The notes below the pieces were generated by a model. The model was not told the DNA's origin. It did no database searches and saw only the letters and a program-made list of their open reading frames with translations. DNA of 64,000 bases from a virus. Position numbers and translations under genes: made by a program. The number at the start of each line of letters is the position of its first letter. The stretch's first letter is position 1. This document shows, piece after piece, positions 1-64,000 of the stretch. The DNA lies in IMG/VR virus record IMGVR_UViG_3300044846_001842, positions 16,107 to 80,106 of that record, one strand, 5' to 3'.

Positions 1-1
1 A

Positions 2-454
2 GGACACAGAGTACACTCTTTTGGAGAACTTTATCAATTTGATAGAACCCTTACACCTTCTTGTCCTCAAGAAGAAGCTATTGTGAAGTTCTGGAAAGAG
101 TTACCAGAACATATTATACCAGTAGCTGCAGAACTTAGGATGTACCACTTTAAAGAGTTATATGCAGGTACAGCAGATATAATCTTATTTGATACAAAAA
201 CACAGACCTATATAATAGCTGACTACAAGACAAATAAAGACTTGTATAAGAACTTTAAAGGTAAAACAATGACAGGTATATTTAGTCACCTATTAGATTG
301 TCCTTTAAATCATTATGTAATTCAGCTTTCTTATTACCAAATACTTCTAGAACAAGTAGGAGTTAAAGTAGGTAGAAGAGTTATTATATGGTTAGGATTA
401 GATGGTAACTATACACTAATAGATACAGACAACGTAACTAATTTATTATTATGA
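2..454 (+). CDS. PD-(D/E)XK nuclease, RecB/Cas4-like (5' end outside window)
   Basis: The frame is open from the left edge, so the gene starts upstream; a GTG at 83 is unlikely to be the true start. Upstream codons give a GHRVHS segment like motif I of RecB-type nucleases. Next come GTADIILFD and IIADYKTNK (the D...DxK catalytic pair) and QLSYYQ (the QxxxY motif). This is a metal-dependent DNA nuclease fold. Its stop overlaps the next start (ATGA), so it is coupled to the virion block. A role in DNA processing or host DNA attack is inferred; the family is clear from the motifs. Confidence 0.75.
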   Translation, partial: GHRVHSFGELYQFDRTLTPSCPQEEAIVKFWKELPEHIIPVAAELRMYHFKELYAGTADIILFDTKTQTYIIADYKTNKDLYKNFKGKTMTGIFSHLLDCPLNHYVIQLSYYQILLEQVGVKVGRRVIIWLGLDGNYTLIDTDNVTNLLL

Positions 455-825
455 AACACATTGAATTACACAGATTTAAAAAAGCTTTAGGAGTTGCCTT
501 TGGTATTTTCTTTCCTTCTGATGCTAAAAAATTAGAGCAAAAGCAGGGTATTGGAAAACAACTTGATTTAGTTTTAGTTACTCCAAGTAGACAGACTGCT
601 ACTGTAACTCATCTTAGAAAACTTACAGGTTGGACTGTTAAACAAGCCACTGCTTTTTTTAAAGAAGGAGACTATCCTAAAGTAGTTATTTATAATGTAA
701 ATCCTAAAGGAAAACTAAATCCAGATGAATCAAAAGAAAAAAAAGCAATAGAAAAATATATGGATATAGAATTTTACATAGAAAATGTAGCTACAAAAGA
801 TAATGTAATTTTCAAAATCTACTAA
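451..825 (+). CDS. Hypothetical protein, 124 aa
   Basis: Not recognised. It is a lysine-rich soluble protein without membrane segment or signal peptide. Its middle part (residues about 49-66, HLRKLTGWTVKQATAFFKEG) looks like a small helical unit followed by a beta-strand and a charged linker. It overlaps the nuclease by 4 bases and lies one base before the next gene, so it is translated within the same tight operon. A virion or connector role is possible from position only. Confidence 0.6.
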   Translation: MKHIELHRFKKALGVAFGIFFPSDAKKLEQKQGIGKQLDLVLVTPSRQTATVTHLRKLTGWTVKQATAFFKEGDYPKVVIYNVNPKGKLNPDESKEKKAIEKYMDIEFYIENVATKDNVIFKIY

Positions 826-826
826 G

Positions 827-1528
827 ATGTTTATAAGAGAAGTCATAGAAAGAATTCAATCTTTATACTCTAAAGGAGTATCCAGTGATGAGTCTAGGTT
901 ATCTGACAGACATGTCTATAACAAAGTCTTAACAGTTAGGATGCAACTTCTTGCACAACAACTTAAAAAGAAACAAAGAATTAGTGATTGGAACTATTCA
1001 ATCCTGCCTTGTGTAGAATTAATTAAAGTTCCTAATCATGAGTGTTCTTGCTTAGGAGATTTAGGTTGTGATGTGTACAGAACTAAATATGAGATACCTA
1101 GAGTAATGACAGACTCTAATAGACACTATATTGACTTTGTAATGTCTGTTGAAAATGGAATGAGAATTGAGGAAACTACAAGACAAGGTGTACTTTATTT
1201 AAAAGGTAATAAATACACAGGAGTTAAACCTAAATTTTTATTTGAGAATGGATATTTGTACTTTCCATTAAAAAAGAATCCAGGAGTAGTAAAGATTAAA
1301 TTACTTGCTGAAGATCCTTTAATAGCTAAACACTACCCTTCTTTATGTGATTCTTGTCAAGATTGTACAGACTGTATTCCAGCTTATGATCATGAATTTG
1401 CTATTGATGGGGATTTAATTGAACCATTAATTGATATATGTGTACAAGAAATTATAGGTATATTTGGGCAGAGAAAAGAAGACCTCTCTAATAACTCAAG
1501 AGATATACAAAGACCTGAAGGTAGATAA
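827..1528 (+). CDS. Putative head-tail connector or ring protein, 233 aa
   Basis: The N-terminus is helical (an IREVIERIQSLYSKG stretch then a long helix), the centre is beta-rich, and a helical C-terminus carries DICVQEIIGIFG, a layout like the T7 gp11/crAss ring-type connector proteins. Cysteines cluster at about 72-85 (CSCLGDLGC) and 182-190 (CDSCQDCTDC), which could bind metal or form cross-links. It sits directly before an IHF-fold gene, as in crAss-like structural blocks. The assignment rests on architecture and position, not a firm family match. Confidence 0.45.
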   Translation: MFIREVIERIQSLYSKGVSSDESRLSDRHVYNKVLTVRMQLLAQQLKKKQRISDWNYSILPCVELIKVPNHECSCLGDLGCDVYRTKYEIPRVMTDSNRHYIDFVMSVENGMRIEETTRQGVLYLKGNKYTGVKPKFLFENGYLYFPLKKNPGVVKIKLLAEDPLIAKHYPSLCDSCQDCTDCIPAYDHEFAIDGDLIEPLIDICVQEIIGIFGQRKEDLSNNSRDIQRPEGR

Positions 1529-2001
1529 TGCAAAAAACAGATTTAAACATTAGAAGTTCTTACAAGAGATACTCCAAAGAAGTTGAGAATCCTGTAGAAA
1601 TAAAAGAGTTCATTTCAATAGCCAATGGGTATATGGAATTTCTCATGAATAAAGTAGTTGAAGGTGAAGAGGTAACACTACCTGCAAGATTAGGAACTAT
1701 CTTTATACAAGGTACAAAGAAGAAACTAAAATTCAATAAAGATGGTGTTCCTATGTTGCCTCCTAATTGGTCAGAAACTAAAAAACTTTGGGATAGAAAT
1801 CCTGAAGCTAAGGCAACAAAAAAGATTGTTTACTGTCTTAATGAAGAAACTGATGGGGTAGTATATAAATTACATTGGTCTAAGAATAGAGTGCCTATAG
1901 AAAATAAACTGTTCTATAATTTTATTTTAACTAGAGGTAATAAAAGAGCAATACATAATTCTATTAAACAAGGAAAAGAATATATAATTAAAACTGAATA
2001 A
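1528..2001 (+). CDS. HU/IHF-fold structural protein, 157 aa
   Basis: Residues about 24-65 match the HU/IHF start: a helical dimerisation part followed by a VVEGEEVTLPARLGTIFIQG segment, which parallels the GexVxLpxfGtF beta-arm entry of HU/IHF. crAss-like phages are known to carry IHF-like proteins in their structural block, and some form rings in the connector. The C-terminal half is an added basic extension (WSKNRVPIENK). The start overlaps the previous stop by one base. DNA binding versus structural use cannot be settled from sequence. Confidence 0.6.
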   Translation: MQKTDLNIRSSYKRYSKEVENPVEIKEFISIANGYMEFLMNKVVEGEEVTLPARLGTIFIQGTKKKLKFNKDGVPMLPPNWSETKKLWDRNPEAKATKKIVYCLNEETDGVVYKLHWSKNRVPIENKLFYNFILTRGNKRAIHNSIKQGKEYIIKTE

Positions 2002-2003
2002 CC

Positions 2004-2618
2004 ATGTCAAAATCATTACAAGAAAGACTTAATAGTCTTGAAAGAAAATACAGAAGTCTTTGTTGTAAGGCAAATTCAGAAACACCTTCTGCACCTGCAT
2101 ATAAAGTGTTTACAGCTCTTCTTGCACAGAGTGGAAATAGAGGTGATAGAGATACTATATGTGATGGTGAACTAATAGTAGGAGTAACATATTACATAAA
2201 TAATAATGTTAACGGAGATTTTACAAATGTAGGAGCACCTAATAATACTAATGGTACATATTTTATAGCAACAGGAACAACTCCAAATAGTTGGGGTCTA
2301 AGTGCTTTATGTGACACACTTACTTTTGTTCCAGATGCTCCAGTAGTAACAGTATTAGAGAATACTATTGGGAATGTTTGGTTTACTTATGAGGTAACTG
2401 GAAGTTATGGGATTAACTCTAATGGATTATTTATTCCAAATAAAACATACGCAGATTTTAAAGTTGTATTTGGATCACAATGGGATAGAAATATATGGGA
2501 AAATTATGAAGAATCTAATTTTCCAAATACTCTTTTAATAAAAAATTATAGTTTAGATACTGGTGCTCCAATAGATGGTATTGATGGAGCAAGAATAGAA
2601 ATCAGAGTATACAATTAA
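2004..2618 (+). CDS. Putative fibre/tail-associated beta protein, 204 aa
   Basis: A short N-terminal coiled coil (SLQERLNSLERKYRSL) is followed by two small beta modules of the kind repeated in Bacteroidota phage tail proteins: one around residues 31-90 with GELIVGVTYYI, and one from about 112 with VVTVLENTIG and a YEVTGSYG strand pair. Low charge and high Asn/Thr/Gly content fit a virion surface protein. It lies two bases after the IHF-like gene and just before the beta-helix gene, so a fibre or adhesin subunit is likely. The family is recognised by pattern only. Confidence 0.5.
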   Translation: MSKSLQERLNSLERKYRSLCCKANSETPSAPAYKVFTALLAQSGNRGDRDTICDGELIVGVTYYINNNVNGDFTNVGAPNNTNGTYFIATGTTPNSWGLSALCDTLTFVPDAPVVTVLENTIGNVWFTYEVTGSYGINSNGLFIPNKTYADFKVVFGSQWDRNIWENYEESNFPNTLLIKNYSLDTGAPIDGIDGARIEIRVYN

Positions 2619-2641
2619 TATGAACCTTAATATAAGAAATA

Positions 2642-4432
2642 ATGGATAAGCAAATACTTGATAGAATCAAGAAATCAGAACAAAGAGTCGTAGACTTGTA
2701 TGCTAAAGTCAAAGACTTAAATACTACCGTATATGGTGGTGGAGGCACTCAAGGTCTTAAAGAACAGTATACTATTCTTCAGATAGATCCTGATAATGAT
2801 ACAGATGCAAATAGAGGTAAAGCTTTAAAAGATTTGTATCAAAAAATAAAAGATAGAAATGAAAATAGTAGTTCTTGGATACATACTATTTTAGTTCCTC
2901 CTGGAGATTATTATTTCCAAGATGGAGAACCTCTTGTATTAGATTATGAAGGTATTAATGTAGTGTCTTTAACAGGAGAACCTGATGTATTTATATCAGT
3001 TAGATATGATAGTCAACCTTTTGCTATTAATGAACTTATTTACAGTGGAGCTGAAACTGCTGAAGAATTTCTTGATACTTTTAATTTTTCTGAAACTGTT
3101 GGAAATAATGTATATGGAAGTAACTATGGAGTAGATTCTCAAGGTGTATTTTTTAATGATGTAGATCAAGGAGATGAAGATGGAGAATCTTATCCTATAA
3201 GATTTGGACTTGTAAATACTAATGTTAATGATTATCTTAATTATAATATTTCTTTTATACAAGAAGATAATTGTTCTGATTTAGGTTTTGCTATATGGCA
3301 AGAAGGAAGTACTCCTCAATGGAATTGGGGAGAAGATCATTTTGGTACTTTATTTAAAGTTCAAATAAATTGTGAAGATACTATAGAAATTGTAGGATTT
3401 AGTAGTTACGATGAATTAACTATTCCTGGAGGTTTAACTATAGGTCATACTTATATGCTTATAATTAATATGGAACCTAGTTCTGGATTTCTTTTTGTAG
3501 GTTTATATGATCAAACTACAGGTTCTTGGGTAGTAAGTGACAATTATAGTCCAAGGTATGCTATTCCTACAGGATATAATATTATTGCAGGAATAGCTGC
3601 TGATTCTGATGAGGGAAGTACTATTCATATAACTTATCTAAATGGACCAAATGATGTATATACAACATATACTCCTTGTCTTTCTGTAGAGACTAGTAAT
3701 GTAACAGTAAGAGGTATAGTAGGAAAAAGAGACTCTTCTAGTAATTGGGGTAGTTGGTCTGAACTTGATTATGATTATAATCTTCCAATTTTTGTAGATG
3801 AAGGTTTGGCTAATGTAGTTATTGAGAATTGTATTGGAGGTCCTTTCTCTTTTGGAGCAGACCCTGAATTTAATGGAAATGGACAATATAATAGTACCTA
3901 CACATTTAAAAACTGTAGAGCACCTCAAGGATATTCTTTTGGTTATGGAGTAGAAGATTATGAAGTTACTGCTATAGGTTGTAATAGTCTCAATTATTAT
4001 GGAAGCTATTCTCCTCGTTGTTTTGATGTAGATGATGAATTATATGTTACTGTTATTGATTGTCATTTTGGAGATTACTCTTTTAGAGGTTATGAAATAG
4101 ATATAACTGTAAAAGACACTGAAGTTGGATCTAGTTGTTTTGGAGCAGATGGTTATTTTGAAGGAAATTTTGAAAATGTTACAACTGGAGAAGATTGTTT
4201 TAATAATGGGAATGGTAGTATTTATGGAATTTATAGAAACTGTAAAGTAGGTACTTATTGTTTTAGTTCTTATGATAGTATTTATGCTGACTTTTATAAT
4301 TGTTATTTTATAGATGCAAGTAATTTAGATCAATCTAATGCTACTTGTCACTTTTGTATAAATGACGATTATTTAGAAAATGGAACAGCTACAGTTGGCT
4401 ATGCTAGTTACAATGTAAACATAAATGATTAA
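2642..4432 (+). CDS. Parallel beta-helix fibre / receptor-binding protein, 596 aa
   Basis: The N-terminus has an amphipathic helix (residues 3-28), as in the previous gene, and could serve for trimer formation or attachment. Residues about 78-115 (TILVPPGDYYF...) are the usual entry to a pectate-lyase-like right-handed beta-helix. A beta-sandwich-like insert spans about 125-335, then the helix resumes with rung repeats of the type VxIENCxGGxFSFG, rich in Cys, Asn and Gly to the end. The fold suggests host glycan binding or depolymerisation. No catalytic residues could be assigned. It is strongly AT-biased in codon use, like its neighbours. Confidence 0.6.
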   Translation: MDKQILDRIKKSEQRVVDLYAKVKDLNTTVYGGGGTQGLKEQYTILQIDPDNDTDANRGKALKDLYQKIKDRNENSSSWIHTILVPPGDYYFQDGEPLVLDYEGINVVSLTGEPDVFISVRYDSQPFAINELIYSGAETAEEFLDTFNFSETVGNNVYGSNYGVDSQGVFFNDVDQGDEDGESYPIRFGLVNTNVNDYLNYNISFIQEDNCSDLGFAIWQEGSTPQWNWGEDHFGTLFKVQINCEDTIEIVGFSSYDELTIPGGLTIGHTYMLIINMEPSSGFLFVGLYDQTTGSWVVSDNYSPRYAIPTGYNIIAGIAADSDEGSTIHITYLNGPNDVYTTYTPCLSVETSNVTVRGIVGKRDSSSNWGSWSELDYDYNLPIFVDEGLANVVIENCIGGPFSFGADPEFNGNGQYNSTYTFKNCRAPQGYSFGYGVEDYEVTAIGCNSLNYYGSYSPRCFDVDDELYVTVIDCHFGDYSFRGYEIDITVKDTEVGSSCFGADGYFEGNFENVTTGEDCFNNGNGSIYGIYRNCKVGTYCFSSYDSIYADFYNCYFIDASNLDQSNATCHFCINDDYLENGTATVGYASYNVNIND

Positions 4433-4455
4433 TTTAATTTTAAAAATAAATAAAA

Positions 4456-4803
4456 ATGAAACTATTTAACTTAAACTCAGAAGGTAATTGGATGGCACAA
4501 GTTGCTTATAGTGACTTAGGTTTTACTACTGAACAAAAAGAATTATTAAGATCTGAAAAAGAAGAGGATGCTACAGCAAAAGCTGAACTAGTAGCTTATT
4601 GGAGAACTATTAAAGAAGTTGCAGCTACTGCAGAAGAGGTAACTCTTTTATCTACTTTCTTAGATACTAAAAAACCTACTTTAAAACCTGAAGAAACTCT
4701 TACTATAGTAAATGCTATTGTATTTGTTAAAGATGGAGTTCCTAACAAAGGTCAAATTTCTTTTAAAATTAATGAAGGAAAAATAAAACACACTAGATTT
4801 TAG
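4456..4803 (+). CDS. Hypothetical protein, 115 aa
   Basis: Not recognised. It is a small acidic helical protein with a beta tail (FKINEGKIKHTRF at the end). It is the last gene before a strong terminator whose stem-loop includes the final codons and the TAG stop, so it closes the fibre transcription unit. Position after the receptor-binding gene could suggest a fibre chaperone or assembly helper, but nothing in the sequence shows that. Confidence 0.55.
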   Translation: MKLFNLNSEGNWMAQVAYSDLGFTTEQKELLRSEKEEDATAKAELVAYWRTIKEVAATAEEVTLLSTFLDTKKPTLKPEETLTIVNAIVFVKDGVPNKGQISFKINEGKIKHTRF

Positions 4804-4818
4804 TCTAGTGTGTTTTTT
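4785..4818 (+). terminator. Rho-independent terminator overlapping the stop codon
   Basis: A 13-bp perfect stem (AAAACACACTAGA with TCTAGTGTGTTTT) encloses a six-base loop containing the TAG stop at 4801-4803, followed by a T run. It ends the fibre unit and insulates the next cassette. The last protein residues are encoded inside the stem. Confidence 0.85.
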
Positions 4819-4838
4819 CCTTTAGTAAACAGATAGAT

Positions 4839-5180
4839 ATGTCTATATACCTTGTAGTGAATTTCTTAAAGAAACAATGGCTTGGTTCTATATTAATCAT
4901 TATTTTTGTATTGGTATTACTTTATGGTAATATCAAGAAAGAAGAAATGCTAAAAGAAAAACAACGTCTTGAAGCAGAGATTAAAGTCTTAGAACAAAAA
5001 GAAAAGTTTCATTGGAGTAAACTTGATAGTTTAAAAATCAGTGAAACTACCATTAATAATAAAGAAAAAATACTAATACAAATACAACATGATACAGTTA
5101 AGGTTATTGATTCTATGTCTATTAGTGAGCTTCAAGGGTATTTCTCAAACAGATACCATAAAGAAGATAGTCTTAGATGA
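4839..5180 (+). CDS. Inner-membrane spanin-like protein, 113 aa
   Basis: There is one N-terminal membrane segment (about residues 13-30, WLGSILIIIFVLVLLYG) and then a charged coiled coil (about 35-62), the layout of an Rz-type inner-membrane spanin. Its 3' end contains the start of the next gene in another frame (92-base overlap), and that gene begins with a signal peptide, as in overlapping Rz/Rz1 pairs. Role inferred: joining inner and outer membranes at lysis. No sequence-level family match can be claimed. Confidence 0.5.
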   Translation: MSIYLVVNFLKKQWLGSILIIIFVLVLLYGNIKKEEMLKEKQRLEAEIKVLEQKEKFHWSKLDSLKISETTINNKEKILIQIQHDTVKVIDSMSISELQGYFSNRYHKEDSLR

Positions 5181-5556
5181 GAAAGTAGCTAGAGAAGTTG
5201 TTAAAGACCTTGTCAAAGGGGATATATGTAAACAACTACTTTCTGTTAAAGATGAAAGAATCCTTAATCTTAAAAGTCAAATATCTGAGTTGAGAAGTCT
5301 TTTATCTATAAAAGATAGTATCATAGTAAACAAGGATAGGATAATTGAAATACAAGATGATGTTATAGGGTGGTGGAAGAAACCTGAGTTACATGGTTAC
5401 ATGGGAATGCAGTCTATTCAGTTTACAGCTACAAACCCTATTATCTATGGTAGAGTATTTCTAGAATATCCAAAGGTTAAAGTTGGTGTACAAGGATTTG
5501 TACAACCTAATAATCCTGCAGGATACAATGTTATTGTAGAATATAAATTGTTTTAA
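5089..5556 (+). CDS. Secreted outer-membrane spanin-like protein, 155 aa
   Basis: The start lies inside the preceding spanin-like gene. The product has a signal peptide (LRLLILCLLVSFKGIS, cut likely before QTDT, a common Bacteroidota pattern with Gln at +1), a coiled coil (about 55-95), and a beta-rich end (YGRVFLEYPKVKVGVQGF...YKLF) closing on Phe, as outer-membrane barrel proteins do. There is no lipobox cysteine at the cut site, so it is not a classic Rz1 lipoprotein. Partner role with the upstream protein is inferred from overlap and topology. Confidence 0.5.
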   Translation: MIQLRLLILCLLVSFKGISQTDTIKKIVLDEKVAREVVKDLVKGDICKQLLSVKDERILNLKSQISELRSLLSIKDSIIVNKDRIIEIQDDVIGWWKKPELHGYMGMQSIQFTATNPIIYGRVFLEYPKVKVGVQGFVQPNNPAGYNVIVEYKLF

Positions 5557-5557
5557 T

Positions 5558-5824
5558 ATGTCAGAAATTATGAATGCAAGAGTAGAAGGTAAAAAGGAAT
5601 TTACCCTACCAGAAGGAGCTACAATTATAAAAAAGAGTACAAATATTACTGTTAGAGAGATTGAAAATGGATTTGTAATTTGTAAAAATTATGATATTCA
5701 ATGGTCTCCTAAAGGAAGTGATGATACTAAGTATGATTATATTTGTAAAGAGTGGTTCCAAAAAGAAAATCCAGTAAAAATTAATATGCCTAAAGAAAAA
5801 TCTTTAGCAGATAAATTAGACTAA
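5558..5824 (+). CDS. Hypothetical protein, 88 aa
   Basis: Not recognised. The product is soluble with a predicted beta-rich centre (about residues 16-50) and a Lys-rich end, and has no signal peptide or membrane segment. It starts two bases after the spanin-like gene and ends three bases before a small membrane protein, so it is in the same lysis-like cassette. Confidence 0.55.
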   Translation: MSEIMNARVEGKKEFTLPEGATIIKKSTNITVREIENGFVICKNYDIQWSPKGSDDTKYDYICKEWFQKENPVKINMPKEKSLADKLD

Positions 5825-5827
5825 TTT

Positions 5828-6055
5828 ATGAAATTACCTTTGATTCCTTTAGACAAAGCAAATCATATCATATATGGAATTGCAATATACATTTTAGCTA
5901 ACCTACTATTAATAGAGATGTTAGCTTTTCTTGTTGTTATGTTATTTGGAATAGCAAAAGAATTATATGACTTTAAGAGTTATGGCAAGTTTGACATACT
6001 TGATTTGCTAGCTACAATTAGTGGAGCAGCAATACTAACAATAATATACAGATAA
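5828..6055 (+). CDS. Small two-helix membrane protein, holin candidate, 75 aa
   Basis: Two hydrophobic segments (about 13-31 and 33-45) and a third weak one at the C-terminus (LLATISGAAILTII) surround a conserved-looking KELYDFKSYGKFDILDLLAT segment. That segment recalls a small phage and bacterial membrane family with DKANH near the start and GKxDxxDxxAT near the end. Size and position beside spanin-like genes suit a holin, but no endolysin is seen nearby. The function is inferred. Confidence 0.5.
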   Translation: MKLPLIPLDKANHIIYGIAIYILANLLLIEMLAFLVVMLFGIAKELYDFKSYGKFDILDLLATISGAAILTIIYR

Positions 6056-6056
6056 A

Positions 6057-7085
6057 ATGAATCAGAGATTTCAATATGTAACAGTAGATACAATCCTATC
6101 TAAGTATCTAAGAGACTTCAGAGGTAATGAACTTAATGAAGATGATGCTATTGAATGGATAGGAGAAGCATTAGGACACATGAAGATGGCTACTGTAACA
6201 GAGGAAGCCATTGCTTTTTTAGAGGTAAAAAACTATCAAGCAACTTTGCCTAATGGATTACAATATATAATTCAGGTAGCAAAGAATAATGCTTGGACTC
6301 CTACAGAAGTTAAAGTCTGTACTCCTGAAGCTATTATTACAGAGTTAACTTCTGAAACTCCAGAATCAAATTGTGGCTGTAGTGCTTGTTGTAGCACTCC
6401 TGCAAATGATATGGTACTTCTTGATTGTCAAGGAGAGTTGATAGCTGAACCTGAAGTTGGTTATTACAGACCTTACTTTGACCTTCAATATGAATACTTA
6501 GGTTGGGTTCATTCTAAATCTTTTAGAACTAAATTTACTCCAGTTAGACTAGCTAACCACACTTTCTTTAATACTTTAGTATGTCAGAATACTGCTGGAG
6601 ATGGACTATATAATAATAGTAACTATTTAGCTGATGAATACACTATTATTGAAGACCAACTTAGATTTAGTTTCAAAGAAGGTCTTGTAGCTGTAGCATA
6701 TCTTAGAACTAAAGTAGACACTGCTACAGGTTATCCTATGGTTCCTGATGATGAGTCAGCTAAAGCAGCTATTACTTACTACTTAGGTTGGAAAGTAAAA
6801 GAAAGAGAAGCTTGGAACCACAGAGAAGGTTCTATGCAGATTGCTCAAGTAGCAGAAGCAAGATGGTTAAAATACATCAAACAGTTTAAGAACAAAGCTA
6901 AGATGCCTTGGGGAACTGATGACTATGAAGACCTCATGGAACAATCAAATTACTTATTACCAAGAAACAAAAGATACTATGGCTTCTTTGGTAAATTAGG
7001 AAAAGCTGAAGATAGAATCTTTAATGATCCTAACTTTACAAACAAATACAGATACACATCAGGTAACTCAGCTTATATGAGATAA
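6057..7085 (+). CDS. crAss-type tail/ring connector protein, 342 aa
   Basis: The start, VTVDTILSKYLRDF...DDAIEWIGEALGHM, and the LPNGLQYIIQVAKN strand match the way crAss-like ring proteins and T7 gp11-type tail tube proteins begin: a helical bundle, then a beta platform. A Cys-rich loop (SNCGCSACCST, about 103-113) stands out and could bind metal. The C-terminal half contains a helical KAAITYYLGWKVKEREAWNHREG segment. The gene lies directly before the giant tail protein, as expected for the ring that contacts it. Confidence 0.6.
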   Translation: MNQRFQYVTVDTILSKYLRDFRGNELNEDDAIEWIGEALGHMKMATVTEEAIAFLEVKNYQATLPNGLQYIIQVAKNNAWTPTEVKVCTPEAIITELTSETPESNCGCSACCSTPANDMVLLDCQGELIAEPEVGYYRPYFDLQYEYLGWVHSKSFRTKFTPVRLANHTFFNTLVCQNTAGDGLYNNSNYLADEYTIIEDQLRFSFKEGLVAVAYLRTKVDTATGYPMVPDDESAKAAITYYLGWKVKEREAWNHREGSMQIAQVAEARWLKYIKQFKNKAKMPWGTDDYEDLMEQSNYLLPRNKRYYGFFGKLGKAEDRIFNDPNFTNKYRYTSGNSAYMR

Positions 7086-7087
7086 TT

Positions 7088-10000
7088 ATGGCTCAAGATC
7101 AAGAACAAAGACAAGAACAGAATTCTGTTAATACTTTAGGAGGATTGAATACAGACTCCTCTTTAGTTAATCAACCTCAAGGTACTACAAGATTTGTAAT
7201 GACTGGAGTAGATGAAACTAAAGAAGGAGATTTAGGTTTTATATCTAATGAGGAATCCAACTTAGAATGTTATGAGCTCCCTATAGGTTATATTCCCATA
7301 GGTCAAGTTTATATAGGGGATGAAACTAACTTATTATTTTTAGTAAATAGAGCAGGAGATTCACTCTTAGCTACTATAGATAAAGAGTGTAATTTAACTG
7401 TTGTACTTTCTGATGCAGACCAAACAGAGAAATTTGGTTTCACAGTAGATAATCAAATTGATGCTACTTTTAGATTAAGAAGAGGTTGTGAAAGAACTGT
7501 GTATTGGGTAGACCCAAAACCTAGATTATTTGTTATTGATAAACCTGAAGAGTTTCAAGATACTGTTACAGGAGATTGGGACATTGCTAAGTTTAATCTT
7601 TTTAGAACTTATAAATCAATTCCTGTAGTAACTGATATTGAAGTTGTAGATGGAGGAGGACAACTTGCTCCTGGTAGTTATAACTTTTCTATTAGATATT
7701 TAGACCAAGATTTTAATCCTACAGAATTTATTACAAGTACTGAAACTATAATGATTTATAATACTTCTGTAATTCAAAATTATAGAGATATTAGAGGGGC
7801 TACTAAAGAAGTTAATCAGTCTTATTTAAATTTTACAGATAGTAATAAGTCTATTAAAATTAGTATAGACCCTGCTTCTTTAGATACTAGTTTTCCTTTT
7901 TATCAGTTTGCTATTACAGAAGCTAATACTGGAAATGGATTAATAAGTGATACAAAATACACACAAGAGATTTCTACAAGAGATAGTATCTTTTATTATA
8001 CAGGAATTAATTTTGAGACTCAAGGTTCTCAAGAAGAGATTACTGCTTACAATCAAATTATAGAAAAAGCTCAGAGTATTGAGCAAATTGAAAATAGATT
8101 AATACTTGGTGATGTTGAAGGAAAACAAGTTAATTTTTGTAGACTTCAAAAATATGCAAGTCAAATTTCTGCTGACCTTGTAACTAAAGAAATGTTCTTG
8201 AGTAATATTCCTTTAGATGAAGGTAATCCTAAAGACCCTGCTGCACACTTTAATGGCATAGGTTACATGCCAGGAGAAATTTATTCTTTTGGTATTGTAT
8301 ATATTTTTGAAGACAATAGTCTTTCTCCTGTATTTCATATCCCAGGTAAAGGGCCTACAGTATCTCCTTCTTCAATTTATGTTACAGGTGTACCTAATGT
8401 GTATGGAATGGAAAGAGGACTAGGAAATGAAAGTAACTCTTCTTTAGATAATTCATACATAGATAATAATACTTGTGGTTCAGATTCATATTGGGGTTAT
8501 GATTGTGAAGGATTGCCTTTAAAAGATCAGCCTGTAAGACATCATAGATTTCCTGTGAGAAATAAATATGGACTAAGATTTGTAGAAGAGCTTACAGGAG
8601 ATGATATAGAAAATGAATTAAAAAGTTTATCTGTAACAATTACAGGAACAGATATTACTGTACCTTCATACTGTGCTCCTGAAGGGGAGCAATACTATAG
8701 TTCAACTTGTATACCTACTTTTGTAGATTCTATTAGTTTTGATATTACTTATACTGATGGTCAAACTCAACACTATATAGAAGCAGTAGACTTAGATAAC
8801 TTTGCAACAGTTGAAGGCAGTGGGCCTAATGAATCTAATGTATATTTTTCTTACAATTCTTCTCCTATTACTTCTAGTGTTTTTGAATTGATAAGTATTA
8901 AAGAAACAGTAGGAAACACTGAAAATACTTTGACATTTTCAGTTTCTCTTTCTTTAGGTATGAATGTTTATACAGCAGTCTCACCTCACTCAGGTTTAAC
9001 TTATCAAGTTAGAGTTAATGTAAGTTCTTTTGTTACAACTGAAAAACAATATGTAACAGATTTATATGGTATTAAGTTTTCTAACATTAAGAAACCAAGT
9101 TTATCAGATACTAATGGTCAAAGTATAATTGGATACTACATTGTAAGAAATGAAAGAACAGAACAAGAAAGAACTATTTTAGATAGTGCTTTATTGGCTC
9201 CTACTGTAAAACATAAGAACTATGTTTCTCAAGGTTTTATTTATCCTGAATTTACAGCTTTACCTAGTGGAGCTCCTGATCCAAAACAAGGTACTTTTAA
9301 AAGAGATATCTATGGTCTTATTTATCCTGAGCATAAGTTTAATAATAAAGTTTATTCTAACTTTACTACTCTACTTCAACAAGGAGAATTTGAAACTATA
9401 AACACAATTAAAAGTTTTTCTAAAATAAATGATGTTGCAGATGGAACAAGTTACATAGGTAACAGACATAAGAGTAATGAAAGAGATAATGATGGTTGGA
9501 CACTAGATATTAAAACTAGAGATAGTCATACTAAATACAATGAAAAAGATGATATTAACATTGACTATACTCAAGATGTAAATGATGTTTTTTATTTAAA
9601 TGCTTTAGCAGATAAAGCAATACAAGATAGTGCAGGAGTATTTCAAAATGTTTTTAATCTTGCTGCAGATAATAAAGTAGGAATAATAACTCTTAAAGAA
9701 AACTTGACTGTTGCTCCTAATAAAATTCCTTATGTTTATATCTATAAAGAAAATCTAAATCCTTATTCTAACTTTAGGTTAGACCCTTATTACAAAGAAA
9801 GTAAAAATCCTCATTATTTTACTTCAGGCATATTACCTGAGACTTGTGATATATTTAATGGAGATTCTTATATTAATCCTATTAGATATACTAATAGTTT
9901 GTTCTATATGAACAGACTTAGAAAGAGAGCAGGACAAACTAATGCTTGGAATTATATTGCAGCTGCAGCTTTAGTTATTGTTGCTGCAGCATTAATATTT

Positions 10001-12583
10001 ATTCCTGGGGTAGGTATAGCAGGTTCTATAGCTTTAGGTACTTTAGCTGCAAGTCTTGTAGGAGTAGCTACTGCTTTAGTTCTTTCTGGTATTGAACAAA
10101 ATGCTTGGGCTAAGGCTTATGGTAGATTGTACAATGAAGGCTTAAGAGAAACTGTTACAGACAGTTTCATACTGTATGACAAAGATACAGTTTCAGGGCA
10201 TGAAAGAGGATTCTATAAAAATCCTGAAGATGATGATTTACAATGGTTAGGAGAATGTGGTAACTTTTGGTTTGAGTCTTCGGTAAATATGGGATTAAGA
10301 CATGGAGCATCAGATAATACTCCTGATTTTTTAAATGCTCCTGGAGCTGGAGAACCTGGTACTAGTCTAGTAGAATGGGAATGGGAGAATTATGGAATTA
10401 GATCTGTAGGTTCAGGAACAAAAGATGTATTACCTACAAATACTTTAGATACACACATGGTTGAAAAACTTTCTAGCTTTGACATAGAGAGAGAAAGTTT
10501 GAGAAGTTATTTAGGTATACCTGCTGCAGAAATGTATCTTTTAAATCCTGATTACACTAGAAGAAACAAACAAAAGTCTTTTTTCCATTTAGGATTAGAA
10601 TATGATTGTTGTACAGATTGTGTTGAAAGTTTTCCTCATAGATTTCACTGGTCAGAACAAGCTTTTCAAGAAGAGCTTACTGATAACTTTAGAATGTTTT
10701 TACCTAATAACTACAAAGACCTTGAAGGAGAAACAGGAAGAATCACAGACATATTTAGAATTCAGAATGCTCTTTATGTACACACTGAAGAAGGTTTGTG
10801 GCAATGCCCTCAAACTTTTCAAGAAAGGGTAACTTCTGATATTATTTCCTTTATAGGTACAGGAGAATATTTCTCTGTTCCTCCTAGAAAGATTGTAGAT
10901 GATAATAACTCTTCTGCAGGTAATAAACATAAATGGGCTAGACTTAAAACTAAGTATGGAATTTTATTTCCTTCTTACAAAGAAAAGAAATGGTATTTAT
11001 TTGATGGTCAGCAGTTAAATCCTATTTCTGATAGAGGAAACTATTCTTGGTTTTTACAAAATATGGATTTTAAAATCTTAGATCAATACTATAGTGCTAA
11101 CCTTAAAGAGTATCCTTTTAATAACAATCCTTCTAATCACATAGGTATAGGTTATTTATCTACTTATGATACTGCTAAAGAAAGATTAATTATTACTAAA
11201 AAAGATTTTGAGATAACTAATCTTCCTACTTCAGATTTTGAAATTTGTAGTGATGGGAGTACTGTTACTATCTTTAATGATATTAGTCAAACTATAGCTG
11301 ACAGAGTAGATGATGGTTGGACTTATGTGGGAATAGAAGATTGTAGACTTAAGTTTATTAAACCTACTTCTTCTATCCAAGAAGTTGAAAGAGAAGTAGT
11401 TGTTTATGTTGAACCAACAGTTACTACAAGTTACTTAGATTCTGAATGTGATAATGTAATTTCTATAACTATTCCTTTTTCAGTAGAGTTTCCTTTACTT
11501 TATCCAGTTGTTTCTGCTGGTGTACAAATAACAAATTGTAGAAATGAAATAGAATTTACATCTCAATACTTTTTTGTAACTCCAGAGTCTAATTCATTTG
11601 TTTTAACTCTTTATGTAAATGATTGTGTTAATTTAGGAGAAGATAATGCTAATGTAATAAGTGGTCTTAGTTATAGTACAGGAGTTACACAGGATGGTCC
11701 CATAGTAATTACTTACTATGATGTAACTTGTGATCTTATCCCAGTTCTTACTAATGTTCCTGGGTATTACACTTTGTCTACTATAACAGTAGAGGTTGAA
11801 GTATTTGAAGACCTTGTAGAATATGAAGAAGGAGAAGAGTTTTCTTTTAACTCTGAAAATGTAATTGACCACAGTTGGACTATGTCTTATTCTCTTAAAA
11901 GACAAGAATGGAGAAGTTGGCATCCTTACCTTCCTCATTTTTACTTACAAGTACAAAACAGATTCTATTCTTGGAAAAATGGATTGACTCATTTATATAA
12001 ACATAACATTGAAGGTAGTTATCAAACTTTTTATAATATTCGTTATCCTTTTATTGTAGAGTTTGTAGATAATCCTAATCCTTTACTTAATAAAGTATGG
12101 AATAGTGTATTGTTCCAAAGTGAGGCTAAAAGATTTGACAGTTCAGAACAAGAATATTTTGATGTTAAAGATGTTACTTTTAATAAAGCCATTCTTTATA
12201 ATACCCATCAAACTACAGGAATGATAGACTTAACTCTTAAAGCAAACTCAAGTGTAAACTATTTAATGGATCAGACTAAGAACAGTGTTACAGGTTCTGT
12301 ACCTTTAGATAGAAATGAAAGAGATTGGACTTTTAATGCTTTCAGAGATTTAAGAGATAACTATAATGTACCTATGTTTATTAAAGATCCTACTCAATTA
12401 CAGAGTAATTATTACATAGATAAGATTGTAAATCCTGCTGCCATAGACCTTAATAAAGACTGGGCTGAACAAGAGAGTTTCAGAGATAAGTTTTTGGTTG
12501 TAAGGTTAATATTTGATACATTTGCTGATAAAAAACTTACTTTTAATTTTTCAGCTCTTGATAAAAACATATCTGAAAGATAA
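7088..12583 (+). CDS. Giant tail 'muzzle'/stabilisation protein, 1831 aa
   Basis: The opening NTLGGLNTDSSLVNQPQGTTR resembles the start of crAss-like tail stabilisation (P22 gp10-like) proteins, which form the distal tail tube. The rest is almost all beta strands and aromatic turns. A hydrophobic alanine-rich segment of about 50 residues lies at 953-1004 (NYIAAAALVIVAAALIFIPG...), between soluble parts, and could enter the host membrane. A late region (about 1435-1610) looks like Ig-type sandwiches. Length is larger than typical muzzle proteins of around 1300 residues. It begins two bases after the ring gene. Confidence 0.7.
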   Translation: MAQDQEQRQEQNSVNTLGGLNTDSSLVNQPQGTTRFVMTGVDETKEGDLGFISNEESNLECYELPIGYIPIGQVYIGDETNLLFLVNRAGDSLLATIDKECNLTVVLSDADQTEKFGFTVDNQIDATFRLRRGCERTVYWVDPKPRLFVIDKPEEFQDTVTGDWDIAKFNLFRTYKSIPVVTDIEVVDGGGQLAPGSYNFSIRYLDQDFNPTEFITSTETIMIYNTSVIQNYRDIRGATKEVNQSYLNFTDSNKSIKISIDPASLDTSFPFYQFAITEANTGNGLISDTKYTQEISTRDSIFYYTGINFETQGSQEEITAYNQIIEKAQSIEQIENRLILGDVEGKQVNFCRLQKYASQISADLVTKEMFLSNIPLDEGNPKDPAAHFNGIGYMPGEIYSFGIVYIFEDNSLSPVFHIPGKGPTVSPSSIYVTGVPNVYGMERGLGNESNSSLDNSYIDNNTCGSDSYWGYDCEGLPLKDQPVRHHRFPVRNKYGLRFVEELTGDDIENELKSLSVTITGTDITVPSYCAPEGEQYYSSTCIPTFVDSISFDITYTDGQTQHYIEAVDLDNFATVEGSGPNESNVYFSYNSSPITSSVFELISIKETVGNTENTLTFSVSLSLGMNVYTAVSPHSGLTYQVRVNVSSFVTTEKQYVTDLYGIKFSNIKKPSLSDTNGQSIIGYYIVRNERTEQERTILDSALLAPTVKHKNYVSQGFIYPEFTALPSGAPDPKQGTFKRDIYGLIYPEHKFNNKVYSNFTTLLQQGEFETINTIKSFSKINDVADGTSYIGNRHKSNERDNDGWTLDIKTRDSHTKYNEKDDINIDYTQDVNDVFYLNALADKAIQDSAGVFQNVFNLAADNKVGIITLKENLTVAPNKIPYVYIYKENLNPYSNFRLDPYYKESKNPHYFTSGILPETCDIFNGDSYINPIRYTNSLFYMNRLRKRAGQTNAWNYIAAAALVIVAAALIFIPGVGIAGSIALGTLAASLVGVATALVLSGIEQNAWAKAYGRLYNEGLRETVTDSFILYDKDTVSGHERGFYKNPEDDDLQWLGECGNFWFESSVNMGLRHGASDNTPDFLNAPGAGEPGTSLVEWEWENYGIRSVGSGTKDVLPTNTLDTHMVEKLSSFDIERESLRSYLGIPAAEMYLLNPDYTRRNKQKSFFHLGLEYDCCTDCVESFPHRFHWSEQAFQEELTDNFRMFLPNNYKDLEGETGRITDIFRIQNALYVHTEEGLWQCPQTFQERVTSDIISFIGTGEYFSVPPRKIVDDNNSSAGNKHKWARLKTKYGILFPSYKEKKWYLFDGQQLNPISDRGNYSWFLQNMDFKILDQYYSANLKEYPFNNNPSNHIGIGYLSTYDTAKERLIITKKDFEITNLPTSDFEICSDGSTVTIFNDISQTIADRVDDGWTYVGIEDCRLKFIKPTSSIQEVEREVVVYVEPTVTTSYLDSECDNVISITIPFSVEFPLLYPVVSAGVQITNCRNEIEFTSQYFFVTPESNSFVLTLYVNDCVNLGEDNANVISGLSYSTGVTQDGPIVITYYDVTCDLIPVLTNVPGYYTLSTITVEVEVFEDLVEYEEGEEFSFNSENVIDHSWTMSYSLKRQEWRSWHPYLPHFYLQVQNRFYSWKNGLTHLYKHNIEGSYQTFYNIRYPFIVEFVDNPNPLLNKVWNSVLFQSEAKRFDSSEQEYFDVKDVTFNKAILYNTHQTTGMIDLTLKANSSVNYLMDQTKNSVTGSVPLDRNERDWTFNAFRDLRDNYNVPMFIKDPTQLQSNYYIDKIVNPAAIDLNKDWAEQESFRDKFLVVRLIFDTFADKKLTFNFSALDKNISER

Positions 12584-12645
12584 AGCTTAACCTTTAATAA
12601 ACTAAAGTAAGACATTAAAATCTAAAAATTAATACAAAAGGAACT

Positions 12646-14571
12646 ATGAAATCAAAAATGAATTTCAGAAAAAAATATGCTGCTGGTACTAATTTAGGTG
12701 GTATGGGAACTCCTGGTCAAATAACTTCTCCTAATGAGACTTTAAATGATTACAACATTATGTTAGCTAAAGCTAGTTCTGAAGCTATGAGTAATCCTTG
12801 GTTACCTGTAGTATCTCTTATTGGAGGTCTTGCTCAACAAACTGTAGGAGGTCTTGCAGGTAAATTAGGTAAAAAATCTAATAGTAATACTCCTAATAGT
12901 ACTAATACTAATGATATTAATGCTTCTTTAGGGGTAGGTGTTCAAGCTGCTATGGGTATGAATAATGTTCAACAAAATGTAGAAGTTGAAGGGGGAGAAA
13001 TGTATGAAACACCACAAGGACAAGTAGGAGAATTTCAAGGGCCTACCCATGAAGAAGGAGGTATTCCATTAGAAGTAGGACAAGATGTAGAAGAAGGAAC
13101 TAAAGTGTATTCTGATAGACTTAAAATAGGGAAGAAAACTCTTGCTGAAAGAAAAGCTACAAGAGAAAGACAAAAAGCTAATCTTGAAAAACAAGCTACT
13201 CAACCTAATATAGACCAAGCTCTTAAGAATGCACTTCAAAGAAAGATGGCAGCTCTTCAACAAGAAGAAGACATGGATTTACAATTCCAAGGTCAGGTTG
13301 ATGAAATGCAACAAATGGCAGATATGGCAGTACAAGCTTTTGCTTATGGTACAAGCATGGAAGGTATTCAAGATAACTCTATAGAAGAGTCTATGAGATA
13401 TGGTTATGGTACAAATGCAGAAGGAATTAAAAAATATAGCACTGGAACTACTATTAATGGTATTCAGTATGATAAAAATGGTAATCCTATTATAGGTTTT
13501 GTAGATGGTTTTGGGATGAATGTAGATCAAACAGAACAAAATTTGCAACCTCTACAAGCAGGCTCTAATTTTAAATTTGAGACTGTAGATATGCCTACTT
13601 TAGATTTAAAAGTGCCTAATGTTGCAAAAGATGCTTTAAACTCTTCAAAATTTAAAGACTCTTTTGCTTTAAAAAGTGCAGGAGATGCTTGGGCAAATAA
13701 AAAAGAAAATCAATTACCTACAGGAGTCATAGACCCTTCTGTACCTGACAGTATAGATTATCAATCAGAAAATTTCCCTAATTTTAACAAAGGGGTCACT
13801 AGCCAAGAAGAACAAAGACCTAGTAAATTTAATACAATCTTATCAAAGTTAGGAGAGAGCACTCCTGGTATAGGGGACTTGACCAAACTTGCAGGTAACT
13901 ATATGGGAATGACTGCAGGAACAAAAACTGCTTATGAGCAAAGAGCTTCTGATGTTACTCAGAAAAATACTTTTGCTAATGCAGGTAAAAAAGCTCAAGA
14001 ATTGTATGACCAAGCTTTAAAAAATCTTGAAGGACAAAAAGCCCAAGCTTTACTTAAAAGTACTACTCAACAAAGAACTGCTCAAAGATCAGGTAGAAAT
14101 AGTGCTAGAGGTATTAATCAAGTGAGAGCTATTGATTGGTTATATAATAGTGCTGCAACTACTGCAGCTAATGATATTGTAAATAATACTCAAGGACAGA
14201 TTGCTCAGATATTCCAAGCAAAAGCAGGGGCTTCTATGAATGCAGATCAAATGGTAGGTACTGGAGAATACCAAGCTAATATGGCTAACATGGCTAGTAA
14301 AGATGCCTTCTATACTGCATTAGGTCAAGGAAGGAAAGATTTTGCTACAGGTCTGCAACAGACAGGTAAAGATCTTAATGATATGAAAGAGAATAAGATT
14401 ATACAAAATCTTATGAAAAACTATGGTAAATGGGTTGGTGCAAGTAATACTGGGGAATTAATGAACAAAGCTGGTATTACTCAAGACTCTAAGACAAAAC
14501 AATATAAAGATGCTAGTGGTAAAATACTAACTGAAGAAGAAGTACAAGCTGTATTATTAAAAGTAAAATAA
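12646..14571 (+). CDS. Virion cargo-type structural protein, 641 aa
   Basis: The segment EVEGGEMYETPQGQVGEFQG near residues 107-126 with a following HEEGGIPL is a hallmark of crAss-like cargo/structural proteins placed after the muzzle gene. Before it lies a weak hydrophobic stretch (WLPVVSLIGGLAQQTVGGLAG). After it come long charged helices (about 165-230), a Gly/Tyr repeat-like part (AYGTSMEGIQ, GYGTNAEGIK, STGTTINGIQ) and an Ala/Gln-rich helical tail. Ejection with the genome is inferred from its cargo neighbours. Confidence 0.6.
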   Translation: MKSKMNFRKKYAAGTNLGGMGTPGQITSPNETLNDYNIMLAKASSEAMSNPWLPVVSLIGGLAQQTVGGLAGKLGKKSNSNTPNSTNTNDINASLGVGVQAAMGMNNVQQNVEVEGGEMYETPQGQVGEFQGPTHEEGGIPLEVGQDVEEGTKVYSDRLKIGKKTLAERKATRERQKANLEKQATQPNIDQALKNALQRKMAALQQEEDMDLQFQGQVDEMQQMADMAVQAFAYGTSMEGIQDNSIEESMRYGYGTNAEGIKKYSTGTTINGIQYDKNGNPIIGFVDGFGMNVDQTEQNLQPLQAGSNFKFETVDMPTLDLKVPNVAKDALNSSKFKDSFALKSAGDAWANKKENQLPTGVIDPSVPDSIDYQSENFPNFNKGVTSQEEQRPSKFNTILSKLGESTPGIGDLTKLAGNYMGMTAGTKTAYEQRASDVTQKNTFANAGKKAQELYDQALKNLEGQKAQALLKSTTQQRTAQRSGRNSARGINQVRAIDWLYNSAATTAANDIVNNTQGQIAQIFQAKAGASMNADQMVGTGEYQANMANMASKDAFYTALGQGRKDFATGLQQTGKDLNDMKENKIIQNLMKNYGKWVGASNTGELMNKAGITQDSKTKQYKDASGKILTEEEVQAVLLKVK

Positions 14572-14577
14572 TAAATC

Positions 14578-16725
14578 ATGGGACAATTTTATAAAGGAAC
14601 AGAAGCTACATTTATTGATGATGCAATGTTTAAACTTCCTTATGAATTAATGGGAGTTGTCATTGACAAAAAAGATAAAGCTATAGATGATACTATTGGG
14701 CAATACCAAGGGTATTTAGATAAGCTAAAAGCTGATGTTTTAGAACAAGACTCTCCTGAATTAAGAGCCACTATAAAACAGTATCAAGATAAAATTGATA
14801 CTGCTGTGCAAGGCATTATGGCAAACCCTATGGACTATCAAAAGTTTACTCCAGGTATAACTACTCTTGCAAGAGATATATCAAACACTTGGAGTTCTAC
14901 AGGTAAAGTAGGAACTATGGAAGCTAATAAGAAAAAGGTTCTAGCTGAGTATGAAGCTATTGATAAACTCCATGAAAAAGATCCTAAAGCTTATGATGCT
15001 AATTATGTGACCTTAGAAAAACAAAAAATACTTTCTAAGTACAAAGGAGTTCAGTGGAATGAAGAAAAACAGAAAGCTGAAGGCACTCCTGATATAGCAT
15101 CTTCTTACTATGGTTTAGAGGTAGATGAGAAATGGTTAGCACACATGAAAGCTACAGGAGTAGAGACAGTACAAGATACACCAGGAGGACCATGGGTATA
15201 TAGACACAAAGATTCTAGAAAAACTTTAACTCCTTCAGAAATCCAAAATGCTTATATTACTTATGCTCAAACAGATACAGCAGCTCAAGCTGCTTTAGAA
15301 AGAAGAAAATCATTAGGAGATCCTGACTTTCAAGATGTAGGATTGAATTCTATTTATATGAAAGTTCCACAACTTGATGCACAAGGTAAGGGAGTTTATG
15401 AAAATGGGGAATTAAAAACTAAAACAGTTCTAAACCCTAATAACTTTTGGGCTAAAAGAATGTCTTTAGCATCTCAAGTTTACAAACAAAATGATACTAG
15501 TGTTGAAGATACTCTTTCTAATAATGAAGGGTACTGGAAACAATGGCAAAGAGGAAATGAATTAGAAGATAAAGCTAAAGAAAACATAACTGCAGAGACT
15601 GTAGATAGCACTCTTATTACTGCTAGAGATGCAACTGTTAAAGCTTTAGGAAGTAGTTGGACTGCTTCTACTCAAAAGGTAAATTCTACTGTAACTAATG
15701 CTTTAGAGATTGCAAAACAGTTAAAAATAACTGGGCCAGAATCTTTGAAACAAATAAAAAATGGTAACTTTACTGCTTTAAGAAAAGCTGGAGCTAATAA
15801 AGACGGAATGTCTGCAACTATAGATCAATTAGAGAAATCCTATAAAAGAGCAAATGCAGAAAAGCAACTTACTAATGCAAGTATTCAGGCTTTTAAAGCA
15901 ACTCTACCTGCTAACTTACAAAAGGTAATGGATAAACCAGGTTGGGATAATGATAAAGCTCTTTCAGATGCTTATTCACTTTACACTGAAAAAGCAAAAG
16001 CTGAAGGAAGATTTAATCAAAACAATGAAGAACTTCAGGTTACAAGTATGAATGGTATGGACATGGATAAAAATACTAAAGAATCTTTTAAAAAGGTTAT
16101 AGTAGATGACATGGACAAGTTCCAATTCAAATTAGATGAAAGTAAAATTTATGAATCTGCTAGTGGAACTAAATTAGTATTTAGTAAAGACCCATCTAAG
16201 ATAGGGAAAACAGGAACATATCAAGGACAAAATGTTACTTTTGTAAAGAATACAGGAATACACTCTTTATCAGAGTTGCAACAATTAGGGATTGTTTCTA
16301 AAGCAGTTGCTACAGTAAAAAGTGGAACAACAGCTAAACCTGTAGTTAAATACAGTTTCTTTGAAAATGGAAAAGAAGTAGGAATGGATGTAGCTGAAGA
16401 TACTTTTGGAGTAGTTAAAAACTTAGATAATAGTGGACAAGCTAATATGGGAGTTCATATTCAAATGGGTAAGAATACTTTAAGAGCAACTTTAGGAGTT
16501 AATCAAATAACAAGTCCTCAAGTACAAAATTGGTTTGCAGCTAATGATGATAATCTTTATTTAGAAAATCAAAGAACTAAAACTAACTGGGGAGTTATTG
16601 ATATGACTAAAAAGGATGGTGGACAAGTTTACAGAGCTAACAAAGGAAAGTATTCTATTAATGGAGTAGAAAGAACAGATGCTGCAAGTATTAAAATAAT
16701 TCAGCAAGCTGTAATGGGATTATAA
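14578..16725 (+). CDS. Virion cargo-type structural protein, 715 aa
   Basis: The N-terminus (KGTEATFIDDAMFKLPYELM, then helices with KDKAIDDTIGQYQGYLDKLKAD) matches the helical start seen in crAss-like cargo proteins. Coiled-coil content is high through about residue 140 and again at 440-520; the end is beta-rich. No enzyme motif was found. The gene lies six bases after the previous cargo gene and just before the RNA polymerase gene, so it likely forms part of the packaged and injected protein set. Confidence 0.55.
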   Translation: MGQFYKGTEATFIDDAMFKLPYELMGVVIDKKDKAIDDTIGQYQGYLDKLKADVLEQDSPELRATIKQYQDKIDTAVQGIMANPMDYQKFTPGITTLARDISNTWSSTGKVGTMEANKKKVLAEYEAIDKLHEKDPKAYDANYVTLEKQKILSKYKGVQWNEEKQKAEGTPDIASSYYGLEVDEKWLAHMKATGVETVQDTPGGPWVYRHKDSRKTLTPSEIQNAYITYAQTDTAAQAALERRKSLGDPDFQDVGLNSIYMKVPQLDAQGKGVYENGELKTKTVLNPNNFWAKRMSLASQVYKQNDTSVEDTLSNNEGYWKQWQRGNELEDKAKENITAETVDSTLITARDATVKALGSSWTASTQKVNSTVTNALEIAKQLKITGPESLKQIKNGNFTALRKAGANKDGMSATIDQLEKSYKRANAEKQLTNASIQAFKATLPANLQKVMDKPGWDNDKALSDAYSLYTEKAKAEGRFNQNNEELQVTSMNGMDMDKNTKESFKKVIVDDMDKFQFKLDESKIYESASGTKLVFSKDPSKIGKTGTYQGQNVTFVKNTGIHSLSELQQLGIVSKAVATVKSGTTAKPVVKYSFFENGKEVGMDVAEDTFGVVKNLDNSGQANMGVHIQMGKNTLRATLGVNQITSPQVQNWFAANDDNLYLENQRTKTNWGVIDMTKKDGGQVYRANKGKYSINGVERTDAASIKIIQQAVMGL

Positions 16726-16746
16726 TAAAACTAAAAAGAAAGTAAA

Positions 16747-19700
16747 ATGACATTTCCATCAAGAAAAATTTTAACTAGATTTCAACAAATCCAACAGGAG
16801 GAAGCTAACAAAGATAAAGGTATCTCTTCTGCTACAGGTCAAGGACTAAGTTTTGATGAAATCAGATCTGTAGATACTTCTTTAAATAATAAAGATATTA
16901 GTACTATTTCTAAGTTTGTAGATAAAGGAGAAAGAGACTTAAGGGAATTCAATGCTTCTGAAGCAAGAAAAGAAATGGAGAAGCATGCTAAACAGCAAGC
17001 TATTGAAGGAGATAAACTTTACTCTACTTATGCCCAGCAAACTTCTTCTGAAGAAGCTATGTCTTTAATGGATGATAATAATAAGATAAAAAATCTTGAA
17101 GAAAAAAGTTGGGCTACTGCTTATAGTAGAAATGCTAAATTTTATGATGACAGTAAACCTTGGTATGAAAGTGTCAATGTAGCTGCACCTATTATAAAAG
17201 CAGCAGGTTTTCTTAGTGAAATTGCTAATGATTTATTTTCTGATAAAAAGATAGGTCTTTCTAAAAAAGAAACTCAAGAGTTAGCTAAGTTAAAAGAGCA
17301 GACTAGAGTAAAACTACAACCTACTTTAGACATTCTTAAAACACAGTATGACACTGAAAAGAAAAGACTTCAAGATTTAAAACTTAAAGCTCATATAGAA
17401 TTAGGTAAAAAAACAGGAGGGGGTGCTTATACAGGCAATATTACTACTGATGAAATAGATGACTTAACTACAGCTATTGCTAAATATGACAAATTAGGTA
17501 CTCAGTTAACTGATTATCAATCTGGTAAAGCTGGATTTTGGGATGGACTTGGTACACAAAAAGAAGATCTACTTACACTAGGTCTTTATTCATTAGGAGA
17601 AAATTTACATGTTGCTAGAATAAAAGATAAATCAGATAGAATTGAAAAAGATAAAGTAGCAAATTCTAAAAATCCTAGTTATGTACCTAAAGAAAAACTG
17701 ACTCCTTCTGAGTATGCTGTCTTAGAATCTGAAGGGTATACACAAGAGTTAGAAAGCAAAAATTTATTTGAAGGTAAGTTAGGATATACTTGGGGAGCTG
17801 GAGTTGGACAGTCTTTAGTTATGCTAGAGCAAACTGCAGCTACAGGAGGTTTTGGTGCTGCTGTTGAAAAAACTGTTGCTGAAAGTATTCTTTCAGGAAG
17901 TATGAACACTACTTTAAGAGAAGCTTGGCAACAAGGTGGTACTAAACTTATGTTATCTACTTTAGGAGCTAAAAGTGCTGGAGGTATAGCTAATGTTGCA
18001 GGTACTTCTGCTATAAGTCCTGGTGCTGCTAGTATGGCAGCTAAACATCATATTGGTAATATTGAATTTGTCACTGATGAAAAAGGTAAAAAGAAACTAT
18101 TAGTTGGGGAAGAAAGATACAACTATTACAAAAAAGACTTTGACAAAAGGGTAGACTTAGTAGGGTATGAAATTGAAAACCTTGAGAAAAAACAAAAAAG
18201 AACTGAAGCAGAAGAGCAAAAACTTCAAGGTTTAAAAGATGGATTAGAAAATTTAAAAGAAGAATTTGATACTTTATACAAACCTGAAAGCTGGGCTGAG
18301 TCAGGATGGTATGGTTTTACTGAAACTGCAAAAGAAAACTTTTCTGAAAAGTATGTTGGTGATGCTTTGCCAGGGGTGGCTAATAATATGCTTACTAGAA
18401 GAATTGCTAAAACTCAAGTAGGAGGAAAAATTGCAAAAGGAGCTACAGAGTTAGGAGAGAAGTTTTCTCAGTCTACAGCAGGAAAAGTTATTACAGCTCC
18501 TCTTAAAGGATATAATGCTGCAAGAAATGTAGTAAACAACTTGGCTTTAGGTAAGTTATCTAATGAAGCTATTGCTCATACAGGACAAGCTAGTCTTATT
18601 AGCAGTTTACCTGGAGAAATAGCTGAAGAGGTATGGAATCAATTTATGCCAACTTATAAACAAGATTATGCTGAGCAATTAGAAGAACTAAAGAATGCTT
18701 CTTTCTATAGAGATGTAGTTGCTCAAACTCTTATTATGGGTGGAGGTTTTGCTGGAGTAGGTATGGCTATGAGAGGCAGAAATTATCTTAGTGATAAAGC
18801 TAGATTGAAAGAAATGTATAAGAGTTTAGATGCTTCAATAACTGATGATGATGTAGCACAAAGCATTCTTATGAATACAGGAGGTACTTTGTACAGTCCT
18901 TTAGATTATGACCACAAAATAATGCAGTTAAGAAAACAAAATACTGCAGAGTCTCATAACCAAGCTAATAAAATGGAGCAAAACAAGTTTACAAACTTGG
19001 CTGCTATGGCTATTAGAACAGGTACAGTTGACAACTTTAAAAAGAGTTTAGAAGGAATTCTAAGTAAGAAAGATGTTAGTGATCAAACTAAACAGAATGT
19101 TGCTTTAGCTCAAGGTAGAATTGATAGTCTTATGGAAGTTTATGACAAACATTCTGAGAAAGATAACTTTGCAACTATCTTTGACCTATCTGAAAGAAAA
19201 CTTGCTAATGAGCAAACAGTAGGTTTAATTAATGAAAACCTAGCTAAACAAAAAGAAGGGGCTAAAGAAGAAGTTGATGCTTTTTTATTAAGAAATAACA
19301 TGTCTGTAGACTATGATATAGATCATTTACTAGATGCTGATTATAATGACCAAGGAAATAATCCAGAGTATGTTAGTTTTATTGAAGCTCTTAACAAAGA
19401 AAACTTAACTAGAGTTCAAACTTATGGGGCATTGCTTGTTGAAAAAGCTGGTTTTCAAATGGATAATGTAAATTTATTGAAAGAAATAAATGATCAAACT
19501 AGTCCATTGTATGAAGAAAGAGTTAAAATAAAACAAGGTATTAACCAAGTTTATGAAAAGACTTTAGAGAAATATCAAAAATCTATTTTGACTTCTGACA
19601 AAGCTGAATTCAATTACAACAATGAGTTGCAAGAGTCTCCAGAATTAGCTGAAGAAGTTATGGCTAAAGTCAAAGAGCAATACAAAGGAAGAGTTGATGC

Positions 19701-22700
19701 AGAGTTTTTTGATGAGGTATTACAAAAAAGAAAAGATGTTCTTGAGATTAAAGAATTAAGAAAACAACAACAACTTCAACAAGATAACTTAAAAAAATTA
19801 CTTGCTGGTAGAGAGGCTAAAACTCAACCTTTTAATCCGGAGACAGGAGAAGAAAATATACCTGCTATAATTCCTCCTGGCACTACGGTTACTGTGGTAG
19901 ATGATATTGCTGAAAATGAACATCAAAACTTTGTTGAAGAGTCTGTTAATGCTTTGACAGATGTTTTTCCAGTAGATGCTAATACTCCTATTGTGGCTCC
20001 AAATGCTATAGAGACTCCTGATGCAATTATTATAGATGACTCAGAATTTGATTTGTCTTTGACTAATTATACTCCAGAGCAAAGTGCTGCAGCTAAAGCT
20101 TTTACTCAAGATGCTATAGAAAGAATTGAAACTAGGTTAGGAAGAAAACCTACCTTTAGAGAATTTATTGAGCAAACTTATAAGTATGCTTCTAACAAAG
20201 AAGCTATTAAATCTTTATTCCCTCACATGATTAAAGGGTGGGAAGATAATGGTTATGCCAAAGAGAATTATTGGGATGTGTACAATGACTTATTCAATCC
20301 TTTTGAAAATGCTGTTACTGAATACTTAAAAGGTATGCAGAATATTTTTGAGATAGAAATGCCTGTAGAAGAAAAAGACATTTATTCTGAATTTGAAGAA
20401 AAACAAGCAGAAGTTGAAAAGCAAGTAGTGGCTAAAACTACTTCTGTTGTGACTTATGATGAAGAGAATATGGCAGTAGTAACTGTAGCTCAAACTGAAC
20501 AAGAGATAAGAAACAACTTAGCAATTACTCCTAAGATGGGATATACTGCTTTAGGGTCTATAACCTCTGTAGATGAAGCTGGCAACATTACTAAAAGACC
20601 TGCAGGTACTGAATTGACTTATCAAGAAGGAGATGTAGTAGACTCTAGAGATTTACTAGACCCAAATAAATTTCCAACAGGAACTAAAGTCTCTGTAGAA
20701 ATTGGGGATGAATCTTTATGGAACAAAGTCATTGCCACTAATGGTAGAAATGAAAAAGGAGAATTACAGTTTACTACTTTTGATAAGTGGGTAAAAGAAA
20801 GACAAGACAAAGATCCTAACTTTAGAAATACTCAGGAGTTCATAGATAAAGTTCCTATGTTTTATGTTGATAAGACAGGAAAAAGAATAGCTTATGTACA
20901 AGAAGTAGATAAGTTTGATGCTTACTCTGTGCCTAATCCAAAGGGAAGCTCTAAGAATCCACAGAAAGCTGCTCAAGATCTTGCATGGTCTAACCAAATA
21001 CAAAGAGCCAAAGACAATGCCAGAGATTTGAGAAATAACATTAATGCAGGTTTAAAAGAAGTGTCTATCACTAAGAGTGAAGATGGCCCTTTTAATAAGT
21101 TGCCTTTGACTATGACTAAAATTTCTGTAAAAGAAGCTAACCCTCAAGCTGTATTAGTAGTACAAAGAGGTACAGATTTGCACATAGGTTTTAGTAAAAA
21201 ATTCCCAGGCAAAGTAATTGATAGACAATTATTTAATGCTGGAGAAGGAGGCACTAATGGTAACACTTGGGCAATGTGTCAAATAGGTACTATTAGAAAT
21301 GATAAAGGAGAAGTAGTACCACAATACAGAGCATATCCTCTTTTAAGAGAAGTACCTGATGTTCAAGTTGAAACTGCTAGATGGGCTCTAGCTGCTCACA
21401 TGACTTTATCAGGAATGACTGATAAGATAAAAGACACAGAGTTTGACATGACAAGAGAGGATGCAGAAAGAATCCAAGCACAAATAAATAAACACATGGG
21501 ATTCAATATTGAATCTCACTTAGAAGCTGTTTCTTTTATCAAAACTTTCTTTCAGACTTATTCTCAAGGGGATAAGATTAGTTCTTATGTAGATACTTTA
21601 TTTAATAGAGAAGAAGCACCTAACTTAAGACAGCACACTAATCTTAAATTATTAGATACTTCTCATAAAATTGTAGAGATCCAAAATGGTAAAGTGACTT
21701 CTACAGATAAGACTTATAAAGAGTACTTAATGGAAAACTTAACTACTAACATTAAATCTTTAAATGTTGGTACTGAAGAAAAACCTATATATGCTACTAA
21801 CATTCATCCTACTATTACTATTGACTATGTACCTTTAGTAGAAAATCCTGGTACTCAACAAGTTCAAGAAAAGCAAGCAGAAACTACACAGTTAGCAGAA
21901 ACTATAAAACAAGAAACTACTATAGACATTGCTCAGCATGAGAAATTTTTAGAGGGGTTGAATATTAGTTTAGATGATTTTGAAGTAAGTGATGATATGA
22001 TTGCCGGGACTGATAAGTTGGCTAACTTATTTAAAACAACTGGTAACTTAAACATTCTTCAAGAAAAAGCTATAAGACAATTTATTGTTCACAGCATTGG
22101 GGAAAAAGTAAGTATGGAGTACAAGTCTAATGTTTTAAAAGCAGTACTTAAAGATGCTGTTAAAAAAGAACTAGGAGAAGTGCTAGTCAACTTAAATAGT
22201 CAAATAAAGGATTTACTTGCTCAAGTGAATAATACTTCTTCTACAGACCCTAAAGTGGCTTTGTTGAAAGAAGCTTACACTACTACTTTACAAAACATTA
22301 AAGACATCAATTCTAATTTTACTGATTTGTTTGACAAGTCTTTTGCTGATATTCAAAAGCAAACTCAACTTGTAGAAAAAGAAAAAGAAGTTGAGAATGA
22401 AAATGACAGTGAAGAAACTTTAAGTGTAAAAGATTATAATAAAGAATCTATTGAAGAGTCTGGGAAATCTAAAGCTTCTTATAGACTTAGAAGATTTTTA
22501 CATAAAATCAATAAGTATAATACTAAAGGAGTAGCTCAAACTACTTATTTAGGGTTGCCTTCTTATATGACATTCAATGATGTGTATAATGAATTAAGCA
22601 AAGTTTTAAGTATGGGTTCTGAATTAGAGTCTGACTATAGTAAACTTATTGAAAAATTAAAACAAAGTGAGGCTCCTTTTGTCAAAGAAATTGTTGCTAA

Positions 22701-25700
22701 ATTAGAGAATGCAGATCAACAAATTAAAAATGAGTTTGTTTACAATTTTGTAAGACACACTCTTTCTTCTAAGTTTGGTATGTATGAGAATGTTAATGGA
22801 GAAACCACTCTTAAGATGTACAATACTAATGCCAATGAAGCAAATAGAATTGTAACTAACAAGTGGAAAAATGACAATATGGTTTCAGGTCTTTACAATA
22901 AGAATGGAACTGTAAATGTTACTTTTGCAGAAAAATTGATAACAGAGTTTGAGTCTTGGGATAAAGATTATACAAAAGTTGACCAAAAAGATTTGAGAGG
23001 TTGGTTAGGTAAGTTAGGTATAACTTTTCAAGATGCTGCTTGGAATCAAATTTATGAAAAAGGTATTTACAATTCTCAAAGAGAGACTCCTTTCAAAGAT
23101 TTGTATACTGTAGAAGGGGGTGGGTTATTCATTCCTATAGTTAAGTTTTTAACTCAAGCTAAAAACAATCCAGAGAAAATGAAGTTTGATATTAACTCAA
23201 ACATTTTCTCTGACTTAGGTGGAGTTACTAAAGCTTTAACTTTAGTTGAAACTAAGTATAACCCTAATCTTATTGCTTTATCTTTTAGAGATACAGGGAA
23301 AAACATTTCTACTCTTGTACCTACAAAGTACATAACAGATATGGTTGAGAACTTAAAAAGAGCTGTAGGAGATGATTCTAATACATTGATTCAAGACTTA
23401 AAAGCTTTGTCTTTCTCTGAAGACTCTGTTATATTAGATTTACTTGAAAATGTACCTGCATTCAAAAGTTTATTTAAAGTTCATCATGTAGGATTGACTT
23501 CTATTAAAGAAAGAGGAGAGAACCCTAACAAAGCAGGTATTACAGACTTAAGTGATATTGATTTTGACATGAATGCTTTGGCAGGATTTCAAGATAGAAA
23601 AGTAGATAAACTTCCTCCAGGAACTAAGATTGAAGGCATCAATATGAGAATGGCACACATGCTATCTCCAACTATGTCTGATAAGAGTACTGGTCTTTAT
23701 ATAGAAACTGCTGTCTTTGATTTTATGAAAGACAAATCTCTTTTATTCAATGTAGAAGAGGATGGTTCTGTAACTGGATTTAAGATTGCTCTTAAAGAAT
23801 TGTTGTTTGAAAAACTAGTACTTCCTGAGTTAAAAAGAATTGTAAAATTCCATAGAACTGTAGGAGGAACTAACATTAAGAATTATGATAATGGAGCACA
23901 ATTATTTCATTTGTTGCCTGTTATGAATACTTTAAAAGCTGAAGATGGGACTAGGATTCTAGAAAAATTAGCTGACCCTGTGTTAAATTATAGCATAGAA
24001 GAAGCTATGGAAGAATTTGGACCTATCTTTCAAAATGCTATTGAAGATGTAGTTAATCAAGAAGTTGCTCACAAAAAACAATCTTGGGCCCCATATACAG
24101 AAACTGTAAATGGTAAGACTACATCTAAACTTTTTGATAAAACTTATTTTACTGAGGGGGATATTAAAAGAGATCCTAGTGTAGACCATGACTTAGCAAT
24201 CATTGACTTTGTTTTAAATAACATGCTTTTCAATGCTGAGATGTTTAAAGTATTTGCAGGAGATGTTGCTAACTACAGTCAAGACAAAGTATATACTGAA
24301 GAAAGAGAAAACAGAGAAACTGGCAAAAAAGAAAATCAAAGAGTTGCTCCTTGGGAAATCAAGAGTGATGAAGCCTACATTTCAATCAATAAACAAATTG
24401 GAACTAATCTTGGTAAGAGGTTAGCTTTACTTATTGCTCCGGGTAACAAAGTGGCTAACTCAAGAAATGAAAGTTACAATCAAATCTTTTTAGAGGATTC
24501 TGTAGACATTACAGAAAATGCTAGCTATTTGATTAAAAACTATTATGGAGAAGAAGCTTTAACAAAAGCTACACCTACTCTTGACAAATACAATGAAGCA
24601 GCTAGGTTATTAGATAAACACCAACAAGGTGCTATCACTTTGGCTCCAGAGGTTTACACTGAAGTTGTAAATACTATGAAAGAAGCAAGAGACAAACTGT
24701 CAAAAGACTTTGCTGACTTGTCTGCATACTTTGATATTGAGTCTACTGATGCACAAGAGTATTCAACTGCTGCAGAACATATTTCTTTATTACACAGAAT
24801 GGGAAGACTTACTGATAAAGAAAAAGCTACTATTAGTGCTAAATTAGACAAAGGAGAAATCCTAACTAAAGAAGAGTTAAATGTAGTTTTCCAACCTATT
24901 AAACCTGTTCACACAGGGACTTATATCAATAAAGATATGGATGTGAACAGAGTAGTTTACATTAAATCTTCAGCTTTTCCTCTGTTACCTCAGCTTACTG
25001 CAGGTACTAAATTAGAAGGACTGAGAAATAAGATGGAAGAACTAGAAAAATCTACAGGTAGATTCACTAGAGCTTCTTTTCAAACTGCTAACAAGGTAGG
25101 TGCTACTAAGAAGACAATCAATCCTTTTGATGTAAATTCTCTTTTAGATATAAGAGAGTATTCAGAGACTGATGTAAACAGTAGTGTTCTAACTCTTAAA
25201 AGAGATAACTTTAGAATACAACAAGATGTACCTTTCAAATCTGATAAAGCTCAAGATGACAAAGTATCTATGGGAACTCAGTTTTTCAAACTTCTTTTTG
25301 GAGATGGAGTAATTGAAGAATATAAAGAAGAAGAAAGAGATAAATATGCTACTTTTTCTTTAGATGGAAAAATGGTTACTGGTAAAGAATTGTATCAACA
25401 CTACAATAAAGCTTTTAAGGATATAGTTGACAGTAAAAAGAAAACTTTATTTAATGAGTTAGGTTTAGATAATAATGGAAATGTAGTAGATCAAAATCAG
25501 TTTATGGTTAAGCTACAAGACCTTTTAATCAAAGAAGCTACTAGTAGAGGTTACAGTCTTAAGTCTTTAGCAGGACTAAAGATAGAGCAGTTACAAGCTA
25601 AAGCTGGTATTTACTATGAATTTAAAACTCCATTGTGGTTGTCTTCTGATAGTAACAGATATGAATCATTATTGAATGCTATCATTACTAACAGAATAAT

Positions 25701-28700
25701 GAAACACAAAATGCCTGGTAACAGCTTTGTAGCTGGTTCTGAATCAGGGTTTAAATTCAAAGAAAGTTTAGAAGGTATTGAACAATCAAGAATTATTTTT
25801 TTTGATAATTGGAATGGTAAAGAATTACAAGGAACTCACACCACTGAAGTAAATGGCAAGACTGTTTTAAACAAAGCTCAAGTTTTTGTCCCTTCTAAAT
25901 TTAAAGGTCCGGATAAGAAGTTAATTGATTTGTTTGAAGGGTTTAATGGTAAAGAGGGTAAATATATTACTAGAAGAGAAAATGGTACTTTAGGTTTAAA
26001 GCCAGGTATGATAGATCCTACTTTATTCAATAGTTTTACTTTTAGAACTCCTACTTCTTCCCATGTATCTGGGTCTAGTGTAGAAATTGCAGGTATTTTG
26101 CCTCCTGAATCTGGAGATTTAATGATAGTACCTAAAAACTTTACTAAGCAAAAAGGTCTTGATTATGATATTGATAAAGAATCCGCTTACCAATTAAATC
26201 ATATTGTAGATGCTGATGGTAAAATTAAACCTCTTACTAAAGAGTATGCTGAAGCTAAGATACAAGAGTTAAAAGATAAAATTGAAAAGGCTAATTTTAA
26301 TAATCTTACAGCTTCAGCAAAAAGTAATTTTGCTCAAGAGTTATTTAAAAGCTTTGTTCAAGGAACAGGAAGTCTATTAGATGAAGAGTCTTTAGAAACT
26401 TTACTGCTTCCTCAAATTAGTCTTGTAGAAAAACTGACTAAAGTAGAAGCAGAGTTATCAAGAAAAATAGCTGAAAATGAGTTCATTAAGTGTCACTTAG
26501 CTGTGTTTAACAATCCTGATACTGCTATTCAAAGTAAAATTAACAAGGTACTTTCCATAAAATTTGCTGGAAAACAAGCTGATTTGATTGAAGAATTAAC
26601 TGCTGCAGGAGAAAAAAACCAAGCTGTAGAAAAGATTAAAGCAGAGAATCCAGGTATGTCTTCTACAGAAGCAAACAAAAGATATGCTAAGACTGTCTTA
26701 AACTTTACTATGTTGACTAATACTTACCAAAAATCTAAAATGAATTTAGGTTCTATTGGTAAGACTGCTATTGGAGTGTATGCAAACTACACTACTTTTA
26801 ATGGATTATTACAACAAAATATTTCAGGTAAAGAAGTGTACATAATGGATGAGAATGGAGATCCAAAAACTATAACTATTGGAGGCTTTGTTTCTAATGG
26901 TACATTAGGAGTTGGAAAAACTCTCTCTCCAACAAGTAATGCTAACACTTGGGCAACTAAACACCAAAGAACTACTGCTGAGGTATTTGCTGAAAAAGAA
27001 AATACTGCAACAGATAATGAAAAAGAGCAAATCTTAGGTAGAGTTGGTGTTAATGAAGACACTATCAATGTAGATGCTTATTTGTCTTTGTTAGGTTTTG
27101 ATAGAGATGAACTAGGAAATTCTATTTCTTACATGCTTCTTTCTCAGCCTGCAATTAGAGAGTTAGTTTCTATAAGAAAGACTAGTAAAGGTATCTTAAA
27201 AGACTTCACTAAAAAAGAAGAGTTGCTTAGAAATCTAATTGAAAAAGTTTCTGAAGGCAATGTTACTTATAAAGAAGTAAAACCAGGCAAGTTTGAATTT
27301 GTGAGTAAAGAAACTGGAGAAATTGTGATTCCAGAAGGAAGCTTATTGACAGGTCAAAACTTAATGGAAGGTATTAAATATGGAGGGTCAGATCCAAAAG
27401 TTCAAGCTCATGCTTTAATTTCTTATATACAATTAGAAAAAGAAGCTAGAACTTTATCTACTCTTCAAAAAACTATCAATGCAAATAACTTAGGTAAGTC
27501 AATGATTGAGTCTCAGTTAAAACTAGAGGCTTTGAAAAGCTTACCTGATAATGGTGTAGTTAAAAATGTAGAGTCTTTAATTGGAGAGTTTAATACTGAA
27601 GCAGGAACAGGTGGTTTTTGGATGGGTAAATATTATGTTACTCCAACTACTCCTCAAGGGCAAATTGTAATTAATGGTCTTCAGTTAGGTAACACTCTTT
27701 ACAAAGACTTCTTCCCTTATCAAGAAAAAGCTATTGTAGAAGTAGTAAAAGAGATTCTTGCAATACAAGGTAAAGAAGAAGTTTCAGACAGTGTGATCAT
27801 TGAAAACTTTGAAGATATAGTAGAAAGCATTAAAAGATACATCTACTCAAGACAAGGAAACAATGTGTTTGAAATGGACCCAAGATTCAAAAGGTTTGAG
27901 TTATTCAAAGACACTGAAACAAACACCTCATTATCTACTTATCTTAAGAGTTTGGCTGACAGTAAAGATGTAGCATTTGGTAAAGGTTTAAGAGTTGTTT
28001 CTCAAAATGCTTTACTAAGAAGCTTTACTTATGAAAGTGCTTTGAGTGAAGAGGATTACTCTGTGATTAAGTATAACAATGCTGCTACAGATAACTTGGA
28101 TGAAGAAGAATTGTACAACTCTATCCCAGAACTTATCCTTATGGATAAACCTCTGCCACCTAAAAATGGACAACCTTATTCTACTAAGCAATTAGCAGAA
28201 GATTTAGTAGCATACTCTTTCTTACAAGGAGGAGTTCAAAAAGCTACTGAGTTTGTGAAGTATGTTCCTGTAGAATACTTAGAAACAGTAGGAGCTTATG
28301 AGACAGTTAAGTCTTTTGAGAATGGAGAGTTAGTTGAGAAAAGTGTTTTTGTACCTGCAAATAGAAAACTACAAGGTTTCAATTCTAAGAAAAACTCTAG
28401 CATTGATATCTTTGGAGTAGCTTTAGGTGTTGAGTCTTCTCAAGTAGGAAAGGGTCCTAGTATGTTTACTAGACAGTATTTCCAACACAACCCAAGTAAA
28501 GCTCCTAAAATGTCTTCTAAAGGTAAAAAATCAGAAGAGAATGGCTTACTCTCTTATGTGAGTGAGACTGGCAAAAGTCCTGCTTTTATTTCAGTTAAGA
28601 ATAAAAAAGGAGAAGGCCAAAGATATTCTCTCTATGAAAATGTAGGAAATGGAGTGTACCAAAAAATAGACACTTTAGGTAATAAAGGAGTTAATGAATA

Positions 28701-29769
28701 TGAGTATAGAAATGCTAATGTGATTTCTATGAATTCAACTACAATACCTACTACTCCTAAAGTTGAAAATAAGGTTGAGACTGCAGATTCAGGATTGCCA
28801 TTTAATATCTTAGAAGGTAAAACTACTGTAAAAGAGGTTGCTACAGCTATTTCAGAAGCTTTGTTATCTCCGGAGTATGCTCATTTAGCTACTGCTGCTA
28901 AGTGGTTATTACCTGTAATCAAGAATGGTGGTCAAAAAGTAATCTTAGATAAAAACTTACCTGCTGCAGGTAGAGCAGGCAGAGAGTCTTTAGCTATAAC
29001 TCTTAACCCTAAATACACAACAGAGACTTCTGCTGACACTACTGCCTTAGTGTTTATCCACGAGTTAATTCACACTGTTAGTGCTAAAGAAGTTACAGCT
29101 TACTATGAAGCTGATGGGGTTAGTTTAAAATCAAACATTGATATACCTCCTCATGTTCAAAAGTTACACAAGGTTTTTGAAAGTTTCAGAGAATTGTATA
29201 AAGATGAAATTGAAACTTTAAAGAATAAGAGAGACAATAAAGATGCTTCTTTAGACACTACTTATAGTGAAAGAGAAAGAGAAATAATCTATGCTGGTGT
29301 AAATATCAGAGAGTTTATGACTGTGGCTTTAACTTCTCCTGTATTCCAAAAAGAATTAAGTCAGGTGCCTTCTAAAACTCATGCTAATTTATGGGAAGAA
29401 ATTAAGGATATTTTTATGAATATCATTAATGAAATCTACCCAGGGTTAAAAGATAACACAATGGCAAAAGATGCTATAGTGGCCTCTATGAATTTTATTA
29501 ATGAAGAATCTAAAGTTAGAAGAGAAAAACAAGAGCAAGAAGTTTTACCTGCTGACATTGAAACTGAAATGGCAAAAGAAAATAGTACTAAACCTAAGTA
29601 TGGTGTGCCTCAATCCTCTGAAGTAAAACCTTTTAATGAACCTAATACAGACCCTTCAAATAACATCAGAGATGAGAATAGTGGAGACTTAAGTATTACA
29701 GATACAGAAAATATTGATACCTTTGCTAAAGAAGAAAAATCAGCCTGTGAAGGAGGTTTAGCAATTTAA
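16747..29769 (+). CDS. Giant virion RNA polymerase with C-terminal zincin motif, 4340 aa
   Basis: The catalytic motif of the double-psi beta-barrel polymerase is clear: an RTPTSS segment, then PPESGDLMIVPKNF, then D3139-Y-D3141-I-D3143-K, equal to the metal-binding DxDxD of RNA polymerase beta' and of the crAss-like phage phi14:2 virion enzyme. The first ~1000 residues are helical cargo-like sequence with a glycine-rich hydrophobic patch (about 345-440). Near the C-terminus, H4105-E-L-I-H4109 plus E4189 (REFMTVALT) form a gluzincin-type zinc protease site. Host injection and transcription of early genes is known for the family; the protease role is inferred. It is about twice the length of the phi14:2 enzyme as I recall it. 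Confidence 0.85.
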   Translation: MTFPSRKILTRFQQIQQEEANKDKGISSATGQGLSFDEIRSVDTSLNNKDISTISKFVDKGERDLREFNASEARKEMEKHAKQQAIEGDKLYSTYAQQTSSEEAMSLMDDNNKIKNLEEKSWATAYSRNAKFYDDSKPWYESVNVAAPIIKAAGFLSEIANDLFSDKKIGLSKKETQELAKLKEQTRVKLQPTLDILKTQYDTEKKRLQDLKLKAHIELGKKTGGGAYTGNITTDEIDDLTTAIAKYDKLGTQLTDYQSGKAGFWDGLGTQKEDLLTLGLYSLGENLHVARIKDKSDRIEKDKVANSKNPSYVPKEKLTPSEYAVLESEGYTQELESKNLFEGKLGYTWGAGVGQSLVMLEQTAATGGFGAAVEKTVAESILSGSMNTTLREAWQQGGTKLMLSTLGAKSAGGIANVAGTSAISPGAASMAAKHHIGNIEFVTDEKGKKKLLVGEERYNYYKKDFDKRVDLVGYEIENLEKKQKRTEAEEQKLQGLKDGLENLKEEFDTLYKPESWAESGWYGFTETAKENFSEKYVGDALPGVANNMLTRRIAKTQVGGKIAKGATELGEKFSQSTAGKVITAPLKGYNAARNVVNNLALGKLSNEAIAHTGQASLISSLPGEIAEEVWNQFMPTYKQDYAEQLEELKNASFYRDVVAQTLIMGGGFAGVGMAMRGRNYLSDKARLKEMYKSLDASITDDDVAQSILMNTGGTLYSPLDYDHKIMQLRKQNTAESHNQANKMEQNKFTNLAAMAIRTGTVDNFKKSLEGILSKKDVSDQTKQNVALAQGRIDSLMEVYDKHSEKDNFATIFDLSERKLANEQTVGLINENLAKQKEGAKEEVDAFLLRNNMSVDYDIDHLLDADYNDQGNNPEYVSFIEALNKENLTRVQTYGALLVEKAGFQMDNVNLLKEINDQTSPLYEERVKIKQGINQVYEKTLEKYQKSILTSDKAEFNYNNELQESPELAEEVMAKVKEQYKGRVDAEFFDEVLQKRKDVLEIKELRKQQQLQQDNLKKLLAGREAKTQPFNPETGEENIPAIIPPGTTVTVVDDIAENEHQNFVEESVNALTDVFPVDANTPIVAPNAIETPDAIIIDDSEFDLSLTNYTPEQSAAAKAFTQDAIERIETRLGRKPTFREFIEQTYKYASNKEAIKSLFPHMIKGWEDNGYAKENYWDVYNDLFNPFENAVTEYLKGMQNIFEIEMPVEEKDIYSEFEEKQAEVEKQVVAKTTSVVTYDEENMAVVTVAQTEQEIRNNLAITPKMGYTALGSITSVDEAGNITKRPAGTELTYQEGDVVDSRDLLDPNKFPTGTKVSVEIGDESLWNKVIATNGRNEKGELQFTTFDKWVKERQDKDPNFRNTQEFIDKVPMFYVDKTGKRIAYVQEVDKFDAYSVPNPKGSSKNPQKAAQDLAWSNQIQRAKDNARDLRNNINAGLKEVSITKSEDGPFNKLPLTMTKISVKEANPQAVLVVQRGTDLHIGFSKKFPGKVIDRQLFNAGEGGTNGNTWAMCQIGTIRNDKGEVVPQYRAYPLLREVPDVQVETARWALAAHMTLSGMTDKIKDTEFDMTREDAERIQAQINKHMGFNIESHLEAVSFIKTFFQTYSQGDKISSYVDTLFNREEAPNLRQHTNLKLLDTSHKIVEIQNGKVTSTDKTYKEYLMENLTTNIKSLNVGTEEKPIYATNIHPTITIDYVPLVENPGTQQVQEKQAETTQLAETIKQETTIDIAQHEKFLEGLNISLDDFEVSDDMIAGTDKLANLFKTTGNLNILQEKAIRQFIVHSIGEKVSMEYKSNVLKAVLKDAVKKELGEVLVNLNSQIKDLLAQVNNTSSTDPKVALLKEAYTTTLQNIKDINSNFTDLFDKSFADIQKQTQLVEKEKEVENENDSEETLSVKDYNKESIEESGKSKASYRLRRFLHKINKYNTKGVAQTTYLGLPSYMTFNDVYNELSKVLSMGSELESDYSKLIEKLKQSEAPFVKEIVAKLENADQQIKNEFVYNFVRHTLSSKFGMYENVNGETTLKMYNTNANEANRIVTNKWKNDNMVSGLYNKNGTVNVTFAEKLITEFESWDKDYTKVDQKDLRGWLGKLGITFQDAAWNQIYEKGIYNSQRETPFKDLYTVEGGGLFIPIVKFLTQAKNNPEKMKFDINSNIFSDLGGVTKALTLVETKYNPNLIALSFRDTGKNISTLVPTKYITDMVENLKRAVGDDSNTLIQDLKALSFSEDSVILDLLENVPAFKSLFKVHHVGLTSIKERGENPNKAGITDLSDIDFDMNALAGFQDRKVDKLPPGTKIEGINMRMAHMLSPTMSDKSTGLYIETAVFDFMKDKSLLFNVEEDGSVTGFKIALKELLFEKLVLPELKRIVKFHRTVGGTNIKNYDNGAQLFHLLPVMNTLKAEDGTRILEKLADPVLNYSIEEAMEEFGPIFQNAIEDVVNQEVAHKKQSWAPYTETVNGKTTSKLFDKTYFTEGDIKRDPSVDHDLAIIDFVLNNMLFNAEMFKVFAGDVANYSQDKVYTEERENRETGKKENQRVAPWEIKSDEAYISINKQIGTNLGKRLALLIAPGNKVANSRNESYNQIFLEDSVDITENASYLIKNYYGEEALTKATPTLDKYNEAARLLDKHQQGAITLAPEVYTEVVNTMKEARDKLSKDFADLSAYFDIESTDAQEYSTAAEHISLLHRMGRLTDKEKATISAKLDKGEILTKEELNVVFQPIKPVHTGTYINKDMDVNRVVYIKSSAFPLLPQLTAGTKLEGLRNKMEELEKSTGRFTRASFQTANKVGATKKTINPFDVNSLLDIREYSETDVNSSVLTLKRDNFRIQQDVPFKSDKAQDDKVSMGTQFFKLLFGDGVIEEYKEEERDKYATFSLDGKMVTGKELYQHYNKAFKDIVDSKKKTLFNELGLDNNGNVVDQNQFMVKLQDLLIKEATSRGYSLKSLAGLKIEQLQAKAGIYYEFKTPLWLSSDSNRYESLLNAIITNRIMKHKMPGNSFVAGSESGFKFKESLEGIEQSRIIFFDNWNGKELQGTHTTEVNGKTVLNKAQVFVPSKFKGPDKKLIDLFEGFNGKEGKYITRRENGTLGLKPGMIDPTLFNSFTFRTPTSSHVSGSSVEIAGILPPESGDLMIVPKNFTKQKGLDYDIDKESAYQLNHIVDADGKIKPLTKEYAEAKIQELKDKIEKANFNNLTASAKSNFAQELFKSFVQGTGSLLDEESLETLLLPQISLVEKLTKVEAELSRKIAENEFIKCHLAVFNNPDTAIQSKINKVLSIKFAGKQADLIEELTAAGEKNQAVEKIKAENPGMSSTEANKRYAKTVLNFTMLTNTYQKSKMNLGSIGKTAIGVYANYTTFNGLLQQNISGKEVYIMDENGDPKTITIGGFVSNGTLGVGKTLSPTSNANTWATKHQRTTAEVFAEKENTATDNEKEQILGRVGVNEDTINVDAYLSLLGFDRDELGNSISYMLLSQPAIRELVSIRKTSKGILKDFTKKEELLRNLIEKVSEGNVTYKEVKPGKFEFVSKETGEIVIPEGSLLTGQNLMEGIKYGGSDPKVQAHALISYIQLEKEARTLSTLQKTINANNLGKSMIESQLKLEALKSLPDNGVVKNVESLIGEFNTEAGTGGFWMGKYYVTPTTPQGQIVINGLQLGNTLYKDFFPYQEKAIVEVVKEILAIQGKEEVSDSVIIENFEDIVESIKRYIYSRQGNNVFEMDPRFKRFELFKDTETNTSLSTYLKSLADSKDVAFGKGLRVVSQNALLRSFTYESALSEEDYSVIKYNNAATDNLDEEELYNSIPELILMDKPLPPKNGQPYSTKQLAEDLVAYSFLQGGVQKATEFVKYVPVEYLETVGAYETVKSFENGELVEKSVFVPANRKLQGFNSKKNSSIDIFGVALGVESSQVGKGPSMFTRQYFQHNPSKAPKMSSKGKKSEENGLLSYVSETGKSPAFISVKNKKGEGQRYSLYENVGNGVYQKIDTLGNKGVNEYEYRNANVISMNSTTIPTTPKVENKVETADSGLPFNILEGKTTVKEVATAISEALLSPEYAHLATAAKWLLPVIKNGGQKVILDKNLPAAGRAGRESLAITLNPKYTTETSADTTALVFIHELIHTVSAKEVTAYYEADGVSLKSNIDIPPHVQKLHKVFESFRELYKDEIETLKNKRDNKDASLDTTYSEREREIIYAGVNIREFMTVALTSPVFQKELSQVPSKTHANLWEEIKDIFMNIINEIYPGLKDNTMAKDAIVASMNFINEESKVRREKQEQEVLPADIETEMAKENSTKPKYGVPQSSEVKPFNEPNTDPSNNIRDENSGDLSITDTENIDTFAKEEKSACEGGLAI

Positions 29770-29780
29770 AAGACAAAACT

Positions 29781-32700
29781 ATGGGATGTTTACCACACAA
29801 AGAATCAATCTCTAATGCTACTAAAGATTTAAAAGAAAAAGGATTTTTAGGGGCTAAAAGAGATGTACCTTTAGATAAAGTAGATGAGGTAAAAGAATAT
29901 CACAATTCTTTATTAAAAACTATTAATGATAATTATGGTTTACAACTTACTTCTTTATTTGAAGTAGAAATTAAAGTTACAAATTCTGAATCAGATTCTA
30001 AGTTTTCAAGAGATACTGTTGCTAGGTTAACTTTTACAGAGAGTGCTTTTACTCAAATAGATGCCAAAAGAAAAGAGTTAGGCATTTATGAAGATAAAGT
30101 TTCTATTGGAGAGTATAATGATTTTATGACTATTGAAAAAGAGACTAAAGTAGAAGAAGAAATAAAAAGACTGGCTGAGATTAGAGAAGTTAATGCTCAG
30201 TCAGGTTTTATCAATGAAGCTGGAGATATTTTTGCTACAGCAGAAGAAGCTATGCTCTCTCAAGAAGAGGATTTATTTCTAGAAGAAAGTGATGATAACT
30301 TGATTATCTCTAGGAGTACAAGTGCTTCTTTAAATGATCCTTCTTATGACAGTTACTTAAAACAAAAAGAAAATATCTTAAGAAAAGTAGAAATTAATAT
30401 TGAAAGACTTTATAATGAAAAGAGAGTAAGTCCTCAGTCTGATACAACTGCTAAAATTTCTAGGTTAACTAGAATACAGGAGAGTTTAAAAAGAGAAATA
30501 GATGACTTTAATACTCAAGCTAATAAGGTAGATTTAATAAATGACTATTTTCAAAGAGATTTTGATTTAATTCAAGAGCTTTTAGATAATCCTACATTAG
30601 ACAATCTTTTCTTAGCCAAAGAAGTTTTTAAATACATTGAAACTTCAGCTAACACAAGTATTGAGAACAGAAATAACTCTTTATTTACCCCTAAAAGCAA
30701 CACTTATTTTGCTCCTGAAGTTAAAACTCTTATAGATGAAATAGCTTCTAAAGTAAATGATGTAAGAGCTGACATTGATACTTCTCTAGACAACATTTTT
30801 CTAAACCTTTTAGAAAAGCATGCTCCTAATTTAGCTACTCTTTATCCTCAGTATGTGACTACTGATTCTGCTGGAAATCAAGATGTAGATATTGAAGCTA
30901 TAAAAGAAGAGTTGCTACAACAACTTCAAGACATTACTTGGGGAGAATCTATGTTTTTTGGGCTAGGACAAAATGTGTCAAGTCCTAATAACATCTTAGA
31001 TGATTTGATGGTTTTAGAGTATGAGAAGGCTTCTATTAGAGAATCTGCTAAAGCTCAGAGAATTATTGCTGACATTGATTCAGCTATAGAAGATGCTGAA
31101 AAAGAACTGGAAAAATTAGGTAAAAAAATCACAGCCAGAGTAGGTAAAATTGTTTATTCCGGATATGATTATAGTATTTTTTATCAAAAAGACAGTAATA
31201 AAAATGTAAAACCTAATCTAGTAGGTAAGTATTCTAAAAAATGGGGAGATACTATTGGGTCTATATTTTCTGACTCTAATAAAAAAGTATTTCAAGCAAG
31301 ACAAAACAAAGACTGGTCAGAAGTAGAAAGACTCTTATCTGAAAAATACAGAGAGATGAATGATGTTTCTGATTTTGTAGATTTCACCTTGCTTCATGAT
31401 GTTGTGTCAGGCCCAGCTTATGCTAAATTTAAAAACCCTGATACTGCTGCAGCTCAGCAATATAAGCAAGATCTTGTTGATAAGATTGGAGAAGAAGAAT
31501 ATCAAAATCTAGTAGAACAACAAAAAAACTTCCTAGATAATTTTATGGAAGAAATGAAAGTTCTTACTGATTTTAAAAAAGCAGAAGAAAATGTCACTAA
31601 ATATAGATATTTATCTGATGCTGCTAAAACTAGTTTAGAAATTACTGAAAAAAGATTGAGTCCTTTAGAGTTTTTAAAGGCACATCAATCTAATCAACAA
31701 AATATGATTACCTACACTATAGGTACTCAAACTAATCAAAAACCTTCTTTTTTAAAATACAACACTGTAATACCTAAAGTGCAAACTTCTAATGGAGTTG
31801 ATACAGATTTTTATGATAAGGATTTTGATATGATAGACACTAATCCTGCCCTAAAGAAACTATGGACAGCAATGAGAGCTAGCTCTAAAACTATTGCAGA
31901 GAACCTTGTAGATTCTGATTTAAGAGTAAGTACAGACTCAGTCTTGTTTATGGAGAAACAGAATGCAGAACAGCTTATGGATAAGAGCTTTCTTGATTTA
32001 GTGAAAAGAGGATTAGGTAAATTATTTAATGTAAAAGGGTTTTTAAAAGGTATTGTTAGTGCTAAAAGACCTAATTACAACCATCAAAATAATGAAGTAG
32101 TTTTAGCTGGAGAACTAAAAACAGTTCAAGGCCAAGTTAAAAAAGACTATGATTTAACTAAGACTGAAGTTTCTAATATTTTAGATAAACAAATATTAGA
32201 TAACACAGATATAACACTGTCTAGTCTTAGCCCTCAGCAAGTAAAAGCTCTTTTAGATACTTTAGGAGTATCTTCTATCCAAGAGTTTCAAACTGATATT
32301 CCTAGTGATGTTTTTAAAGTTTCAGAATTAAAAGTGTTTTCTGAAAGAAGAGTCATGCAGTCTCAAACTTTAAACTTGCCAGTTTTAATGAAAGCTCTAC
32401 TAGAAATCTCTGCAGAGCACAAAGCTAGAACTGAAGCAAAGAATGAAATGGCTGTTTACATCACTAAAAGTAACACTATAAAAAACCAAAAAGATACTGT
32501 CTTTAATAAAAAAGGAGGAGATAGAAAAAGTGAGAGAGAAAGACAAGAGTTTTGGAATGAAAGAGTAGTTCTTAATAAGAATCAAAAAGACTTAGGGGGT
32601 AGTATAAGCCAAAGTTTAATCAGTGCTTTTGGAAAAGCTGATTTTAATGTAGCTTTACTAGGTCAGCATTTCTATAAAAATTTCTCAAAAGAAGAAAAAT

Positions 32701-34730
32701 TAATCTACAACTCCGCTATAAAAAGGTTGGGTAAAATTGAAACTGAAATTGCTAATGCAACTTCTGATAAAAAGATTAAAGAATTACAATCTGAAAAACA
32801 AGATTTAGAACAAAGAATTAGACTCTTAGGTAAAGACTATATGTTTGCTGCTTTATTTGATAAGGTAGTAAATGAACTTACAGTTAAAGTAGGATTAGGT
32901 TATAATGTAGTGGCTAATGTTAGAAACAGATTTCAAGCTTTCTTTACTTTACTTGCTAGAGATGGAGAATTTTGGAGTAATGGAAATATCTATCCTGTAA
33001 ACCATTTTATAGGATTAAATAAACTAAGATTTACTAATAAAAATTATGCTACCCAATGGGATATAAGTGAACTTTTTGTAAAACAATTAGGTAGAATCCA
33101 AGATGGTACTAATGAGTTACAAAAAGCTGAAAGTAAATTACAAAAAAGAGCTAGGTGGTTTTCTCCTATGTATGGAACTCAAGTAGTTGAGTACTATAAC
33201 CAAAAGTCAGGTATACTAGCTATGGCTATGGATGTCATGGTTAAAGATGTCAATGGAAAAGAAGAACCTTTATTTGATGGAGGAGCTTTTAATGTGTATA
33301 AAGACCCAAAAGAAACAGGAGGAAAGCTAGTATTAAAAGATGAGTTTAGAACTCCAGAGAATATAGCTCAGTTTGAATCTATGGACTCTGAAGATATGAC
33401 TACCTGGAAAACTGATATAGATAATATGACTAAAAGTATTGCTGGAGATTACAGCAAGACTGGTATCACTAGAATCAAAGGTAGTATCTACACTAAACCT
33501 TTTATGGTTTTTAAAACCTGGCTTCCTAGATTTATTTCTTCAAGATATAGATATGAGCAAAAAAATATCAGAACAGGTCAGACTGAAACAGGGTATTTAT
33601 TGTCTACTTTCTTAAATAAAAAAACTTCTGTGGCAGGAGGATTAATGCTTGGAGTTACTAGTCTTATAGGTATAGCTGCATCTTCTCCAATTCTTGTGGG
33701 AGGTTTTGTAACAGCAGGTTCTATAGCAGCAGCTATGGCTATATACAAGAAAAGTAAAGGGCAAGGGCCTATTGTTGATCCTACTGAGTTAATTAGTATT
33801 AAAGAGCAAGCTTTATTTGTTCTGAAGAGTGTAGCTTACACTCCTTTAGAATGGGGTAATATTGTTTCCGGAAAACAGCTAATAAAACAACCTACTTTTA
33901 GTGAGGATGCTAAACTAACTAAACAAGAAAAAAGAGATGTTAGGTTAATGGCAAGAAACATGCAGACTACTATTGCCTTTATAATGATAAAACTTGCAAT
34001 ACAAGCTTTGTTTCAAGACAATGAAGAAGATGAACCAAAACCTGAAGACCCAGATGAAATCTTAGCTTGGGAACAAAGAAAAAAGGATAAGGAAGAAGAT
34101 AAAAAATGGTACAACTTTGTAGAAAATCAAGTTACAGGAATGTACCAAGAGATTTCTTTAGCTATGGATCCTTATGCTATGGCAAGTACTTTAGGTAGTA
34201 AAAATGGTCTTCAAAATAGTATGGATAAAATAGTTAAAATCTGTACTAGTCTTATTAATTATGCAAAAGGAGAGGATGAAATATCTAGAGGAGAAAGACA
34301 AGGTCAATCTAAATTAGGTAATTCTATTAGAAAACAGTTTCTTCCTGCTCTAGTTAGAGATATTGGCCATGATACTTGGAGAGGAGGTCTTGAAGCTTCT
34401 ATGGAGACTGAGTGGGACAAAGATGAGTGGATGGATGGAATATTTGATTCTGATTATAAAGAGGATAAGACTGCTGCAGAGAAAAAAAGAAAAGAAGTGA
34501 GGCTTCAAATTATTGAGGATTATGACAATTCTTTAAACCCTGATCTTAGAAATATGACAGAAGATGAAAAGAAAAGTTCAGCTAAAGCAGAAGCTCTAGA
34601 TTTGTTTCCTAATCCGGAAAGAGAAAATTACACTGAAGAACAAGAAAGAAATCCAGGAGTAGAAGAATTTACAGGAGAACCTGTAAAACCTGCACCAGAA
34701 GAAACAGATCCTAATCAAGGACAATATTAA
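29781..34730 (+). CDS. Giant virion cargo protein, 1649 aa
   Basis: It follows the RNA polymerase gene after 11 bases and ends the virion block. It is mostly charged helices with long coiled coils (about 185-250, 420-450, 1000-1030). A hydrophobic glycine/alanine-rich hairpin lies at about 1281-1325 (SVAGGLMLGVTSLIGIAASS...), and a shorter one near 1395-1412, suggesting membrane insertion during genome entry. The tail is very acidic (EDEPKPEDPDE). crAss-like phages package such giant proteins in the capsid; no catalytic motif was found here. Confidence 0.65.
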   Translation: MGCLPHKESISNATKDLKEKGFLGAKRDVPLDKVDEVKEYHNSLLKTINDNYGLQLTSLFEVEIKVTNSESDSKFSRDTVARLTFTESAFTQIDAKRKELGIYEDKVSIGEYNDFMTIEKETKVEEEIKRLAEIREVNAQSGFINEAGDIFATAEEAMLSQEEDLFLEESDDNLIISRSTSASLNDPSYDSYLKQKENILRKVEINIERLYNEKRVSPQSDTTAKISRLTRIQESLKREIDDFNTQANKVDLINDYFQRDFDLIQELLDNPTLDNLFLAKEVFKYIETSANTSIENRNNSLFTPKSNTYFAPEVKTLIDEIASKVNDVRADIDTSLDNIFLNLLEKHAPNLATLYPQYVTTDSAGNQDVDIEAIKEELLQQLQDITWGESMFFGLGQNVSSPNNILDDLMVLEYEKASIRESAKAQRIIADIDSAIEDAEKELEKLGKKITARVGKIVYSGYDYSIFYQKDSNKNVKPNLVGKYSKKWGDTIGSIFSDSNKKVFQARQNKDWSEVERLLSEKYREMNDVSDFVDFTLLHDVVSGPAYAKFKNPDTAAAQQYKQDLVDKIGEEEYQNLVEQQKNFLDNFMEEMKVLTDFKKAEENVTKYRYLSDAAKTSLEITEKRLSPLEFLKAHQSNQQNMITYTIGTQTNQKPSFLKYNTVIPKVQTSNGVDTDFYDKDFDMIDTNPALKKLWTAMRASSKTIAENLVDSDLRVSTDSVLFMEKQNAEQLMDKSFLDLVKRGLGKLFNVKGFLKGIVSAKRPNYNHQNNEVVLAGELKTVQGQVKKDYDLTKTEVSNILDKQILDNTDITLSSLSPQQVKALLDTLGVSSIQEFQTDIPSDVFKVSELKVFSERRVMQSQTLNLPVLMKALLEISAEHKARTEAKNEMAVYITKSNTIKNQKDTVFNKKGGDRKSERERQEFWNERVVLNKNQKDLGGSISQSLISAFGKADFNVALLGQHFYKNFSKEEKLIYNSAIKRLGKIETEIANATSDKKIKELQSEKQDLEQRIRLLGKDYMFAALFDKVVNELTVKVGLGYNVVANVRNRFQAFFTLLARDGEFWSNGNIYPVNHFIGLNKLRFTNKNYATQWDISELFVKQLGRIQDGTNELQKAESKLQKRARWFSPMYGTQVVEYYNQKSGILAMAMDVMVKDVNGKEEPLFDGGAFNVYKDPKETGGKLVLKDEFRTPENIAQFESMDSEDMTTWKTDIDNMTKSIAGDYSKTGITRIKGSIYTKPFMVFKTWLPRFISSRYRYEQKNIRTGQTETGYLLSTFLNKKTSVAGGLMLGVTSLIGIAASSPILVGGFVTAGSIAAAMAIYKKSKGQGPIVDPTELISIKEQALFVLKSVAYTPLEWGNIVSGKQLIKQPTFSEDAKLTKQEKRDVRLMARNMQTTIAFIMIKLAIQALFQDNEEDEPKPEDPDEILAWEQRKKDKEEDKKWYNFVENQVTGMYQEISLAMDPYAMASTLGSKNGLQNSMDKIVKICTSLINYAKGEDEISRGERQGQSKLGNSIRKQFLPALVRDIGHDTWRGGLEASMETEWDKDEWMDGIFDSDYKEDKTAAEKKRKEVRLQIIEDYDNSLNPDLRNMTEDEKKSSAKAEALDLFPNPERENYTEEQERNPGVEEFTGEPVKPAPEETDPNQGQY

Positions 34731-34738
34731 AAAAAAAA

Positions 34739-34769
34739 TAAAGTAAGGCTTTTTAAAAGCCTTACTTTA
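34739..34769. terminator. Two-way terminator between convergent blocks
   Basis: A near-perfect palindrome has 15-base arms (TAAAGTAAGGCTTTT and AAAAGCCTTACTTTA) around one central base, with A runs on the left and T runs in the arms. It lies between the end of the last plus-strand cargo gene and the first minus-strand gene, whose TAA stop (34769-34767) is part of the right arm. Confidence 0.8.
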
Positions 34770-35099
34770 GGTATAATTAAAATGTAATTTCTGTAAAAAG
34801 TCATCTTCTCTCTTGTCTAGAGCTGCTACTAAGGGTAGTGGAGTAGTGTCAAAGGTATCTGTATTAAAATACTTGGCTAACCTGAAGCACTCCTTAAGGT
34901 GAGCTTTTATCACCAGTGCTTTTTCTGACTTAGTCCTTGCTACATAACAACTCTCAATAGGAAAAAGATAGACTTTTAAAGTTTCCTCACTGTCCTTGTG
35001 AATATGAATGGCACTTCTAAAGACATAAATGTTATCTTCTGTACTTTCTGTTTCATAATCAGGAAAGATTGGAAGATCTTCAATGTCCTCTTGTCTCAT
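34767..35099 (-). CDS. Hypothetical protein, 110 aa
   Basis: Not recognised. It is acidic, beta-rich in the middle (YVFRSAIHIHKD, LKVYLFPIESCYVART), and ends in a short helical part. Its stop codon lies in the two-way terminator, making it the last gene of the leftward block. The start overlaps the neighbour upstream by 20 bases, so translation is coupled. Confidence 0.55.
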   Translation of the reverse strand: MRQEDIEDLPIFPDYETESTEDNIYVFRSAIHIHKDSEETLKVYLFPIESCYVARTKSEKALVIKAHLKECFRLAKYFNTDTFDTTPLPLVAALDKREDDFLQKLHFNYT

Positions 35100-35295
35100 C
35101 TATAATTGGTTCTTGTATGGGATTTTCAGTTCTTTCTTGCCAACCTGTTAACTTTTTCCATTGTGCTAAAAGACTGTTAGCTTTATGGACTAAAAAAGTA
35201 GGAATGTACTCTCTATTAAAAATAGACCTAAGATTCTCTTCTACATTTTTTATTTCTTCTAACTCATGTTTTGTGAAAGTTTTTCTTGATTTCAT
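35080..35295 (-). CDS. Hypothetical protein, 71 aa
   Basis: Not recognised. A small basic helical protein (KHELEEIKNVEENLRSIFN), with no motif that points to a role. It overlaps the downstream gene by 20 bases and follows the MazG-like gene after a 56-base gap that holds only a short GC-poor repeat of TTGCA-like words. Confidence 0.5.
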   Translation of the reverse strand: MKSRKTFTKHELEEIKNVEENLRSIFNREYIPTFLVHKANSLLAQWKKLTGWQERTENPIQEPIIDETRGH

Positions 35296-35351
35296 TTTAA
35301 ATTTTCAAAACTGCAAAAGTTGCAGGTTTTGCAACTCTTGCAAGTTATTAA

Positions 35352-36041
35352 TTATTTTTCTAGTTCAGCTCTTTCAGCTTCTAAGTCTCTGTTTTGAGCA
35401 GCTTCATTAGTAAATTTTTCCGGGTATCTTACTTTCAACTTATCAATGTTATTAGTAAGTAATTGGAAAAAGTCTAACTCATAAAACTGAGCAATATTTG
35501 CTAAGACAGCTAGTTGTACAATAGGAGCATTAAACATGTTGTTAGTTGGACCACAATAAGTCATCAAAATAACAGTTAATAATGCTTCAGATTTTAATTC
35601 TAAAGGAAGTTCAGCTTCAGTAAACATACCTTCTTTAATTATTGTACTTATCTCTGCAACAACTGTATCAAAGTTATCATCAAGAGGTACTTCATGAAAT
35701 CTACATTTGTTTACAATGTACCAAGCTGTGTCAGCAAGTTCTTCTCCTAAGTTGACAATGTCAATAGGTTTTTGATAGGCTAAGAATTTCTTGAAGATAT
35801 CAAGAGTCTCTCCAATTTCAGTCACAACACCTAAATTCATGTGTCTTTCATTTAGGTCTGGAGTTCCTAAATCTGGGCAGGTTCTGGCTGCAAGTCCTTG
35901 ATATTCAAGGATAGTTTCAATTTTACTCATTCTTTTTGTTTTGGTTAAAAATTCTGTCATTTTCATTCCTGAAATAAAAGGCTTGTCAAAGATAGGAATA
36001 AAATTCTTCTTAAACAGAGCCTTTTCCCATTCCGGATTCAT
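35352..36041 (-). CDS. MazG-like NTP pyrophosphohydrolase, 229 aa
   Basis: The all-alpha NTP pyrophosphatase signature is present: GVVTEIGETLDIFKK (ExxE), then LGEELADTAWYI (EExxD), spaced as in MazG/dUTPase-like enzymes, with the usual NNIDKLKVRYPEKFT-type end. Such phage enzymes hydrolyse NTPs or dNTPs to monophosphates and may lower ppGpp or clean the nucleotide pool. A second helical lobe (about 140-200) is longer than a minimal MazG. It overlaps the ligase stop by one base, in a nucleotide/DNA metabolism operon. Confidence 0.7.
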   Translation of the reverse strand: MNPEWEKALFKKNFIPIFDKPFISGMKMTEFLTKTKRMSKIETILEYQGLAARTCPDLGTPDLNERHMNLGVVTEIGETLDIFKKFLAYQKPIDIVNLGEELADTAWYIVNKCRFHEVPLDDNFDTVVAEISTIIKEGMFTEAELPLELKSEALLTVILMTYCGPTNNMFNAPIVQLAVLANIAQFYELDFFQLLTNNIDKLKVRYPEKFTNEAAQNRDLEAERAELEK

Positions 36042-37135
36042 TATTTATCAAGTCTAAAACCTACACATACAGGAAATCTTGGGATGCCACCATCTGTGTA
36101 CTCAAAGAATCTAACCTCTGCCATCTTACCAATGTAATTCTGCTTGTTAGCTAAGATCTCTTCTCTTTCAGCATGACTAAATTTCATACCACAGTTAAAG
36201 TTTTGGACCCAAACATTGTCTCCTGCTTGTTCCATTTTCTTAGAACAAACTACAACACCTTGTTCAGGTCTACTTTCAGAAGGAACTACATCAACTACTT
36301 GATAAACTTCATCTAAGAAATCTTTGTATTTTAGTAATTGAGAACTTCTCTTGTTTACAGCATACCCTTCTTCAGAGTGTCTCACCATAGTGCCTTCATA
36401 TCCTTGAGCAATAAATCTCTGATGAAAGTCTATGATTTCTTCCTGGGAATTTACAATCCAAGTAGGTACAATCTCAATGTTAGGATTATCTAGATTTCTA
36501 AGTAAGTTATATAATATAGCATGTCTTTCTTCAAAAGGAGCATCCATAACTATATCATAGACATGATATTTAACCTGCTCTGTAAGATGAGGTCTGTATT
36601 TCTTGATTAGTTTCATATTCTCTTGGAAAGAGATGCCATGGGCATATAACTCTCCATCTAAAACCACATCTTCAAGATCTGCCAACACTATATGACCAAG
36701 AGTATCTATAGCCTTTCCTGTTCTTGACATAAACCCATCATCTTCAGAACCTAAAGATCTCATACCATCTAGCTTAGGTTGTACATAACAAGGAAATGTA
36801 ACTTTCTTCACTTCCTTCTTAAAATCCTTAGCTAGCATTGGTAATAAGAAATCCTTACCTCCTTTTTCTTGAGCTTCTTCTATACTATTGAAGTAACCTA
36901 ATCTCATCTTTTCAGTAAGTTTAGCTTGAGCTTCAATTAAGGCTTGTGATTCAGGTGTAGTAGCATTGCTTTTACCTACATTCTTTGCTTCACAAGCACT
37001 TCTGTTAATCACTGGGTTATTGGTACCAACTACCCCTGATTCTTGCACTACAAAGTGCCCTTCATTACTTATCTCTAAGTATCTGATTTTTCCTGATGAA
37101 TCTTTCTTGTAGATTCTTTTACAAAGTATTGCCAT
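36041..37135 (-). CDS. ATP-dependent DNA ligase with N-terminal WGR-like domain, 364 aa
   Basis: Motif I is clear as QPKLDGMR with the adenylated lysine at K121, followed by MSRTGK (motif II/III region), VLDGELY (motif III), YDIVMDAPFEER, EGTMVRH (motif IV) and LLKYKDF (motif V), then an OB fold. Residues about 4-75 (KDSSGKIRYLEISNEGHFVVQ..GVVGTNN) fit a WGR domain, seen in some bacterial and phage ligases, which would aid DNA binding. It seals nicks in phage replication. The start overlaps the next upstream gene by 17 bases. Confidence 0.85.
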   Translation of the reverse strand: MAILCKRIYKKDSSGKIRYLEISNEGHFVVQESGVVGTNNPVINRSACEAKNVGKSNATTPESQALIEAQAKLTEKMRLGYFNSIEEAQEKGGKDFLLPMLAKDFKKEVKKVTFPCYVQPKLDGMRSLGSEDDGFMSRTGKAIDTLGHIVLADLEDVVLDGELYAHGISFQENMKLIKKYRPHLTEQVKYHVYDIVMDAPFEERHAILYNLLRNLDNPNIEIVPTWIVNSQEEIIDFHQRFIAQGYEGTMVRHSEEGYAVNKRSSQLLKYKDFLDEVYQVVDVVPSESRPEQGVVVCSKKMEQAGDNVWVQNFNCGMKFSHAEREEILANKQNYIGKMAEVRFFEYTDGGIPRFPVCVGFRLDK

Positions 37136-37343
37136 ATTGATGAATATAAAGAGGAAGTCTTTCCTCTGTTTTGTGAAGATCTACTATCATCCATTGGCAT
37201 TGACTTTCTTTAAAAGTTTGACCATGTTCTGAATAGTGTTCAGTTAAAAAATGCTCACCACTTTCCCAAATATTAGGGTCATAGGAAAAAATATGGACTT
37301 CCTGTGTAGAGAAGTCCATAATAATTATCTTCTGATTAACCAT
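37119..37343 (-). CDS. Hypothetical protein, 74 aa
   Basis: Not recognised. Small protein with an N-terminal beta hairpin (KIIIMDFSTQEVHIFSYD) and a helical, histidine-rich centre. It overlaps the ligase start by 17 bases and abuts the upstream gene by one base, so it is part of the ligase operon. Confidence 0.5.
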   Translation of the reverse strand: MVNQKIIIMDFSTQEVHIFSYDPNIWESGEHFLTEHYSEHGQTFKESQCQWMIVDLHKTEERLPLYIHQYGNTL

Positions 37344-37630
37344 TACTCTAACCCAATAATATCAAGATAGTGTACAATAGTCAAAGCAGTAACTGGGTCT
37401 TTTTGGTCTTTAGGAGAAGTTACATTCATCCCATTAAAAGTTACATGATTTTGAAAGATAGGTGCTTTACCCACTTCTATTCCATGTGCTTCAGGAACCA
37501 TAGGCCCAATTTCTTTGATTTCAAAAGTGGTTGTGTAACCATCTTTTTCATTCTTGCCTGGCAAGATTACAAAACTTTTCTTTTTAGTGTCTGTTTGTTG
37601 CACTAATACATATTCCCCTGTTACTTTCAT
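37343..37630 (-). CDS. Possible GroES-like co-chaperonin, 95 aa
   Basis: The order of strands (GEYVLVQQTD...FVILPGKNEK...FEIKEIGPMVPE...IEVGKAPIF...VHYLDIIGLE) follows GroES: the basic start, a mobile loop rich in polar residues, a P-x-G turn and the closing DIxxxE. Length is also right (GroES is about 95). Identity is low to anything I recall, so this is tentative. If right, it would help the host GroEL fold virion proteins, as T4 gp31 does. It abuts both neighbours by one base. Confidence 0.4.
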   Translation of the reverse strand: MKVTGEYVLVQQTDTKKKSFVILPGKNEKDGYTTTFEIKEIGPMVPEAHGIEVGKAPIFQNHVTFNGMNVTSPKDQKDPVTALTIVHYLDIIGLE

Positions 37631-37944
37631 TACTTTAATTGTTTACCTTCAACATTTCTTTTAATTCTGTCTGCAGTTCTTTTATTTAACCATAAAAGAG
37701 CTTCATCAAGCTTTGTAATAGCAATGGCATTTTCTCTACAAGGAAATTTAGATTGCAAAAAGTTTAATCTATTTAATAAAACTTCTAAAAGTTCTTCATT
37801 AGTAGTACCATCAACAATAGTTTCTAATTCAGTAGAACCTTCTTCTTTTGGCTCTTTATGAATAAATTGTAAAAGCTGACCTGGATTTTCTTTGTTTTCA
37901 AAATTGGACAATTCATATTGATGCCCTGGAACATTTACTTTCAT
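37630..37944 (-). CDS. Acb2/Tad1-hairpin-like protein (candidate cyclic-nucleotide sponge), 104 aa
   Basis: The C-terminal half (about residues 50-95) has the pattern of the Acb2/Tad1 hairpin family: a helix with LLNRLNFLQSKFP, then CRENAIAITKLDEALLWL, close to the family's RExaxAlTkLEEAxMW motif, then NKRTADRIKR. Members bind cyclic oligonucleotide messengers and block CBASS or Thoeris defence; T4 Vs.4 is one. The N-terminal 45 residues are variable, as in other members. It is the first gene after a -7-type promoter element, apart from other genes, which suits early expression. Family by pattern; binding is inferred. Confidence 0.55.
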   Translation of the reverse strand: MKVNVPGHQYELSNFENKENPGQLLQFIHKEPKEEGSTELETIVDGTTNEELLEVLLNRLNFLQSKFPCRENAIAITKLDEALLWLNKRTADRIKRNVEGKQLK

Positions 37945-37967
37945 AGGATTTTAAATTTATTTGTTTA

Positions 37968-37975
37968 CAAATATA
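37968..37975 (-). promoter_or_regulatory. Candidate Bacteroidota -7 element upstream of Acb2-like gene
   Basis: The minus strand reads TATATTTG, fitting the Bacteroidota TAnnTTTG -7 box, 24 bases before the ATG at 37944. No good TTTG -33 box is seen 20 bases upstream. The 47-base gap here is one of few in this block. Confidence 0.4.
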
Positions 37976-37991
37976 AAGAAAAATATTTACA

Positions 37992-38843
37992 CTAAAAAAT
38001 GTATCTAATTGTTTCTAAGGGAAAATACTTAGAATATAGTTCTTTAAATTGTTGAATTAAACTGTTTTTGAATTGCCATTGGTATCTAATATTATCAGCA
38101 GCATACTGAGAGTTTTTAGACTCTTGAATTGTAGGTTGCCAAAGGTAATAGTTAACATCAGCTTTATTCCTTGAAAATTGATTTACATTATAAGTCATAA
38201 ATATACATTCTGACTTAAAATCAATGCCTTGTAGTTGTTTAAATAATTCCTCATAGTCTTCTAACCAAGTAGGATAGTAAACTATAGGACTGAAATTTAT
38301 ATGCACTTCCATTTTTGTTTGAAGTATAGGTATCATAGCAATTCTATCAGCTATGCTGTCAGTATTGGGTTCTAAGATACTTGATATAAATTGGGGCATA
38401 AGACTTACTCTTATTCTATGCTTACCCGGAGTCAAGTTATACTTTTGTAGCTTAAACTTTGTTGGGTATTTGGTGGCAAAAGTTGTTTTCAGTTTGTATT
38501 GTGTATTGAAGAAATCAAATACCTGTTGCCAATTATAGTGTTTACTATGTAAAGGCACATCAGTACTACATCCTATATCAACACAATAATAAGTGTCATC
38601 TACTTGATTAGGTTCTTTGGGCCAAGGCTTAGTGTCTACCCAGTCATAAATAGATCTTAGAATTTGCTCTGTGTTTTCATTGATATAAACCTTGTCATGA
38701 TTATACCTACCTACATAGCAATTATGAGTAAGAATGTTATTAGCAAAGTAATTTTCATTATCTTTTACAGCAAAGTTATAAAAAATTTTGCTATTTTTGT
38801 TGTCTAAAATCTTACTGATTCTCGTAATTTTTAATTTTCTCAT
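37992..38843 (-). CDS. Split intein C-half fused to C-extein of spore photolyase-like radical SAM enzyme
   Basis: Residues 1-41 are a C-terminal intein half with own ATG: block F (FYNFAVKDNENYFANN) and block G ending ILTHN, followed by C42 as the +1 nucleophile. Residues 42-283 are the C-extein, which resembles the spore photoproduct lyase family: CYVGRYN after the cluster motif, STDVPLHSKHY, KHRIRVSLMPQ, and a late strand INFSPIVYYPTWLEDY. Joined to the N-half it yields about 281 residues of enzyme. Likely DNA lesion repair. The gene is separated from the N-half by a plus-strand HNH gene. Confidence 0.8.
   Translation of the reverse strand: MRKLKITRISKILDNKNSKIFYNFAVKDNENYFANNILTHNCYVGRYNHDKVYINENTEQILRSIYDWVDTKPWPKEPNQVDDTYYCVDIGCSTDVPLHSKHYNWQQVFDFFNTQYKLKTTFATKYPTKFKLQKYNLTPGKHRIRVSLMPQFISSILEPNTDSIADRIAMIPILQTKMEVHINFSPIVYYPTWLEDYEELFKQLQGIDFKSECIFMTYNVNQFSRNKADVNYYLWQPTIQESKNSQYAADNIRYQWQFKNSLIQQFKELYSKYFPLETIRYIF
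38792..38799 (+). promoter_or_regulatory. Candidate -7 element for the HNH gene
   Basis: Plus strand TATTTTTG fits TAnnTTTG and lies 46 bases before the HNH ATG at 38845, inside the C-intein coding region on the other strand. There is no clear TTTG 20 bases upstream, so support is weak. Confidence 0.25.
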
Positions 38844-38844
38844 T

Positions 38845-39675
38845 ATGTTAATTTTTTACTCTCACATTGAAGCAGGAAAACATTTTAAATGTGATCCAAG
38901 GACTGCAAAAAACAATCTACTCAATACCCAATACGTTATTGACAAATCTTCAGAGTATAACCCTAATACTTTATTTAGAACCTGTAAAAAATGTGAAAAT
39001 AAATACACTTCTTCTAAAGGTAGGGCAGGATACTGTCCTAGTTGTAAAAATAAAATTTCTAAAAAAATATTAAATAGAGTTTGTAAAATCTGTAGTATTA
39101 CTGCAACTAATATCAACCCTGTGTCTTTAAAATCTTGTATTTGTAAAAAATGTTCTCAGACAGGGATAGGAAGAAAGCTTCAAGCAATTTTTATTTCAAA
39201 TTTACAAACAGGTGTAAACAACTCTAATTTTGTACATGGTAATTCTACAATAAAAATATGGCAAAACAGTAGATGGGTAAAACTAAGAAAGAATTACCCA
39301 AATAAAGTTTGTTTAAAATGTGGTAAAACAACTAATATACATTTACATCACATAATTCCTCAATGTTTATTACCTCATGAAGAAAAGTTTAACTTAGATA
39401 ATATAATACCTTTATGTTCTAATCATCACAAAGAACTTCATCATCTTCAGTTAGATATTGTGCTTCTACCCAGCCTTTACCTACAATATAAAAAGGATGC
39501 TCAGCAGTTACAACAATTTTTTTACCTTCAACCTCAATTTCAATCCATGAGTTTGACTCCCTTGAAAAAATATGATGACATTTCTTTGGTTCAACTAACT
39601 CCAAAGAATTATTATAAGATAATACAAAAGTGTCATCCTGAATTTTTTCAACAGGAATTTGCCCATTTGGTGTAG
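38845..39675 (+). CDS. HNH homing endonuclease, antisense between split-intein halves, 276 aa
   Basis: The HNH core is at about 156-195: CLKCG zinc knuckle, H168-H169, N186 and the closing H194-H195. Two more Cys-rich zinc-binding units precede it (C47/C50/C64/C67 and C80/C83 with C98/C100/C103), likely for DNA binding. ATG at 38845 is chosen over 38788 because the earlier codons are just the antisense of the C-intein. It starts one base from the divergent C-intein ATG. The last ~85 residues (39419-39675) are read on the strand opposite the N-intein, so both strands code there. Confidence 0.75.
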   Translation: MLIFYSHIEAGKHFKCDPRTAKNNLLNTQYVIDKSSEYNPNTLFRTCKKCENKYTSSKGRAGYCPSCKNKISKKILNRVCKICSITATNINPVSLKSCICKKCSQTGIGRKLQAIFISNLQTGVNNSNFVHGNSTIKIWQNSRWVKLRKNYPNKVCLKCGKTTNIHLHHIIPQCLLPHEEKFNLDNIIPLCSNHHKELHHLQLDIVLLPSLYLQYKKDAQQLQQFFYLQPQFQSMSLTPLKKYDDISLVQLTPKNYYKIIQKCHPEFFQQEFAHLV

Positions 39676-39817
39676 AAATTAGTGTGCCTTTTTCTACACA
39701 ATATGATTTCATACACCCTCCTAAACAGCCATAAATAAAATTAGGAGAAATAGCATCACTGCTTCTCCCATTATCTCTAGTTACTAGGGTTTTAGTCTTT
39801 TGTTTCTTGATTTCCAT
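39419..39817 (-). CDS. N-extein of spore photolyase-like radical SAM enzyme fused to split intein N-half
   Basis: Residues 1-39 are the N-extein ending in FIYGCLGGCMKSY, part of the [4Fe-4S] radical-SAM cysteine motif. Residue C40 starts the intein: block A is CVEKGTLISTPNGQIPVEKI, block B is VVTAEHPFYI with the TxxH pattern, and the half ends at D132 with TAG. The 93-residue length fits a Hint N-half. Trans-splicing with the product of 37992-38843 would rebuild the cysteine motif as C-x3-C-x4-C and a ~281-residue enzyme. The start overlaps the upstream gene by 26 bases. Confidence 0.8.
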   Translation of the reverse strand: MEIKKQKTKTLVTRDNGRSSDAISPNFIYGCLGGCMKSYCVEKGTLISTPNGQIPVEKIQDDTFVLSYNNSLELVEPKKCHHIFSRESNSWIEIEVEGKKIVVTAEHPFYIVGKGWVEAQYLTEDDEVLCDD

Positions 39818-40037
39818 TAGGTAAATAAATTGCTATAATTTGTTTATAAGCTTTATCATAATCAAAAGGTAAAAGACTAGTCCATGTTTCAAAGTCTACT
39901 GTAATATTAGGTTGAATACTATTTCCAGACTCTACTACAGTTAAAGTAAAAGAATAATCTAGATTGTTATGATTATAAATTCCTTTATAAAAAATGTGTT
40001 TTGCAAAAGGTTGTCTTTCAAGATTTACTTGTGTCAT
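39792..40037 (-). CDS. Hypothetical protein, 81 aa
   Basis: Not recognised. Beta-rich small protein (FYKGIYNHNNLDYSFTLTVVES) with a helical end (DYDKAYKQIIAIYL). It overlaps the photolyase N-half start by 26 bases, which suggests translational coupling with that gene. Confidence 0.5.
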   Translation of the reverse strand: MTQVNLERQPFAKHIFYKGIYNHNNLDYSFTLTVVESGNSIQPNITVDFETWTSLLPFDYDKAYKQIIAIYLPNGNQETKD

Positions 40038-40055
40038 CTTTAATTTGTTTTAAGG

Positions 40056-40241
40056 TTATTCATCTATTCCTACTAAATCACAAATATCATTGTAAGCTAA
40101 CTGAACTTCATGAGCTTCTGAGCCACCTTCTTCTACCTCATCTTGACAAAGAGAGATAAAAGACCAAATTTCATCTTTGTGTTTGGGGTGTTCTTTTGCA
40201 ACATTCCTTGCCCACTGCACTAATTGCTCTAAATTAGTCAT
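40056..40241 (-). CDS. Hypothetical acidic protein, 61 aa
   Basis: Not recognised. All-helical acidic protein (LEQLVQWARNVAKEH ... DEIWSFISLCQDEVEEGGSEAHE). It overlaps the upstream gene by 8 bases. Such small acidic phage proteins are often inhibitors or DNA mimics, but nothing specific supports that here. Confidence 0.5.
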   Translation of the reverse strand: MTNLEQLVQWARNVAKEHPKHKDEIWSFISLCQDEVEEGGSEAHEVQLAYNDICDLVGIDE

Positions 40242-40470
40242 CTTCTTGAGCTGAGTCTATAACATTAAACATGCCTGTAACAATTTTGTCCTTATCTTCA
40301 AATTTGTAAAACTCTCCAAAGTCAGTGTCATCTAACCCTCTATCAATAGCTGCTCTATCTCTAGAACTAACCTCAGGGCAAGGAATTTGTTTCTGAGTCT
40401 TAGTTGTTTTATCATATTCATTCATAATACACTCTATAGTAAGGCTTTTAATTTTAATTTTTTGATTCAT
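40234..40470 (-). CDS. Hypothetical protein, 78 aa
   Basis: Not recognised. A beta start (KIKIKSLTIECI) is followed by a charged, acidic helical end. It is one of a run of tightly packed small genes from 39.8 to 41.3 kb, all with 2-20 base overlaps or gaps. Confidence 0.5.
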   Translation of the reverse strand: MNQKIKIKSLTIECIMNEYDKTTKTQKQIPCPEVSSRDRAAIDRGLDDTDFGEFYKFEDKDKIVTGMFNVIDSAQEDD

Positions 40471-40472
40471 TT

Positions 40473-40832
40473 TTAGTAATTATTAATTTTTTCTTTAATA
40501 CTTGCCTCACATAAGATTAGATAGTTTATCAAATCTCCTATTTTTTCATCTACTACTTCTTGTTCAGGAAGCTTCCCTTGTTCTATATCATTCAGTATAT
40601 CTAAGAATGATACATAGTGCTTAACTGCAAAACCCCAAAGAGCTTTCTCTTCAGTAGTGTTTTGCACTTTAGCAGCTATCCTAAAATTGTGTAGAGGGTC
40701 ATTGTCTCTTCTGTACTCTTTCCCTTTTTCTACAAGAGTCCTCTTGATTATCATACATCTTGTATCTACAAGAGTGTCAAATTGAGTTTCACTTAGCTTA
40801 TTATAAATTACTGATTTAGGCTTTTCTTCCAT
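40473..40832 (-). CDS. DUF1599 / nucleotide-modification-associated domain protein, ~119 aa
   Basis: The pattern KGKEYRRDNDPLHNFRIAA, then EKALWGFAVKHYVSFLDIL and EKIGDLINYLILCEA, follows the DUF1599 (Nmad1) family of small alpha proteins common in phages and linked to base-modification systems. ATG at 40832 (MEEKPKSV) is chosen; an in-frame ATG at 40856 would add eight residues. The start overlaps the upstream gene's last codons by 17 bases. Exact reaction is unknown; it may act on nucleotides like MazG folds, to which it is topologically similar. Confidence 0.6.
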   Translation of the reverse strand: MEEKPKSVIYNKLSETQFDTLVDTRCMIIKRTLVEKGKEYRRDNDPLHNFRIAAKVQNTTEEKALWGFAVKHYVSFLDILNDIEQGKLPEQEVVDEKIGDLINYLILCEASIKEKINNY

Positions 40833-41127
40833 ACCAAATATTTTGAAGTTTAACAATTAACTTTTGCCACCATTTGAGAGCTATTCTCCCAAGAGCTTTG
40901 TAAGAAGGTTTTTGAAGTTCTTCTGGGGTAAATGCTACACAAAGAGCTTCTCTAACCCATTTAGGCTTAAATTGCTCACTTGCATAGTTTTCCCATCTAA
41001 GTAAAAGATAGATGTTTTTACCTCTTTTTTCAACAGCCATAACCCTAGCAGGGTTAGAGTTGTTTTTGTAGAGAACATAGACTTTTTCTTCACTAAGGCT
41101 GTTTTTTTCTTTTTTAAAATTCCACAT
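40816..41127 (-). CDS. Hypothetical basic protein, 103 aa
   Basis: Not recognised. It has a small beta part (EKVYVLYKNNSNPARVMAVEKRGKNIYLLLRW) and a basic helical end (ALKWWQKLIVKLQNIW) that could be amphipathic. It overlaps both neighbours (17 and 14 bases). Confidence 0.5.
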   Translation of the reverse strand: MWNFKKEKNSLSEEKVYVLYKNNSNPARVMAVEKRGKNIYLLLRWENYASEQFKPKWVREALCVAFTPEELQKPSYKALGRIALKWWQKLIVKLQNIWYGRKA

Positions 41128-41335
41128 ATTCTACATTTTGAGATTGCAACTCTGCAATTAATATAGAATCTTCTACTGAAATAGCTGGTGTCTCATCTAG
41201 AATAGTTTCTAAATTGTAACTACATTCTTCATCATTAGGATTTACCATAGAAGGAGAAATATTTTTCTTTATCCAAGCTTTAAAAGAAGGAGTAAAGTCA
41301 GGCTGAAAAGCTGTAATAATTAATGTGTGTGCCAT
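41114..41335 (-). CDS. Hypothetical protein, 73 aa
   Basis: Not recognised. A short acidic protein beginning HTLIITAFQPDFTPSFKAWI, with no transmembrane segment. It overlaps the downstream gene by 14 bases and follows a 30-base gap after the 215-aa gene. Confidence 0.45.
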   Translation of the reverse strand: MAHTLIITAFQPDFTPSFKAWIKKNISPSMVNPNDEECSYNLETILDETPAISVEDSILIAELQSQNVEYVEF

Positions 41336-41365
41336 CTGATTAAAATTAATGAAAGCTAAGGGGGA

Positions 41366-42013
41366 TCACTCCCCCAAAGGCTTCCAAGTGTTAAAAAATT
41401 CTTCTTCTTTATTAGGAGGAAGATCATATTCCCAAGAACCTTGTAAAAAATCTTGTTCTTCTAACTGAACATTAAATACTTCTTTAACTAAAAGTTTAAA
41501 CTGCTCTTTAGCAAATAGTGTTTTAAACAATACATGTCTAGCAGTAGCTTTATTTTCATCTCCAAAAAAAAGATTAATTTCATTCTTGGTGTACATTAAA
41601 CTATACTTACCCAATAAAAATTTATCATAGACATCAGCTAATTCAGGTGGAAAGGCTAATACTATCATTTGTTTTCTACTGTTGTGCTCAAGAATTGAGT
41701 CATAAGCATAATCTGTGACATAATATTCTTGATGTTTTACCCAATCCATAAAGTTTTGGAATAAATCAGGTCTTACAAGTTTGTCTACAAGAATAAAAAT
41801 ATTCTTTTGACCTTCTAAATGAGTACCTTCTAACAAAGAATCATGTATGCCAAAGGCTAACTTAAAGACCAAGTTTAACTTGGTCTTCAAAGTAGGCCCA
41901 TAGAAATTAAGAGCAGGAACTAAGTACTTAACGGTTCTGTTTACATACAATTTTCCTAACTCAATTTCTATACCTGTTTTTACAATTTTAGACAATACCA
42001 TCCCATGATACAA
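41366..42013 (-). CDS. Hypothetical protein, 215 aa
   Basis: Not recognised. Mixed alpha/beta protein with an N-terminal strand-rich part (LSKIVKTGIEIELGKLYVNRTVKYLVPALNF) and repeated hydrophobic strands (KQMIVLAFPPEL, YSLMYTKNEINLFFGD). It overlaps the exonuclease gene upstream by 26 bases. Sequence and place suggest an accessory of the nuclease pair upstream; no motif proves it. ATG at 42001 is a possible alternative start. Confidence 0.5.
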   Translation of the reverse strand: MYHGMVLSKIVKTGIEIELGKLYVNRTVKYLVPALNFYGPTLKTKLNLVFKLAFGIHDSLLEGTHLEGQKNIFILVDKLVRPDLFQNFMDWVKHQEYYVTDYAYDSILEHNSRKQMIVLAFPPELADVYDKFLLGKYSLMYTKNEINLFFGDENKATARHVLFKTLFAKEQFKLLVKEVFNVQLEEQDFLQGSWEYDLPPNKEEEFFNTWKPLGE

Positions 42014-43157
42014 CTAATGGGGTTAAACCTGCTTCTTGAATTTCTCTTTCTTCATTAAAACCATTCTCACTATGGTAAATATAAAGGTCTAAGAGTTGTT
42101 CAAAGCCCTTAACTTCATGTTGAATAATAGCAGTTGCCATAGCATCTTCATCAAACAGATTAGTGTCTATTAAAGATATAGCTTTTCTGCCATATCTCCC
42201 CATATTTAGGAGAGATTTATCTACTATAAAGTTTAAAGGTTTTCCTTGAAATGAAGTAGATTCTACTACAAATTGGAAAGGTTTAATCACATCACTTCCT
42301 TCAGGAACTGCAAAGTGTGAATGTAATGCTAGGGTGTACCAAGCAGCTTGAATATCATATCTTCTGGCTTTGATACTACTAGGGAAATAATAAGTATTTC
42401 CATTCATAGTTTTCAAATCAATTCCTGTGATAGAAAGAATTTTTCCTTCAATATCTCTTTCTACAATAACCATGTCTAACAATCCTTTACATTGTACTCC
42501 TCTGTACTCAAAGTAAATAGGAAACTGATAATAAATTGTTATGTGTGGTAATGCTTCAAAAGAAGCCCTATCAAAGAATGCTGAGGTTCTAGGATTATTG
42601 CATAAAGATATTACAATACTTGCAATAGTTTCTGCTTGTGTTTTGCTGATAACCCTTTTCCCAAAGGCTTTGCATAAATCCATGAAATACTCAGTTCCAG
42701 GTTCAATAATATTCTTTAACTTGGCATCTGCTCCCCATCTAGGTTGCCATTCTGCTCTATCACAGGCATCTAGAATATAAGTAGAGTGATCTTTCAAATC
42801 ACCTACAAATTCTACAAAAGAAGTTACAGGTAAAGGCTCTTCCTGTCCCTGTATTACTTCTAAATGCTCTGCATAGTCCTGCAATAAATCTTGATGAACT
42901 GCTTGCAAAATTCCTATTACAGTTTCAGAAGGAAGTTTCTCCACTCCTGAAATGTAATACTCTGCCTCAAAGGCTTCTTTTGAGTTAGTTAATATACAAT
43001 CTACTGCAGAACCTATAACAAAATGCTCAGCTGAGGAGTCTTCTACTTTATGAAAGGACCCTAAGTCCCCCAGTAATCTTTTTAATTTTGATTGACCTAA
43101 TGCACTAGACTCATAATATTCTAGTACTTCTTCCTTTGTGGCTACTATTACTGACAT
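41988..43157 (-). CDS. PD-(D/E)XK exonuclease, RecB/ExoVIII-like, 389 aa
   Basis: The early GSAVDCILTN (motif I helix), then QCKGLLDMVIV (the motif II Asp), GIDLKTMNG (ExK-type motif III, here DLK) and YDIQAAWYTLAL (QxxxY) define a RecB-family nuclease close to ExoVIII / DUF3799 enzymes. These resect double-stranded DNA for phage recombination. It is adjacent to a second, shorter PD-(D/E)XK nuclease upstream (10-base overlap), giving an exonuclease plus resolvase-like pair. Confidence 0.7.
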   Translation of the reverse strand: MSVIVATKEEVLEYYESSALGQSKLKRLLGDLGSFHKVEDSSAEHFVIGSAVDCILTNSKEAFEAEYYISGVEKLPSETVIGILQAVHQDLLQDYAEHLEVIQGQEEPLPVTSFVEFVGDLKDHSTYILDACDRAEWQPRWGADAKLKNIIEPGTEYFMDLCKAFGKRVISKTQAETIASIVISLCNNPRTSAFFDRASFEALPHITIYYQFPIYFEYRGVQCKGLLDMVIVERDIEGKILSITGIDLKTMNGNTYYFPSSIKARRYDIQAAWYTLALHSHFAVPEGSDVIKPFQFVVESTSFQGKPLNFIVDKSLLNMGRYGRKAISLIDTNLFDEDAMATAIIQHEVKGFEQLLDLYIYHSENGFNEEREIQEAGLTPLVVSWDGIV

Positions 43158-43660
43158 GCTACATACTGTTTAATGATTACTTGTTCTTTAAAATGGTCAA
43201 GTGTCATGCCTACAACAGTTTTAAACTCAGAGTTCAAGTCAAACTTGAAGTCCTTCATCATAGAATACTCTAAATCAGGACTTTTACTTCTAAATACATC
43301 AAACTGTGTTGAGGACATATACACCATTTCCATGTCCGGAGTTCTTTTAACTCCAGGCTTACCTTGCTTGTAATGAAACAATACACAAGGTCTTTTTGTA
43401 ACTTCATCTTCAGGGGGAAACATAGCAGTAATGGATGTTGCCATCATAAATAACTCCTTTCCAGGATTCATATTTTTTTGGACACCAGCCTTAATCTGCA
43501 CATTGAAAGGAATGTACAACAAGTCAATCTTTGCATTGTCATGTTTTTTACTTCCAAATCTAGCAGTTTCACAGAATGTAAAGCCTAGTTCTCTAAAGAA
43601 TTTGGCGTAATATCTTTCTGCAGAACTGCCCTTTCTTTTGTTTGTGGCTCCTAATCCCAT
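43148..43660 (-). CDS. Hjc-like PD-(D/E)XK nuclease (resolvase candidate), 170 aa
   Basis: KRKGSSAERYYAKFFRELGF gives the E-containing helix, then KIDLLYIPFNVQIKAG gives the D...QxK catalytic core of Holliday-junction resolvase-type nucleases. The size fits Hjc/VRR-like enzymes. Role inferred: cutting branched DNA during replication or packaging. It lies directly upstream of the RecB-like exonuclease in the same operon. Confidence 0.6.
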   Translation of the reverse strand: MGLGATNKRKGSSAERYYAKFFRELGFTFCETARFGSKKHDNAKIDLLYIPFNVQIKAGVQKNMNPGKELFMMATSITAMFPPEDEVTKRPCVLFHYKQGKPGVKRTPDMEMVYMSSTQFDVFRSKSPDLEYSMMKDFKFDLNSEFKTVVGMTLDHFKEQVIIKQYVACQ

Positions 43661-43707
43661 ATAAGATTTTTAAAATTATAACTAAAAAACTTACATACCT
43701 TTTGGAA

Positions 43708-44637
43708 TTATCCTTCATCATCAATTAGTTCTATTGGTCTAGTGTCAGTCCTTAGTCTTGAGCCTGTTTCAAAACTTCCTCTTGTAGTATACACTTCCAC
43801 AGGTAACGTAGGAAAATCTTCTGAAGAAACAGTCAAGTTAACATATCCAGACTCTGTATGGGCAGAGTCTAAAATATTGGATTCTGTTAAAAATAAATCA
43901 GGAATTTCTTCAATAGGATTGACAGATTCAAATAATAGAGCTTCTTCTTCAATAGGTAATTCCTCATTTTGAGTTTGTACTTCTAGTTCATTAAATACAT
44001 AAGAGTCCTCTTCTTCTGTATATAAGAATGTTGGTAGTACTTTACTCATGTACTCTTCTAACTGGCTAACAGAGTTAGCTTTAGGGATTTCAAATACGTC
44101 TGCAAAGGTATTTCTTTCAATTTCTTGAGAGGTAATCACTCTGACCTCTATACCTTTTTCATAGCAAGACATTAATATTTCTTTTTGAAATCTTCTGTTA
44201 AGTGAAGCAAGATCTGGATTAGTAAAAAAAGATGTGGAGTAAAACAAAACAAAATCTTTATAGTCAACAGAGTTGACTTCTTCCCGATACCTTATTTCAG
44301 AGAATTTTTTAGTATCTGGGTTTAAGTATTTTTCTCTAGGCATTGCAAAAACTATCATAGGTATCCCTGTTTCAGTAAACATGACACCTTTAACAAAAAA
44401 GTATATTCTTTTCCCTATAGTTATTTTTGTTGGAGAAATAGCTAGTTCTAAAGCATCTTTAATATTCTTAAGCGTATTTGCTTTTTTTAAATTGCCTGAT
44501 TCTAAACAAGGTTTATGATAATACCCTTCCTTTGAAGTTTTAAAGGCAAAAATAGGAATATATTTATTTGCTGTTATAGGAGTTTTAAAAAATTTATCTT
44601 CTATGTGATAGCCTACACTTTTTGGATTTGCTATCAT
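43708..44637 (-). CDS. Unknown protein coupled to the E1/ThiF gene, 309 aa
   Basis: Not recognised. The first ~200 residues are alpha/beta (KITIGKRIYFFVKGVMF, IPMIVFAMPREK, DYKDFVLFYSTSFF, EVRVITSQEIE); the last ~100 are acidic and likely disordered (ELPIEEEALLFES ...). The start codon overlaps the E1 stop (ATGA, 4 bases), so both are made together. It could be an adaptor, substrate or extra enzyme of the E1-JAMM group. No E2, RING or protease motif is seen. Confidence 0.55.
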   Translation of the reverse strand: MIANPKSVGYHIEDKFFKTPITANKYIPIFAFKTSKEGYYHKPCLESGNLKKANTLKNIKDALELAISPTKITIGKRIYFFVKGVMFTETGIPMIVFAMPREKYLNPDTKKFSEIRYREEVNSVDYKDFVLFYSTSFFTNPDLASLNRRFQKEILMSCYEKGIEVRVITSQEIERNTFADVFEIPKANSVSQLEEYMSKVLPTFLYTEEEDSYVFNELEVQTQNEELPIEEEALLFESVNPIEEIPDLFLTESNILDSAHTESGYVNLTVSSEDFPTLPVEVYTTRGSFETGSRLRTDTRPIELIDDEG

Positions 44638-46413
44638 AATTCTGAAGCAGAATAATTCATAGGAACTACAAATTCATAGTAGAAAGGAACTTCTCTGATA
44701 GTTTCTCCACTATAAATGTTAGCAATATGATTAGTAAAATAGGAAGTCATAAGAGTTCCTATCATAGCTGCTGTATGAGAACTTTGCTTCATAGTACAAG
44801 GGGCTTCCTCCACTATTGAATCATGAAACAAATGGTCTTTTTCATACCTGTCAGCATTTTCCGGAGTAACACAGAATATCTGTAATTGCTCTATCTCTAG
44901 TCTACCATCTATGAAGATTGGAGTCACCCCTGGTGGAGCTATACTCCAGGACTTCTTCCAGACATGAAACAATGCATTTCTTGCCTCCATGTTATCAAAA
45001 GCAGAAAACATAAAGTAATGTGTCATTGTATTCATATCAATTCTCTCATTGAATGTAGATATAGGAGTATTACAAAAAGAGTTTACAACTCTTGCTACTG
45101 CTGTTACTTTAGCTTGACCTAAGTCAGTCTGCATAAATAATTGACCACCTAGATTATGGTCTTCTACAGTATCAAAGTCATAGAGGTTAACTCTAAAACC
45201 TATCTTAGTTAAGAAATAACATAACCAACTCGACGTATCTACATATTTCTATATAGGTCGGACTATATCTTCACCCTTATAGGGTGGGGGACACTTTTTC
45301 ATTAAGGGACTAACCTTAATTACTTCCTGTTATTAAGCCACATTGCTGTGGCTCAGGTAGTCTCTGAACCTTCCATCTCTGATGGCTTGGCTGCTGATTA
45401 ACAACTTAGTATAAGCTTTTTTCTCACTTATATACCTTAGTGGCTTTAGTCTTCCAGCAATTCATCCCCTCCACCAATAGTATTACTACTATTGGGGGCA
45501 GTTATAACTTGGCTCATTTTATTACAACTTTTACATTTTATCCTTGTTTTCCCATTTCTAAATCCATTATAAGAAGTAGACAGAGATAAACATTTAGGAC
45601 ATTGTATCCTTTCTTTTTGTTCATATTCTGCAATTACATTTAATTTTTCATATTTTCTTTGTAGAAAAATTGAAGCTTCCTTGTAAATATATTCTCCAAA
45701 TAATTTAGAGACAGAGTAAGAACTTGTGTATAATTTATAATAATCCAAAGTTCTTAAACCTATTCCTTTAAAAGAACAAGTCAAATTTACTGGAATTCTG
45801 TTATCATACAATTGTTTAATTATTTCTGTTATAAGAGTAAAAGATGTTCCTCCTATTTCAATTTTTAAATTAAAAAGTTTTTGAGAATACACACTCCCAT
45901 CTCCATCAAAATAACCTCTTATGAAATGGTTCATAAATTGTAAAGGAATATGATTAAGAGAAAGTAATTCCCTATTAACAGAAGATTTTAAACAAAAAAC
46001 TCCCTTTTCTAAAAGATCTTTTTTAAGTTTTTTAGAAGTGCAATCTAGCTTATATGCTTTTGCATGAGATTTTCTTATTGTAAAAAAAGGAAAAATTTGA
46101 ACAAGTTTTTGTAAAAGCATTAAATCTTGTTCATGTAAAGTGATACCACAATTATTATTAGCAGAACAAACATACCCATCTGCGTAAAAAAGTCCTAACA
46201 AATATGCTTTTTCTTGTGTATCAAGTTGTTGTAATTCATTTGCATATTTCATATTTTCTAAGTTTTAGAATACAAAAATACAAACTATAAATGAGATATA
46301 CAAATATATCTACCAATACCACCTGCACCACCCACCATACACACTTCATTATTTCTAGGGAACCAAGGGGCATCTTTAAATCTAGACTGTTGGGTTGTGC
46401 TATTTTGTCTCAT
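44634..46413 (-). CDS. E1-like ThiF-family adenylyltransferase, split by a group I intron (exons 46413-46312 and 45233-44634)
   Basis: Exon 1 encodes 34 residues ending in the Rossmann ATP loop GGAGGIG (28-34). Exon 2 restarts with SSWLCYFLTKIGF and continues YDFDTVEDHNLGGQ, the acidic and Asn/Gln residues that bind ATP-Mg and define ThiF/MoeB/E1 proteins. SAFDNMEARN and a late PCTMKQSSHTAAM (candidate Cys) follow. The join restores frame, giving 233 residues, short for an E1, like PRTRC-type ThiF. It overlaps the JAMM gene stop by 14 bases. It would adenylate the C-terminus of a ubiquitin-like protein; which one is inferred. Confidence 0.75.
45446..46252 (-). CDS. LAGLIDADG homing endonuclease inside the E1 intron, 268 aa
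   Basis: Two LAGLIDADG helices are present: YLLGLFYADG (17-26) and FIRGYFDGDG (110-119), each with the catalytic acid, so this is a monomeric two-motif enzyme. The C-terminus adds a zinc finger (C218/C221/C240/C243), likely for DNA contact. It is free-standing: exon 1 runs into a stop after eight codons. A TTTG-N20-TATTTTTG promoter lies just upstream. It would cut intron-less E1 alleles and drive homing. Confidence 0.85.
   Translation of the reverse strand: MKYANELQQLDTQEKAYLLGLFYADGYVCSANNNCGITLHEQDLMLLQKLVQIFPFFTIRKSHAKAYKLDCTSKKLKKDLLEKGVFCLKSSVNRELLSLNHIPLQFMNHFIRGYFDGDGSVYSQKLFNLKIEIGGTSFTLITEIIKQLYDNRIPVNLTCSFKGIGLRTLDYYKLYTSSYSVSKLFGEYIYKEASIFLQRKYEKLNVIAEYEQKERIQCPKCLSLSTSYNGFRNGKTRIKCKSCNKMSQVITAPNSSNTIGGGDELLED
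46273..46304 (-). promoter_or_regulatory. Bacteroidota-type promoter for the LAGLIDADG gene
   Basis: The minus strand has TTTG (46304-46301), a 20-base spacer and TATTTTTG (46280-46273), matching the Bacteroidota -33/-7 pattern. The expected start site is about 14 bases before the ATG at 46252. The same layout is found before the GIY-YIG gene in the helicase intron. Confidence 0.55.
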
Positions 46414-47647
46414 TTTCTATAAATTTGTTTATCATTGCATTAATAGTTTTAATAGTCAGCCCTATCTCTGGATAAAGTTGTTTTACATCTTCTAGCAAAT
46501 CTACAATTTCATGAGTGTACTGCACAAATTCAGCAGCATTAGCATTAGGAAAATGTTGAGCAAAGTTCTTAGCATAATCATTAATTACAGATTTTGCTAT
46601 TTCTTGAGGCGTTAACTCATACTCAGCTACAATGTCAAGAACATCTTCAATAGTTTCTTCTTCCTCTAAGGGACTATTAGTGTAACTAAATAAAGACTTA
46701 GCAAAGTTGTAGATAGACATAGTTTTTAAATCTTCTTCTTCTAAATCATCAATAAGATTACCAGGAACCTCCCAATCTTCAAAAAGTTTTTTTTGATTAT
46801 TTTTAAGATTTTGTGTAAAATTTTTGTTCCAGCTTTCCATTTCTCTTTCTTCTTGAGATTTAAATTGCTTAGAATTGTTTTTATTGGGGGGATTACTAGA
46901 AGTTCTTTGCCATCCTTGTCCTATTTTAAGAAGGTCTGGAGTAGTAGGAAAGTTAGATGCTACTTTTTTTACAGGTTTAGGCTCCATGATTTTTGCTACT
47001 TGAGCTGAGAACTGATCTGTCACTAAGATTGTAGTCTTAGGAGCATCAATATCACAATCATAGATAAACAACTTCTTAGTGTTAACTTCAAAGTCTTGTT
47101 TTTCAATGATATAATCTTGGCCTTGTACATTTTTAGCTGTATAAGGAACCTGTTTAATATCCTTCTTAGCTTCTCCAATAAAAGCAACTTTGGCAATAAA
47201 GTCCATATAGTTGTTTACAATAAGAGAAAGATAGAAGTTATGTGCTGGAGCATTGTCATTAAGCTCTGCCATATCTGTACCTGAGAAGAAAACTGCCATG
47301 CTGTGATGACTGTGAACATGGCCTAGTTTCCAAGTACATCTTTCTTCAAAATCTTCTTCAATGAAGTCAATAAATCTATCATCAAGATGGTATTCAGTAT
47401 AAGCTGAACTACCCATATCTAAAGGAAGTATTGTCTTTAAAGTAATTTTGAATGTGCCAGGTTTTTCAATACTACCTTCTGTAGTATAAAATAGAGCACC
47501 TGACCACTCTACTTTTGGTATGTTTTTACACAGATACTGAATCTGATGTAATACTTCTATTGGCATTACCAAGGGAATTGTGAATTTTAATTCCACTCTG
47601 GATAACTGCTTTGCTATAGATTCTTGACTCAAGCTGGCTAAGGACAT
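46400..47647 (-). CDS. JAMM/MPN+ metalloprotease, deubiquitinase-like, 415 aa
   Basis: A complete JAMM site is visible: E47 in KVEWSGALF, then H112-S-H114, S122 and D125 in HSH-x7-SGTD. JAMM enzymes remove or trim ubiquitin-like proteins. Residues 1-~170 are the MPN core; the rest is a charged linker (about 235-275, rich in Asn/Lys/Gln) and an acidic helical domain (about 285-410). It is placed between a gene of unknown E2-like type and the E1 gene, with a 14-base overlap to E1. The start overlaps the upstream gene by 122 bases, which is unusual; M28 would reduce it to 41. Confidence 0.75.
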   Translation of the reverse strand: MSLASLSQESIAKQLSRVELKFTIPLVMPIEVLHQIQYLCKNIPKVEWSGALFYTTEGSIEKPGTFKITLKTILPLDMGSSAYTEYHLDDRFIDFIEEDFEERCTWKLGHVHSHHSMAVFFSGTDMAELNDNAPAHNFYLSLIVNNYMDFIAKVAFIGEAKKDIKQVPYTAKNVQGQDYIIEKQDFEVNTKKLFIYDCDIDAPKTTILVTDQFSAQVAKIMEPKPVKKVASNFPTTPDLLKIGQGWQRTSSNPPNKNNSKQFKSQEEREMESWNKNFTQNLKNNQKKLFEDWEVPGNLIDDLEEEDLKTMSIYNFAKSLFSYTNSPLEEEETIEDVLDIVAEYELTPQEIAKSVINDYAKNFAQHFPNANAAEFVQYTHEIVDLLEDVKQLYPEIGLTIKTINAMINKFIENETK

Positions 47648-48710
47648 GTTTTAAAAATTTAGGATAAATAATAAGGTTTTCTAAAGAAACAATAGCTTCA
47701 TTTCTTGTGTCTTCTTTAATTAATTTGGCAAACACTTTCTTGCCTCTAAAAATAGTGTATTCTCTAGGAAAAGTAAATTCAAAACTTCGCTTAGGTTGTT
47801 GCTCAGCTCTTCCTTGAAGAAATTCACTAAAAGTATTAGGTACTCTGGAAACTAAAATGTTTTTATATTGGTCAAAAGTAAAGTTTTGTAATACTAAATT
47901 TTTGACAAATTCATTAGCTCTTTCATTAGGTCTAATTCTATATCTTCTTTTTTCAATATAAAAATCCACATCTAGAGGAATTTTATCATTAAGAATTTTA
48001 CTAACAAGAGTGCTGACATCACTTGCGGTTACAGAATTAACTTTGTTGTTAAGAGCATTTTTAATGTCTTTTATTTTTCTGTAAGGAACACCCTCTAAAG
48101 ATTCCCAAGTAATCATAGAGTCAATACAAAATAAATATAGTTCATATCTATCCCAGTCCATTTCTACTTCAAACTCAGCTATCATTCTACTCACATCAGT
48201 ATCTCCACCTACACAAAAACGAGTAGTATCAAAAGGGCGTTTATTCCAGTCTGAAATACCAGGTAAATGACTTTGCTGATAAGAAGAAGCTATTTCTAAC
48301 TTAGTAAGACTAAATCTACCTCCAAAAGGGCGCTTAGTATAAATATGTCCTTCATTATTAGAATTATAAGCTATTCGATGAACTATCACTAAATCTTTAA
48401 TTTTATGTGAATCCCCATGACTATTTGTAATAGTAAATTCTGGATAAAAGACTTTAAAGTAAGGATAAAACCTAAATCCATCATAAGTAAAACCTAAGTC
48501 ATATAAATCTTTGTACTTAGCATCAAATAAGTTTAACAATTTATAAAACTCATTAATAGCTTTTTGATTAGGTCTATCAAAAAGTAATTTATCTTTATCA
48601 AACAAAAATTGTAGAAAATTTTTGTCTTTATGCGTATTCATTAGCATAGCATTGTGGACTATTTTAGATAGTCTATCATAAGATGCTAAAGGATGATCAG
48701 ATATGTTCAT
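47526..48710 (-). CDS. Unknown protein of the E1-JAMM group, possible E2-like, 394 aa
   Basis: Not firmly recognised. Residues about 75-215 are beta-rich, then a SHLPGISDW segment and RFCVGGDTDV with C166, which recalls the HP/H...C-x-G arrangement around the active Cys of prokaryotic E2-like proteins. This is a weak match. The C-terminal ~180 residues are mostly helical. The 3' end overlaps the JAMM gene by 122 bases in another frame. Position between the ubiquitin-like candidate and JAMM/E1 makes an E2 or adaptor role the best guess. Confidence 0.5.
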   Translation of the reverse strand: MNISDHPLASYDRLSKIVHNAMLMNTHKDKNFLQFLFDKDKLLFDRPNQKAINEFYKLLNLFDAKYKDLYDLGFTYDGFRFYPYFKVFYPEFTITNSHGDSHKIKDLVIVHRIAYNSNNEGHIYTKRPFGGRFSLTKLEIASSYQQSHLPGISDWNKRPFDTTRFCVGGDTDVSRMIAEFEVEMDWDRYELYLFCIDSMITWESLEGVPYRKIKDIKNALNNKVNSVTASDVSTLVSKILNDKIPLDVDFYIEKRRYRIRPNERANEFVKNLVLQNFTFDQYKNILVSRVPNTFSEFLQGRAEQQPKRSFEFTFPREYTIFRGKKVFAKLIKEDTRNEAIVSLENLIIYPKFLKHVLSQLESRIYSKAVIQSGIKIHNSLGNANRSITSDSVSV

Positions 48711-48756
48711 AATATGAAAATTAAAGGGCTTATATTACCTAAGCCCTTTGTTAATA

Positions 48757-49440
48757 CTATCTGTAACCTGCAGACATTTCTCTAGCTTCTCTAGCTATAG
48801 CTTCTTCTTCAGTTTCTTTTGAGACAGGAGCATTTGCAATAGCCACTTCATCATGAAGTCTATTCAAATGTTTCTCTGCTTTCTCATAAGAGTCATACTC
48901 TGACAAAGAAGCAATAAGATTTAAAGCTGTTTGAACTTTTACTGCATCAGAAACAGGCTCTCCAGGCAATTCTGTTTTTGCAGCTTTCTCTTTTACAGCA
49001 GTAGCAGTAGCAGCAATAGCAGGTGAAATAGCACTATTACAATACTTAGCTACTAAATCCTGTACTACAGGAGTTGATAACTGAGTCATGTTTTTACCAT
49101 CAATAACAAACTTAGATTTGTCACCAGGGTAATTAGCTAAGTGAGCTTTAATAATAGCAAAACATTCTTTTCTATCTAAAGCACCAGACTTAGTTTGCTT
49201 TGGTCTTAAAAACAATCTAAAAGCAGTTGCTGGCAATATTGCTAAATCATTTACAAGATCTGCCTTGTTAATGTTTTCTGCAGCTAATAAAGAAGATAAA
49301 TCAAAACCTTCTCTTCTTACTAGGGGCTGTAATTCTCCCCAAGTAGTTACAGCAGTTGTGATTTTCTTCATTTGACCACCTCTAGTGGCATAAATTGTAA
49401 TTTCTCTTTCTTGAGAAACTGGAGCTTGTACTTCACTCAT
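48757..49440 (-). CDS. Putative ubiquitin-like (beta-grasp) protein with long tail, 227 aa
   Basis: Residues about 13-83 follow a ThiS/MoaD/ubiquitin layout: strand-turn-strand (EITIYATRGGQMKKITTAV), helix (TWGELQPLVRREG), then a VNDLAILPATAFRLFLRPKQ strand end at the place where ThiS-like proteins have 'VNxxxxxxxxLxxGDxVxLxP'. After KSG (residues 83-85) comes an Ala/Lys-rich helical tail of 140 residues. There is no C-terminal GG; JAMM trimming near KSG would expose one Gly. It is the first gene of the JAMM-E1 group, supporting the idea. Fold assignment is by pattern only. Confidence 0.45.
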   Translation of the reverse strand: MSEVQAPVSQEREITIYATRGGQMKKITTAVTTWGELQPLVRREGFDLSSLLAAENINKADLVNDLAILPATAFRLFLRPKQTKSGALDRKECFAIIKAHLANYPGDKSKFVIDGKNMTQLSTPVVQDLVAKYCNSAISPAIAATATAVKEKAAKTELPGEPVSDAVKVQTALNLIASLSEYDSYEKAEKHLNRLHDEVAIANAPVSKETEEEAIAREAREMSAGYR

Positions 49441-49455
49441 GATTTTTAAATTTGA

Positions 49456-49995
49456 TTACCAATTAATTGTGTCCTTACCTAATCTTTTTAGGAGGATGTT
49501 TACATGTTCAGTATTGACAAACTTGCCTTTGAACACATAGTTGTAATCTACATTGATAGGAATTTGATGAATAGTGCTATCATCATATCTCAGCACATTA
49601 AATATAGATTTGACAGGTAGATTAGCTGCAAATTTTTGTGCTTCTGTGGTAGGTAATAGCCAAAGAGTAGAATTACTCCTGGCTATATAATACACTACCT
49701 TTTTAATGAAGGGTTCCCAATATTCTGTGTGGTCCACATCTACACCTGATGTTAAAGAAACAGGTAGCCAGAACAAGCCTTGCTTTTCTAGTTCTCTCAC
49801 ATTAGGATGTTTCCATGAGCCAATAACTACTATTCTAATAGCTGACACAGGCATAGAAAAAACCCTGAAAACTTTATCAGCTTCAGGGTAGTATTTCTCT
49901 CTTGGGAGCAATTCATTTTTAAAGTAAAGGAAAGCATCTGTATTGAATTCACTCAGAATAGGTTTCCAAGAATAATGAATATGTTTAAAATTCAT
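49456..49995 (-). CDS. Uracil-DNA glycosylase homologue lacking catalytic motifs, 179 aa
   Basis: The layout follows UDG: HYSWKPIL start, VFRVFSMPVSAIRIVVIG strand, GLFWLPVSLTSG...HTEYWEPFI (like LLNTxLTV...HxxWexFT), a LLPTTEAQKF helix, and the end FVNTEHVNILLKRLGKDTINW that matches UDG's 'hFsxxNxxLxxxGxxxIxW'. But the GQDPYH loop is G59-S-W-K-H-P and the HPSP loop is absent. It should not excise uracil. It overlaps the primase gene by 4 bases, so a structural replisome role, as the poxvirus D4 UDG has for its polymerase, is an attractive inference. Confidence 0.6.
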   Translation of the reverse strand: MNFKHIHYSWKPILSEFNTDAFLYFKNELLPREKYYPEADKVFRVFSMPVSAIRIVVIGSWKHPNVRELEKQGLFWLPVSLTSGVDVDHTEYWEPFIKKVVYYIARSNSTLWLLPTTEAQKFAANLPVKSIFNVLRYDDSTIHQIPINVDYNYVFKGKFVNTEHVNILLKRLGKDTINW

Positions 49996-51020
49996 CCAGT
50001 AAATGTTTTAAGAAATTGCTTAAAATAGGCTGTATCTTTAGCTATACAGTCAGAAGGATCTTTAATTCCAAAGTCTAAACCCCTTTCAGATAACCATAGG
50101 TTTTTTGCTTTACCTGGAAACATAGTATTGATGTGATTTTTGACTTTTTCAGAGGCTGTAATACCAGGTTGATCATTATCAAACCATACAATGACATTAA
50201 CAAAATGTTTAACCAACTGATTTAAGATTAAATCATTGGGTATCATGCCTTCATTTTGAAACCAAACTACATTTTTACCATGATTCTTCAGTACTCTATA
50301 ATCCTTATAACCTTTGGTAATTATAAGCTCACTACCATAACTCAGTAGAGAATTGATGCCACCTACATCATTCTGTGAGCAATTAGTAATAAACCTTCTT
50401 TTACCCTCTCTCATAGGGAAATAGATTTTCTTCTTTGAGTCAGGAAAATCAGTGTAACTGTATGCAATATCTCTGCATTCAATAGCATGACTTCCTGTCT
50501 TAGTATTCAAAGCATATAGTCTATGGATAGGAAATACTTTGTCCTCAATTAGATTCTTTTTGGATATACCATACTGTGACCAGAATTGCCCATCTTGGGC
50601 ACTAAATGGTCTTGCTTCTATTAGGAGTTTGACTTTCTTTTTGGCTTCTTTTTGAACCTCTTTCTTAGCTTCTATTGGCCTTAGTTCTTCTCTGCCTCTG
50701 ATTAGAGAGTTAAAGATAAATTCTAAGGTTAGATAAAAATTAGGAAATTTAAAGTAGTCTTGTACTATGTTAAAGCAATCACTGTGGGTTCTATTGTTAC
50801 CAAAATCCACAAAGTATAGTACTCCATTGTCATGTAAACTAAACCAGCAACCAGCAACATCATCATTCCTTAAAGGAGAAACAACATAGTCAAATTCAAC
50901 AGGTTTATATTTGAACACTAATTCAAAAATATCTTCTTGAGTAACCAATGACAAGATGCTTTCTTTACTTATAAATCCTCTTCTATCAAGTTTATCTGAA
51001 TTATACTGAAATAAGCTCAT
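49992..51020 (-). CDS. DnaG-type primase with Toprim domain, 342 aa
   Basis: The N-terminal part (SPLRNDDVAGCWFSLHDNGVLYFVDFG) resembles the CHC2-type zinc-binding fold without a full Cys set. The Toprim domain has LIITKGYKDYRVL (motif with Lys in place of the usual Glu, as in several phage enzymes), then VWFDNDQPG (DxD) and KDPSD. It makes RNA primers for the family A polymerase in this block. It is coupled to the UDG-like gene by a 4-base overlap and lies just downstream of the SSB candidate. Confidence 0.75.
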   Translation of the reverse strand: MSLFQYNSDKLDRRGFISKESILSLVTQEDIFELVFKYKPVEFDYVVSPLRNDDVAGCWFSLHDNGVLYFVDFGNNRTHSDCFNIVQDYFKFPNFYLTLEFIFNSLIRGREELRPIEAKKEVQKEAKKKVKLLIEARPFSAQDGQFWSQYGISKKNLIEDKVFPIHRLYALNTKTGSHAIECRDIAYSYTDFPDSKKKIYFPMREGKRRFITNCSQNDVGGINSLLSYGSELIITKGYKDYRVLKNHGKNVVWFQNEGMIPNDLILNQLVKHFVNVIVWFDNDQPGITASEKVKNHINTMFPGKAKNLWLSERGLDFGIKDPSDCIAKDTAYFKQFLKTFTG

Positions 51021-51048
51021 ATAAGAAGAGGATTTAGTTTAGATTAGA

Positions 51049-51813
51049 TTAAGACCAAGCACCAGCTGGAGCTGCACCCATAGCTCCCATAGGAGATGCT
51101 GCAGCAGGACCACCCATTACTTGTTGAGTACCTTTGTTAGAAGACATGAAATTAGCATCTCTTTCAAAAGGATGCTTTTGGCCATTAGAATTAACATAAG
51201 TTAATTTGCCATCTTCTCTGTTTTCAACAAATACTCCAGGTTGAGCAGGTACAATAAAGTAACCACCCTTCATGTTTTTTGGTAAGGTTGGATAAGTCTT
51301 ATCTTGCAAAGACCCATCTTGTTTTTTACCAAAATTCCACTGGTATTCAAGGAACAAATCTAGTGGTTTTTTGTCATAACCAATAGGCAACAAAGAACAA
51401 ATTCTAGTTGCATAATCTGCAAAACTAACTGGAGCTGTTGCAAATGCTGCTCTTAGAGCCTCTTCTGTAACTCCTACTGCTTTCAAGTAATGAGTTACTG
51501 TAGCATTTTGTTGAACAATAAGAGTATTAAACCCTGCAATGTATTCAGCAGATGCTTTGTCAGCAATCTCTACATTATTTTTGTCAACTACTCTGTCTAC
51601 AGGATTAATCCACTCTTTGTAGCTTCTCTCTCCCACTGTGATTTCTAATTCAATAGCTTCTCTAGGAGCTTGCCCTTCTTTAGCGACATTGCTGTTGTAA
51701 GCAAATTTACTTAAGAAAGCAACACCAAAGTTACCACCAAATTTAGCACCACTTTTGGTTTTTAATGATTCATCTGAATCTGATACAAATCCGTACCCTT
51801 GTAATTGTGACAT
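51049..51813 (-). CDS. Putative single-stranded DNA-binding protein, 254 aa
   Basis: A beta-rich core (residues about 25-120 and 140-215, with DLFLEYQWNF and a KNMKGGYFIVPAQPG strand pair) fits the OB-like phage SSB proteins with the usual placement next to primase. The C-terminal 35 residues are Gly/Ala/Pro-rich and flexible. The last residues (PAGAWS) are not the acidic tip of classical SSB. The name rests on position and general pattern, not on a clear motif. Confidence 0.4.
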   Translation of the reverse strand: MSQLQGYGFVSDSDESLKTKSGAKFGGNFGVAFLSKFAYNSNVAKEGQAPREAIELEITVGERSYKEWINPVDRVVDKNNVEIADKASAEYIAGFNTLIVQQNATVTHYLKAVGVTEEALRAAFATAPVSFADYATRICSLLPIGYDKKPLDLFLEYQWNFGKKQDGSLQDKTYPTLPKNMKGGYFIVPAQPGVFVENREDGKLTYVNSNGQKHPFERDANFMSSNKGTQQVMGGPAAASPMGAMGAAPAGAWS

Positions 51814-51841
51814 ATTAGTCTTTTTAGAAATTAAACAATTT

Positions 51842-52216
51842 TTAAACCCACTCTGCAGTTGCAGGGGCTATTTCTTCAGTGGCTTTTTCAATGGCTTCAT
51901 CATTACCTATTTCTTCTTGGTTCTTAAAAGCTTGTACACTTTCAGGTGCCTGAGATACAGCATCAGAAATTTGATCATTTACTTCAGCTATAGAACCGTC
52001 ACTTTCTTCATCATCTATAAGCTCAACACCTGTGTATTGTTTCTTAGCTTTAAGATTTTTCAATTTTGGACTACTCCAAACCATTCTCTGCATTTCTGCT
52101 TGAGTTTTGCCATAGTAATCAGCAATTTCTTTTCTGCTTTTTCCTTGGTCTAAAAGACTTTTTACTTCACTTACTGTGATTCTTAATGGAGCTTGTTGCT
52201 CAGCATTTTGTGACAT
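51842..52216 (-). CDS. Helix-turn-helix DNA-binding protein, 124 aa
   Basis: Residues about 12-50 form a helix-turn-helix: VSEVKSLLDQGKSRKEIADYYG followed by KTQAEMQRMVW, the way resolvase- and Xre-type units begin. The rest is acidic and likely disordered (SDGSIAEVNDQISDAV...). It lies between the SSB candidate and a small membrane protein. It is a possible transcription regulator of the block, or a replication accessory. Confidence 0.6.
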   Translation of the reverse strand: MSQNAEQQAPLRITVSEVKSLLDQGKSRKEIADYYGKTQAEMQRMVWSSPKLKNLKAKKQYTGVELIDDEESDGSIAEVNDQISDAVSQAPESVQAFKNQEEIGNDEAIEKATEEIAPATAEWV

Positions 52217-52241
52217 AATTATATCAATTAAAAATTAAAGA

Positions 52242-52430
52242 TTAATATCCTTTTTGTTGGTTTTCCCAATCCTGTTTCAACTGTCTTTCTTCTTCAGTTT
52301 CACTAGAACATCTTGGGCAGAGATTCTCAGTAGGCTTATTGCTTTTCATTAAAGCAATAGCTACTATTCCTAATAGGCCACCAACAACAATGCCTATTAG
52401 AAAGACTACAGACACAGTTAAACTATCCAT
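52242..52430 (-). CDS. Small single-span membrane protein, 62 aa
   Basis: One strong N-terminal membrane helix (VSVVFLIGIVVGGLLGIVAIALM) is followed by a CPRC motif and a charged tail. ATG at 52430 is preferred; an in-frame ATG at 52442 would add four residues and increase overlap with the ATPase gene. Function unknown; may tether a replication factor to the membrane. Confidence 0.5.
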   Translation of the reverse strand: MDSLTVSVVFLIGIVVGGLLGIVAIALMKSNKPTENLCPRCSSETEEERQLKQDWENQQKGY

Positions 52431-53133
52431 AGTACTCAGCAATTTTATTAACTACATAACCTAAGTCATTAGGAATAAACTGCTTATCAAACATTCCAAT
52501 AGGAGATTTAGCTGATGAATACATTTCATTCTCATTGGTTAAGAACTCTTTTACAGCTTTCTTGTCAGTAGCATCATATCTACTAATACCAATAAGAGTT
52601 ACATCTACTTTACCCTCTACAGTCAAATACTCATCTACCATTTTACCTGTAGATTTGTACTTCATATAGATTCTACCATCAGGGCCAGGAACACTGTCAC
52701 CATGAGCTAAGATGATTACATTTTTACCTGCAGCATCTAGTTTCTCTATAGCATCAAATATTCTACCCATCATAAAACCAATTTGTTTTGGGGCATCCCA
52801 ACCCTTAGCTAAAGCATTAGCCATGTACCAATTCTGCATTACATAGTTGCTATCATCCCACACAATATTCTTATGAGGACTAGCTACCAATGCTAAAAAG
52901 ATTTCAGCTATTGCTTTTGCATCATCAGTAATAACTCTTCTGCCTGATTTTATGTCTCCAGGTGCACATATTGGATATGCAGCACCACTTCCTTTGAATG
53001 GAAGAGGCTTAGAAGTTACTGAGATAAGGAAAGTCTCTTCAGGCTTTAATCCTATGATACCTAATTCAGGTATCTGTCCTATACTGGTGGACTTACCAAA
53101 GCCACTAGGGGCAAGCACTAAAATTTTAGCCAT
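52423..53133 (-). CDS. P-loop ATPase, RecA/Sak4-like, 236 aa
   Basis: Walker A is APSGFGKST (about 8-16), Walker B is NIVWDDSNYV, and a later VIILAHGDS strand follows, the order of the RecA-like phage ATPases often named Sak4 or 'AAA ATP-binding'. Such proteins serve phage recombination or replication. It directly follows the second exon of the DnaB-like gene (six bases) and is in the recombination-replication neighbourhood of SSB and primase. Confidence 0.7.
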   Translation of the reverse strand: MAKILVLAPSGFGKSTSIGQIPELGIIGLKPEETFLISVTSKPLPFKGSGAAYPICAPGDIKSGRRVITDDAKAIAEIFLALVASPHKNIVWDDSNYVMQNWYMANALAKGWDAPKQIGFMMGRIFDAIEKLDAAGKNVIILAHGDSVPGPDGRIYMKYKSTGKMVDEYLTVEGKVDVTLIGISRYDATDKKAVKEFLTNENEMYSSAKSPIGMFDKQFIPNDLGYVVNKIAEYYG

Positions 53134-53139
53134 TTTGTT

Positions 53140-54707
53140 TTAAATAAGTAAAGGTTCAAATTTCTTAACATCACCATACATGTTGACTCTAAAGTGTTGA
53201 GGACAAACACAATGTCTAGATTCAACTAAATGGATAGTTCTCATAAAAGGGTATAAAAGTGACTTATCAGGTCTCCTTATTGTCTTACCAAAATGCTTAG
53301 TCAAGTTGAACTTGTCATCATTAGGGTTAAACATAGTAAAGATGTAATTGCTATCCTCACTTAAATTCAGTTTTGTTATCCTAAAGGCTTTTTATCCTCT
53401 AGTTCTTATGGTTCTTATTCCCATAAGCTCAGCATATCTTTTCATCTCCAACTAAATGGTAAGATGCTGCGGCCTCGTGGAGAAATTATATTTTTTTCAT
53501 TCTCTATGCGTTGCCCCTGACTATACTTAGCATAGCCTTCGGTTCTGATTAGGATTCACACCCTCCCAGCTTAATTCCGCAGTCATAATCTTAATTATTT
53601 CTAACTAAGACGGCAGTTGTATTTCTTAATCTTATATAAGAATATTAAAGATTAACAAATAATTTTTATTCCACCAGTTTCTTTGATGTCATCAGATTGT
53701 GGAAATAGTCTGTCATCATCAAATTGTCTTCTTCCAATGTCACTAAGTGCCCTATTAAGGTGGATAATGTGCACAAAAGTGAAATTACAAGTGTTCCTAA
53801 ATTCTACAGCATACTCTGAGAATTTATCTACAGTTTCTTTCATTTTGAAACCTCTCTCAGGAAGTAGCTTTCTCAAATGGTCAGTAATAATGATAACATA
53901 CTTCTTAGGATTATGGGGTTTATACCCAATCATTCTTGTAAAGGTCTGTCCATCTTTTACTGTTTGTTTGTAGAGAAACTCACCATTTTCTTTAGCATAC
54001 TCTAAGAGATAGTTTCTAACTCCAGTTGGGTTATCCTTGATTTCTAGAAACTTGATTAACCCTTTAGAAACTTTTTCTCCCCTCTCATTATACTCTCCAA
54101 AAAGAGGTATTATTCTAGTCTTGTAAACAGTCTTGATTTTCTCAATAATGTCTTGTGGGACCCTAATAATTTCTTTGGGAGCATCAGGAATTTCAGTATC
54201 ATATTCTAATTCTCCTTTGAGAAAAGCAGAAGATAGATATACAAAATTATTTCCTTTGTAGAGCTTTCCAGAGGGTAAAAATATTTGATAAATTGCAAAA
54301 TCTGTATTTAGAAAATGTGCAACAAAATCAAATTCTTTACTGACTCTATCAATCTCATAAGAGTTGTAGATAAACTCCAAATCTATTAACTGACCATTAA
54401 GTTTTTCATACTCTTGATTTAGAGTATCTCTAACACTAGGGTCAGTTGTAGCTTGTAGTTTAGTACTAAGTACTTCCATAGAAGTTCTAGTTTTGGCATT
54501 GTGGGTTAATACATAAAGGGCAGGTTCTATACAAAAACCTATATCCACCATTGTGGATTTGCCTCCTTTTGGAGCCGCGGCAACTGTATACACCCTTCCT
54601 CTCTGGATTCCATTAATTGCCTGTGAGATAGTTTTGAGACCTTCCCCCATAGGAAGACCTTTATTACTACCTTTTTGACCTGCTTCAAATGCTGCTCTAA
54701 AATTCAT
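53140..54707 (-). CDS. DnaB-like replicative helicase, split by a group I intron (exons 54707-53673 and 53367-53140)
   Basis: Exon 1 (345 codons) contains Walker A (AAAPKGGKST, about 43-52), Walker B-like VIIITDHLRK, and HIIHLNRA and ends at SDDIKETG. Exon 2 continues NLSEDSNYIFTMFNPND and ends with a C-terminal domain of 75 residues. The join restores DnaB's KETGxLxxD motif. The spliced protein is 420 residues. Exon 2 would lack a valid context alone: its internal ATG at 53334 is only a residue of the motif. It unwinds DNA at the fork with the primase encoded nearby. Confidence 0.8.
53368..53672 (-). mobile_element. Small ORF-less group I intron in the DnaB-like gene
   Basis: About 305 bases without any reading frame. 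The 5' exon ends ACTGGT (U before the intron) and the intron ends in G (AAAACTG). Within it, GGGGCAACGCATAGAG (53501-53520 side) pairs GCATA with TATGC of GAAAAGATATGCTGAGC (53426-53442), which is P7. The core lacks a homing gene, unlike the other two introns. The insertion is inside the KETG motif codons. Confidence 0.75.
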
Positions 54708-55249
54708 TATTGCATTCTTGAAGTTATGTCCTCAGTGTTGTTAGAAGAAGTATCAGAGATTGCTTCTCTGTATTTTTCTATCCAACCTAGTAATGCAGAA
54801 GTTCTGTCTCTACCCACTCCCTTACTAATAAAGTAATGTGAAGTAATAAGATAATCAGCACTGCTTAAGCTTTTGAAATACAGGTTAGTACCTTCAATAA
54901 CTTCTTCTTTTCTAACATCAGGATTGTCAGCAAAGAATGCTTTCATTCTTGTAATGACATCCTTATCCGGAGCTTTTCTTAGTTTATTTATTCTTTTAAA
55001 CTCAGCATTCCATTCTAATACCCATTGCCATTTATCTTGACTGTCTTGTTCAAATAAAGGAACATGCCATATAACTTCTCTGTTGGCATCAATGCCCAAG
55101 ATATTAGTTACATTCATTCTTTGTACTAAGAGTGGTGGTGTATAAGAGGGTCTGCAGTTAAAATAAATAGACAAAAGATAAGCCACACCATCAGCTACAG
55201 GAATGTTAAACTCCTGCAGTACTGTTGCTATTTGTGGATTTATTTTCAT
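54707..55249 (-). CDS. Hypothetical replication-block protein, 180 aa
   Basis: Not recognised. Mostly helical with a helix-rich N-terminus and RTSALLGWIEKYREA near the end. It ends at the start of the DnaB-like gene (TAATG overlap), so it is translated with the helicase. A loader or organiser of the helicase is an inference from this coupling only. Confidence 0.5.
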   Translation of the reverse strand: MKINPQIATVLQEFNIPVADGVAYLLSIYFNCRPSYTPPLLVQRMNVTNILGIDANREVIWHVPLFEQDSQDKWQWVLEWNAEFKRINKLRKAPDKDVITRMKAFFADNPDVRKEEVIEGTNLYFKSLSSADYLITSHYFISKGVGRDRTSALLGWIEKYREAISDTSSNNTEDITSRMQ

Positions 55250-55461
55250 CTTTTTTTCTTTTTTAATGATTCAACAAAATCTAAGATCTTTCTAACTTCT
55301 GTAAGACTAAAAGCTGTATTATAATTATTAATAAACATTCTTCTATCTACAGTAACAATAGCACTTGTAGCACTAATCTCTTTCAGTGCTTTAACTTCTT
55401 CTGAGGTAATTTCTTTGAACTTACCTTTACCTAAATGTCTGTAATAAGCAACTAAACTCAT
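55246..55461 (-). CDS. Hypothetical basic protein, 71 aa
   Basis: Not recognised. The product is small, basic and alpha/beta, ending in LDFVESLKKKKR. It overlaps both neighbours by 4 bases. Its high pI could allow nucleic-acid contact. Confidence 0.5.
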   Translation of the reverse strand: MSLVAYYRHLGKGKFKEITSEEVKALKEISATSAIVTVDRRMFINNYNTAFSLTEVRKILDFVESLKKKKR

Positions 55462-55727
55462 AACACTTCAAAATAATGCCATATTAAAGCTCCTCCCATT
55501 TCTTGAACAGTACCAATGTATTCATACTTTTTAGTGTCATCAAAAGAGTGACCTGTACCTACTTTTAGAATTCTTCTAGATTCAAGAGTAGTGCCTTCAC
55601 TAGCATGTAATGCCCAAAAACAAATATATGGACCTTGTTTTTGAACAGTCAGGATTTTAGCTTCTTTAGGTAGCATTAAGTGAGTAATATCTCCACTAGT
55701 AGCTAGGTATTTATAAACTACTTGCAT
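55458..55727 (-). CDS. Hypothetical protein, 89 aa
   Basis: Not recognised. Beta-rich soluble product (VVYKYLATSGDITHLMLP, KYEYIGTVQEMGGALIWHYFEVL). ATG at 55727 is used; a TTG at 55733 would add two residues. The start lies within the last codons of helicase exon 2 (17-base overlap), which supports that exon's stop at 55711. Confidence 0.5.
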   Translation of the reverse strand: MQVVYKYLATSGDITHLMLPKEAKILTVQKQGPYICFWALHASEGTTLESRRILKVGTGHSFDDTKKYEYIGTVQEMGGALIWHYFEVL

Positions 55728-58081
55728 TTTCAATTCTAGTTTTAAAGTTAGGAAATCTTATATAATTGATCTTAGATTGATTCAAGTTTTCTACAGCTTT
55801 TTCAAGCCATTTTTCATCTTGAGTGCCTTCAGATACAACAATCCAAATGTGAGCTTCATGCCCTGGTCTGTATCTAATGATCCTACCTCTAGGATGTTAT
55901 TACTCTTAGATTTTACTTGAGTAATCTTCTCATATTTCTATGAGGATTGGACTATATCTTTATTTGCATATTCCCAATAGAAACCGACTCTTTTACCATT
56001 TGTTTTAATGGCTTTAGCTATTGTAACTGCTCCTGTTTTCTTTTGGGCTTCTGTTACACTATCAAAGGTCTCTATTATATTTTTATTAATATCTAATTTA
56101 TTTACTGGTACACTACTGTGATGGAACTTGCCTGTTTTGCCTTTCATACAATTATTAGTTGTTTGTCTTTTAGATAGAGCTATTTTCTGAGCTTCAGTAA
56201 CATTCCAAGAAGGTTTAGTAGGATGCTTATCAAAAGAGTCTTCAAAATATCTCCAAATGAATTTTTTAAAAGTCACCCTTCCATACTTACCTTGACAACA
56301 ACAAGAAATTTTATTATTATTTTTTCTGTTTCCTGTAACTTTTTCAGCGGCATCACTAATAGAATCAAAAATTTGAATTAAATTTCCTTTTAAATCAAAT
56401 TGCTTAACTTTTTTAATTCTTTTTTCTAATTGTTCTTGAGACCACTTATGTCCAACACTTCCAATTCCTCCTTCACAAGTATTTACTAAGTTTTTTCCTT
56501 GCTGTCTAAAAAAACCAATCCAAAAAATCTCTTTTTGCAATATTTCTTCAAGGTTAGTAGACTCATCTATAAGTTTTATTATAGGTTTGTTTTCTAAAGA
56601 TTTTAGCCAAGAAATTCTGTGACATTGTTGTCCTTTTTTTGTTCTTGTTTGCCAGTGTGTTTTTAGTCTTTCTTTAAGACTTTTAGAGGTGTAACCAATG
56701 TATTTTAAATCTTCTTTATGATAAAGACCATAAATTTTATATTTCATATTCTTTGTATTTGATACAAAGATATGGTATTAGATATTAATATGCAAATACT
56801 TCCCGTTTCCACCTCAGTTATCAACTTGGGTGTACCATACTCAGTTCAACAAATTGTTGCTTTTCTGTAGTCTCTGCACCTTCCACAAAATATGGCTTGG
56901 CTCAGGATTGCCTTATCATTTCTGACTTAGGTTTCCCTGAATTAAAGAAGTTTATAGAGGACAGGTATGTTTATCCTCTGAACCAAATCTTTTTCTTTAG
57001 AGTTAAGTTGTCCAATAATACCTGAATCAACTCCGGGAAAGTTATGACCTTCATTTACTGCCTTTACACAAGATAATCTATTGATTCTTTCTGCTTTGAA
57101 AGCATCATAAGAATCATTACTAGACTTAGAATGGTAAAAAGTAGGACATACATCTTCAGCTTGCTCTATGTTACCACAAAAGATAATAGTTCTATCATCT
57201 TCAGGGATAACTTTGTTTAGCAAAAAGTGGATTACTTCTGTTTTACTAGGAATTTTGTAGATAAACTGCATTCTACCTAAGATAGCAAACTTAAGTTTAG
57301 CTTTACCTTGTGGAGTTTGATCAAACATAGCTCCTTGAACTCTTTTATTCCAATAAGTATAGCATGCTGCTTCAGTAGTCATAAAAGGTTTAGCTTTAGT
57401 ACCACCTGGAATGTTCTTGGTTGTAGCATCTAAAGGCACTGTAATAACAGTAATCTTATATGGTGCTACAAAACCTAATCTTACAGCTTGGTCTAAGGTA
57501 AGTTCATAAACAAGTTTAACCCCTAAGTCAGATAAGATTTGTCTTTTAACCATATCAGTAGGAGGAGTTGCAGTAAGTAACACAATGTTTTCTACTCCAT
57601 TGTTTATAAAGAACTCTGAAGATAACTCTGTGATATTATGGCCTTCATCAAGGATAGCCAATGGAAAATCATATCCTTTGACTTTAGATGCAGAAGCATA
57701 ACAAAGTCTTTCAGTATGTTTCCACACATTCTGAGCTTCCCATTTAGTAAACTCTTCTGCCCAATTCTCATCTCTTAGCTTTTCAGTAGGTACTAAAAGA
57801 GCTGCATGATGGTCATTTTTAGGATCAAAGTAAAATTTAGCTAATTCAACTGCTACTCTAGACTTACCGGAACCTGTAGCCATAGCTATCATGCCACCAT
57901 TATTTCTAATAACAGCTTGTTTGGCTTCATCCTGGACTCTTTCTCTAACTTTATTTACAAATTCAGTACTTAGTTCCGGATCTGTAATTTTGTCTCTTAA
58001 AGCTTCTATTTTGTCAATATAGGTTAGAATTGATTTTGGGTTTTGAAAGAGTTCCTCCAACTCTCTAAAATACTTTCTCAT
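55711..58081 (-). CDS. SF2 DNA helicase, split by a group I intron (exons 58081-56973 and 55888-55711)
   Basis: Exon 1 has Walker A (AMATGSGKSR, about 66-75), the DEGHN box (145-149), LTATPP (motif III) and a second RecA lobe, ending at VQR-I. Exon 2 begins by completing Ile and reads GRIIRYRPGHEAH, restoring motif VI (QRIGRxxRxxxGH), then a 45-residue end. Lengths 1109 and 178 bases join in frame to 428 residues. Likely a DNA/RNA remodelling helicase of the replication block. The unspliced frame would stop nine codons on, without the motif VI arginines. Confidence 0.85.
55938..56747 (-). CDS. GIY-YIG homing endonuclease in the helicase intron, 269 aa
   Basis: The GIY-YIG module is at the start: KIYGLYH (4-10), KYIGYTSKSLKERL (with R27), and a later E in LQKEIFWIGFF. 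The rest has repeated NUMOD/IENR-like helical DNA-binding units (IQIFDSISDAAEKVTGN and IETFDSVTEAQKKTGA). Its last codons (KDIVQSS) overlap the 3' strand of the intron's P7 helix. A TTTG-N20-TATCTTTG promoter lies upstream of its ATG. Confidence 0.85.
   Translation of the reverse strand: MKYKIYGLYHKEDLKYIGYTSKSLKERLKTHWQTRTKKGQQCHRISWLKSLENKPIIKLIDESTNLEEILQKEIFWIGFFRQQGKNLVNTCEGGIGSVGHKWSQEQLEKRIKKVKQFDLKGNLIQIFDSISDAAEKVTGNRKNNNKISCCCQGKYGRVTFKKFIWRYFEDSFDKHPTKPSWNVTEAQKIALSKRQTTNNCMKGKTGKFHHSSVPVNKLDINKNIIETFDSVTEAQKKTGAVTIAKAIKTNGKRVGFYWEYANKDIVQSS
56765..56796 (-). promoter_or_regulatory. Bacteroidota-type promoter for the GIY-YIG gene
   Basis: The minus strand has TTTG (56796-56793), 20 bases, then TATCTTTG (56772-56765), about 18 bases before the ATG at 56747. 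It has the same spacing and boxes as the promoter of the LAGLIDADG gene. Confidence 0.55.
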
Positions 58082-58320
58082 GATAAATACGGTGTGTTAT
58101 ATCCTATTGCAAGGATAATTGATTTAAGTTCTTGTTTTACTCCTTTCTCTCTGAAGTCTTTTGCTAGTCTAATGAATAAAGGATGATTACTATCTTTTAT
58201 AATAACAATAGGATAAGCTTCCATTTCAAGGCAATCTTCTAATATTTCTTTATCACTGATTTCTTCAAATACTGCAACAGGAATGTGTAAAAAGAATTGA
58301 AAGAAATCTGTGTAATTCAT
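58078..58320 (-). CDS. Hypothetical protein, 80 aa
   Basis: Not recognised. Alpha/beta product (FFQFFLHIPVAVFEE, AYPIVIIKDSNHPLFIRLAKDF). Overlaps the helicase start by 4 bases, so it is coupled to it and may act with it. Confidence 0.5.
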   Translation of the reverse strand: MNYTDFFQFFLHIPVAVFEEISDKEILEDCLEMEAYPIVIIKDSNHPLFIRLAKDFREKGVKQELKSIILAIGYNTPYLS

Positions 58321-58321
58321 A

Positions 58322-59224
58322 TTATTTGTTTTTAAATTGTTTAATAATTTCTACTCTTTTTTCTTCATACTTTTGATGTAAATCGGTATCTTCTCTGTAA
58401 ATTGGTCTTAACCTTTCTAATAAATCAATTAACTCACTATACTTATTCTTGTCTTGTTCTTGTTGCCATTGATATGCAAATCCAATCATTAAATCTTGGA
58501 TTTCCCATTCATAATGTTCTCTTGGAATATTTGACTCATCAATATTATCTTCATAATATCTTTTAGCAGCTTCTTCAAGTGTTTCTTGTTTAGGTATGTC
58601 TAATCTAATTTCATTTAATCCAGAATCATCAGGACCATTATTTCCTATGCAACCATTAGGTTCTTCTCTTTTTGTTATTTTAATAGCACAAGGTTCACAC
58701 TGAACTGCTCTTTTATCACCTGTAAATTCTTTTTTACAAGTGATACAAGTACAAGAATAATAACCTGGTGCATAACCACCTATTGGATATTGTTTAGATT
58801 CTTCTTTTGGAATGATGATTTTGTAATTATAAACATATTTGTCTGTTTCAAAATCAAATGACTCAATTTTATTAACATAAATTTCCTCACAACTTGGATT
58901 CTTAACAAACCATTCTAAAAACTCATCATCAATAGCTTGTACACCATCTTTGATTAAGTCTTGGTCAGTTGTTAGGATAATTTTATTACATAAGTCGTCA
59001 ATAATATCTTTTTTTTCTTTTTTAAAGATTTTATTATTGATTTTACTTATACAGTAATCTCCTTCTTTAATTTCTAAATCAGAAGTGATGTGGGTGTTTT
59101 GGTTTGTAAAATCATCATTTCTACTTTGAATTGCTGTTTGTGACATTCCAAATACAAAGTTTCCATTATCTCCTAAATACAACCTACTTGGTTTATCTGT
59201 TGGTAATACGTGTATGTTTTTCAT
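58322..59224 (-). CDS. Hypothetical Zn-ribbon-like protein, 300 aa
   Basis: The opening MKNIHVLPTDKPSRLYLGDNG is a motif seen at the start of many Bacteroidota phage proteins of unknown role. A CTCITCKKEF...CEPC segment (about 156-180) may bind zinc. ATG at 59224 is preferred over an ORF start at 59263, which would overlap the polymerase gene. The centre is acidic and charged. Often found in accessory regions, but here it is between polymerase and helicase genes. Confidence 0.55.
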   Translation of the reverse strand: MKNIHVLPTDKPSRLYLGDNGNFVFGMSQTAIQSRNDDFTNQNTHITSDLEIKEGDYCISKINNKIFKKEKKDIIDDLCNKIILTTDQDLIKDGVQAIDDEFLEWFVKNPSCEEIYVNKIESFDFETDKYVYNYKIIIPKEESKQYPIGGYAPGYYSCTCITCKKEFTGDKRAVQCEPCAIKITKREEPNGCIGNNGPDDSGLNEIRLDIPKQETLEEAAKRYYEDNIDESNIPREHYEWEIQDLMIGFAYQWQQEQDKNKYSELIDLLERLRPIYREDTDLHQKYEEKRVEIIKQFKNK

Positions 59225-59228
59225 AATT

Positions 59229-61112
59229 TTAATGGGCTTCTGCATAGTTCTTACCAATGTCAATACTAATACCTAATGGTACATTAAGACATAATGTTTG
59301 ATTAGTAAGCTCTATAGCTTTGTTTAGTTTTTCTTTTATTGATTCTTGGTCTTCTTTTAAGAAACCAAATCCAATCTCATCATGATACTGTAAGCTTATC
59401 TTGATGCCTTGTTTTCTCACATTTCTAATGTGAGTATCAAAGCAATAAACTCCTGTACCTTGATTGAGAGTACTGAATCTGTCTTTTGGTTGTCTTAAAG
59501 AATACCAAAATCCACTGACAGGGTTGTATAGCCACATTTGGCCTCTAACCTCTTTGTAAACACAGTCATTTACTACTTGTTTAACAGACTTATTTCTTTC
59601 CCAATAAATCTTATGTAGCAATGTGGCATCTTCCAATGACATACCTGTAGTTAAGGCTATCTTTGGTGGGCCTGCTCCATAAATACCTGAAAAGTTTACC
59701 ACTTTAGCCTTGCTTCTAACCTTCTTGTAAGATGTACCTTGTTCTCCATGTGTGGCTTCAAAAAGCTTATGCTCATTAACCTGTTCAGGTGTAAGCATAC
59801 CTGATAGTACAGCAATATCAAGATGAGGGTCAAACCCTGGCACTCTCATTTGTGTTACATAATCAGGATCATAAAAATACATGTAGTGTTGTTTAGTAGT
59901 GTCTTCCAATGAACTCATATCACTACCACAAAAGAGATGGTTATCATCAGGTGCTATAATAGCTCCTCTGATTTCTTTACCATAAGGTTTATCTACACCG
60001 GGTAGATTAGCAACAGGCTTCTTGTGTTTAAATCTAAGAGTATTAGTAAATCCTGCTATCTGAGCTTGCATCTTACCTTGCTCATTAGAGCACTCTAAGA
60101 ATCCATTAAGAACACCAATTCTATGTTGTAACATAAACAATCCCTTTAGATTCTCAAGAACAGGATGTGTTTCAGCTAGCACTATAATATTAGGGCATAG
60201 CTTTTTATCCTTATCTTGTATCTGAGGTATTGCTCTAGTACTATCTCCTTCTTTCACATAGTTAAATACTGTAGGTCTCCAACCTAAGCTGAATAACCAA
60301 GACTTTAACTGTGTTGTTGAGGTTGGATTAGGTTCTTCTGTGGACTTAAGTATAGAAACTTCTCCTTCAAAGTCTGCTTCTAAATCATTATCAGCTAAAA
60401 GTTCTAACCAGCCTATGCCTGCTTTAGTTAGTTCTCCCTTGATATTGAACATTTTAGCAGGTTTCTTCTTAGTTGCCCATTTCTGTACTTTAGGCATTGC
60501 CTCTGATAGATTAGCTTTTCTTTCATCTACAAGAGTATGAAGACTAGCCAATGTTTCTTTACAATATTCCCTGTCAATAGTTAGTGGATTTGCTTCTTGT
60601 TCTGCAGCACAATCTAATTTCCAAGTTAAATAGGCCATAAGTCTATGATAGTCCTCACTCTGATATATCTCTTTCAAATAATTGATGAAATTACCAAGAA
60701 TGATACTATTAATCACAACATCTGTTCTACATCTATTGATGTAATCTTCTGGTTGAAGGTTTTCCCAATCTGTGATTACTGGTTTGGCTACTCCTACTCT
60801 TTCACCCCATACTTCTAAGCCATGCTCTGCTTCATTTGGATACAAATACCAAGACAATGCCAAAGTATCTATTACAGAGCCTGTATGCTTATATCCTGTA
60901 AGCTTTTCAATAGCAGGAAAGTCATATCTTTTGATGTTATGACCTACAAGCATAGCTTGTCCACTTAGAAAGTTAGCCAATTCCCAAGGATTTGTAATGA
61001 CAGTTTCTCCTATTAATTGGTTATCTTCATAAGTATGAGCTACAAGACAATGAAGTCTAGTGAGTTGTTCAAGTAAACCATCTGTCTCCACATCAAACAC
61101 GCAGTATCTCAT
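59229..61112 (-). CDS. Family A DNA polymerase with 3'-5' exonuclease, 627 aa
   Basis: The exonuclease domain shows FDVETDG (D7, E9), GHNIKRYD (Exo II) and RCRTDVV-like Exo III. The polymerase domain has SDMSSLED (motif A), RSKAKVVNFSGIYGAG (motif B, K...NFxxIYG) and LQYHDEIGFG (motif C, HDE). It is the size of T7-type polymerases without extra domains. It replicates the phage DNA with the primase, helicase and SSB candidate encoded in the same block. Confidence 0.9.
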   Translation of the reverse strand: MRYCVFDVETDGLLEQLTRLHCLVAHTYEDNQLIGETVITNPWELANFLSGQAMLVGHNIKRYDFPAIEKLTGYKHTGSVIDTLALSWYLYPNEAEHGLEVWGERVGVAKPVITDWENLQPEDYINRCRTDVVINSIILGNFINYLKEIYQSEDYHRLMAYLTWKLDCAAEQEANPLTIDREYCKETLASLHTLVDERKANLSEAMPKVQKWATKKKPAKMFNIKGELTKAGIGWLELLADNDLEADFEGEVSILKSTEEPNPTSTTQLKSWLFSLGWRPTVFNYVKEGDSTRAIPQIQDKDKKLCPNIIVLAETHPVLENLKGLFMLQHRIGVLNGFLECSNEQGKMQAQIAGFTNTLRFKHKKPVANLPGVDKPYGKEIRGAIIAPDDNHLFCGSDMSSLEDTTKQHYMYFYDPDYVTQMRVPGFDPHLDIAVLSGMLTPEQVNEHKLFEATHGEQGTSYKKVRSKAKVVNFSGIYGAGPPKIALTTGMSLEDATLLHKIYWERNKSVKQVVNDCVYKEVRGQMWLYNPVSGFWYSLRQPKDRFSTLNQGTGVYCFDTHIRNVRKQGIKISLQYHDEIGFGFLKEDQESIKEKLNKAIELTNQTLCLNVPLGISIDIGKNYAEAH

Positions 61113-61115
61113 TGA

Positions 61116-61319
61116 TTAAAAGATTTTATTAATTATCCATTGTTTGAAAGAAACTTTAGTACTTTTAACTTTATACTTTTCTCTCATAAAATTTATGAAC
61201 TCTAGTACATCTTCTTGTATCTCTAAAGGATTTACAGTTGAAGTACTGCAAGAAACATAAACAGAAACAGGATTTTCTCTATCAAGATAAGTGTGTTCTT
61301 TTATTTCAAATTTATTCAT
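61116..61319 (-). CDS. Hypothetical protein, 67 aa
   Basis: Not recognised. Small mixed product with beta start (FEIKEHTYLDRENPVSVYVSCS) and basic end. Three bases before the polymerase start, so co-expressed with it. Confidence 0.45.
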   Translation of the reverse strand: MNKFEIKEHTYLDRENPVSVYVSCSTSTVNPLEIQEDVLEFINFMREKYKVKSTKVSFKQWIINKIF

Positions 61320-61322
61320 TGA

Positions 61323-61724
61323 TTAAAAATTAAATAGGTTTCTTTCTTCCATTTCTTTTAAGGCTTTCTCTGCCATAGGCTTAATTAAATAAGTGCCTAA
61401 TACTTCTAAAGCTCTTTCCCTTCTCTCATCTACAGTGAGTACATATTCATTAAGTAATGCTTTTTCTACTCTTTCTTGCATTACCATAAGCTTGTTTGTA
61501 GCATCTTGAGCACTTTGGCCATCAATTTCATCTTGAATTTTAAAGATTTTGCTTATAAACTCTTCAAATTTAGTTTTACCATTTTTTAAAAAAGATTTAA
61601 TAGAACCATACACATATCCTTGTGATTCTAAGAACTCTATCTTTTCAATGATAAGCTGTAATAAAACTACAAATTGTATGTTGTGATCTTGCTCTTTCTT
61701 TTTAAGCTCTTCTTTAGTTAACAT
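61323..61724 (-). CDS. Hypothetical helical protein, 133 aa
   Basis: Not recognised. Almost wholly helical and charged, coiled-coil prone (about residues 1-30 and 80-130: EERRERALEVLGTYL ... MEERNLF). The start overlaps the upstream gene by 11 bases. Placed in the polymerase operon. Confidence 0.5.
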   Translation of the reverse strand: MLTKEELKKKEQDHNIQFVVLLQLIIEKIEFLESQGYVYGSIKSFLKNGKTKFEEFISKIFKIQDEIDGQSAQDATNKLMVMQERVEKALLNEYVLTVDERRERALEVLGTYLIKPMAEKALKEMEERNLFNF

Positions 61725-62007
61725 AGTCTATCTGATTGATAAACAAATTATTGTATGTTCTTCCTTGTTTTTCAGAACCAATAAAAACAAAACCTATACT
61801 GATTTCATCTCCTTTCCTAATTCCTAACTTTTCTACTCTTGCTATAATAGCATCTCTAACTTCAAAGAAAGCTTTTTGTTCATCTTCAGTGGTTACTGTA
61901 ACAATAGCTCTTTTTTTAGTTGGTCTACCTTCTACTACAATTAGTTCAGGTTTTGACATTCCTTCAAAATACCCTATAAAAGGGGTTAAACTTTTTTTTG
62001 CACTCAT
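61714..62007 (-). CDS. Small OB-fold-like (DUF3127-type) protein, 97 aa
   Basis: The pattern RAIVTVTTEDEQKAFFEV, GIRKGDEISIGFVFIGSEKQGRTYNNLFINQI matches the small DUF3127/SSB-like OB fold: long strand, helix, 'GDxxxxxF', then GRxYNNL. Such proteins are candidates for ssDNA binding. This is a second SSB candidate in the window besides the 254-residue one. It is the first gene of the polymerase operon and is preceded by a -7-type box. Confidence 0.45.
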   Translation of the reverse strand: MSAKKSLTPFIGYFEGMSKPELIVVEGRPTKKRAIVTVTTEDEQKAFFEVRDAIIARVEKLGIRKGDEISIGFVFIGSEKQGRTYNNLFINQIDYVN

Positions 62008-62044
62008 GGCTAAATAAATAATGGTTAATAAAAATTAAGGGTTA

Positions 62045-62052
62045 CAAATATA
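62045..62052 (-). promoter_or_regulatory. Candidate -7 element of the polymerase operon
   Basis: TATATTTG on the minus strand, 38 bases before the ATG at 62007 and just after the terminator of the previous gene. It fits TAnnTTTG; no clear -33 TTTG is seen. The sequence TATATTTGTAA is shared with the box before the Acb2-like gene. Confidence 0.35.
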
Positions 62053-62078
62053 TACTTCTCTGCTATAACTCTTAGTGT

Positions 62079-62116
62079 AAAAAAGAAGAAAGTGAGGAAA
62101 TAAGTTCTCACTTTCT
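62079..62116 (-). terminator. Rho-independent terminator after the 210-aa gene
   Basis: A 10-bp stem (AGAAAGTGAG with CTCACTTTCT) and a 10-base loop are followed on the minus strand by TCTTTTTT. It is located 25 bases past the stop at 62141 and also has a T run on the plus side. Confidence 0.75.
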
Positions 62117-62140
62117 GTCTTTTTTTGGCTCAATAAAGTA

Positions 62141-62773
62141 CTACAAAGCTTCTTGCTCTGCCATTACAATGTTAGACAATTCTGCCTGCATTGCTGGAGT
62201 TGCATAAAAATCTGCAGCATCAGCAGTTCTCATATCCACATCAGGAGAACCTTCTGATTTAAAGTAAGTTACTCTAAACTGAGGTTTACCATTGTGAGGT
62301 ACAAGTTTTCCTGCTTGTGGATGATCTTTGCTGTATCTCACAGCTTGACCATCAGCAATGATGTCAGTAGATGTTAAACCAGCATCAATACCAGCTTTTT
62401 GACTACTTGACAAAATTGGTTTGTTTGCTAAAATTTTGTAGATAGTAGCATTTGGCAATGTTGCAAGTTTTGCTTGTACAGACTCTAATGTAGAGTCAAC
62501 TGGTACATCAATCCAAGTAACTCTTGTTTCATTCTGTACATAAGGCTCTCCTTCTGCAATACCTAATTGGGCATTAGAAAATGGATTGTCTTTTAATTCA
62601 TTGCTTACAGACTTTGTTGGGTAAAATGACTTTGTAGTCAGAGTCTGTTTTAATTCAGCAGTCATTGTGTTATCTTTTTGATAACTTGCTTTGTAAACTC
62701 TTGACACCATAATAGGTGATGCATTTACTTCTTTTCTGATTCTGCTTTCCGGAGTTGAAACATTTGTTTCCAT
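62141..62773 (-). CDS. Hypothetical single-gene-unit protein, 210 aa
   Basis: Not recognised. Mixed product with a polar, likely disordered N-terminus, then alpha/beta (TRVTWIDVPVDSTLESVQAKLATLPNATIYKIL) and a beta strand part (PQFRVTYFKSEG). No membrane segment. It has its own terminator and a separate upstream region next to the tmRNA, so it is transcribed alone, likely early and abundant. Confidence 0.55.
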   Translation of the reverse strand: METNVSTPESRIRKEVNASPIMVSRVYKASYQKDNTMTAELKQTLTTKSFYPTKSVSNELKDNPFSNAQLGIAEGEPYVQNETRVTWIDVPVDSTLESVQAKLATLPNATIYKILANKPILSSSQKAGIDAGLTSTDIIADGQAVRYSKDHPQAGKLVPHNGKPQFRVTYFKSEGSPDVDMRTADAADFYATPAMQAELSNIVMAEQEAL

Positions 62774-62978
62774 AATAAATAATTTGATTTAAGTTCTAAA
62801 TACAAGAATAAGAAGGCAATAACTTGCTCTTATATTTAGATTGCGATTTGATTTTTCTTTTGTTGCCTTTTTAATTTAAAAACTAATAAACTTGGTACTA
62901 CAAATTTCCCGAAAGATTTTGCTCCTCTTATTAGCCCAAACCCCAAATACTACAAGCCATTTACTAATCTAGCTCATA

Positions 62979-63010
62979 CTATGTTCAGAGGTATAAAATA
63001 CCACACATAG
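62979..63010. repeat. Two-part inverted repeat
   Basis: CTATGT/ACATAG outer arms and GGTAT/ATACC inner arms form a stable stem-loop just past the 3' end of the tmRNA (minus strand). It has no T run, so it is a processing or folding element more than a clear terminator. Confidence 0.4.
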
Positions 63011-63050
63011 TTTTGATACAATAGGAGTTCAATCATGTTGATTATGTTTG

Positions 63051-63516
63051 TAGTGGAGGTGGGGGAAGTTGAATCCCCGTATTTAGCATTAGAGTTAAAA
63101 AATTTTATACAGCTTTATTTGTTTGTGATATTCAGTTCCTAATAAACAAATAAACATCGGAACTATTTCAAATTACTATTTAATAAGTATCTTTTAATTC
63201 TGCTGAAATAAGGCAAGAATAGGGCCAACTGATTCTGGTAAAACCAGCAGTAAGCCTCCACCATCTAGTTTTATCCCAAACTAGCAAAAGGGAGTATTAA
63301 CTTAACCTAAGTTATGGTCCTAATCTTTGGCTTAGGCAGCCACAGCTAAATCTACTTCCTTTGAAGTAGACATCAAGTTGTGAACAACTTGCATATTAGC
63401 TTGTATTTGAGCATTCTCTAAAATGTTGCCATTTATTGAAATTTCACCTTAGTTTACAGTTATCTCTCTGGCTGAATTTTTTAATCTTAGATGCTAAAGC
63501 AAAACCCGGCACCCCC
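63051..63516 (-). ncRNA. ssrA: tmRNA (ssrA), phage-encoded
   Basis: Ends pair as an acceptor stem: 5' GGGGGTG (63516-63510) with 3' CACCTCC (63061-63055), then A-CTA in the CCA position. The T arm is GGGGA-TTCAACT-TCCCC. A long P2 helix is exact in three parts: TTTAGCAT/ATGCTAAA, TTAAAAAATT/AATTTTTTAA and CAGC/GCTG. The reading frame in the middle ends GAT-TTA-GCT-GTG-GCT-GCC-TAA (D-L-A-V-A-A-stop at 63334-63332), a proteolysis-tag end. A likely resume codon is GCT at 63412, giving 26 tag codons. The D-like loop is less standard. It rescues stalled ribosomes. Confidence 0.75.
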
Positions 63517-63575
63517 AATTTGCTTGTCTTTCCAAGCTGTCATTCCTATTATTTTGTAAGGGTGGAACATCCTTA

Positions 63576-63675
63576 TAGTCAGAACAGGATTCGAACCTGT
63601 AACTTTAGCTAAAGCCCTCGAGGATTACGGTTTAACCTACCGCTGCTTTGCGTCTACCAATTCCGCCACCTGACT
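63576..63675 (-). tRNA. tRNA-like RNA, class II (Leu-type arms), anticodon unclear, overlong
   Basis: The acceptor stem pairs AGTCAGG with TCTGACT, the D arm is GCGGAATTGGTAGACGC as in tRNA-Leu, and the T arm is ACAGG-TTCGAAT-CCTGT with a clear T loop. The middle is 49 bases, about 15 more than a normal class II tRNA. CGGT-AGGTTAA-ACCG is the only good stem-loop there, but its loop has no U33, so no anticodon can be given. A variable-arm hairpin CTTT-AGCT-AAAG is present. It could be degenerate, hold a small insertion, or serve another purpose. Confidence 0.6.
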
Positions 63676-64000
63676 ATATTAAACCAAACACACCCATCAA
63701 GATTGGAAATCACATGATGTGCTAACAATTTAATGTCTGATTCTTACTCAACAAACATAACACTTCTTGATAGTGTTGTAATACTTCTCACTTCTGTGAC
63801 TCTCTTTTGCATGTCACCTGTGCGTTGAGCTTATTACATCTCTTTATTAGCTTCTTATCCCTCACTCGAAGTATCCAAGCTGTTAGAATAATATTACCTG
63901 TTTGTCTTTCTGTGTGTTTGATTTAATATTATAAACTATTAAGACAGAATGCTATAGCTTGTGAAGCATGGTCTCCCTAAATTATTACTTTAAGTAGTAA
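63676..64000. other. Noncoding stretch with nothing recognised
   Basis: No open frame of note, no T-arm sequence and no repeat array on either strand. It is likely the leader of the tRNA/tmRNA transcript or holds regulatory RNA; I see no element that decides this. Confidence 0.4.

What the first reader, a model, noticed from the sequence alone, without database searches (positions are those of the whole stretch)
37992..39817. Fractured radical-SAM gene: split intein with an antisense HNH endonuclease gene between its halves
The minus-strand N-extein plus N-intein (39817-39419) and the C-intein plus C-extein (38843-37992) are separate genes with own stop and start. Between and across them the plus strand codes for an HNH homing endonuclease (38845-39675) that overlaps the N-intein by 257 bases and starts one base from the C-intein ATG. 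Split inteins with free-standing endonucleases ('fractured genes') are known, but an antisense HNH gene that shares coding bases with the Hint domain is unusual. The last HNH histidine codons and the last N-intein codons use the same bases.
Basis: partly seen in the sequence, partly recalled or inferred. Interest (0 to 1): 0.9.

Follow-up and report, generated by a model that had tools for sequence, protein, structure and literature searches.

The report
Split intein overlapped by antisense endonuclease
A phage enzyme gene is broken in two by a self-splicing protein element, and the DNA-cutting gene that should spread this element is written on the opposite strand through the same bases as half of the splicing domain; the layout recurs in 37 other phage contigs, and selection acts on both strands.

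Summary
A spore-photoproduct-lyase-family (radical SAM) gene on the minus strand is fractured by a split intein: N-extein 39 aa plus N-intein 93 aa, and C-intein 41 aa plus C-extein 242 aa. A plus-strand HNH ORF (38845-39675) lies between the halves and overlaps the N-half by 257 bases. Uninterrupted homologues join the exteins with zero gap at exactly this codon.

It is not a one-off. Thirty-seven IMG/VR contigs carry the same layout: same gene family, same insertion codon, same antisense register, start codons overlapping as CATG. In 26 distinct alleles the HNH frame has no stop across the N-intein, although this register is the stop-richest of the three. Synonymous divergence in the N-intein falls from 0.41 outside the HNH ORF to about 0.06 inside it. 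The codon-position pattern is inverted: N-intein third positions (HNH second positions) vary least. So both strands are under protein-level selection.

The element moves as one unit: HNH and intein halves co-vary, extein trees conflict, and empty alleles are common. In a census of other split inteins the endonuclease lies on the sense strand wherever one is found. This is a new variant of the 'fractured gene'. Splicing and cleavage are inferred, not shown.

The parts
39701..39817 (-). N-extein, 39 aa (MEIKKQ...GCLGGCMKSY), carrying two of the three cysteines of the radical-SAM-type motif
   Evidence: TIGR03886 positions 62-95; contiguous with the C-extein in all 38 relatives; sequence
39419..39700 (-). 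N-intein, 93 aa plus stop (39419-39421): Cys1, block B TAEH
   Evidence: TIGR01445 33.1 bits, above cut-off; homologous to NrdJ-1 and gp41-1 inteins in the PDB when N and C parts are joined
38721..38843 (-). C-intein, 41 aa with its own ATG, ending ...NNILTHN
   Evidence: TIGR01443 18.0 bits, above cut-off; homologous C-inteins
37992..38720 (-). C-extein, 242 aa plus stop, starting CYVGRYN: Cys+1 is also the third cluster cysteine
   Evidence: TIGR03886 positions 92-346, E 1.1e-46
38845..39675 (+). Antisense HNH homing-endonuclease ORF, 276 aa: zinc ribbons, HNH core, C-terminal tail
   Evidence: PHROG HNH families at E about 4e-8; 37 related loci; HNH motif blocks at 39340-39360, 39397-39417, 39421-39444
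39419..39675 (.). Dual-coding overlap: HNH C-terminal 84-85 codons (+) against N-intein codons (-); N third positions are HNH second positions
   Evidence: No stops in 26/26 alleles; synonymous mismatch and codon-position inversion
38841..38847 (.). Divergent start codons CAT-T-ATG (C-intein ATG on -, HNH ATG on +); overlapping CATG in 32 of 34 alleles
38792..38799 (+). Putative HNH promoter -7 box TATTTTTG (Bacteroidota TAnnTTTG) inside the C-intein coding sequence
   Evidence: In 24 of 26 alleles, 7.5 expected from recoding (not phylogenetically independent); C-intein codons 12-31 have synonymous mismatch 0.07 against 0.31-0.36 on either side

Best explanation
This is a compact mobile element of 980 bp (965-968 bp in relatives) made of a split intein plus a homing endonuclease encoded antisense between and across its halves. 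The minus strand gives two proteins, N-extein-N-intein and C-intein-C-extein, which are expected to associate and trans-splice into the 281-aa spore-photoproduct-lyase-family enzyme; the third cluster cysteine is the Cys+1 of the splice junction, so the enzyme's motif is complete only after splicing. The plus strand gives an HNH endonuclease expected to cut intein-less alleles of the same gene at this codon and so spread the element by homing. The last ~85-90 codons of the endonuclease are encoded antisense to the N-intein, and both proteins are under purifying selection there. The endonuclease promoter probably lies in the C-intein coding sequence and the C-half's control signals in the endonuclease 5' end. 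Shown: anatomy, insertion site, recurrence, dual-frame constraint, horizontal movement as a unit. Inferred: splicing, cleavage, promoter.
For: Intein halves above curated cut-offs with Cys1, TxxH, HN and Cys+1 present. Exact empty sites in 38 relatives and in 70 of 77 readable genes of a second SPL subfamily, 7 occupied. The same antisense layout in 37 contigs, insert 965-980 bp, identical register, HNH stop 4-25 nt from the intein Cys1 codon. No stops in the HNH frame in 26 distinct alleles; per-allele recoding P(open) 0-0.015. Synonymous mismatch, all pairs: N-intein overlap 0.08 against C-intein 0.23, HNH core 0.28, C-extein 0.42, N-extein 0.53; also on 8 deep representatives 0.15 against 0.32 (bootstrap P 0.0008). 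Drop at the HNH stop within one intein: codons 1-8 0.41, codons 12-60 0.06. N-intein positions 1,2,3 vary 0.13, 0.16, 0.09 inside the overlap against 0.30, 0.21, 0.49 in the C-extein. Movement: HNH core 99.3% identical where C-exteins are 72.4% (L167/L173); trees share 1 of 23 splits; HNH-C-intein correlation 0.94 against 0.70 with the C-extein.
Against: No biochemical evidence of splicing, cleavage or HNH expression. AlphaFold2 does not fold the HNH tail with confidence (pLDDT below 50 in both alleles), with only 18 sequences. The HNH scores below Pfam gathering cut-offs. For the window allele alone the N-intein/C-intein contrast is weak (bootstrap P 0.08; codon-position inversion P 0.2); the strength comes from the family. 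The C-intein F-block has Asn where inteins usually have Asp (own knowledge).
Confidence: 0.87

Rival explanations
1. Ordinary fractured gene with a chance read-through: the endonuclease happened to insert in reverse and its original stop was lost, so the antisense tail over the N-intein is passive and not used.
For: HNH profiles end near 39447-39460; AlphaFold2 gives no confident tail fold; N-intein block B is itself conserved, which conserves its antisense to some extent.
Against: Open frame in 26 of 26 alleles in the stop-richest register; recoding P(open) 0-0.015 per allele; synonymous sites collapse exactly at the HNH stop; N third positions, free under this rival, are the least variable; C-intein and HNH-core controls exclude mere recency of spread.
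Confidence: 0.06
2. The N-intein constraint is at DNA or RNA level (a structure, a regulatory sequence or a cut-site memory), not HNH protein coding.
For: Synonymous constraint also occurs in C-intein codons 12-31 and in the first ~22 HNH codons, where no second frame is claimed, so non-coding constraint does exist in this element.
Against: The constraint runs over about 85 codons, ends at the HNH stop, keeps the HNH frame stop-free, and shows the codon-position order expected for HNH coding (H2 < H1 < H3).
Confidence: 0.04
3. Decaying element: a former continuous intein whose middle was destroyed, leaving a non-functional broken lyase gene.
For: Two separate ORFs; the HNH matches Pfam models below their cut-offs.
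Against: Same split in 37 contigs with intact splice residues; exteins still conserved as proteins with codon-position pattern 1,2 < 3, so the enzyme is still under selection and must be rejoined.
Confidence: 0.03

Closest known systems
Fractured genes (Dassa et al. 2009, NAR 37:2560; paper not held here, content from own knowledge)
   Same: A conserved phage enzyme broken by a split intein with a free-standing endonuclease gene between the halves
   Different: Here the endonuclease is antisense and its coding sequence overlaps the N-intein by 257-293 bases under selection in both frames. In my census of about 23 other split-intein loci from IMG/VR the endonuclease is on the sense strand or absent, including the RNA-ligase and NrdA loci of the phage that carries L009
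gp41-1 and NrdJ-1 split inteins (PDB 6qaz, 6riz, 8ubs)
   Same: Short split inteins, N about 90 aa and C about 40 aa, same Hint fold by sequence
   Different: The host protein is a spore-photoproduct-lyase-family gene, and the N-intein doubles as endonuclease coding sequence
ShiLan element, hidden out-of-frame HNH in a phage methylase (PMC11855218)
   Same: A homing HNH gene that shares bases with another reading frame in a phage
   Different: ShiLan is on the same strand and has no splicing domain; here a true split intein is overlapped antisense
Antisense homing-endonuclease genes in myxomycete group I introns (I-DsqI, and Dir.S956-2; PMC9548176)
   Same: A homing endonuclease gene placed antisense to the self-splicing element that it mobilises
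   Different: Those sit in peripheral loops of RNA introns in nuclear rDNA; here it lies antisense across a protein-splicing domain's coding sequence in phages

Membership tests
Split intein | N-terminal splicing region with Cys/Ser1 and TxxH block B | tested here: met
   TIGR01445 33.1 bits against 24.5; Cys1 and TAEH
Split intein | C-terminal splicing region ending His-Asn followed by Cys/Ser/Thr | tested here: met
   TIGR01443 18.0 bits against 15.6; ILTHN|C
Split intein | Halves encoded by separate genes with own stop and start | tested here: met
   N stop 39419-39421, C ATG 38841-38843; same in 34 loci read on both sides
Split intein | Protein trans-splicing | not testable with these tools
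   Needs co-expression; uninterrupted homologues match the predicted ligated product
Fractured gene | Conserved enzyme broken at one codon by a split intein | tested here: met
   Zero-gap empty alleles
Fractured gene | Free-standing endonuclease gene between the halves | tested here: met
   HNH ORF; orientation differs from all others in the census
HNH homing endonuclease | HNH motif with zinc-binding cysteines | tested here: met
   PHROG HNH families E about 4e-8; H, N and H invariant in 18 aligned proteins. Pfam HNH_2 is below its cut-off
HNH homing endonuclease | Presence/absence polymorphism and horizontal movement of the element | tested here: met
   7 occupied and 70 empty; incongruent trees
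HNH homing endonuclease | Cleavage of the element-less site | not testable with these tools
   No assay possible
Spore photoproduct lyase family (TIGR03886) | Full-length match to the family model | tested here: met
   N-half 62-95 and C-half 92-346 of 346; model positions 1-61 are not matched
Spore photoproduct lyase family (TIGR03886) | Equivalog cut-off 437.6 bits | tested here: not met
   159.6 bits for the C-half: a relative, not shown to be the same enzyme. Cys spacing is C-x3-C-x4-C in the window subfamily and C-x3-C-x2-C in the subfamily of L069

The most novel reading that the evidence does not exclude
An obligately entangled homing cassette: the N-intein carries the endonuclease C-terminus on its other strand, the C-intein carries the endonuclease promoter, and the endonuclease 5' end carries the C-half's control sequences. 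Most mutations that would silence the endonuclease would also damage the intein and hence the host enzyme, so the usual decay of homing endonucleases after fixation would be slowed. The antisense overlap would be a device that protects a selfish gene from loss.
Probability: 0.4. Interest if true: 0.9.

Novelty: new variant of a known kind. Interest (0 to 1): 0.82.

Why it matters
Inteins keep their endonuclease as an in-frame domain or, in fractured genes, as a separate gene. Here it is written across the splicing domain on the other strand, in a conserved register and under selection in both frames, in dozens of phage contigs. That gives a clear natural case of antisense dual coding between two proteins of one mobile element. 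It bears on how split inteins arise, and it makes a standing question testable: whether entanglement with the splicing domain keeps homing endonucleases from decaying. It also yields a set of new short split inteins.

Tried and rejected
Close-relative searches with the HNH alone: no match in viral contigs, GTDB genomes or INPHARED phages at E 1e-5; relatives were found only through the C-intein alignment. An HNH alignment scan of GTDB genomes found none. Pattern search for inteins ending HN|CY[..]GR[..]Y in viral contigs: five random matches, none in SPL genes. L186 and L187 are weak HNH matches, not members. The Tn-like or intron reading was rejected: no Rfam intron at this site and both halves hit intein models. 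The E. coli-type promoter scan was uninformative. AlphaFold2 on two HNH alleles gave low-confidence tails, so no fold search was run. First regexes for N-halves and for empty sites were wrong and were corrected or read by eye. Dassa 2009 is not in the library.

Full report
Anatomy. On the minus strand 39419-39817 encodes 132 aa and 37992-38843 encodes 283 aa; on the plus strand 38845-39675 encodes 276 aa. TIGR01445 (intein N-terminus) and TIGR01443 (intein C-terminus) match above their curated cut-offs, and TIGR03886 (spore photoproduct lyase family) matches the outer parts of both halves in adjacent model positions, 62-95 and 92-346. Pfam SPL matches the C-half above its cut-off. Joined, the intein parts match NrdJ-1 and gp41-1 inteins of known structure. 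The plus-strand ORF matches HNH endonuclease families of PHROGs at about 4e-8.

Insertion site. Thirty-eight viral relatives of the window gene have N- and C-extein fused with no gap: the window differs by a 980-bp insertion between ...CMKSY and CYVGR.... The residue after the junction is the third cysteine of the cluster motif, so the motif is completed only by splicing (inference from the radical SAM motif).

Recurrence. The window HNH by itself found no close relative. A C-intein alignment scan gave five loci (L069, L070, L073, L091, L096) with the same layout in a second subfamily of the same gene, motif C-x3-C-x2-C. An HNH alignment scan then gave 37 full matches (L149-L185; some are the same contigs as the five). 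All those readable on both sides have the N-half, the antisense HNH and the C-half in the same order, an insert of 965-980 bp, the same relative register, an HNH stop 4-25 nt from the Cys1 codon, and overlaps of 257-293 bases. Start codons of HNH and C-half overlap as CATG in 32 of 34; in the window they are one base apart. None was found in GTDB genomes or INPHARED phages.

Chance and selection. In this register HNH codon position 2 is N-intein position 3. Confident genes of the window have 0.10 stops per codon in this antisense register and no run of 85 codons. Recoding the window N-half synonymously leaves the frame open in 0.35% of trials with window codon usage and 1.5% with the family's codon usage; for eight other alleles the value is 0-0.35%. 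All 26 distinct alleles are open. At identical amino acids, codons differ in 8% of comparisons in the N-intein overlap, against 23% in the C-intein, 28% in the HNH core, 42% and 53% in the exteins. With eight deeply separated alleles: 15% against 32% for the C-intein (bootstrap P 0.0008). Inside the N-intein itself the value is 41% for codons 1-8, which the HNH ORF does not reach, and 6% for codons 12-60. Codon positions 1, 2, 3 vary 0.131, 0.156, 0.094 in the overlap; every control has position 3 highest (P(pos3 >= pos2) 0.007-0.009). So the HNH tail is selected as protein; the N-intein remains a conserved Hint domain as well. Alleles are related, so pair counts are not independent; the column bootstrap and deep-allele subset are the guards. 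For the window allele alone the contrasts point the same way but are weaker (P 0.08 and 0.2).

Mobility. Of 77 readable second-subfamily genes among the 80 best matches, 7 are occupied and 70 empty. HNH-core identity tracks C-intein (r 0.94) and N-intein (0.915) better than C-extein (0.70); HNH and extein trees share 1 of 23 splits; L167 and L173 have HNH cores 99.3% and C-exteins 72.4% identical. The intein halves and HNH therefore travel together across diverged host genes, as homing predicts.

Control sequences. C-intein codons 12-31 have depressed synonymous variation (0.07 against 0.31 and 0.36 on either side); on the HNH strand that stretch holds TAnnTTTG in 24 of 26 alleles, 34 nt before the HNH ATG (44 nt to the end of the C-intein in the window). 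TAnnTTTG is the -7 box of Bacteroidota (PMC6847099, PMC9723704), and the window phage is related to Flavobacterium phages such as Fpv1. The first ~22 HNH codons are also depressed (0.11 against 0.3), which may reflect control sequences of the C-half. These are leads, not shown.

Comparison with known kinds. About 23 other split-intein loci from the same scan have the endonuclease on the sense strand or no visible endonuclease, as do the fractured RNA-ligase and NrdA genes of the 362-kb phage contig that carries L009. Antisense endonuclease genes are known in rDNA group I introns (PMC9548176), and an out-of-frame same-strand HNH in a phage methylase (PMC11855218). I found no report of an antisense endonuclease across an intein's splicing domain in the papers held; the founding fractured-gene paper is not held, so I cannot exclude that one such locus was pictured there.

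Limits. Splicing, cleavage and expression are untested. AlphaFold2 gives pLDDT below 50 for the tail in two alleles. Only one window-type allele is known.

Noticed in passing
63051-63516 (-) and 63576-63675 (-): tmRNA (Rfam RF00023, 54.3 bits against gathering 47) and a ~100-nt tRNA in the phage; ARAGORN reports neither.
   Followed up: partly
45239-46252 (-): Group I intron (RF00028, 89 bits) with a LAGLIDADG ORF at 45446-46252.
   Followed up: no
55938-58081 (-): GIY-YIG/NUMOD1 endonuclease ORF next to a helicase ORF that seems cut short (56942-58081), possibly another intervening element.
   Followed up: no
L009:6730-9101 and L063: A 362-kb phage contig carrying an intact SPL gene has canonical sense-strand fractured genes: an RNA-ligase-like gene (N-half ends ...EKLDG|C, C-half resumes SLIQVYW) and NrdA, plus further intein N-termini.
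   Followed up: partly
L068:1501-1881: Weak, stop-ridden HNH-like stretch about 400 bp downstream of an intact SPL gene (E 1.8e-4, 4 stops), perhaps a decayed element.
   Followed up: no
38845-39150: The window HNH lacks the N-terminal zinc finger of its relatives but has a 36-aa Cys-rich insertion (KNKISK...CICK) not seen in them.
   Followed up: no
37992-39817 and IMG/VR relatives: SPL-family genes are common in IMG/VR phages (323 confirmed matches for one subfamily) yet absent from INPHARED phages; their role in phages is unknown.
   Followed up: no
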